From Tubulanus polymorphus (Eukaryota > Nemertea > Palaeonemertea > Tubulaniformes > Tubulanidae), in NCBI RefSeq assembly GCF_964204645.1, contig NC_134026.1, positions 28,972,650-29,036,649 of the forward strand: 64,000 nt of DNA. The letters are read 5' to 3'. Below the pieces are notes generated by a model that was not told where the DNA came from, ran no database searches, and was given only the letters and a program-made list of their open reading frames with translations. A program made the translations under genes and the position numbers. Shown in pieces: positions 1 to 64,000 of the stretch. Each line of letters opens with the position of its first letter. Positions within the stretch are counted from its first letter, which is position 1.

Positions 1-75
1 TCAATAGGTTTGTATTGTAAAATACCAAGATTTCACCCTTTCGTTAGAACATTTCCAAAATGTAATTTGATGTAA

Positions 76-6695
<6,620 letters not shown>

Positions 6696-9100
6696 ACCCA
6701 CCACATATATATATATATACATCATTACCTCACTGAACTCATATGTTATGAATGTTTTGTATGATTCTGCGAATGTTTTGTTTCTTTTAAAAAATGTGTT
6801 CTTGATGACAGTTGGAAACGTGACATTGATTTTCATAACATTCCCACTTTGTAACCCTGTATCCATGTTGTACTGAATATTAAAAAACACTGAAAATTGA
6901 AACGAAAAACTTAGTAATACCTGGAAACAGTTGTTGCCATACTTTTTGTGTTACCATAATTCTAACAAAAGTCTAGAATTACTCAGTAAGGCATTAATTA
7001 TATTGGTAGGTCAAGAGACTTTAAATGAAAATACTGTATATCAGTTATAATGAAATGTCCCGGTAGTTATCTATAAAACAGATGGCTCCTGATCGAGCAC
7101 ATATCAGTCAATGAAAATAAAATCAAGCCCAAATCTATTATAACCTAGGCTGAAATGTATAATTACATGTACTTATAAATGTCATGAAATGTATATAAAT
7201 GTGGATGTTACTCATCATTTTCATTTCAAATCTTCAGTTATCATCATCTTCATATTCCATTTCGTATTTTGCCTAATTTCGGTGCTTTTAACATTGTTTA
7301 ATGTAAATCTTTATTTTACCCGCTATACTGAGAACCAGAAAACGTATTATGAACTGTAGTTAATGTACATGTATATAGAGCATATTATATTTTGCAGCAG
7401 CTGATTCTGGTCAATTTGCGATTATAGGCTAGTCAAACTAAAACTATGAGATAGTTTAATTAATCAACCCCAGTGAAAAATCATTTTGAAGTACTGGTAA
7501 ATGGTAGATTATGGAATAAAGAAATAAGACAATATCTATTGATGTTATACTAGAGTATCTGCCTTTGGTTTGACTTAACCACAATATAGTAGTAACTGTT
7601 ATACGCTTCACTTGGTCAGCACACTCCTTATTCTATATAATACCCCAATAAGTGATAATTCATGCCCACTAAACCACACACTATTACACAGACATAGATG
7701 TCGTCTTGTTGTTGTTGTTATTGTTGTTTTTTCGACAATATTCCAGTACCGGGTAATGAATTCGAAGAATGATTCTAGATGTAAATTTTTGTACAAAGAA
7801 ATACAGAATGAATTAGATAAGCTAAGATATAACCGATAATAGTTCTGATACTGTATATTGTGAATGTTTGTATAGATCATTATGTATATTAACTGTTGAC
7901 GTTTTAATCATAATAAATACATGCTGCGTGTGTAAGTGAATAGTTTGCTGAAGTAGTTAGAATGATAAGACAGCTTTACATGCTCAATATCATATGAAAT
8001 AGTAGTTGTAGAATTGATTTGCATCATGTATTAGGATCAAGCCATCTCAACCATCAGCATATCCCAGTCGACAACAGCTAGATATGAGTGGTAATTGCTC
8101 ATCTTCTACTAATAACTTTTTAATGGAAATTGCTTGTACTATATGCATGTATGCCTTTTGCAAGTTTGGTTTTATATTTACTAAGGATAGTGTTCACATC
8201 GTGTGCACGTACATGTTTGTTGGTATAATTTTGTTCAGATAAGTGAGCATTTTACATCATCTTTGCTAAGTATTATATTTGGAGACCCACATTATCCCCT
8301 CAACTATGAGCAAGATTTACTTGCGAAGTTCTTTCAAGATGTGTAAATAATCTCACTGATTGAGTTAGGTATTTCATGGAAAAGGTGTATTCTGAAAAAT
8401 TCTCAATTTATAACAGCAACAAGAGGTCTGGAAACTACAACCACTATGCACAGATGGTCATGATATGAACGTATTTTATGCATCCATCTCCCATGTCAAT
8501 TTAAGCCCCGAATATGTTTGTCTTTGATGCAGCAATTTTGAATTTTTTATTCTTGAAATTAATGAAATTTTCTTTATGATGACTTTCTAAATGATTCTCA
8601 TTGTCTCATCACTGACTGCAAAAATCACGAAAACCAGTTCTTACGAGTGGATTAAACTTCATACATACAGTTGGCAAAAATACGTGGTAAGGAATTAATG
8701 GTAGGACTTGTTGAGACAACATTGTTTTATAATTATAAAGAGTTTATGTGACAGGAATGTTTTTTAAGTTGATCCACCCAAATGCTGGTATATATTTATG
8801 ATTGTTTAACTGTAAGATTACAGTAGTAACAATAAATAGTTTAATACATGTTATACAAACGTTTGACTTTCACTCACTGCTGATCATGGCTTTTATTTCA
8901 ATGACTTCAAAATCAGTCCCAAATATGGTTGTATATCTGCAGGCCTGTAGTCACGAAGGATTCTTTCACGCGGGAACCCATACAGCTCGAGCCTGTTCAG
9001 CTGAAAAACGTCGAAGGCTGACCACTGCCTCTCAATCTCCACATCTATACTTAATTTCTGTACATAAATACTAATTGATTGATAAATAAAGAGTTTTGCT
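6696..9100 (+). other. Probable USP32 3' UTR and downstream flank
   Basis: AT-rich DNA after the USP32 stop without a credible coding exon. Candidate AATAAA signals on this strand lie at 7912-7917 and 9085-9090. A CAATAAA overlaps the stop itself (6690s) and is an unlikely cleavage signal. The several short ORFs here have no family signature. Confidence 0.5.
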
Positions 9101-12100
9101 AAAAATGAAATGTATTATGGAAAAGTTTTATAAAGAGAGAGACTTTTGACCGCCAAGCTCAGATGTTTAATAAATATTTGTAGCGATAATTCCAAAATTA
9201 TTGACTCATATATTTTATATAAATAGAATCTTCGGTGACTGTCTTGAACCTGCCACTGGATCACGTCTAAAATTTACATTATCAGGATGATCGAGCCACT
9301 GTGTAGAAAGAGGGCAGTAGCCTCAAAGCGTCCAATCGAATAAAGATCCTTGGATCAGAAATGAAGACTTGACGGCACAAGTTTTGAAACATTTATACCA
9401 CATGATACATTTTATTAAGCTTTATGTAATATTACTACAAATGAATGCTTGCAATGTGCCCCAACATATTTTTATACTTACATGATTAGAAGTTTATACA
9501 ACAAAACAATATGGTCTATAAAATTAGAAGATTTATGGTAGCAGGCACATTCAAGGCCAAGCCATCACGACAATAGCTTCCATTAAAGACATTGAAAACT
9601 GAATAGTGAAAAAAAATTATGTCGGTTTGAACATTGATTTCTCAACTCATGTGATACTTGTATATTACTGACCATTGCAGCCATTCAGATAGAAATAATC
9701 AATTAGGACTATACAGTAGATCACAATACAGGTAGATCACAACTTTGTCTTACCCTCACCTGAGCAGTGATGTATTTGGTGACGAATAATCAACCACTTT
9801 GACACATCAATCATCAGTAACAATTATGATAGAATTTAGTACAACCTAACAAAGCATGTCACCGGTCATCTGAGGCCAGCGACTTACTTCGATGTGGGGC
9901 TTCAATCTGGTGGTTAGATAACTTTAAACCCTGCATCTTCGGTGAAACTAGACTAACATAATTTATTGTTTGAGAACCCGTACATTGACCACAGATTCAT
10001 AAATATATACTTGTGGATTATTCCCAAAAACAACTACCGCTACTCATCTATAAAACCTTCACAACCTGATTTTGAAATAGCACATATCCATTCTCTCCTG
10101 GTAGTGATTATTGAAACAAATGAACAAATTACTGCAAAACCTGCTTCACAAAAGTGGCTAATTGTAGGATTGGTCTGTGTGTATAAATGGAAAAAAATAC
10201 AGTGATATTTCTAAAGGGAAACCTCACAAGTTTATAGACATAGTTCAGGTACCCAACATCGGAATTCTAATAGGGAAAGAAGGATCTCGATATCTAGTCG
10301 GGACATCATTCATAGCAAACAACATGATTATAACAGTACGGACATAGCTTTTTACTAAGTATCGCTAAGAAAAATTTTCATAAAAATAATCTTTTGAAAC
10401 TATACAATATGTCTTCTGCCGACTTTAATACATACAAATATACAATCATCGTATTATCAATAATAATATAATAATAATAATAATAATAATAATAGTAAAC
10501 AACACATATTGAGTTTTAAGACATAGATAACAGTGTTAGTTCTCTCTAGGGGCTTTAGCTTTTTGGATTTCATACTTTGTGCAAGGTTAATTTATAAATC
10601 CACCTTATGAAGCCGCCCATGCACTACATTCTATATCAACACAAGCCAGTGAGGATCAAGTCTCAAACAATCCTCATAGTGCTGCCTCCTTCACTTTAAG
10701 TACAATAATACATGCACATTTCACAATACCCGTTCTTCAACATTCTTCCAGTATCCTCAACCGTCCAGGTTTCTCAGCAAGGAGGCTAGGCAAGTGAATC
10801 TACTGTCGGTATATACATTCTTATATTTCTCCTGACATTTTAGAAATGCAGTGATATTCATTGAAATACGGTACTCAAAACCAAGCTATTTATAAGTCAT
10901 TTTACAAAAACTATGTGACACTGGTTTCACATGAGTATATTGATTGGTTGCAAGACAAAACAAATTGTAATTTTTTTGTTTTTGTGTCTCTCCATTTAAT
11001 CAATCCAAAAAAAAATGCGAGATTCCCTTGCAGAAGGCAGTGGGAGCTATTCGACATAAGGTGAATCTTGGAGGAATCCCCAAGAGTGAATCTGGTGGCA
11101 TCACCATCACAATCTATATAAAATCATTAGTGATTACGCAATTTTTTCAATTCAAAAACCTAGTCAACAGTTGTAATCATTACACACTGCCTCCACATAT
11201 CATTATCTAATTGAAAAAGAAAGAATGCAGATTCAGATAACAGAATTAGTTTAAAATCATTTGCGTTATTAAAACATGGTAAAACAAACAATATATCTTT
11301 GTTTATCGATTAATAACATTTCATTTTTGTGAGTCGATTTATTTACACATGACGTCGACGGTTTCTAAAAAAACGACAAACCGTTTTATATCAGATAAAG
11401 AGCCACTAAGCACCGTATAAAAAGACTATATTAGAGACAACCATTAAACGCGTGACAGGCTTACGTTTTCAGGACAACAATAATTCAAATCAAAATATGA
11501 TGAAAGTGACGTGTTTTTTATTTTTTCATTGAAAAAGGTGGCTGAAACTGGCAGTAAACAGCTATGATATCGACTCGAAAAAAGTAGCTTACTATCGATA
11601 TCAAGACTTTGTGGCTATAAATTTCATCAACTCATAATCTGTCATTTTCAGTCGTTCACATGGCGGATACTCATCCCTTTTCCTTCTTTCATTCACTAAC
11701 TGTTCAGCGTCAATCTACCAACCGATCATCTGCCGATGTCTCAATAGTTTATAGGACGATTCTTCGACTATGATGATGCCGTTCGCTGAGTATATAAAAT
11801 CGTTTTTTTTTTCCACAGTAGAACACCGATTATAAAAAGGTAGCTAGCAGAGATGAATCGATGATTTCTGGCGAGTGATCGAATGAGAAATACTCTTCTT
11901 GAACCTGGGAAAATATCATAAATACGAAATATCAGCAAAACAATACATCGTTAATCCATATCCGCCCAGATCCGTAATCCATAACCACCCAGCCATAGAC
12001 GCAACACTCAGAGTACACATACTAACACTAATTAAATTTCTAAAATGGAATGTGCCAATTCAGAATGACTTGTTTGCTGATGCGAACGTTTAGATCATTC

Positions 12101-12212
12101 TGAATAGGAATAGTCTAAATTTAGAACATTCTAAATATGAACGCAGCTTAAGCGCCCCATGCTATATTCATGCAGCTAATCCAATGTAGTTTATACTAAC
12201 CAGGCTTATAAA
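9101..12212. other. Convergent interval between USP32 and ERK; probable ERK 3' UTR, no gene seen
   Basis: No ORF above about 80 codons and no domain signature. ERK transcription enters from the right, so part is likely ERK 3' UTR. Minus-strand AATAAA candidates occur near 11338-11343 and 9411. An AAT microsatellite lies at 10460-10494. Confidence 0.5.
10460..10494. repeat. AAT trinucleotide microsatellite
   Basis: Near-perfect run of ATA/ATT triplets with one early interruption. Confidence 0.9.
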
Positions 12213-19595
<7,383 letters not shown>

Positions 19596-19709
19596 GATGT
19601 CAATTTACGATCAGATGATTGATCGCTCTACGTCATTGGTTTGTGTGTGAAACGTCATCGTCGCTAATTGGTTCATGACGTCAGTGCGCAATATTTTGAT
19701 TGAAACAAA
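19596..19709. promoter_or_regulatory. Bidirectional ERK/EMG1 promoter with CRE and two inverted CCAAT boxes
   Basis: Only 114 bp separate the two divergent start codons. Within it are a perfect palindromic CRE (TGACGTCA, 19676-19683) and two ATTGG (inverted CCAAT) boxes at 19635-19639 and 19667-19671. There is no TATA box. Both genes begin ATGGCGGC, the core of a YY1-type element, one on each strand. These features are typical of TATA-less, bidirectional housekeeping promoters; function is inferred. Confidence 0.75.
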
Positions 19710-21140
19710 ATGGCGGCCCCCATGTCGGAGCGTGATGAGGATAAAATTCGACTTCCAAACCATTTGAGGAAGTTACATGACCGTGATCAAGCAAAAAGAC
19801 TAATTGTAGTGTTGGAAAATGCATCTCTTGAAACTGTGAAAGTGAGAAAATAGAAATTATTTATTGTGAATTGTGCAAAAATAGCTAAAAACTGCCGTTT
19901 CCGAGTTCAGTCAATTCAAATTACAAATCAATGTATTGTAGTTTATTGACGCAGATTATATCTAACATTTTTAACAAAGGTTGTAAATCATTTATTTGTA
20001 CTTTTTCAAAAAGGTGGGAAAAAATTTTGAGCTGCTTACCTGTGATAAACATAAAAAGTTGATGGCAAAATTCAAAAGAGATCCAGCAGTGATGCGACCA
20101 GATATTGCTCATCAGGTAATATTGATGGGGTCAATCATTCATAACAAATTTAAGTAATTGTTTGTGACATGTAGAATACTTTAAACTGTTTACTTATTCA
20201 ATTCAATCGAAGAATTGATCGTTCATCCAGTATCTTATTTGCAGTGTTTGCTGATGCTCATGGACAGTCCTCTGAACCGTGCTGGTCTATTGCAAGTTTA
20301 CATACGAACAGCAAAAAATGTTCTCATTGAAATTAACCCGCAAACTCGAATTCCCAGGACTTTCGATAGGTTTTGTGGACTCATGGGTGAGCTAATGTTC
20401 CATAGTAATATCAGCTGAAGGCTGGTAGTCAATTGTGAAGTTTTAAAATCTCTTTTTTATCATGTACATTTTAGTTCAGCTGTTACACAAACTCAGTATT
20501 CACTCTGCTGATGGAAATCAAAAATTACTTAAGGTAATTTTGTTTTATATGACTAGTAGGCCTACTGACCAGAAAAAGACATTTTGTTGATTTCATTGCT
20601 GGGGCTAGATCCGGGGCCAATGTGAAGGTCTTACCAAATGTATGTACCGATATGGCTAATGTATCTACAAAGTGGTGCTCTTTAATCTTAAATTTTTGAG
20701 AGTAAGGTATTACAAAAGTCTCATGAGATCCCCTTGGGTTGGATCTACACCCGATTGCACTCAGGATTCACATGTGTATTAATTTCAGGTGATTAAGAAT
20801 CCTGTATCACAGCATTTACCTACTGGATGTATGAAAGTAGCTATGTCCTTTAGTGCAAAGCAAGTGGTTGAACCCAAAACTTTAGTTCCTGAAGATGCAC
20901 CAATAGTTATTGTAATTGGGGCTATGGCACATGGAAGTGTAAGTAATGAATGTGAAATCGTTTGGACCCACAAATTTGTGTTTTGTAAGAAAGAAGAAAA
21001 TTTTATTTTCATCGTTTTTATTTTAGGTTGATGTGGATTATACAGAAAAGACATATTCCATTAGTAATTATCCACTATCTGGGGCTCTGACTTGTGCCAA
21101 GATTTGTAATGCATTTGAAGAAGTCTGGAAAATTTTATAG
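19710..21140 (+). CDS. EMG1: EMG1/NEP1, 18S rRNA pseudouridine N1-methyltransferase, complete, six exons
   Basis: Exons: 19710-19841, 20014-20115, 20245-20386, 20475-20533, 20789-20938, 21027-21140. They give 699 nt, 232 residues, with intact frame. EMG1 is a SPOUT-fold, SAM-dependent enzyme of the small-subunit processome that N1-methylates a conserved pseudouridine in 18S rRNA and is needed for 40S maturation. Family blocks seen: [18 protein letters not shown], the nearly invariant [51 protein letters not shown], the SAM-binding VIGAMAHG, and the C-terminal [15 protein letters not shown]...FEEVW. Length matches the family. A polyadenylation signal lies 40 nt past the stop (21180-21185). Confidence 0.97.
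20598..20755. mobile_element. Possible decayed hAT-like MITE in EMG1 intron 4
   Basis: The left edge GGGGCTAGATCCGGGG and right edge GGGTTGGATCTACACCC are loosely complementary and resemble the CAGRGGCGGATCCAG end of the clearer element at 22744-23098. Ends are degenerate, so this is tentative. Confidence 0.3.
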
Positions 21141-21179
21141 CAGTGTATTTATGAATAATAATCAACAATATTATACAAA

Positions 21180-21185
21180 AATAAA
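21180..21185 (+). terminator. EMG1 polyadenylation signal AATAAA
   Basis: Canonical hexamer 40 nt after the EMG1 stop, the first downstream. Confidence 0.7.
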
Positions 21186-21507
21186 TATTCGTGGTTGTAT
21201 TTCACAGCTTGTCCGATAAAATGTTTCGCCTGGTATGTGGATTTTCGGGGTTCGAACTCTATACGCGGTCGGTTGAGGTGCATGCAATAAATTGCTATGG
21301 AAAGGAACAAATTATTTTTGTGACAAGATGATGATAATTTATATACATTTGATTATGGTTTTCTGATTGACACCTAATTAAAGAGCTCTATTTCGGTGGA
21401 ACGTTCAGTGGTAGCATGGACGTATGAATTCAATTATATAATCCATTCCACATGTTCCAAGGCGGTAGTGACGTTTATGGCGCATAATTTGACGGCCCTT
21501 CTTTCTT

Positions 21508-24500
21508 GTGAAAAAAGCCTTCCTCCGGAGCACCGGAGTCGTTGATAAGATGGGTCCTCGGCGAAAATCATATAAACTCCGACTTGCCAGCAGTGATTTT
21601 TATGAAAATCCGAATTATCAAGGTGTTAAATCTGAGGTAGGTTTGACGTCCGTTAAATGCGCAGGGGAAAATCCAGGAACAAAAATAAAACAAACAAACA
21701 AAACTGATCCGGCCTCACTGACCGTGCACAAGAAGACAGGACTTCGCCCCTGTTTTGAGCCATATAATTAGCAGCTATTCACTCCTCGGGCATAGGACGC
21801 ATTCCACATAGGGCACATTGTTTGGATTAAGAGGAGTTCCTTTATGAGTCAACTACAGATAGATTTCTATAGGTAGATCAATTAGGCCTATATAGACTTC
21901 CTTCATTAGGGTGAAACATAGGTCATTCACTCATTGTGAGTTGAAAATATTTGGACAGTGAATCAAGTTCACATTTATATAAGACACACATTGCCAGAAA
22001 TGTGAACAAGCCTATTGGATTAGATTTTAATTTTGCTGTTTAGAGATGTATAAGGTAAGAATTATTTGACTAAAATTTGAAAATAATTGATAAAGCGATA
22101 AACTGGAAATCCCCTCATATGATAGAAATGACCCTATTTACAATAGAAAAGAATACCGTACCGGTATATATTTTCTATCTAATCCAGCCCCTGGTATTTC
22201 ATTTGTGAACAGAGAGAGGCTACCCTGAAGTTAGTCTGAATACCAGTCGTTGTTACCTGTTCCCTACAACGGTTGTTTGTGGAACGACAGCTAGGTACTA
22301 GACTACCCTGAAGTGACCCTTGATAATCTTTTGCAACTCATGGTATCGGAAAGATCAGGAAATTATTTCCGTGTGAAGTTCGTCAAAACCTGTTTTATTT
22401 AAATTTCCGTTTAAATTCTAGTTTGTGAAGAATGGACGCGAAGTCGGCACTTTCGATAACCCGGCGTACTACGACGCAGATGAGGGAGAGGAACACGTCT
22501 ATCAAGATCCAGTTGATCCATCTGGAATTAATCTCGCTGATAACAGCGGGAAAAATTACGGTAATTACAGTCTTCAATCAAACATCCTGAAAAAAAGATG
22601 TATAACACTGTTCACTTGGATAATCAATAGTGGCGATCATAGACCATTTGGGCCAAGTCAAACTGGCCGGGACAAGTCCTGAGTCAGATTTTGCCTGTGC
22701 CTTTCTTAGAGAGCGCATTCACACCTAAATCACTCACTCGTCAGGGGCGGATCCAGGGGGATGGGTAGACAGTATTGGAAGGATATTTAAGGGCACCTTT
22801 CTGATCTTAGGGCACACCCAGTATCCAGGTCAATGCGAGTGCCGAAGGCGCGAAGTCCTTCGAAGGGGGTATGGGGCCCTCCCCCAGAAAATTTTGAAAA
22901 TATGGTACCATTTAAAGGCTTTTAGAGGACTTCTAGAGACTAATTCAGAGCAATCCAGAATAAACGACCCTGACACGGAATTAGCGGTTGCTGAAATAAT
23001 GCCTTTAAAAATATTGCCGGTGAAATTTCGAAGGGCACTTAACAATTTATTCTAGACCGTATTGGGCAATACGGCTAATACGGTCTGGATCCGCCTCTGC
23101 TCGTTACAAAAATGCTATCATTGCTACACAAGTGAAGTGAGCACTTCCAGAACCATTGACATGTGCAAAATTTAGTACGTCTACTGACCGAAAACATCCT
23201 GGGCCAAATTGTGTCTGGGTGAAAAATGCTTGTGATATCATGGCTAATCTCTCATGTATTACGTAATTAGGTTATTATGAAGGCGTTCAACCCAATAATG
23301 ACGATGATCCTCATTTATACCAAGAATTGAACATTCGTCGACCAGTTCCAGTTTACCGGAAATCCGAGGAAAAAAGTAACTCTGGTTGTAGTTCAAAATG
23401 TATTAAAGTATCTGTTGCTGTTATGGTGATTGTTGTTCTTGCTGTCATCGCTGTTGTAGTGTACTTTTTAGGTAGGTAAAATGTTCTACGTAAGCTGGGA
23501 TTTTAGTGGGGCTTTATCCATCCTTTAACGCATAACATTGTCTTTTGGTGTCTGCAAAAATATTGAAAATCAAGCTAGATTTCTCATCAATTCACTATAG
23601 TTTACACATCTATAATCATTGTGTTAGCAATGATCAACTTAAATAATATGTATACAATATTTTGAAAGGAATGGCAAATTTTCAGAGGGGCGAATGTAAA
23701 AGTGAAAGGGGTGGCAGCTCCTCTAAATCCTCTTGTAGAAATTGCTGCTGATACCATTTGCATCTATTTTTTGTATAATATTCGTATAGCGGTATCTTGA
23801 ATAAAACTTGCAGGTTTTCACGATACTGGAACTGAAAGTACCACGACACCAGCTCCTCCTAAACCAGGTAGGTCTATACACACCATTTCAGATTGGTGCA
23901 ATGAAAAAACAATACATTTTGTTCATGGTCGATGTCATAATATTTCAGCTCCTCAATTTGAAGTGGATTTCAGAATCGATGATATGAGCTATTCTCCAGC
24001 TTTATCAAATCCTGCTAAGCAAGAATATAAGAGTTTGGCGAAAGAAGTTGAAAAAAATGTAAATAAAGCAATTCTTGTTGGATGATCATTCATTATTTTA
24101 TTGTTTGATGAACAAAACTTTCTTCTATCAATATATTTCAGTTAGATACCATCTACAAGAACAGTAATATCGGGCCATCCTATGATTATAGCAAAGTTAC
24201 ACAGTTTAGGTCAGTATTTCGAATGAAAGGTAATCTACCGGGAAGAACAAAATTCTTACCGTAGTCTACATTTGTATATTATAGCCAAGGAAGCGTAAAA
24301 GTTAAATATGATGTATTTATGAAGTCTCCACCTCCTGGAACGAAACCAACCGTAATTACAAAAGATACTATATCTCAAGTGCTTGTGAAAGAAGTGAAGG
24401 AAAAAGGCAGTTTTGGTCGCTTTTCAGTGGATCCAAATACAATCAAAGTTAAAGGTACTGGCTTAATACTAAATGTAATTTCGATGTGAAAATTGATACA

Positions 24501-27500
24501 AATTTAAAGTGTCCATTGATGATCTATTTAGACATTGTGAAAACTTCAACTGCACCAATGCCAAGTACATCTGAAATGGTTACTTCAAGTTCAACTTTAC
24601 CAAAGATGATGTCTACAACACCTGGTAAAACCTCTGACATGAGTTCAACAACACCTGTATCAGGGATGTCTACAAAACCTGGTAAAACTCCATACGTGAG
24701 TTCTACAACTCCAGGATCAAAGATGTCTACAACACCTGGTAAAACTCCATACATGAGTTCAACAACTCCAGGATCAAAGATGTCTACAACTCCTGGTAAA
24801 ACTCCATACATGAGTTCAACAACTCCAGGATCAAAGATGTCTACAACACCTGGTAAAACTCCATACATGAGTTCAACAACTCCAGGATCAAAGATGTCTA
24901 CAACACCTGGTAAAACTCCATACATGAGTTCAACAACACCGGTATCAGGGATGTCTACAACACCTGGTAAAACTCCATACATGAGTTCAACAACTCCAGG
25001 ATCAAAGATGTCTACAACACCTGGTAAAACTCCATACATGAGTTCTACAACACCGGTATCAGGGATGTCTACAACACCTGGTAAAACTCCATACATGAGT
25101 TCAACAACTCCAGGATCAAAGATGTCTACAACACCTGGTAAAACTCCATACATGAGTTCAACAACTCCAGGATCAAAGATGTCTACAACTCCTGGTAAAA
25201 CTCCATACATGAGTTCAACAACTCCAGGATCAAAGATGTCTACAACACCTGGTAAAACTCCATACATGAGTTCAACAACTCCAGGATCAAAGATGTCTAC
25301 AACACCTGGTAAAACTCCATACATGAGTTCAACAACTCCAGGATCAAAGATGTCTACAACACCTGGTAAAACTCCATACATGAGTTCAACAACACTGGTA
25401 TCAGGGATGTCTACAACACCTGGTAAAACTCCATACATGAGTTCAACAACACCAGTATCAGGGATGTCTACAACACCTGGTAAAACTCCACGCATGAGTT
25501 CAACAACACCAGGATCAAGGATGTCTACAACACCTGGTAAAACTCCAACAGCTTCAACGACTCCAGCACTAGAATCAACCACTAGTAATATCTCCCAAGG
25601 TACATATAGACTTTGTCTGAATTACTGGAGTACTTGCTTTATATATACGTGTATTATGTAAATGGCTTTGTATTTCAGCTCCTCAGTTTCAAGGAGATTT
25701 CAAGATTGATAATCTGAAATATTCTTCGGCTCTATCTGACCCTACTGGACAAGAGTATAAAAGGTTGGCAAAAGAAGTTGAAACAAATGTAAGTTCTGAT
25801 ATGTTTAGTTTTCTCCCATAAATTTTATGATATTCTAGCATATTTTTATCATAGTGCCTGTGAAGTTAATTTGTGATAAATGATCATTATTAATTGGAAA
25901 ATGTCCATATAAAAGTATTGTTCTCTTCAAATTTCAGTTGGATGTTACCTACAGGAAAAGTGCCATCGGCCAATTTTATGATCGTAGCAAAGTGAAAGAG
26001 TTTAGGTGAGTGATATATGATCTAATACTGACAGAAATTATTTGAAAACATCCTCAAATTGTATAAAAACAAATTATTGAATTTATACCTTGCAGCTCGG
26101 GCAGTGTAAAAGTCAAATATGATGTATTTATGAAGTCTCCGCCCCCTGGAACAAAACCAACCGTAATTACAGACGATACTATATCTCAAGTGCTTGTAAA
26201 AGAAGTGAATGAAAAAGGCAGTTTTGGTCGTTTTTCTGTGGATCCGAATACAATCAGATCTAAAGGTATGAGCATGCTTATGCAGTTTATTCAGGGTAGC
26301 TGAACTAGATAAAATCTTACTAGAAATAAAACGCATATTTTATGAACTTTTTTCCCAGCAGTGATTACTAAAACAACCACAACGACTCAAACTCTGATGG
26401 TAACCACTAAACCCAGTAATAACCAGACTGATCATTCGTATACTGGTGGTTGTACTGAATCTGTTATTATGGGGTCAATCAAAAACCAGTGTAATCAACA
26501 TATTTCATCATTCGTAAGCCTCGCGATTCAAGGTGAACAGAGAAAGCTTTGTGGGTAAGCAACCAATTTAATCTCGCTGATGTCGACTACGGACCTGACT
26601 ATGACTTCTATTTGAAAGCAGTTTTAAGAGCTCAACTACTCTCAAAAGATATTGAAATACTCTCAAAATTGGAATAATTTCTAGTTCATTTTCATGTTAC
26701 TTATCAAATTCTAAACTACTACAATTACAAATATCGGGTAGTCTCTAGTCTGTGACTGTGTGAAATTCATGATTTCTGACTTAAATGGTATTGCATTTTG
26801 TAGCTCTTTCAAGCGCATAGTGAAGTGTCTTGCTACTCATTCAAACTGTTCAACGATGGACATCAATACTTGGCTAATCAGAGTAGAGAATATATTCAAG
26901 ATGTCATTCAGTTTCAACATATCCGACTGTATCGGTAATAACTGTACGATGATAGCTGTGAAAGAATCAGTCGTCGGGTCTTGTTCAGTTTACTACAACA
27001 TCGTTCAAACAAATGTTAATCTTACCAAGCGACAAATTCAGAATGATCGAAGCAAGTTTTGCGAGTAAGTGAAATAATGACTTGTATGTAGGAAAACTTG
27101 CGTTAAACCGCTCCAGTCGGCAAAACGTTTGTTTAAACAAAACAGAAACTGATTGATTGTTCAAGTTTGGATGTTTTACCAAACACCCAACGCGCACTGA
27201 ACAAAAAACATATTAGACAACTCGAAAAGTTTTGGCATTTTTTGGCATAACAAAACACATCAAAAACGTTTTTCCTTGCCATGTGCATTGGGGATAAGTT
27301 GGATCCCTGATTGGAATATTATACATGTTAAACTGTATTTCAACGAAATACTAGATTTCAAAAATCTATGATTTCAGTTCGATGAATCAATTAGAACGTT
27401 GCTTGATGAAGAAACAGTGTACGAAACCTCAGCTATTGACATTGTTTCGGTCCAATCTTGAAAAATATCTGCAGCTGTTCAGAGCATTCAGTCCTTTAGA

Positions 27501-30500
27501 TTACTGCGCGAATAGACCTCAACCAACACGACTACCGTCTCGCTGTGAAGTGCTCGATGTATTAGACGTCATCAACAGTAAATGTATCCCACCTCATGAG
27601 ATTTTGAACATACAAATGGTGACTGGTAACCGTGATAGATTCTGCCTGTAAGCACAACTCCATACGCATTCATTATACACATTTATTAAAGTCGAAATTA
27701 ATTCATCTTTTCGATTTCCATTTTCAGTGGAATAAATGAACTGATTAACTGCGTGTTGAGAAATACTCAGTGCTCCGAGATGACAGTCATGAATTCCATC
27801 ATGAAATACAAGACTTTATTTCCGATGTCGGTTTCACGTTATCTGGACCCTTGTTTGAAATCGACCTGTAACAATATGACAGCGATAGAGTCAGTGTTAT
27901 TCAACTCATGCGCGGACGAGCACAGTGCACTCAATGCTACCTTATCAAGACCAATAACTGACAATTCAGGAGTGTGCAGGTAATATATAATGATAATGAT
28001 GATAATTCATCACTTACAAGATTCTATTATTTTCCTGTTGTGCTATTTCCACATTCCAGGCAGTGATGCTGAAACCATACAACATGAAACAGCACATCAT
28101 AGAAAATAACCAACATGAATTTGATAGAATAATCACATTTGGAAATAGACAAACATGGAAATTGACCAACATGGAAAATAATACATTTCTATCAATTTCC
28201 ATGATGGTCAATTTCCGAATGTGACTATTCTATCAAATTCCAGTTCTGGATTTTTCTATCTTATTCCAAGGTGTTCACTGATGTTAATTTCCATGTCGTG
28301 CATTTTCCAGAAGTGAAAATTCTATTTAAATCCAATACTGGATTTTTAGGACAATTTCATGTCGGACAATTTCTGTGTTGTACATTTTCATGTTGTTCTT
28401 TGTCTATGATTGGTTTATTCCATGTTGTACTAATTCAGCATCCCCCTTACAAGTACTTATCATTATTACAATATTTCAGATTTCATTTAGTTGGTTATTT
28501 CTGATGCGAGTTGCAGAGAAAGACCATGCAACTACATCAGTGTAGTGTTAAATATTTTCTATGAATAAACATACCGGGTCATCTTCACCCGTCAAGGGAT
28601 TCGAACCCACTACGCTAAAGCTGTTCGCCGAACCCCTTGACCTCACGAGTCGTTGGAGTCGTTACTAGCCGACCAGAATCGGGTCGTACCAATCACAGCG
28701 CTTGTAACAAACGACTTTAGGCCTCTATTGGTTTTCCCATTAAATGAACCAATCAGCGAACGTTTTACTGAACAAGGAAGTATTTCGCAAATCGATATAT
28801 GACGTCATGCGCAACAGCGCCAGTAATGAAATCACGCTTCGTGAGGCCAGGGGGCCGGTGGAAGCGAGTTCGGGAGTGATACCGGACCCCTGGCAAGCGA
28901 GGATGATACCGGGTAGACTTCATATTCTTACTTGAATATTGCATCTCTTACAGGCAGTTGAATCAAACATATACTTGTTTACGTAATCAACTGAAATGTC
29001 CAGAAGAAGACTTCAATAAACTTATGAATAATCGTAAACTTTTCCCATTCGCATTTGATCGGAGAAATTGTCAGAACAGAGTAAAGTGTGAAGAATTATC
29101 AGTCATAAATGTGTTAATGACACATTGTACGGGAAGTCTATCTCAGTTAAAGATGGCTATAAACTCTAATAATCAGAATATCTGCAGGTTTGTACAATGC
29201 ATACGTACATCTTTCAACTACCGGTAATAGTAAAATAATTGAAATTGTAGTAATTGTATTATTTGTGTTTATTGTAGTTACGTTGATAGACTGGGATTCT
29301 GTGTCACTAATTTCACTCGATGCAGCATTGAAGATGCTAAACTGATGGTGGATAGGAATAAAATGATGCTGCAGCAATACCTGGGAGTGACAAATTTCAG
29401 TGGTTGTTTGACTAATATCAGTCGATGTACTGTTAATAATGTTGTCAGTATCGCTCAAACAAACTGTTCAGATATTCTCAAGAAAGTTCATGTTTCTTCA
29501 AAAGCTGCTCCATCATTATTATGTCCGTAAGTACTTAATCACTGTTAAAATATTCTAGATTGAAAGCTTTGAATTCCGGGCCAAACTTTTATCAGCGCAT
29601 AATGAAATTCGTGTTGAGCAGGAAGTTATTAAACTAAGTGCTTAGCAGAAATCAACAGAAATCTTGGAATCTTATTGTACACTTAGTTATCATTGCATTA
29701 TATGAATTAATCACGGGTCTTAATCAAGTTTTCCTGCTTTTAGTTACTTGGAAAAAGACCTTCTCGGTTGCGTTAAGTACTATTCAATGTGCAAAGAAGA
29801 GCAAATAATGAATCTGATTCAAAATCCAAGCAGTTTACAGAAGATTGATGCGGCTATCCACATTGCCACACCTGTGAAAATTTGCGATAGATACCACGGA
29901 GATCGATGTAGAAATTATGAGAAATTTTTCAACATTGCGAAAACTAACTGTTCAAAAATAATCGCAGCAGTTGGGAATTATTCACTGATGAGGAATGATA
30001 CACAAGAAGCTTGCAGGTACGGTGTATGATAAATCATCATAAAATACTGATACAAATTAGATAGATTTCAATAAGTATCTTTCAATTTCAGGGAAGTTGA
30101 TGAATTTAGGAGATGTGTAAAACACGCGTCAAACTGTAATGAATCGGATGTTGATTTCATGATGACATCATTTAGTTCAGAGATGAAATCACTGTTCAGT
30201 GGATTTAGCTACAAAGATAGATGTCTGAATAACAGTATTCCATGTGGAGACCACGACTTAATGTTATCAGTAGTAAAAACCAAGTGTTCAAAGAATATTT
30301 CATCGATAGCACAATTAGTATCAACAAAACCAAATTCAACTGATGAAATATGCGGGTACTTATCGCTTCACATATGAGCTAGAAGAATTTCACTATTCAT
30401 TCAAATCCTTTACTTTGAAAAGATGTCTTTACTTTTCAGTTATTTCAGTCACAACTTCAGAATATGCGTGGAAACAAACACAAAATGTGATTCGGTATCA

Positions 30501-31316
30501 GTTGGCGCGATGTTTATGAGTCGGATGTCCGAATTCAAACGTTTGTTCGGAGGATTTGATATAATGAAATGTTCATCCTCGCAACCTGTAACTAAACCTC
30601 CATCGAATAAATCCTGTAATGATTCCATTATTCTGACTCTCATGAATAAGGATTGCGTCAAACAAAAAAATGCCGTGTTTAAATCAGCAAAAAGTGACCC
30701 ACAAACAAGTTGCAGGTACTGTAATTTCATTTGAGTGCTGTGCTGCGTATATCACATCTTGAATTTGTTTATGCAGTTTTGTGAAATAACTGGTGTTTTG
30801 ATTATTTTCTAGCGATTTCGGCATGTTGCTCGCCTGTTTAAGTCCGATTGCACCGTGCAGTAGTGACGATTTGACAATGATATTCATAAACAGTGCAAAG
30901 ATAAACTCGGCATTAAACGGTTTTAATTTGATCGCATGCGCCCGACCAGCTGCAACTGTAGACCCAACACAATGTTCACTTACTGCTGACAACTATTTAC
31001 AAGTGTCTGAAACCATTTGTCCGAACCAGTACCGATCTTATAAAGATAACATAGGCTCACCTACATCGATGTATTGTTTGTTAGTACATTTCTGATCACT
31101 TGTTTATTTTCTTTTCATCGTGTTGCAATATTTTTGAATTTCTTCTCTTTTTTATTTTTCAGTATGATGGCTATGTATTTGCAGTGCCTGGAAAAACAAA
31201 CGAAATGCGGTGTCGAGGCTGTTGTGATGACTTTAGTTATGTCGCCAAATCTGACAGCTCATTTTGGCGGAGTTCAAAAAATAATGAGTTGTTCATCACT
31301 TGCACCGATGAGATGA
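21508..31316 (+). CDS. Type II membrane mucin-like receptor: NPxY tail, SEA, Thr/Ser/Pro repeats, SEA, cysteine-module array; unnamed
   Basis: Exons: 21508-21636, 22422-22560, 23271-23471, 23814-23867, 23949-24058, 24142-24209, 24285-24454, 24532-25599, 25679-25788, 25938-26005, 26096-26265, 26359-26554, 26804-27064, 27378-27647, 27728-27979, 28954-29187, 29278-29526, 29744-30016, 30092-30355, 30440-30715, 30813-31079, 31163-31316. Total 4983 nt, about 1660 residues, frame open throughout. There is no signal peptide. A tail with NPNY (34-37) and NPAY (56-59) precedes one hydrophobic helix (about 133-157), so the rest should be extracellular. Order: SEA1 (about 176-290), Thr/Pro repeats (291-646), SEA2 (646-762), Thr linker, then about ten six-cysteine modules. 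The start may instead be the in-frame ATG at 21550. A TATATAAT lies at 21435-21442 and an ATTAAA at 31594-31599. I know no family with this whole architecture. Confidence 0.85.
22622..23240. repeat. Dispersed repeat family B, copy 1, interrupted by a small transposon
   Basis: Flanks of the inserted element read AAATCACTCACTCGT and CTCGTTACAAAAATGCTATCA. The 41.5-kb copy reads AAATCACTGACTTACAAAAATGCTATCA without interruption. Further shared words are GAGAGCGC..TCACAC and CACTTCC.GAACC. Outer limits are approximate. Confidence 0.65.
22744..23098. mobile_element. Non-autonomous hAT-like MITE with CAGRGGCGGATCCAG terminal repeats
   Basis: The left end CAGGGGCGGATCCAGGG and right end CTGGATCCGCCTCTG are inverted copies (14 of 15 bases). 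CTCGT occurs immediately outside both ends, a candidate target duplication, shorter than the 8 bp usual for hAT. The interior holds the GCGAAGTCCTTCGAAGGGGG motif and no transposase ORF. It lies in intron 2 of the SEA/mucin gene. Confidence 0.8.
24609..25560 (+). repeat. Coding 57-bp tandem array (sixteen complete units plus a partial) encoding a 19-residue mucin repeat
   Basis: Units begin every 57 bp from 24609 to 25521. The consensus peptide is MSTTPGKTPYMSSTTPGSK, with a common VSG variant at the end. About half the residues are Thr, Ser or Pro, as expected for dense O-glycosylation. Because 57 is a multiple of three, copy-number change keeps the frame. Internal units are nearly identical and edge units more diverged, a sign of ongoing homogenisation. 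Confidence 0.97.
26357..26361 (+). promoter_or_regulatory. NAGNAG tandem splice acceptor in the SEA/mucin gene
   Basis: The intron ends ...cccAGcAG; splicing after either AG stays in frame and adds or drops a single Ala ahead of V-I-T-K. Known NAGNAG sites are often alternatively spliced. Confidence 0.6.
28020..28440. repeat. Fold-back/minisatellite-like region in the SEA/mucin intron 15
   Basis: The words AACATGGAAATTGACC and its complement recur throughout. The core is a 49-bp inverted repeat: arm 28117-28165, spacer 26 bp, arm 28192-28240, differing at a handful of positions. Outside the core, ACAACATG-type words continue on the left and their complements on the right. Confidence 0.8.
28591..28641. 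repeat. 13-bp inverted repeat overlapping a B-box-like sequence
   Basis: GTCAAGGGATTCG (28591-28603) and CGAACCCCTTGAC (28629-28641) are complementary at 12 of 13 positions around a 25-bp loop. The minus strand contains GGGTTCGAATCCC, a pol III B-box match, so this may be a tRNA-derived relic. Confidence 0.6.
28847..28893. repeat. Second 13-bp inverted repeat, GC-rich
   Basis: CCAGGGGGCCGGT (28847-28859) and ACCGGACCCCTGG (28881-28893) match at 12 of 13 positions across a 21-bp loop, about 50 bp before the exon at 28954. Confidence 0.65.
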
Positions 31317-32418
31317 AGAGCAATGAATATACAGTAAAATCAGCCTTACTCGGAAGCGTTGGCACTGAATTTTTCTATGAGTTGAGAATCGGTACAAAAG
31401 AAGGTTTTTTGAAACTTCACCATATTGAGCGGTTTACTGAATCGGCCGGTACTGTGAGTAAGGTAGAGTCTACTGTATATTTATTTGTGTATTTATGGAT
31501 TTCGATCGAGAGTCCATGGTGTGTGTAATTGATAGCGAAGCTAATAACTCAGAATCTCACCAGATGACTGTATTCAAATTCCTACTTAAATATATTAAAA
31601 CAGTTCTGAAAATCTTCCTTATCATCTCTTCTCTATATATGTGACAGTGTCAGATGGGGGTTTGTTAATGCATGCCATGTATTATGCTGCATTCTGAGGC
31701 TCTGTACGAATTAAGACCTAGATCTACTCCTTGATCCTGGACTTGAATCTACCCGTGAAATCTACTCTGGTCCAAGTATTGTAAATTACATAAATCAGTA
31801 TTTATTATATTGTATTTTGTGGTGAATTGTTTATTTGTACATGTATTAAGATAATGTTTTTTGTATTACTCCATCAATCATGTATTTTTTCTGCTGTGGA
31901 ACCTCGTTATAACATCCTCGGATTACGATTTATCGGTAATCAACGTATTAAGAATTTCATCCCGGGATAATTTTGATCATATTCCATACTGGACGTAAAG
32001 AACTGTAGGTTATAACGGACATGTTTTCCCGGTGGTCCCTTAAAGTTTGTTGTAACGAGGTTCCACGTACACTATTATTTCAAATTAAACTGCATTAAGA
32101 CAAATCAAATACCGGGTAAGCAAGAAATGTGATACGATAGATACAGCAGAATGCTTTATTTATGTTCGTCCATATCATTTTACAAGGTTGACTCAATATT
32201 CATAACCGTCCATTTTATGTAATTTATAAAGAACAGAACGGTAAATGGATTATGTTTCTATTTAATTGTATATATTCGTAAACAGTATTGGTGTAAGGGT
32301 TCCTTTTTTCTCTGTTTATATTTCTTTATAAATGATGTTTATATCTTTTTTTGAAGACTTGATAATATTTGATACATGCCCGTTGCCAAATACATAATAC
32401 ATGATTGAAGACTATTAT
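31317..32418. other. Convergent 3' flanks of the SEA/mucin and oxidoreductase genes
   Basis: No gene seen. Holds probable 3' UTRs (ATTAAA 31594-31599 on plus; AATAAA on minus at 32155-32160) and a pogo-like MITE at 31896-32066. Confidence 0.55.
31896..32066. mobile_element. 171-bp MITE with pogo/Tigger-like ends
   Basis: The left end GTGGAACCTCGTTATAAC and right end GTTGTAACGAGGTTCCAC are inverted copies (17 of 18). The AACCTCGTTATAAC word is typical of pogo/Tigger termini. No coding capacity. Confidence 0.75.
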
Positions 32419-34017
32419 TCAGTGTTCGTAATCTATTTTCACAACCTGTCCAGTTGATAAACCTCTCTCGCATGCTTCTATTATCTTATGCACTCGTACT
32501 ATGCTGTCTTTGGTTATTTTCAAAGTTTCTTTGCCTAAAATTGAAATATGTAAAGCAAAAACCTCTTAAGAAATGTTCAATTTAGTAACAGAATGATAGC
32601 GTTTTCGCTCTCACCTTGAATTACGTCGAAGAAGTTCTTAAGAGCGGCTTCGTAACTGTCTTTGTAACGTTGAGGAAACGAATATTTGATCGGTTCGTAC
32701 GACATTCCCTGTTTATTCGAAACCGATATCTCGAACGGTCTTTGATTCTCTGAGATGAACATCCCATTTTCGGCGAATATCTGAAAACAAGACGTGGACC
32801 GATAAGATTCTGCTGAATTCCAAAGATGACACGTACGGAACACGGGCGTACGCTTTACCTCCAATGTCTGGTGATAGCCGTAAGAAGCAAATCTACTGAG
32901 TTCGATAACGCAAGAGGTATTTGTTGGGTACTTCATAATAATGAAACATGTGTCCAGGTCGTTCGTAGCCGCAATTTCGCGGGAGAAAGTGTGACCTTGT
33001 ACGTACACAGTTTCAGGCCAGGAATCAAGAATCCAGCAAATGAAGTCAATATCATGAACCGCGCAGTCATGGAATATTCCACCTAGAAATTAAACTAATC
33101 TGTTGAATACATTCATTCACATTAATAAATGAATGATATGTGTTCAAATTTCTTATTTTAACCTGATATTTTCAAGTATTCTAAAGATGGTAATGGATGA
33201 TCTCTGGAACATGATTTTACGGTAAAGATTTGTCCATATTCCTCTCTTTTGTTGAATAGCTGTTGCAGTGAAGGATCGTACCGTCTAAAAATCATACATA
33301 AAATATCTGAATCTCTTCGTAGTAAATATTTTTATATACAAAAATGTACGGTAAATACTTAGCAAGAAACAATTGGACTTTTATCGTTTTTATCTTATCA
33401 TCTGTTGGATTTATCAGTGAAAGGACTGAATTAATCTAAATATCGAATGATTTTTATACGTTACCTGTTCAACGAGCAGAATAGAATCTTTCCCGCTTTT
33501 TCGGCATCGTCGTAACACTGTTTAGTTTGTTCTATATTCTGTGAAATTGGCTTCTCACAGAATACGTGTTTCCCATGATCCAGAGATTTCTGGACAATTT
33601 CATAATGTGTATATGTTGGCGTACAAACGAAGACACACTGTACCCTGAAATAAACATGAATAAAACAAACATACGTATATCTATTTTCGTTTCTGCATTA
33701 TGAATAATGGTTCGTTCAGTTAATGTAGTTTCCAGGTAAAGGATTTGGTATTGGCTTTTACGAAAGTATTACCTTTCATCGAGGAAAACTTCGTCAGCAT
33801 CTGTATCTTTGATCGCCGTTGTATCCCCTTCAAGGTTATATTGCTCTACGAGATCATCTGCCAAATTCGTATTGCGATCTACCAAGTATAAAACCTGTGC
33901 CCGATGAGATGCGGACAAATTATTCAAGTGTATCTGGCCACTCCGTCCTACACCAAAAATTGCTACACCAAACTTTTTACGGAGATTTGCTCCTGGTAAT
34001 CCGTTCAACAGCTCCAT
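32419..34017 (-). CDS. Gfo/Idh/MocA-family NAD(P)-dependent oxidoreductase, inositol 2-dehydrogenase-like, six exons
   Basis: Exons in transcript order: 33773-34017, 33465-33644, 33163-33284, 32859-33082, 32615-32780, 32419-32534. Total 1053 nt, 350 residues, frame intact. The N-terminal Rossmann fold carries GVGRSGQIH (dinucleotide loop), then CVFVCTPTYTH, and the family lysine in HVFCEKPIS. The C-terminal domain has FHDCAVHDIDF with the expected catalytic Asp/His pair. The closest functional group I can name is myo-inositol 2-dehydrogenase (IolG), which oxidises myo-inositol with NAD+; other sugar or sugar-alcohol substrates cannot be excluded. There is no targeting signal, so it is probably cytosolic. 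It converges with the SEA/mucin gene and diverges from PEBP across about 540 bp. Confidence 0.9.
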
Positions 34018-34560
34018 AATAACGCTAATAAGGTTTACAAGGACGTCTTGAGTGGACTCTGGACCCTGAAATTACAATCCAGTTCATAAAACAACATCGA
34101 TCGATCTCCTAGAAATATAATCAATTAGCATAATCCGCTCAACTGACGTTGTTTTCTTTTTAAGAAATTAAAAAATTAAGCCTTGAGGCCTAACAAAATG
34201 AAGTGAAATAGCTGGAATGAACCAGTTCATTAAAACACACGATTTCAAGGACTTTGTGCTCATTCCTTCCGGCAAGTTCCAGTTTTCCCTATTGACTTAG
34301 AGATAGGAAGATTGACAAGGTCCACCAATCTCCAAGCCTGACTGGTCCACTCTGACCCTCTGGTTTCATATAATAAAACTTTTCAAACTACTGTTCAGCA
34401 GGTCGATCGTCAATGCAGCGAGCGCGCGGTGTATAATAGCTTCGAATAAATGGGATTCGAACTCACCCAGTCCTGTTCAGCGAGCTATATATAGGCATTA
34501 CATGGGTTTTTCCAATTCATTCGTTTCCGGGTTGGGTAAATGTACCGAATTTAGGGAAGG
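34018..34560. promoter_or_regulatory. Divergent promoter interval between the oxidoreductase and PEBP genes
   Basis: 543 bp without coding sequence. TATATATAGG at 34486-34495 lies 65-75 bp before the PEBP start codon, well placed for a TATA box. The minus strand at about 34460 has GAGTTCGAATCCC, a B-box-like remnant of a SINE. Confidence 0.5.
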
Positions 34561-36127
34561 ATGGGGCGCGTATTTTTGATGTGTTGTTTGATTTCCCTGT
34601 GTCATATTTATCACATCAATAGTAGTTGCCCCTCAAAAATAAAACTCCAGTTGCTTCAACCTTCCAACAGATCGTTAACATGCGGCAAAGAAGATATAGT
34701 TTTGGCTGAAGCTGACAATTCAGATGGAATGCAACATATGCAGTTTCAGATCAGTGCCACCCCAGCCGATTGTGTAGTAAGTATCCATATAAGCTTATTG
34801 ACCCATACTCCCTAGAGATCTCTCATGAAATATTTTTGCACAAACACGCAATTTTTCTGTGATACATCAGACACTACACTAGGTTTTTGGTGAAGGATGC
34901 GGGGACCCAAGCCGGGCAGGGGGTGCACCCCCTAGAAATTTTGCCCTGAAATTCATGGGTAGGCCTAGGCCCTAAATGGAAAATATTAAACTGATACCAA
35001 GAGAAGTTAAAGTTCATATGCTTGTCCTCTGTATTTCCAAAAATGAGTTATCTTTTTTCGGGGTGCACTCTTGATGTTCAAATGATGTCCCTTATTTGGA
35101 GCTTGCACCCCTCCCTGAGTGAGACCCTAGATCCGCACCTGACTGTTGACTGTCCCTTAAGTCCAGCACTGGCTGGTATTATTGTTTTAGGCCTAATCGT
35201 ACTGGCCAGATGCTTTGAATAAAAAACCAACTGGTTTGTGAAACTATCCGATCGTGAAACTAAACCACAAACAGGTTACTGACTAGACATTGCCCATCTT
35301 TTTGACAACAAATTTAGACACAATTCGAGCCATATTCTGAATATCAGACAGATGAACCAGTTCCCTTGCAACCTGGGAAAGGCATTAGGAAGCCTTCTTG
35401 TACTAGACTGACTGTTTGGGGCCACAACTACGGTACTATATTGAATACACAACATTGACTTGGGCATCAAGCGTCTAATGACCTCACAGCTGATGAACGT
35501 TTCCGAGTTAAAATCAATTGAAAAAAAATATGGTATTATGACTTTGGATATGTTGGATCTGTGCAAGTCATCAGCAACTCATTTCTGTCAAATTCTTACT
35601 TGTATATCTGCAACCCTTTAGTTACAGCACATGACCCTCTCTCTGTAATAGTCTGAATACCAGACAAGAAAGTACAGATTCCCTTATAAACTCCCTGTTC
35701 GGGAATAACAGCTAAAAACTAGGCTATTGAAGGGGCCCTTCTAAAAGGTATCATATCGTAATAGATTGGTTAAAATGCAATGTTTTTGTTTAATCGATAG
35801 AATTTATGCTGATAATTGCAGGCTTGTCGATACACTCTGGTGATAGTTGATCCCGATGCTCCTGGTCTGGAACGTAATCAGTTCTATCTTCATATGATCG
35901 TTGCTAACTTGATGGTGAGAATTATATTTTGTTCGAGTTTGGTCGGTGTTAAATTTGTTGATGCCCGAACCCTGTTCATCGCTCGAGACATGTTTTTCAA
36001 CAACAACAACAAAAATTGCCTGAAAAAAAACATTTACATTACTTTGAATATGAAATTGTGACAGCTGGTTATTCTGTGATAGATTGAGTGCCTTTATTCT
36101 TGTTACAGGTGGTGTCTGCATAGATAC

Positions 36128-36190
<63 letters not shown>

Positions 36191-39100
36191 CGTTGACTGT
36201 TACCTTACATCTTTCTCTATACGTTTAATCAACAATCACTCTAAATTTATTGAGAGACACTAAATTTCCAGCCATAAATATTTACCGATTTTGAGTTCAC
36301 CGTTCTATATCAGGTTATTTATTCAGCATGTTATTTTTTGTCAAGCTGTTGGTGTGGGTTGGTGTCATTAAGTTTTATCTTCCAATCAGGGTGCTGAACT
36401 AACTTTTTCCAGGTTATTGACCGCAATCATGAATCATTCGCCACGATAATGTCTTAAAACAAATAGACCTGGGAAGATTTCTTTATTTCTTTAGTTTATT
36501 TAACTATCAATCTATAAAAAAAATCACAGGGCGTTGACCTGAGAATAATTGTCCATTGTTCATGGGGAGAATGATTACTTCTTGACTCCCGGCAGGATTA
36601 GAACTATGTTCAGAATGTAAGATTGTTTTTTATTAGAAATACTTTCTTATTCTATTTCTTTTCAAATTTGGTATCTATCTGTATAAGGTATAAGGTATAA
36701 ATTTATTGAGAGACACTAAATTTCCAGCCATAGATATTTAGTTATATAGTAGTTTAGGATTTTGAGTTCACCGTTCTCTATCGGGTTATTTATTCAGCAT
36801 CTTATTTTTTGTCAAGATAGCTGTTGGTGTGGGTTGGTGTCATTAAGTTTTATCTTCCAATCAGGGTGCTGAACTAACTTTTTCCTGGTTATTGACCACA
36901 ATCATGAATCATTCACCACGATAATGTCTTAAAACAAATAGACCTGGAATAATGTCTTTAGTTTATTTAACTGTCAATCTATAAAAGAAATCACAGGTCG
37001 TTGACCTAAGAATAATTTTCCATTGTTCATGGGGAGAATGATGAACGGAATTTCAAATAAATTGATAAAAGACAAAACAAATATACATGTTCAATTGAAT
37101 AACAGCAGTTTGCATAGTATGTATACTGCGTAGTATGACACTACTGAAGCCAAAAACTCTTTAGGTTGACTGAGCTCTGTGGTGAAAAGTTATGGCTATG
37201 TTTCTTTTTTCATCAGTGCATTTTGCCAATCCTTACACTCTAAAACTGCTAATAGATTGTCATCGAATTAATGATATTGTCCAGTCTGAAGTGTGCTGCC
37301 ATCTACCTATGTTACACCGTTACGAGGACAAAATCCAAGCATCTGTCACCCAAGATATGCTGCCATCTAGGATGTACTTGTGGGGTTCTTGAACTCATGT
37401 AGAATATTTTGAAACATTCGTTCGTCTTATCGATTTTTCTAACCTTGCACTTAAAATGCTGGGTTATGTATAATTGAAAAAGGTTACTTTTTACAGTTCG
37501 ATCTTCCCAAATAACTATGATTTTATGAAATCTGATAATGATCTGCTCTGTTTAAACTGTTAACATGAATACGAGTAGTGTTTACATGATATATTATACT
37601 GTTTATATTCGTTCAATGTCTCTAAAATGGAGCATTTATTCACTTGATATTCATGTGGGCTTTTATTGGTGTCTTATTCTCTTAATGTTTTGGCTGTCTA
37701 TGGATTTGAGCCCGAGTCCAGCCCTCTTTTCACCTTGTAACGGTCTCAATATGAGATTTATTGTTTGCCTACATATAGACTAATTTCACATCATCAGTAT
37801 TTGAGTGAGGAGTCCATCAATGAACTAAGTAAAAGATAGGAGACAAAACATTGAACAATTAATACTTATGTGAAATACAGGATTCTTGAGTAATAAAGGA
37901 AATTCCACAAATGAAGTCTGAAATCTTTCCTGAGCTAGTATTCTATTGACCTATATGAAGTACGTTATGCCTGGAAGAAAATGTGCATTATCTACCTGTG
38001 TATTTTATTTTATCGATTTTATGAAAGTAGCATTATAGTTCAGTTTCATTGATGTTTAATAATCGATAATGGCTTCGTGGAATTTTTCCATCCAGACTCT
38101 TGTTTAACTTACCCCTGGCAATTTGACGTCACTAGTCAGACATACGAGTCGAAATTTCACACCCATCTTCATTGATTTACCTCGTTAAAAATCTGATGTA
38201 TTACCGCGAATGGGTGGTTTTCGGAGAAATGTTACTACTACTTGGCCATCGTAGTACTCGCGTTTTCCATAATTGGGCACATCTACGCGACATTTGTGAA
38301 ATTCTACGAAAACAATTTTGTTCATTCATGAAATTGAACCTTTCTGAAAAAATTAATGTTTTACAACCGGTACTTCCTATTTAGGTAAGGCGGACTGAAG
38401 ATACATAAACATCGTAAAAGGTTATAGGCTAACTGATATTCTAAATCGATATGGTTTGATTTAAGCTGTTAATGCAGATGATGTACACTGCATATAGCTC
38501 AGAATATCACCTCGCACAGACTTTCAAATCAGAAAAATCGTTTTCCAAATTATTCAATTCAAAAATTATCAGAAATCGTCCGCAAGAAATCCAAAGTAGG
38601 CAGATATAACTGTATAAAACCTTTAGGACTGATTGCTATACATGTAAAATTTGGCAATATCCAAGATTCATCAATAATCTAAGATAATGTAAGATATTGA
38701 GCTTATGGCGATAGTTGTGTTTATAGCCGCGATTACACGAGCATTTTTTGGCCGGGGCCAAATTTGGCCTTTGTGAATTGGGTTCCAGAAGTGGCTGAGT
38801 ATTGTTTAGTATTGAGTTGAGTGTTTTACGTGTGATCGCGCTCTCTAATTTGGCACGGACCAAAAATCTTCTCTTGCGTGATTCCGGCATATGTAGAAAA
38901 TAACTGCTAGAATTGCGTCCTAAAGCGGGCTTTAACTAAAACGGCAGTGAGATATGTACGTTTTAAAGCTTATCAATACATTTCTGATGGATTAATTGAA
39001 AAATTCTTGAAACCTTGTGAGACAATTTAGAAATTTACCGTGAAGTATGTAGGGCTTTTCATAACTGTATTTTATAAATAGAGATTTCCTCTCACAGCTT

Positions 39101-42100
39101 TGGCTTTTTATGATAATATTCCATGAAATAAACCATATTTATATGTTTTAGCTCGAGGTATATTTGATGACTACCACACCCGTTTGGGATGTCATAAATA
39201 ATTTTATGGCTCTAAGGCCTTTTTTAACCTGATGCAAAGTTACATAAATTTGTCCTATAAATGTTTTTATTAAAAATATGAGTGCATTTTGCTTGACACT
39301 GATAACGTTTTTATTCCGAGACGGAATATTTGCCAGGTATATAAGTGATACCCAATTGGACAGGATGATGATAGATGTACTGATTCACCCAGCTTCTGAA
39401 CATACATCATTTTGAATGCTCGTTAAGTTCTCCTTTGACCGATGATTACTGCTTCGGTCAGTTCTATATATATATATATATCTCCATATGATATATACAG
39501 TTCCACGTGTTGCCTGTAGGACTTTAGATCTGAATAAGTTGACCATTCCTCAGATCGTCCCATCGTCCATATATCATGCTTCATAAAATCTACCTCGGTG
39601 CTGTAACCCCTGGTACTGATTTCCTGTTACTATGGTGACACTACGCGCTAGGGCTGTTACACGCTGATAAGTATGCTCACGACGAGTCGAGTCTCGTCAA
39701 ACCCGTATTATTGCCATTATTGATTTGAGTATTGACGTCAGCACCAAATGCGTGGGTAGTTACGTCCTAAATCAGACAATCTGAATGTGCAATTATCCAG
39801 CTCCGAGGGCTAAAAATAGCACGCAGACGGCTATTTATAGCATCAGCGTTCTAATTTTAAAGCTGCTGATAGCCCTGGTTGGTTATTTTGCGACTGGTCG
39901 TAGTTTATTGCTGGGGACTTGATTAAAAACATCACAGCATGCATGCTTTAACATTGACAGCTGATTTATCAACCCTAACCCCTTTCACCGGTTACCTGTT
40001 AATTGATTGTACATCTATGAATTTGCAGCTTATAGTTACAACACTCCCTTTTATGACCGGTATTACATGCATTACCTCTGTATAAGATTGATTACAGTCA
40101 TTAAGTTTTATTTTGCATTTCTATCAATACAGATGGCAGTAAGATAAGAGTTAGTTTTGTGGGGTAAGGGTTTTCAGATGCGGACATATCATAGATATAT
40201 TAGGTGTAGAGATGTGTCCCATGTAGAAAATGTATCAATGAGTTTTGAATTAATTCTTTTCTTTCAAAGATTAACTCCTATTAACATTGCCCTAGGTTTC
40301 CTCGATATCCTTCTTTCATTATAACATCTCAATATTGTCGGAAATGAATAGACGGTTTTTAATCTTGGAAGCAAATGATACAGAAATCTTTTTACATCTT
40401 GACTCCGGGCAGGATTAGAACTATGTTCAGAATGTTAGATCGTTTTTTATTAGAAATACTTTCTTATTCTATTTCTTTTCAAATTTGGTATCTATCTGTA
40501 TAAGGTATCGTATATTACAGGGGAATGATCTGAAGGCTGGTATTTCTACTGGTGATATTCAGAAAGGGACCGTAATTACAGGTGAGTATACAACCATGAA
40601 ATATCATCCATGACAGCGAAATATAAATAGCTTGCAGTCAGGCAGTGGGGTTACAGTGTGTCCCGAGGGAAGGATTGTCAGGAAATGAGTTTAATGCATT
40701 AACATACATGTCACTCGTATTGATAAAACCTCGCTCTTTTGCGTTCATTTTTAGCCATTTCAAAATATCAAGCATTTTTGTTTTGATAACTGAATTATTG
40801 TCGATTTTTTCAGACATCGTCAACCACCTAAAGTTGACGCATGAGTAAGTTTATAAAAACCTATTACGAACGGATGTCGATCGCGAAGTAACAATCGATC
40901 AAGTGATGTTTTCTCGGGGTGTGATATTCTACCCATTGTCGTGTCCAGTTAGTTTGTCTATTGTTCTACGCTGGCGCCCATAGTTGTCGCTGCATACGCT
41001 TGACACATCATTGTGATGGACACTTATCTCGTTGTCAGTAACACTTGTAATTATGCGAGTACATCTTCACCGGACATGACTGCGTGTTAGCGCGGATATT
41101 GTTATCTCGGTGGCGATCCACTTTGGACCGTTGATGATTCTGTAGGCTAAAAGGCTAGCTAGGGTTCAGTGGCGGTCAATAAAAAACCCGCTGGACCTAT
41201 TGTGAACGCACGTGTCGGTCGGTGGTACTCTGGATTTGCATGCATCGACTGAACGCCTGTGACGATGTGTTTAGCAACAATAACAATAGCTACTAAGTGT
41301 CAGACAATGAACGAGTCGGACAAGTTGGCTCAATCCACTAATTTACACAATTATGATGAGAAGCCAAGCTGAAATGTTATTTTCATGAAGATAAGTTTTT
41401 TGTTCAGGTTGAGTTATCTGCTAAATGAACTATAACATTTTATATAAAAAGACAGCGGTGATATATTTAAACAAAGATGACAGTGGATTCTTCGAGGATA
41501 TCAGCCGCGATCACACGCAGTCAAAATTAGGCCATGCCTAAATCACTGACTTACAAAAATGCTATCAAAACTATGCTGTGGCAAGGGAGTTTCCAGATCA
41601 AGCATTCAAACAGAATAATTTGATCCATGCCAAAATTTGTCACAGACATGGTCCGACATTTTTGGTCAGGCCTAGAGCCTAGTTTGGCCCATATCAACAG
41701 GCACGTGCCATTTGGCACCTTTCATACGGGCCAAATGTGGCCTCTACCAGTTGCAATAAACACTGTGATTTAGGGTATATATAGCCTTCATTCCTAAACC
41801 TTCTGAAAGTCTTCTATTGAACTTGAGTAGTATTTTTTTCATTAGAAATCTCTATGTCAAAATACTGGAGATTGAATTTTGTTTCTGTTAACATCAGATC
41901 AGATCATCTATGCCGTTAAATGATTTCACGAGTTTAGATTATTTGCGATTAGTGCACCATTCTAATTTGTAGATTTAATGATCAAAACATGAAACCCTCT
42001 AAAGAATTGCCTGAAGAGTTTTTATATAGAGAAAGTGTGTCCATGTAGGCGAAGTACAACGGACTCTAATTTTATGGGCAATGGTCCATTATTGATTTGT

Positions 42101-44516
42101 GTAAATCGCTAATTGTCTAAAATGGAATGTCCCGGAGCATGTGAACAGCTACATGTTGACTGTCTGGTGATTGCGTATAATCTATTGGTTCACTTGTTTT
42201 CTTGTATGGAATAGTTAGACACGGTGACTTTTAACGGCACCATCTACACTGTTATAACTATTGTTTGATGCATCAGCTTCCGCGTCGAGCATTGTCATCT
42301 CAGACATCACGACACTATCACACTGTGATGGTATGCCACTAATTAAAATCCAAGTAGTCTAAAATGAAATTCACTGACCCTACACCTTCCTCATGTCTTG
42401 TCAGCTGGGCATACAATAGATAATCCCGAGGAGAACTTTGACCACAGCCTCAGGGAGTAGTTGCCATTTTCTGTATGTGTCATCTTGAAGAAGGGGCGGA
42501 TTTGTTCATGGCTACAATTGAAGCTTTCTATATATGAAAGCAAAAATTCGAATTTTTGATGAAAGTGATAATCAGAGAGAGTTATCATTCTACAAACAAA
42601 CCATTTTTGGCCCAAAATGATGTTTATCTATGTACTGAGGATGAACGGGGATTAGCTAGGACCACAAGTCTCATGGTGATGGTAGGCAAGTTCCAAGTGC
42701 ACATTGTGGCCTTTGTGGTCCAATTATTTTTATAGAACAGACTAATAGCAGCGCACTTAGCGCTTTTTTCAGAAATTATCTATATTCGGCAGTAGATAAT
42801 CTGTTTGCCAATAGTTTTCCATCTATTAAGTTTATTATTGCATATAACACAAATGCGTGGCCTCTGGTCGTATCAAGGATAACTAGTTAGTTGTATCCAG
42901 TCAGTTGACAATAGGTATAGTTCTCTGAATCATACGCTTAAAGTGATGCCTTATTTCCAGCAATCTTTTGAGATTTTTATACAAATATTTATCGACATAT
43001 GTGAGGTCTTCTCCCTGCTGAATGTAAATTGAAAATCTTTGTAAATGATTGTCCTGTGTTCAGTGATAGACTATAGTCTATGGTTCGGTTGACAGGTCTG
43101 AAATTTAACTATTAATGAATTGTGGTCAGATGATATGTGTGGCCTTATACTGACACCGCAGATGTCTTCACAACCATTTTGAAAGAAATTGTTGATCACC
43201 CATTATTTGAAGACGTCAAAGTTTGTACATTGACAATGACAGTTTTTGTGGTTTGACCCTGTTCAGATGTTCTTGTTTATGTTTTAGAAGGGACGTGCTG
43301 ATAATGATAACTTGTGACATTATCAGTAGTATATAAGACCCCCTCGGTTTCACTCTTATAGGAAATGTATTGAAGGTTATGCCTGCAGCATCATGTCATT
43401 TGACAAATTCTTGGAAAATCCTAGATGAGTGGATATCAAATTGGTCCTAACAAGTTTCCAAGTTTCTATTATAAATACAAGTTCACACTTCTTGGTTTAT
43501 TCTTTGAATGGATTCAAAATTGTTGTCAGTTGATCATGGACTCTAAAACGGTGATGAAGTCTTTGTGTCTTCTGCTTTATAGTGAACCAAGTTTGAACTG
43601 TCCTCCACTGTTTGAACCGTAGAATTTACCAAGAAATACTCTTTTAACTCGGTATAACGCCAACACCGGTCAAGTGTTTATGGTACAATATTGAAAATTA
43701 TTCTTAATTGACTGCGTTGTTGAATATCTCTAGCTGTTTTTGTAAAGATCAAAGATCACCGGTCTCACTTAAAACTGATCACCGATTGTCAACTGATCAC
43801 TAATAGACAATGAGCTATATATTCACAATGGATGGACGTGTGGTAGTTGTCGCCTGTAACTCCTATACATCGTCTCTGCCGCTGTCTCAGATGTGGTTTT
43901 ACGCTGTGTGATCAGCAATTGTACGCTATTTAACCTCGATTCACGTTGTCTCAAATATTCTTATATAGGAATACTTGTCAAACATAAACACGATTGTCCT
44001 CGAAATCCGAATATCAAAATTTTCTCTATTGAAATGTGTTAAATGGTTCATATCAATAATGAATGTGTCGGTAGCCTTTTAACTCAGGTGGTCCAATCTG
44101 TCAATACTTGAAACTATTCACTTATCCAAATCATCATTTGATGTCATTTCAAAATTCAAGACCCACCACACGTTGATCCATTACTGTGGAACCAGGTCCT
44201 GTTACTCCATGTGTTGATGTCTTATATAGTTGATGCTGCCGTCTAGAGAAGATTGAATTGGATGCTTTTAGCTTCATCCTGTATTTGATAATTTCTGAAT
44301 ACGTATTTATTTGCAGGTTATGCTTACCCGACCCCACCCGGTGGCACCGGCTTCCACAGATATGAGTTTATGCTATACAAACAGAATACACTTGAAGAGA
44401 TGGATGTGAAACCAGTTATCATGAGAAGTGGTTTTAATTTGGAAGAGTTTATAAAGGATCGTAATCTTGGATCGTGTTCTGCTTCGTGCGTCATTCGAGT
44501 AATGTTTGGAGGTTAA
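34561..44516 (+). CDS. Secreted phosphatidylethanolamine-binding protein (PEBP), four exons, very long introns
   Basis: Exons: 34561-34776, 35822-35914, 40521-40581, 44317-44516. Total 570 nt, 189 residues, frame intact. The start is followed by a hydrophobic signal peptide (FLMCCLISLCHIYHINSSC). PEBP landmarks follow: TLVIVDPDAPGLERN (signature DPDAP), FYLHMIVANLMGND, and YAYPTPPGGTGFHRYEFMLY, corresponding to the ligand-pocket G-x-HRY block. The C-terminus has paired cysteines (GSCSASC). PEBPs bind anionic phospholipid head groups. Cytosolic members regulate Raf and secreted ones (PEBP4-like) are less understood. Introns are 1.0, 4.6 and 3.7 kb, far longer than elsewhere in this window. An AATAAA lies at 45113-45118. 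Assignment is firm; the secreted location is inferred from the leader. Confidence 0.92.
34890..35143. mobile_element. Possible hAT-like MITE in PEBP intron 1
   Basis: The right edge CCTAGATCCGCACCTG resembles the inverted CAGRGGCGGATCCAG end, and the left part carries the GGGGGTGCACCCCCTAGAAA composition common in such elements. The left terminus is decayed; ends are approximate. Confidence 0.4.
36132..36188. repeat. TA dinucleotide microsatellite
   Basis: About 28 uninterrupted TA units in PEBP intron 2. It could extrude as a cruciform. Confidence 0.97.
36243..36573. repeat. Intronic direct duplication, copy A
   Basis: About 331 bp starting AAATTTATTGAGAGACAC and ending GGGGAGAATGAT, repeated as copy B with small indels (for instance an extra block after AGATATTTA in B). 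In PEBP intron 2. Confidence 0.9.
36581..36692. repeat. Duplicate of the PEBP exon 3 acceptor flank (copy X')
   Basis: 112 bp from CTTGACTCCCGGCAGG to ATAAGGTA, almost identical to 40398-40507, which runs into the real 3' splice site at 40519-40520. The last dozen bases containing the AG and the exon are absent here. Confidence 0.9.
36699..37042. repeat. Intronic direct duplication, copy B
   Basis: About 344 bp, roughly 90 percent or more identical to copy A, separated from it by the X' segment. Confidence 0.9.
38727..38890. mobile_element. Dispersed repeat family B, copy 2 (candidate MITE with GCCGCGATTACACG end)
   Basis: Left end AGCCGCGATTACACGAG and right end CTTGCGTGATTCCGGCAT are loosely inverted (about 12 of 17). 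The interior minus strand shares GAGAGCGCGATCACACG and CACTTCTGGAACCC with the 22.7-kb copy. Confidence 0.5.
39733..39840. promoter_or_regulatory. Candidate enhancer: CRE plus two MEF2-type sites in PEBP intron 2
   Basis: A perfect TGACGTCA lies at 39733-39740. CTAAAAATAG (39810-39819) and CTATTTATAG (39831-39840) both fit the MEF2 consensus YTAWWWWTAR and are spaced 21 bp, two helical turns. Occupancy is inferred only. Confidence 0.45.
40398..40507. repeat. Original acceptor flank of PEBP exon 3 (copy X)
   Basis: Partner of 36581-36692. Contains the long pyrimidine-rich tract TTTCTTATTCTATTTCTTTT leading to TTACAG at 40520. Confidence 0.9.
41505..41760. repeat. Dispersed repeat family B, copy 3 (uninterrupted)
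   Basis: Begins AGCCGCGATCACACGCAG, like copy 2, and carries AAATCACTGACTTACAAAAATGCTATCA, the empty-site version of copy 1. Several GGCC-AAATTTGGCC-type words follow. In PEBP intron 3. Confidence 0.6.
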
Positions 44517-47500
44517 CTTTGAGTCCACAGCGTTTTGCCATTCTTTTATTTTCGGGTTGAGCTTCGGTAAAATGAACAGCAGATTTTGCTCTTTGTCTTC
44601 GAGGGAATTCGAGATATGTTTTACTTGTGGTTCTAGTGATGTTCTCGGTTTGGGATTGGCGCGATTTTGTTTTGGGTTTTCTTGGATATTTCGAATTTAG
44701 CTCATAATCGTAGAACACCCAAAATAGAACCTAAGCTAGAAATTGTATAATGTGCAATCATGGACTCTCAAACGAAGTCCACGTCTAAAATACATGAAAC
44801 CATTGCTGTGCCTGTGATAACCTGTTGTACTATTGTTAAATTACGTTTCCTATTTCCCCACTTTTCTCTTCCTTGTCTACTGTTACTGTGTATGTCTTGA
44901 ATTCAAGCATAATTACCACCTATTGAATATAGTTTTTCTGATATTCACGCGTAAGAGATTATGTAGTAAACTGACGTGTAATATACATATAATTGAAGTA
45001 TTAAGGATCCACGTGTAATGAGAATATTATTTATTCTTTCTTGATGCCATTTACTTCGCCTAAACGCTTGTTTGGCGCACTGGTGATAGGTTGTTATTCA
45101 GTCAAATGCCAAAATAAATCATATATTCTACGTTATCTAGTTCGTCTTCTGTAATATTTTCTATGGAATGATTGCCCAAATCTGTTTATTGAACGCTATG
45201 CTGTTCTATAACATTAAAAGATTTTCAGTTGATCATCTGTATGGGCTCCGCGTACCTACGAGTATCACCTTCCTAGCGATATCAATTTTGGAAAAAAATT
45301 CAATCCAAAACTTGCTGATTTTCCACCTCGCATACCTCGGACCATGGTGTATAAACTAGATTAAGTGTACGTTTTAGATCCCGTGTTCAGACCTGCAGGC
45401 GAATAGCTCGTAGCTCGGACTGTCCCAAGATATCCGACGTACACAGAGTGCACTCACTGAGTAGATGTTTGACTTGAAGCAAGTGATGAGGATTTTGTGG
45501 AAGTGAAGAAAGAAGACACCCTGTTACGTATATATATCTGGAACCAAGAAGTCTCGTAGATCTCTGACAACAGACTCCATAAATGTAATCCGATCGTTGA
45601 CTAACCTGCAGCGCTGATGAATATCTCATTCACAGCGAAGGTTGAAGGACAGGTCTTCAAAATAGGATTAAATGACATCATTAAAACGTCATAAACGAGG
45701 ATATAGATATATTATATGATGCATTGTACAAGTGATAGTAGTATCAAACACCAGCACGTCGAGTGATACTCACGGTTTTTTCCAATATTTTAGTAATTCA
45801 ATAACTTGACAATCATAATCAGAAGACAGATCGTTTTAACAGACATTTTGACGGACCACGTTCGTTTTAATCTATAGTATATTTTTCACTCATCAAGACT
45901 TTTTTTATTTCTCCTTACATTTTTCTTTGAATCATTGATTTTGAACCACAGGATTCGTAATACATATTTTGAGAAAGAAAGGTCTGTACAATATAATTAT
46001 TCGAAATCGCTTCACGAGTTTAGTATGAAAATTAGTGAATAACTAATGATAAGATATTCTAGTGATTCATCGATATTTCTATAATCCAGTTGTGATTTTG
46101 ATCCCCAATCATTATGTGGACCCTCAAACTCTAACCATTTATGGGCAAGATGACTGATGTCGTCCGACCGGCGTGTGTGATTGTACTATACACGTGCCAC
46201 TGCACGCTGAGACCACTTCGACGCTGAGCTATATAAAAAAAAACGTAAATCTCAGCTAAAATTCTATCAGAAACTAACAATTGTGGCCAACAGCAATATG
46301 CATTGTGACATCATTTATTCTCATAAAATAGCGGATACATTCACTACATTTTTATGAAGTAAAAAATGGCCCAATTCAACAAAAGGAAACAAAATTCACT
46401 GTTGCATGACCTAAAACTAAATGTACACCGCGGTATACTACATCACATCGTTCTATTATCCTCAGGGGATAAATATCGGCATTGTTGCTTTTGAAAAAAT
46501 CTTCAGATCTCATAAAACTCCAAGGATTTGATATTATTATTGTGGGAATGATTAACCGGTAGTGTCCCATGGGAATTAACTTTTTGATTCAGGTGACTTT
46601 ATGAATATCAATAGATCAGTTAAGAGGATTAAAAAACTATTTTGACTGCAGACGCCCCCTAGTCAAACTGAACGCCCTCTTTTTTTAGATGAATCTTGAT
46701 TTTGAATATGGATTATACCACAAAACTACGACTTGGTTGTAAACATACTTGTCTTCATCAGAAAGCAATGAAAACGAACAGCGATTCGAATGCCGCAGAA
46801 AATTGGTCAATTTTTAAAAAGAAAAGATTCAATCTTTATTCAGCATAAACGTTTAACATTGGAACTGATATATGTAGAATCAACCCATGTCTAACGCGCA
46901 ATACAATTAAGCATGAATAACCCCATACTAATTACAGATAAGAGTTATGTATTTTGATTCCATATTCGAGCCTGCAGAAAAGAGAAGTCTAACTTAAGAT
47001 ATTGTTGATAAGATGGATTTTAGTATTTATATCGTCACACACAATACAGTGACGTCTACTCAAGTTCTCGCTGCTAAGTTTCACAGTAGTCTATTTGAGA
47101 CGCGCGAAATGACAAGAGAGCTCTCCTTTATAACCAAACACAAATTATTATCATTTTCCAAGTTATATCGCTCCGGTGTAGATTTCATTAGTGATGTTTC
47201 TATCTTGTCTATATCGTTTCGGTTTTCAGTCATGTAGAAAGATTGTTTTAGATGTATTAATTCCACTGAACGATATCGGAACGGAATGGTGGAATTGGCG
47301 TCAATTTGATCACGTCGTGTATCACTAGTCGGTGACGCTGTCTGCCAGTAGTTTTACTTGGCTTTAAAAATGATCTCAAACAAAAAGATTCATCTATACA
47401 ATAGCCATTGAATCAACCGTAGATTCTAAAACGAATCGTTTGAGAGTCCATGAATCGACCGTGGATTCTAAAGGTATTCTAACTATCTAATGAATTGAGT

Positions 47501-50500
47501 TGCCAATTTATCTATCATATAAAGTTTGATTCTTTCATTCGAAATGTTGAGGTAACTTTGATTATCAGACAGTTTGACTAATGATACATTCATAATAACC
47601 AATGATTTAAAACGTTTTCTATAGATAGAAAACCTCCTCCAGAAACAGAAACACGAGACACGTTTGAAAAATGGTTCATTGATTCCATCTGCCAAAATAG
47701 GAATGATCGAAACTTCAACACGTGAAAATGATTTTCTATCAGATCTGAATAAATATCATCTGCTCATTTTGTAATAAAGAAACTTCATTAATCAATCTGT
47801 TTTATATTTATCTTCGTGATAATATAAAACAGTCGAAACGTTAATCCTCCCAGTGAAGTAGTCATCAACGTGCGTTAAGACTTTAAAAAGCACGGTATAC
47901 CATTAACCATTCAAACATTCATAAGCTTGAATCTAAAGCGATTACTTAATAGATGTTCCATTTAGATTTTAAACAGTGTCTTCTCGAGTACATAAAACGT
48001 AGGATCTATTTTAGAATATGTAACATATGTACGTACGTACGTACGTTGGTGACACCTGGCATAACCTCAATCATCGCGACTTATACAATCTGTTTTTATT
48101 TTTTGAACCGATGATATAAATGTAACTCAGGTTTTTTAGACATCCCTATACACCTGAACTGATGGGAACTAGAAATAAAATATCGTTGCCTTCGAGACCA
48201 CCTGTTTTATCCTGTTGTTTGTTGTACACCTGTTTTGTGGGAAATTAATACGATTCTATAATGTCTTTAAGTTAGTTTTAGGCTCCATATTTAGTCATTA
48301 ATGTATATGTCTCGGGCACTTGTTACCTGATTTGTTAGTTTTATGCGCCAAAGCAACCGAACTTGTCCGATCTCTTGTATTGATGAATGATTTCACCAAC
48401 ATCTGGGATAGTACTGAATTCTTACTCCATATATGGATGTCAACTATATCTTATTTTTACTAAATTCAATTCAATTCACCAATTGACATTTAGACACCGA
48501 TAGAAAAGACATGAAAAATGAGTAACACCCGCGTATCTATACATTTATGTATAAAATGTATTGTGACTAATTCATCAGATTTAGATATGTCGCCATCTTT
48601 GCCAACTGTGCAGATTATTTCAGTGATTTTACATTCATTATGACTTGTTGCGGGTGATTCATGTATATTTGTAATCTGGGTGGGATAAAATGGTATTATC
48701 GAACTGTCTGCTTTTGCGAATCGTAGGAGGAATATGATAGTACACGCGTTATTTTCGTGTATCATTTGTTTGATATAAAGAAACAATTAAAATAGATATA
48801 ACTCAATAACGTTATTAGCAGGAAGCACTCAGCTCTGATGAAGATAGAAACACGATAATTCTTTATTTCTATATTCTACTTCAATAAGATCTATCCGAGT
48901 TGAAATACGAATGCTGAATATTTCATAAAACGGACGGTTTTATTCTGGTTGCTGCCTCTTTACGTAGTGTATTTTATCAAAGCCCTCTGTGACCCAGTTT
49001 ATAAGAATATCCCACCTGTAATTGATGAGGCTGATGCATTAACAATTTTAATGTTCGCGAATTGAAAAATATCTCCATTATATATCGCTATTATTTGTGC
49101 TTTGTAAGCGCGTGTCCATGGTTGCATTGATGGTATTTTGTGATGTCACGAATGTCGCTGTGATGTCACACAGTTTTACTATTGGAATGAATGACATTTT
49201 GAATTTCAAATGAACCAGATGAACAGGTTGTGTTTATATGTTTACCTATAAAACGGGGATGGTGAACCGAAATTCCCACAATCTCGACTTGACGTCGAAC
49301 TGACCTTTCCACCCTGACATTGTAACATGAATGAAGCGTTACCACGTGAAAAATATCTTCAATCCTGTAATGTATTTACACCAATTTTAAACGTATAGAA
49401 CAAAATCATTGAAATAGAAAACTTGATAGATTAGCGTAATCTAGCTAAAAGAATTTTTATTATTTTTAAATGTCTGTACTTTGAATGGACGGTGTTTTAC
49501 AGGTGAACTGGCAGTTGTTTGTTATTTAGGGATGATATAAGTGCGTTTTTCCCAGTGTTTGCGTTGAATGGTCTTAAAAATCATCAATAGGACACGAGTT
49601 CTCAATGTCAGGGCATCAGTCCGTGGGAACGACAGTCGTCCAATGATGAGCTTGGGAAAGTTAGATCATCTACCTGTAAACAGATTGTATCAGCGAGTTT
49701 TCAATTGGTTGAAGAACGCCCCAACCACAAAACTGACAAATGATTGGTTTTTGGAGATCAAGAGGTCAAACATAGACAGAAAACACACATCGACAGAACC
49801 AAATTCATTTTTATGCTTATGCCCTATTTATACGTCATCAACATTCGTTTATGAATACCAAACGGTTTTCCAATTTCATTTTCTGTTTTTGGGATTCAAC
49901 GCTCACCAAATCCACAGTTTCAGAAAATCATCGAAATAAAAATGTTCAACGGAATTTTGCAGGATGTGTCTAATTTGCTGTTTGGAGAGTATTCCACATT
50001 GAAATCATGTATAAATCTCACGAAGGTATTCATTTATATATAGTCATTTCCACAACCCAATAATTTAACTCCAGATTCAAATGGGTTAATAGGGAAATAC
50101 ATAGAACAAAATCCACACTTGACAAGCTGATACGTGTATCATACAATTTTACAATGTTTTAACCGAGTAATTCAATCTTATCGATAATTTCTGTGTGTAA
50201 TTATATATGTTATGGTTAAGGGCAGAAAAGTAAAAAATTGATTGTCGAATGTGTGTGTTCTGACAATGACGAATCTACATTAAAAATACCAAATTATTCG
50301 ATATAGGAATATCATAATGACGTAGCGATTGTGAATATGACGTTAATGACGTAATGGAATAATTATTATAGTATTATAGTTTCGACATGCATTATTAATA
50401 CATTGATAACATATGTTTCACTCTTGTTTTGTTACTGCGACCCTATACGTACTGTATAAAGGTACCATCAGTGTCGCTTATGACGCACTTCATTCTGGAT

Positions 50501-50989
50501 CAAAGCGCGTGTATTCAGTACGAACTGCCAGGGGTTTATGATTAGCCTAAAGAGACATGTAGATTTATGAAATTAAATCGGTACGTTTAGGTCAGTCTGT
50601 AAAAACCGTTAGCGTCGTACTTTTTGAAAGTGACCCGTGCTGGGTCCTCTAACTATTTGATCGTTTTTTTTTTCTTATCATAATTCGGTGCAATTGAAAC
50701 CAAATTCTCTGTCAAAACTCCTCCAATTCGTAAGGCTGAATCTTATTTATGCAATTTGTATGCTGACCTTTCTTTCTTCCTATAATGTTTGTCAATCAAC
50801 TATGAAAATGTGTTTCTGAGAAAATTGCTTCATATTATGCCAACATGTGTATTTTTCATACGAAATCGGTGCTATTGGTATATATGATGTAGAAATATAC
50901 CTTTGTTTTGATGAAATTTTATCTTAGTTTAATAAATGTCGATTAAACAGGCGTTTTGCGCTAATAAAAGATAATTTGAAGTAAGCGAC
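44517..50989. other. PEBP 3' flank and intergenic DNA, no gene seen
   Basis: The first 600 bp are likely PEBP 3' UTR, ending near AATAAA at 45113-45118. Beyond it I see only short, stop-bounded ORFs with no domain signature, and an ACGT microsatellite at 48029-48046. A 123-codon ORF at 49568-49939 (+) is not convincing. Confidence 0.5.
48029..48046. repeat. ACGT tetranucleotide microsatellite
   Basis: GTACGTACGTACGTACGT, self-complementary over its whole length. Confidence 0.9.
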
Positions 50990-51352
50990 TCATAAACTCG
51001 TTGAGGTTCGAGGGCTATGAGTGGTTCGTTTGAATACATTGATTGTCTCTCCAGGTTTTTTACCGATGGCAGTCAGAGCATCTTTGACATTTTGTGGGTC
51101 TATACATGTTTTGAACCTATGAAAATGGTATATCTTGTTTCTAATTTGATTAAGTTTCATCTTATGCTCCGTATCAGCTAGGACCAACAATACTACTCCA
51201 GGACCAACACTCTCTAGCTTCCAACTCGATGCGATGAATCCATGAAGTACACCATTAAGCATTACATTTGATATCTTAGACATTATTTCGATCTGATGTT
51301 TTTTCAAAGATGTATTTAAGACTCTATGCAGCTTGCGTGAGCGTGTTGGCAC
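50990..51352 (-). CDS. Hypothetical intronless ORF, 120 residues, unrecognised
   Basis: Open from ATG at 51352 to TGA at 50990. The protein is basic at its start, has a hydrophobic stretch VGPGVVLLVLAD near the middle, and has ordinary amino-acid composition, unlike most chance ORFs nearby. I recognise no family. It could be a small gene, a single exon of an unseen gene, a decayed retro-element fragment, or chance. Confidence 0.2.
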   Translation of the reverse strand: MPTRSRKLHRVLNTSLKKHQIEIMSKISNVMLNGVLHGFIASSWKLESVGPGVVLLVLADTEHKMKLNQIRNKIYHFHRFKTCIDPQNVKDALTAIGKKPGETINVFKRTTHSPRTSTSL

Positions 51353-51597
51353 ATTAGGTGGGTTGTTGCTGTATACACGTAGGCGGATAGCAGTCTTTTT
51401 CTGTCACAATTGTAGATGATGGAATAAGGCCTGGACATCATTTTATCACTGCCTCCGAATATATATTGATCTATTTCAAATTCTGACTATTGAAGTTTTA
51501 AGTTTGGAGTTTAGAAGCGGCGCGTTAACGGTGCTCCGATCTGGAATAGGTGGGCGGCTCCATGTACTCAATGAATGGTTCAACAGCTGCGATCTGA

Positions 51598-51641
51598 TCA
51601 TCTTCATCATCACCACCATCATCATCATCATAATCATCATT
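51598..51641. repeat. ATC-rich trinucleotide microsatellite
   Basis: Imperfect CAT/CAC triplets, interrupted by TTC and TAA. Confidence 0.85.
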
Positions 51642-54600
51642 GAAGATTGATACAAATGTTTAAACCGGATCAGATTCCTGCTCTTATACAACAAGGTATC
51701 ATTAATGCTTTACGCAATATTGAAAGATTCGCGGTAAGAATTGCATATATAGATATTTCGTGGTGTTCATCGTTACAGTGTTTCTCTGTGTTACTCGTCT
51801 CACGTGTTGAAAGATATTTTTAGTCAACTCATCGATTACTTGACATTATTGAATAGATGTAATCAGGAAACTGATGACGTACAGTTCTTTCGACTCTGGC
51901 ATTTTAATTTCTTTGATGGCTCGGAAGCTCCGCACAAACTTAGAATAAGCTATACACAATCTATAAACATCTTTTACATGAAAAGCATAATATCTTGCAT
52001 CCTCTTTCTGTAAAAACATCGTGATGGATTTCTTTGAAAAGTGGTAGCGATTATTTCAGTTAAATTGGTAGCTGTTTCGGCTTAGGCAGTTCTAATCGGT
52101 AAATTAGCAGTAAATTACAAACATGTTACGTCACGGAGAATTCATTGTGTCAGATGATTAGCGCGAAAAACGGTTTATTTTCGTATACATTAGAAAATGG
52201 ATAATTTAGATCGAGTTTACTCGAGACCTGGTCCAAGACTCGCTTTCAATTCTAAGCGTTTGAACAATCGTGATTTTTGAAGCCGGTCTCGTGTTCTCTC
52301 CTCGAATTGTATACGTATTGTTAATGATGATATTTCATGTATCGAAGTTGGTTGAATATGTGTTGATGGACGTCTGAATCGGCTGCCATTGTCTTTCCGA
52401 TTGGTTCATTTTCACAGTTGCATTTTTCGCTGTCAGTCACTCAGCAGTGATTCGATATTAATGACCGCCAGTTGTTAACAGCAGGTGCAGAAGTAGTTGT
52501 AGATTTTTTGGGAGTATCGATGAATTATCAACCCCCACACTTTTGATATTAATTGTCTGGCAATTCCATCTGCTTGGTAGTTTCCAATTATCTTTATCTT
52601 TAGCCATCTTCAGGAAGTTGGATAAAAATTGGATCCAATCAACAGGCACGTGGGGACAATATATCGGAGCACAATATACACTAGTTAAGATTACATGACT
52701 TGGTGTTTTAGATAGGACAGTTATTGTTTTTTAACCTAATGAAATCAAAATGAAATCACCAGTGTACAAACCTTGACACCAGGTCGGCATCGGCTTGACT
52801 ATAGTTTGACCACATCGGTGTCAGATTGAGAATGACCGTGGTGAGCATGACGACTGCAAGTGCGTTGAACGTCAAGGTCATTTCTATAAGTCAACAATAG
52901 ATATTGTCGCTATAGTACTGCTGCTGCTGAGAATCTTTCGTATTGTTTGATAGATTTAGATAATAACCTTGAGAGATATATAAAGTGATCTGCAGTTGTT
53001 GTTAATCAACATAGTTAAAGTCTCGTTTATACTTAGTTTGAAAACAAAAACATGTTCATTTAAACATTGTTTATACCCATCTCGTGTTATCCTATGTAAA
53101 TTGAGCGCGGGTGATTGCATCTCAAGAAATCACAATTTTATTTAGGTATCAAAACTTTTCTGCCGTTTTGGACTACAGGTGCCCGGTGACTGTTCAGACT
53201 AACGCCCACGTACACATCGTTTAATTAACTACAGACATTTTATTAATGCCCAGTTTACTTTCGTTGAATGCAAATTTTATTCAGTTAATCACTTGCGACT
53301 AATAAAAATTCCATTGATTTTCACCCAAGAGCATCTTTCATGTTTTTATTTAAAGAGCATTAAGTTTGCGTTGATTTCCAAAGTCGACGAACAAAGGGTA
53401 ACGTCTTACGATTCCCACATTTTGGACAATTTAACCCGAAGAATCCAGCAACAGAGTGTATGTGTGGGCAGAAAATAGCAGTCTTCCTTTATACTCGATC
53501 TAATCATCAGAAATCACCCGTTGCAGCCCGAAAGCTCAATCTGGGGTCAGAACTTAAACAACGCAGGTTTTTTTTATATTTTTCATTGTCGTTACGGAGA
53601 ATAAGACATTGTTTTCAGTTCGGGACAATCAACCGAAAAATTCTCCGTCCCTAAAACCATTCTTCGAAGTAAAATGGTGTGTAGGTGGAAAGTAACAATG
53701 AGATCAGTTTAAGTTTCTTCAAGATCCCCCCAAAAAATTAATGTCCATTTGCAGTATCTCATGCTCCTTAGTTTCCATATTTGGCGTTGTCCGTTATTGT
53801 CATGCAAACAATACTTTCCTTATATGGTCATTTAAAGGCCAAAAGAACCACAATATGCTTCTGTATGATAAGAATAATAAGGCGCTATTGGCATTTATTG
53901 TTCCCGGCTGCAGCCGTATAAAAGACCGGCTTAACAAACATGTTAAATTTTCTATGCAGGGTTAATCAGTGTACGTTTGTATCAGCTATGAAATAAACCG
54001 AAGCGTGCCTGGTGCCCGGTTTATTGTGGACCGTCCATTCTAAAAGAAGATACTGACTGCCCGATTAAGTTCGCTATGTGTATTTGTGTTGTCGCTGTTA
54101 GTGTGATTTATTTTCGGGTAGCGGTGGCTTCTATTTCATGCATGAGAACATGGTTTCTAAGCTTAAACCAACAAAACGTTGACAAAGAATTTTCGTCGAA
54201 ATTTCACCCCGAGATATTAACGTTATGGGACACCAAAAGCGCGAATGCGCGTGTGTTAAAATTCTTCACTCGTCATTTTGAGCTTCATTCTAGGTAGTTT
54301 TTATGTAAGCATATTGCCAAGATGATAGGGTATATCTTGGGCGGTAATTTTATTCCATAACTTATGGCGTTAATTATTGCTTTCAGGACGGCGATCCCTC
54401 GGGCAACTGCCACTCCAAAAAACAGTTTTCCAGTCATGTTTTCGCCACCAATCTCTTGAATTCCATTTAGAATTGTAGAAAATGTGTTCTTCAGTTCGAG
54501 TGATAGTCTTTGTGACGCGAAAGTACCAAATATAAAGCGGCATTTTGACTTTGAGAATCTAAGGTACTCAGACCTGTCATGGTGTTACAAGAATGATTAC

Positions 54601-56097
54601 TGGAGCCACCTCTGCGATGTTCGGCCCGGTAATGTGACGAGTTTAACTCCCAAGTACCTAAACTTTAATGATGATGTTGTTGCTGTTTTTGGGTGGTTCC
54701 AGCTCTCTCACGAGTCACAATTTTCCATTCGCGTTGAAGAGGTCTCATTTTTCTCGAATGATTGTCAGAACTTTGAAAAGAGTCGCGTCAATTGAAGAAT
54801 CGCGCTATAACCTTTGTCGTTTAGAATAACATTTAATCGATTTAGCCCGGAACAGGTGGTGACGTTGTACGCTTTAATGACATCTCAATGAAACTCTTTC
54901 AAAAAACAACAAAACTCGAAAGACGTTTTGATGCTCAATGAATCGTAATATCTAACTTCTTAGTGATATCTGATTAAAGGTAACAGGCAATGAAATAATG
55001 CATTGAATGTGTCAAATGCAATTAATTAAAAAACACCCCGAAGTCTTGTAAACTAGGAAATATTATCTTAACGAGTATCTTATTGCATCCCCTATACAAA
55101 AGTCTTAGTCCCTGATTTCACTTGACATGGGACTAATCTTTGTAGCAGCTTTTGGAAAAATAGTTGTGATCATGTAACTGCACCGGAGGAAAAAATGATG
55201 AAACTTAAATATGAAAGCAGGCAAACAAATGTCATAAGTGACGCGACCTAATTCATTGATACTTTCATGACTACCCAAAAAAATGAATCATGATGACATT
55301 GATATTATAAAACCGGTGGCTTTTATTTGAAATAGTGTTTTAAAAAACGACCAAAAAACTCTATCTGTAGCGAGAGAGGAGAATCAAAAATCATCAGCTG
55401 CAGATTATATTTTCTAATTTATATATATACATAGAAACAGTATATATGAGAGAATACCAACAATGAAATCATTCTGACTAAGTCTTCTGTAAAGTAACAA
55501 TAATAACTTTTGTTATACGGAAATTAATGAATGTCGATTTTTACAATGAAATGTCAGATCGGTTTGAACTGTGATTTAGTTGTGTGTGGGATATGAATAC
55601 TAGCAGGTGAACCCCCAGTTGCAGCCACAATATTAGCCCCCTTCTTTTTGTTCGACGCGCGCAAAATATTTACACTCGCCAAAACGGAGTGATCGTTAGA
55701 GCGTATAACTGAAACGACCTATTACAAAACGCGTTCTCTTGTCTCGAGAAACATGTTCCCCGAGACGAGAGGAGACGACGCGATCGTGGAAAATTCACGC
55801 GAAAGTCAAAAACAGGTGGCTTTACTTTAAACGCTTCATCGAATTTTATTATGAGTTTTGATTGAAAATATCGAATGAAGAATTAAAAGCGTGGAAACCG
55901 TAAAATCTAACGGCCCCCGCCTTTTCAAAGTTATTCACAAATTACAAATTTCACACTTAACGCTTTAAAGAAAAAAAATGAATGCACGCTTCTGAACTTT
56001 CTAAGCCATATTGATGATGTCAGATCCCACCTGCTGCGGTCGAAAACTTTAAAAGTTATAAATCATAAAGTTACTTTTTTGAATTGAAGATTCTGAA

Positions 56098-56258
56098 GTA
56101 GAACTCGCTTAATTCGGATTTTTCGATCCAGATTTTCACTTAATTGGGATGAAATATCTGGTCCCACTTAACCTTGAACCATGTCAACTGATTCGGATTC
56201 TAATAAATTCGAAGATATCTGGGCTGTCTCTAGTCATCCGAAATAAGTGAGTTCTTCC
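56098..56258. mobile_element. 161-bp MITE with pogo-like ends
   Basis: Left end GTAGAACTCGCTTAATTCGG; the right end reverse-complements to GGAAGAACTCACTTATTTCGG, about 17 of 21 identical. No coding capacity. Related in style to 31896-32066 but with a different end sequence. Confidence 0.65.
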
Positions 56259-58383
56259 GTATGAATTTCGTGTCCATTAAGTAGTAAAATATGCAGATTT
56301 CAATAACATCTGCTTCACAGATTTAGATTCAAACTGCATCATTGTCTAAAAATAAAATCGTTTTATATTTACCAGTACTGCTCTTGCTATAAGAAATATT
56401 TCTGATACAAAGCTATGGAAACGATCTCGGGCTCCCGCGCGTGCGGGGACAGTTACCGCAGATGCTTCGTACAGATTTACTCGAATGGTTAACCTGTATT
56501 GTAACTGTCCACCCACACTAAACCCCTACACCCCCGTATCAATCTGTTACTAAAAACCCATTCGGATTTTAAAATCTGAATAGAAGGCTTTTTTAGAATT
56601 TCAATTTGTTTCGCATCGCACGTAATAGTAATTTACCTTTGAAATCTAGGAATTGTTTTGTGACAATGAAGGCATTGAGTTGGACATTTTGCTTTAAAAG
56701 TGGATTTTACTTCGAAAAGATGAAATTTTGTAATTTGTAATTGTTGCGGCAAGGTGCTTTCGTTTGATTTGAAATATACTTTCAATCTCTATCTCGAGTA
56801 GCGTAGAAACAACAACACTGGCCGAGTCATCCGTAAATATGCATAACCTAGCGGACAATGACACCGATCATTTTACATCAGTATTCAGTAAGCATTTAGA
56901 CCGCAGACTGGACGAGTGTCTGGTCTACAGTTGTGAACACGTTTTCAAAAAGCTCTTCCTCTTAACAAGTGGCCGTATTCACCAGAGGTCAGAGATAGTA
57001 CAAGTGTGTGTATAAAAAAACAGATGTGGTCCTCATTCTCAAGTACTAATGTCATTGTTTTGTTCGATCTGTTGTCAAATAATTTTCTTTTTTTGTGTGT
57101 CAAGCATTGTCTTGTGTCAATAAATTAATATTTCACTTTCCGATGACCATCACCTGCTGCATGCTGTCGCGTCTTCCACTATACTAAACTATGATTTCTC
57201 TTTTTGAAATTGATCAATATGATTTAATGAATCCCATAAAGACCTGATATTGGCATATAAGAAATATGAATAACCCCTTCATCGGATATCATTTGAAATC
57301 ATAAGAAATATCATTTTTTGAAAGATGCTCTTGTTGTGTGGAAATGAATAGTTTGTGGTTCAGTCCAGTGGCTGTAGAATCTCTCACGCTCCGCCAAACC
57401 ATAAAAGAATTTTACAAATTTTTTAACAAAACACCCGGACAGTGCAGCATCGTGATTGAAATTAGGAGAATCAGGCCGCCTCATTAAGTATTGAAGTCGT
57501 TCGAGATATGACTCTCAATATTATAATAGAAAACTGTAGTTTTGTTGGACACTGGCACGAGTATGCACGTGCCATAACTATGGCTATGCATGTTTTATTG
57601 TGTTTTTTGTCTAGCCATCGGATTTTAATATTTCTGAGTTTAAGAAATGTTTTTTTGAGATTGTCCGGTTCTTTTGTTTGTGTCAGACCCTTACCGATGA
57701 TTGTTTTCATAATTATAGTATCACACTGTCCGATTCGCATTTTTCATCTTTTCCCATGCATAGCCATCTTTTATAGCCTCTGGTGAAAACCGATCTTCTT
57801 TGAGGACTCGTGGCTCACTAGGCAGGTGGTTTTTTATGGTTAGTACCTTTAACCTTTTTATATACAGCGAGACCTCCGTCAATCATTGTTGTGGAGGGAA
57901 TACTTTCACAAAAATCTCTAGAAACCGAGATAATGCAGTAATTAGTGCGATGATTGGGCCTATTGTTCCGTGGGCACAATGGGCTAAAACCAAGTCACCG
58001 TGAGAATTATCGGGCATTTTTACGCTTTGTTAAATCATTAACCAGTTTATTGGACATCTCTCTTCTCTTTATCACAGCGTGTGTTTATATTGTTAATACT
58101 AACGTGAATTCTTATATGCAACTAGTGTGAAAAAGATATTTTTCGTAAACTGAACTGTACCGTCGAGGACAAAAGCTAAGAAATGCAAACCTTGAGACGA
58201 CTTGACATTAGAGAACGAGGAGAAACTTTTGCTGAATCTAAATGTAACGTCAATATGATCCCAAGTCTGACATTCAGGAACCTGTGCCATGGTAGTGGAT
58301 TGAGGTAAAGAGGCCTCAATTTATCTTTATATAACTCTGGAATATGGCGTCCAGAGCAATGAAATGCGAGAAAAAAAATGATA

Positions 58384-58456
58384 TGCCAAATGGGACTTGA
58401 ACTTGATGACGATGAATCGTCCAAGGCCAATGCTCTACCATTTCATTGATTTGTCT
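58384..58456 (-). mobile_element. tRNA-like sequence (SINE head or tRNA pseudogene)
   Basis: On the minus strand, AAATGGTAGAGCATTGG is A-box-like and AGTTCAAGTCCC is B-box-like, at tRNA spacing. The flanking GACAAAT/ATTTGGC could form a seven-base acceptor stem with one mismatch. D and anticodon stems do not pair well, so a functional tRNA is unlikely. Confidence 0.5.
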
Positions 58457-58788
58457 CACAGTTTAACCTATCATACGTAGTACACAGTAGAACTAAGCGA
58501 TGAACTATAAAGTTATTAAGATCTTAGTTTTGAAATTATTAGTTGTGGTGATTCTACCATTTCTTGTAGCATTCGGCGGTTACAGCTGACTCCTCCTAAC
58601 TGGAATAAATTTCAATGGTTCTATGAGTTGTCTTCGAGTCAAGTGTTGATTCAACTTGAAAACCCTGAGATAAAGGGACTGTATTGTTCAATTTCTATTG
58701 CGAAGCACATGTACACGGAAAACTACTAAATTACCAAAGCGTTGCGTAGTTCTTGCACGTTTGAATTAGTCGTAAATCCCTCAAATAA

Positions 58789-58801
58789 CCCCCCCCCCCC
58801 C
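58789..58801. repeat. Poly-C homopolymer, 13 bases
   Basis: Uninterrupted C run. Length is prone to sequencing error. Confidence 0.85.
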
Positions 58802-59064
58802 GCTTCATTGGCACGGATTTAATGGCCCCATACTAGTTACTGTACTATCTGACGGACGGAGCAAGTTCAAGTATATGCTACATTATTCCAGAACCTTCTT
58901 TAAATTCCTACCATATTTGTGACATCACTCATTTCCGTGACATCATCTGTGACGTATTGCTCTATTGTGATGTAACACCATAACAAGCGTGGCCTATTTT
59001 GTTTGTTTGCATACCGCAAATAAAAAAATACCAACCACAGAAGAATATATATACACAACACAAG

Positions 59065-59137
59065 GTATACGCGGTAGAGTAGTGGTTATGAAGTTGGCAG
59101 CCGATGGAGAAAGCGTAGAATGTTCTAACCTGGGAAT
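59065..59137 (+). mobile_element. tRNA-like SINE head
   Basis: GCGGTAGAGTAGTGGTTATG resembles a pol III A box and TGTTCTAACCTGGG a mutated B box (GGTTCRANNCC), spaced as in a tRNA. No complete cloverleaf seen. Confidence 0.45.
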
Positions 59138-59903
59138 AGAAGAGCCGTGCTGATAGTCTGAATAACCGGAAACTGTTCTAGAACGTCTAGTGCTTCTGAA
59201 ATTCCAACACAATTAATCAAATTCTTTGAAGTATAAAAGTTTTTCTTACAAACTCTTGCGTCTGAAGGTCTTAAAAAGTAGATTAACCTAAAATGTTGAC
59301 CTTTTTGTGTCAGGATCGTTACCATTATACACACTTGTTTCTATATCTCAAGAGCTTGAAAACGTCATCCAATGTACTAGTTCCCTTTTTATGGCATCGG
59401 GAATATAAGAACATATTGTTTCAATGTGAATCTTCTGTTACGTTGTTAGAAAAACCCAGTGTTTTTTTTTCTAGACGTGTGTCCATGAATGCACCAAGTA
59501 TGTTAGTCAGTTATGAAATGGGACTCTATACTATCTGTATATCTGGACTGTTTAGGGCAGATCTGGGAAATTCTAAAATGTGCGAGATACAGCGGCCAGC
59601 GTTAGGTTCGAGACCCCCAAAACAGCATTTTTCCAAGCATTTGGAGCGATTTTAAACAAGAGTGACCATCGGAAGTTAATCACTTTCCGCACCAGCAGAT
59701 CTCCATCAAGTACTTCAGCGGGTCAAGTTCTTCTACACCAATAAGGGCATTCTTTAAATGAATTATGGATAACATATACGTTTATATAGATTATATCGAG
59801 TTATCGGGTTATTTTTCCATTTACGGCTTCCTTTGTAACTTATGGATGTTTTGATTTGTATATGGTTCGAACACGATGCTCATCTGGTTGATAACCCCTG
59901 CAG

Positions 59904-60000
59904 TGACGTATTACTCCCAGGTTCTACAAGTTTCTCGTATTGACGTCATTCACTTCAGTTATAAATAGTCGAGGTTCTGCCAGTTGTTACTGGCTGTAAG
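59904..60000 (+). promoter_or_regulatory. Promoter-like cluster: CRE sites and TATA box with no visible gene
   Basis: TGACGTA at 59904-59910 and a perfect CRE TGACGTCA at 59941-59948 are followed 12 bp later by TATAAATAG (59960-59968). A transcript would start about 59990-60000. No convincing first coding exon follows, so it may drive a 5'-noncoding exon, a noncoding RNA or nothing. Confidence 0.35.
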
Positions 60001-63000
60001 AAAGAAGCGTATCAAGTGTACAAGTTTGGAAGAACCCAGTTTCTAGCTAACGACGACCATGTTACAGAACTAGAAAGTACGAACAACCCATGTCCATAAA
60101 TCAAAGTCTTTATCATCGAAAACATTTCGTTGCATGTTTGCTTAAATGGCGTGCAATTGTGTTTTTTGCTATTTAGTAGATACGTTCATGTTCACAATAG
60201 CGTCTTCATTTGTCTCAGAACCGATCCATGGCTGAAGTATATCTGCGAGTGCCCCATGGCTACAATTTAAAAAGAACCACGTCAGTTTTCACGAATAAGT
60301 TCGAGCGCTTGAGATCCATATTTTGCAGCTGATCCTAACCTTCTCTTGTAGCCCCGTCGGCGTTAAAAATCAGATCTTCATTCGTGACTGACTTCCGAGT
60401 TATGTCCACCATAACCCATGAACACAGATGACTGATTTGTCCACTTATAACACAACACATCCAGACTTAAGAGGAGTACCGTGGATTGGGCCTCCAGCTT
60501 TTCGTACACGTATAAACCATAACCCGAATGATGATGATTTGGGGAATTTATTTCCAAAAAGAATCTAACATTATGTAGTATGATCATTTAAGATTGCGAT
60601 GACTTGTGTGAAATAACGCATCGTTAGCAAATTAACAGTACAGCATGTTCTCATGAGAGATTGAGGTGTTGAGTTCAGTGTCTCTGTGCGCCACATCCTG
60701 TGAGGTTGAGTCGATTAACTCAGTGACTTAGGTGTTAGTTTATCACTTGAACAATTATAATCCTACACCGATATGCTGGCAACAAGTGTAAGATTGTCAT
60801 CTTGGAAAGGTAAAAACCAACTGTTAATGAAGGTACGTTTTCTTATTGGTATAGATGATAACTTACAATATGATCCAGTACACGTGCTTATGACGTATTT
60901 GATATAGAATCCTAATTTCAAACTTTTAGATTTAACGTAGAATTTCATTTCTTGAACTTTCCTATCTTTAGAAGTGACCTCCTTAACAGGTACGCGGCTC
61001 ACCAAAAGCCGTATTGAATACATCATTTGCTAGTTTGGTTGAATTCAGTTGTTCTGGCTGTTAATCACCTGTCATGTACAGAAGGACTGCATCAGCAGAA
61101 TCATTTCGTCCCGCTAATAGGTTTGATCCAACTCGGTAGATGTAGAAATTAAAAATTCTATCGTTTTCCCTATGAATGGAGTATTTCAGCTTGAATTGTT
61201 GTTTTACTTGTCTATATATATAGATTTGCATGTGGATCGACATTATATGATATCTGTTCCACAGGTTTCGAGATTTGAACATTGATGATCAAAGTTACTG
61301 CTGTATAGATCGCTAATGACACCAGCTTTTTAGCATTGTAAATCCATTAACATGGGATTCTGATTATCTATAGTTTTACTAGTATAATTCGATGTAAAAC
61401 ATTCCCACGTGAAGACAACATGGTCAAAATTAAACTATCTTCCTAATCAATAAACAGGAATAACTAATATGATGTAATCTGTAATTGTTTGGATGTTTCA
61501 AAGCTAGAGTATGAAAGGGATTTGTTTGATTTGATTGTGTGGAACAATCATAACTCCAAGGTCCATTTAGAAACGCCAGTGAAAAATACTTAACAGAAAA
61601 AAAGGAAATGAGTTTTTTGCATCAGGCTTATTAATTTTTCGTCACTCGACCGACTTTCGGAAATCATTTTGAGAACAGGACTGTTATTCGTCGATTCGGA
61701 AATAAAGTTTTCATTTTCACATTTCTCCTGCCTTATATGGTGAAGACATTAGCGTAATTATTATTACAGGATATCTATTTTAGTTGTTCTCAAGTCTTTC
61801 GCGATGATTAAATACATGTATCAAATCACCGTACAGCATTAAATCTGTTCTTTCCACACGAAAAGAATCAGATTAGAAGATTACAACTAATGATTCAGTT
61901 TTTAAAATGATTATTTGAGTTATTTTCACTGAACGATCTGTTGGGCAAAATGGAATTAGAGTTTAATTCTATACATTTGAATCTTTTGGAATCTCCTGTA
62001 TGATACCCCTCAATATGGTAATAGAGTGTGGGCATTTTCAAGTAATGGGTTGAATCTACAAGGTGTGTCTCATCTTGACTTTCCGTGTGGTTGGTGTAGA
62101 AAGATATTTGATTTTCATTATATAACTTACTTTTTACCAATTTAAAATCAATTTGTAGTAAAACCTTTCATTCTAATACTCAGGGGCCCAGACAATAGTA
62201 AACACCTCCACAGTTTGGGTTGTGAATTCGATCGTTCATTTTCAAATACACCTATCTTCATTATTTACCTTGTGTGGGATTTATTATTGTTATTGAGTTT
62301 TTCGAAACCGAATTACTAGTATACGCCAGTTACATCCCACTCATCTTTCTCCAGCACCCAAATAACAATCTCTACATTTCAAACTGTTTCTTTGTTATAA
62401 AAGACATCCCAGTCTATAATCTTCCGTTGTTTCATAAATACATAACTGGTTATTAAGAATAGTAAACATCGTAACTTCTGAGAAATCGAAAGGATATTAT
62501 CAATCTCTGTTTAATGATGCAGGTATGTTTCTGTAAAACGTCTTGTGTTTGTATGTAATGGTGCGATGAAGGAGGGGGGGGGGTTGTTGTCACGACGATA
62601 ATTTTGTAAAATAAGTGTTTACTCAGTTTATTCAGATCTAAATGATCTAAAATTGCTGCTGCAGCATAACACGGAATACGTTTAGTAAACATCACATAAC
62701 AGTTCATTTGCTATTCGCGCTAATACTTGCACTTCCATAATGGCCGCAATGGTGGAACAAACATACATTTCCATCACATACGTTTTGTTATTTTGGTTAA
62801 AGATTTGATAATTCCAATCTTTTGCAATGTTACTTTTAACGATAACAAATAATCCAAAAATATTGAGCTTATACAAACTAATTAGATTTTTTTCATATTT
62901 AGCAATCCAAGAATTTTCAAAAGATGACCGCGGGATAGTGGTATCAGTACATGAAATAAATTTCCTGAATGTAAATTGTCATATAAGACAGATAATAAAA

Positions 63001-64000
63001 CACCTCGGGGCCTTGGGTGCTTCACCTTTGTTATTTCCATAATGAATTACTACTAATTGATTGAGTTTATCTCAGCCTTCTAGTTCACTCAAATGAGAAC
63101 TTTCCATCCTGGTAATTCGAGCAAAATCGTCAACCTGATAACATTTACTTCTTCCTTAATGATAGTAAAGAACAACTGTAATCCGTATTATAAACAAACA
63201 CACAGTTAATCATTGCGATGTAAAGGAGTGGTCTGACACACCTCCTCGGCCATCGACTTAGAAACACAGGGTGCTGTTCAAGAAGCTACACCTTGCCCAC
63301 ATGTTTGTCTTGGGCTTATGTGTTCTAGAATATTTAATTCACTTGAAGAACAATTCAACATAAGCCTGGCATATCTGAATGAAAAAAATAAACTATATAT
63401 GTATATATATTTAGAGTTATAGAAATCAAATCAGATCGGATCCATCATATTCATCATCAGCATTCAAGTTATTTATGATAGTACCGAAATATATCAGATT
63501 TTCCCACTTAGTACAATGGATACTGACCAGTTGGGACTCTAAGCCATCGATGGACGCTTGGTGAATATCAAAGATTAATTGATTTAGCGAAAACAATCCA
63601 AGTATCAGTTTGACTGGCTGAATTGAAAGTAGATATTACCTAACTTTCTAGAATAAATGGCGACGATCTGGACGTGTTGTTAATGAATGATGATACGTTC
63701 ATATCCATTACTGTACATTGCAATTTACAAACTTCATCATCCTGATTGAGCCTTGGCCATTAAAGAAAATGAAAAGCTTCATCTATAAATGATTAGTAAC
63801 CGGCAATATCATATCATCTTTACGGCATCGAATGAAGAAGCGATGACAGTCACTTATTATCATTATTACCACCGAATAATTCATCTTAACGACATCTAAT
63901 CTACAGCAGTCAACGTATCTATACCTGACACAATAGATTTCAGTTTTTATAATATACGAACTACTGGAATTCAAGGAATTCAATTGACCGACCAGTCCCT
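60001..64000. other. Intergenic DNA to window end, no gene seen
   Basis: Only short ORFs on both strands, none with a recognisable domain. A poly-G run lies at 62574-62583 and a TA-rich tract near 63400. Confidence 0.5.

Follow-up and report, generated by a model that had tools for sequence, protein, structure and literature searches.

Our study identified, in a stretch of 64 000 nucleotides of the Tubulanus polymorphus genome (hereafter the window), a gene encoding a protein of 1646 aa in which a cytosolic N-terminal tail, one membrane helix, two SEA domains flanking a mucin repeat and an array of ten six-cysteine modules follow one another in a single reading frame. This architecture can be read directly from the sequence. 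The function that we infer from it, that of a single-copy, type II, sheddable and internalising surface receptor carried on a mucin mast, is our preferred explanation and is one that we hold with about even confidence. Type II SEA-mucin stems are known chiefly from membrane proteases; the one described here carries a large non-enzymatic cysteine-module array together with an LDL-receptor-style tail. If confirmed, this would add a further build to those found among animal surface receptors.

The coding sequence extends from 21550 to 31316 on the forward strand (4941 nt including the stop codon). GT donors and AG acceptors were found on all 22 exons when the exon joins were rebuilt from the raw sequence, and a single frame was kept throughout. 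The original prediction of a 22-exon, in-frame gene held for its exons, its frame and its end at 31316 (the TGA stop occupies 31314-31316), but its length of 4983 nt had to be reduced. Its start at 21508 added 14 codons without an ATG, and there is an in-frame TGA upstream at 21490; the start was placed at the ATG at 21550, which lies in a good context (AAGATGG). Each of the array exons (13-21) has one stop-free frame, which is the frame used, and between 4 and 12 stops in each of the other frames, and the donor of exon 21 is GTTAGT, after 31079. The last exons of an EMG1/NEP1 methyltransferase (20789-21141, forward strand; PF03587, E 5.2e-19) mark the 5' limit of the gene and an exon of a Gfo/Idh/MocA-type oxidoreductase (32577-33089, reverse strand; PF22725, E 3.1e-15) marks its 3' limit, so that the locus is bounded on both sides.

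Other features of the window were also recorded. At 1151-3277, on the reverse strand, a single exon encodes a rhodopsin-class GPCR whose third cytoplasmic loop is unusually long (7tm_1, E 1.5e-15 for the first part), and a near-perfect 34-bp tandem repeat occupies 6269-6405 (4 copies, 97 %). Intron 15 of the gene described here is inflated by two young repeats (28020-28445 and 28580-28906). The first is a palindromic element of ~400 bp with near-identical copies (95-97 %) on contigs C4, C2 and C9. The second, of ~327 bp, is present on most large contigs in dozens of copies that are 96-98 % identical (1252 first-look candidates); it contains a tRNA B-box-like GGATTCGAACCC and is perhaps a SINE.

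Hydropathy across the whole protein revealed only one hydrophobic segment, at aa 119-142 (maximum KD 3.3), which is encoded by exon 3 (23271-23471), and no signal peptide was found, there being no hydrophobic segment within the first 60 aa. The single helix, the lack of a signal peptide and the positive-inside flank together indicate a type II protein, which agrees with the predicted single membrane helix behind a cytoplasmic N-terminal tail. Nearly all of the 23 N-glycosylation sequons are in the array and its linker and none is in the tail, a placement that fits an extracellular array. The cytosolic tail (aa 1-118) is hydrophilic and is encoded by exon 1 (21550-21636), exon 2 (22422-22560) and the beginning of exon 3. 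The twin NPxY motifs that had been predicted were found as YENPNY (aa 18-23, exon 1) and FDNPAY (aa 40-45, exon 2), and exon 3 adds YQEL and the juxtamembrane cysteines CSSKC. Two [FY]xNPxY motifs arose in 1 of 20,000 shuffles of the tail. FxNPxY is known mostly from type I tails. As endocytic motifs, FDNPAY fits FxNPxY and YQEL fits YxxPhi, whereas YENPNY has Y instead of F. FxNPxY is bound by the PTB domains of Dab1, Dab2, ARH and Numb, and YxxPhi is bound by AP-2 mu2 (PMC2882754). On the strength of these motifs we favour an internalising receptor, although short linear motifs are a weak indicator of endocytosis.

Beyond the membrane, exon 4 (23814-23867) encodes a short Thr/Pro linker, which is followed by the stem. 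The presence of two SEA domains on either side of a Thr/Pro repeat was borne out, and the identity of both domains is firm on profile comparison (PF01390): SEA1 at ~aa 161-276 and SEA2 at ~aa 633-748 gave E-values of 2.6e-17 and 1.6e-17, with scores of 63.3 and 64.0 bits that lie above the curated cut-off of 26.4. SEA1 is encoded by exons 5-7 (23949-24058, 24142-24209 and 24285-24454) and its duplicate, SEA2, by exons 9-11 (25679-25788, 25938-26005 and 26096-26265). The exon lengths of the two are identical (110/68/170), as are 88 of 115 aa, and the low dN relative to dS (0.14 and 0.57; dN/dS ~0.25) shows that both have been retained by purifying selection. Between them, exon 8 (24532-25599) encodes the mucin (PTS) domain, in which a 57-bp repeat at 24608-25566 (16.9 copies, 93 %, by TRF) yields 17 Thr/Ser/Pro units of 19 aa, with a composition of 26 % T, 21 % S and 15 % P. 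Among solved structures in the PDB, the closest genuine match to these SEA domains was the SEA domain of TMPRSS11D (E 6e-6). Higher-ranked PDB matches of SEA2 to designed PPR and alpha-solenoid proteins were rejected as repeat artefacts, each repeat scoring 2-3.5 bits.

Both SEA domains contain the G-S autocleavage motif, as FSQG/SVKV in SEA1 and FSSG/SVKV in SEA2 (the slash marks the predicted cut). Both sites resemble a motif of the form GSVVV or GSIVA that has been reported for MUC1, GPR110 and GPR116; SEA domains that carry it undergo self-cleavage between strands 2 and 3, and the cleaved domains hold together until force pulls them apart (PMC6954182). Judged by motif, both SEA domains of the present protein are probably self-cleaving.

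The array is the largest part of the protein (867 of 1646 aa, compared to ~350 aa for the mucin part). The predicted number of about ten modules could be refined to exactly ten, which use 60 cysteines with none spare, the last module stopping 7 aa short of the C-terminus. Cysteine spacing is constant (C-x12-14-C-x18-25-C-x8-9-C-x5-6-C-x23-30-C) and identity between modules is only ~20 %. In leave-one-out profiles, all ten modules scored above 1000 shuffles; when the cysteines were held fixed during shuffling, eight of the ten beat all 1000, and the other two lost to 3 and to 1. Exon 12 (26359-26554) encodes a Thr-rich linker and C1-C3 of the first module, and each of exons 13-21 encodes C4-C6 of one module and C1-C3 of the next (26804-27064, 27378-27647, 27728-27979, 28954-29187, 29278-29526, 29744-30016, 30092-30355, 30440-30715 and 30813-31079). 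The second half of the last module, module 10, is encoded by exon 22 (31163-31316), which ends with 7 further aa and the TGA. In every module a phase-2 intron directly follows the third cysteine. Exons 13-21 are uniformly of phase 2-2, which is the mark of tandem exon duplication.

A search of the 268-Mb genome with the module consensus recovered all nine of exons 13-21, with E-values from 1e-12 to 5e-4, whereas no other match fell below 0.3. Genome searches for paralogues of the whole array, the module consensus, SEA2 and the tail matched this gene alone. Three further consensus matches at E 0.3-1 were discarded, as no corresponding cysteine pattern was seen on reading. The module matched no Pfam family above cut-off, nothing in the PDB by profile search and nothing in NCBIfam. 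For the domain of nematode chondroitin proteoglycan 4 (CPG4, PF15481), weak matches were obtained with module 2 (E 0.0004), with module 4 (E 0.004) and with the module consensus. All of them fell at profile positions ~15-59 of 94, which cover the C-x8-C-x5/6-C part of the module. In the genome search, PF15481 gave no match anywhere, not even in the controls, and this result therefore carries no weight as to absence. The best of these matches was partial (about half of the profile) and reached 21.2 bits against a cut-off of 32.7, and we treat a relation to CPG4 as a weak lead only. Single-module Pfam matches to SAM_2, DUF6673, FAP206, INTS7 and others appeared once each, below cut-off, and were set aside. 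AlphaFold models of two exon-contained units, which are circularly permuted by the exon boundaries, were all-helical and of low confidence (pLDDT 62 and 65), and searches of the PDB with these models using Foldseek/VIA returned histone-fold or unrelated matches only (E >3, Z <3). A new fold is not claimed for the module on the basis of permuted units and low-confidence models.

In the mechanism that we propose, each SEA domain would cut itself at the G/S bond during folding and its halves would remain associated without a covalent bond. With the N-terminus as the anchor of the chain, two different products could be released: a break in SEA2 would liberate only the ten-module array, whereas a break in SEA1 would free the mucin domain and the array together. 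If confirmed, the different distances of the two SEA sites from the membrane would allow staged release to be tested cleanly. The array, which sits well away from the membrane, would bind a ligand such as a soluble protein, a glycan or a microbe; this binding is a guess, and the role of the module could be purely structural. At the other end, the [FY]xNPxY pair and YxxPhi would engage PTB-domain adaptors and AP-2 and so lead to clathrin-mediated uptake, with phosphotyrosine/PTB signalling as an alternative output of the tail.

A role in adhesion, mucus or immunity, as first suggested, is conceivable for such a protein, and the main rivals of an internalising receptor are a barrier mucin and an adhesion receptor. 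Membrane mucins use SEA domains for release, and the mucin domain, the two SEA domains with their cleavage sites and the sequons, which are mostly on the array, would all suit a barrier-type membrane mucin in which the cell surface is protected by a sheddable glycocalyx, or by a cross-linked coat, made up of array and mast, and the tail motifs only set turnover. The persistence of cleaved SEA domains until force is applied is also in keeping with such a role (PMC6954182). However, the mucin part is modest beside the array, and the presence of three endocytic-type motifs in one tail points to more than an anchor. Furthermore, known membrane mucins are, to our knowledge, type I proteins with an N-terminal mucin domain and a cytosolic C-terminus. 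Taken together, we consider a barrier mucin rather unlikely. The twin [FY]xNPxY motifs, the other tail tyrosines and a long, extended ectodomain with a force-labile SEA pair would be compatible with a receptor for adhesion and mechanosensing or for signalling, in which the array binds cell or matrix, the SEA domains separate under force and phosphorylated NPxY motifs signal through PTB adaptors; however, Pfam detected no known adhesion domain in the protein, and we regard this explanation as improbable. The prediction that one gene joins the SEA part to the cysteine array is supported by exon 8, whose single open frame carries the mucin repeat and lies between the exons of SEA1 and those of SEA2, and by exon 12, which physically links the two parts. 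Two genes, or a mis-joined model, with a SEA-mucin membrane protein and a separate cysteine-array protein, are very unlikely, as exon 12 encodes the Thr-rich linker that follows SEA2 together with C1-C3 of module 1 in the same open frame, the array starts and finishes on whole modules and lacks a separate signal peptide, and intron phases are compatible along the whole gene.

The stem of the putative internalising receptor has a relative elsewhere in the genome. Besides those of the present gene, a genome-wide search with the Pfam SEA profile located two SEA exons. Both are on contig C8, at a locus (8873295-8887300) that encodes on one strand a TM segment, SEA, mucin repeat, LDLa-like stretch, SEA, mucin repeat, LDLa and trypsin, and that is a type II enteropeptidase-like mosaic. 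In this gene a Thr/Ser/Pro frame stays open for ~1600 codons and the tail is rich in tyrosine; its product is a protease tethered on a very long mucin mast. A phase-2 intron lies just before the G-S dipeptide in all four SEA domains examined across the two genes. The TMPRSS11D-like SEA domain and a C8 gene with the same SEA intron indicate that stems of this type are already known and that the novelty lies in what the stem carries. The earlier statement that no family is known with this order of domains was upheld for the whole order, which was matched nowhere in Pfam, the PDB or a limited literature search, but not for the stem, which is TMPRSS/enteropeptidase-like; only the module is unclassified. 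The gene probably arose by the placement of a cysteine-module array on a type II SEA-mucin stem such as that of the C8 protease. The array may have replaced a protease, the alternatives being the opposite direction of descent or a common SEA stem. More tentatively, the module may be an extracellular domain for ligand binding that has not been described before, and the gene may define a new family of endocytic receptors, type II and sheddable, in which the array stands in place of the protease of a SEA-mucin protease; if confirmed, a new domain family would await a name and a solved structure.

Compared to known systems, the similarity to CPG4 is weak and confined to part of the module, and the whole-protein architecture is different. 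The LDL receptor family combines an FxNPxY tail with repeated extracellular cysteine modules, as seen here, although LDLR is type I, and the asialoglycoprotein receptor has YxxPhi in a type II tail, as in YQEL; unlike these receptors, the present protein has no LDLa, EGF, YWTD or lectin domain. The SEA-type transmembrane mucins (MUC1 and MUC3/12/13/16/17) share with it a Thr/Ser/Pro repeat, a SEA domain with the GS motif and a single helix. However, the order is reversed in our protein, an ordered cysteine array is membrane-distal, and neither the signal peptide nor the C-terminal cytosolic tail of type I mucins of the MUC1/MUC16 kind is present. The type II SEA proteases (TMPRSS11D/HAT, enteropeptidase and matriptase) have the same N-in/C-out orientation with SEA beside the membrane, and enteropeptidase also carries mucin-like sequence. 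Protease/trypsin, LDLa, CUB, MAM and SRCR domains were not detected by Pfam in our protein, which has no C-terminal trypsin domain and is followed downstream by the oxidoreductase on the other strand. What distinguishes it from the type II SEA proteases is the combination of ten six-cysteine modules and a twin [FY]xNPxY tail.
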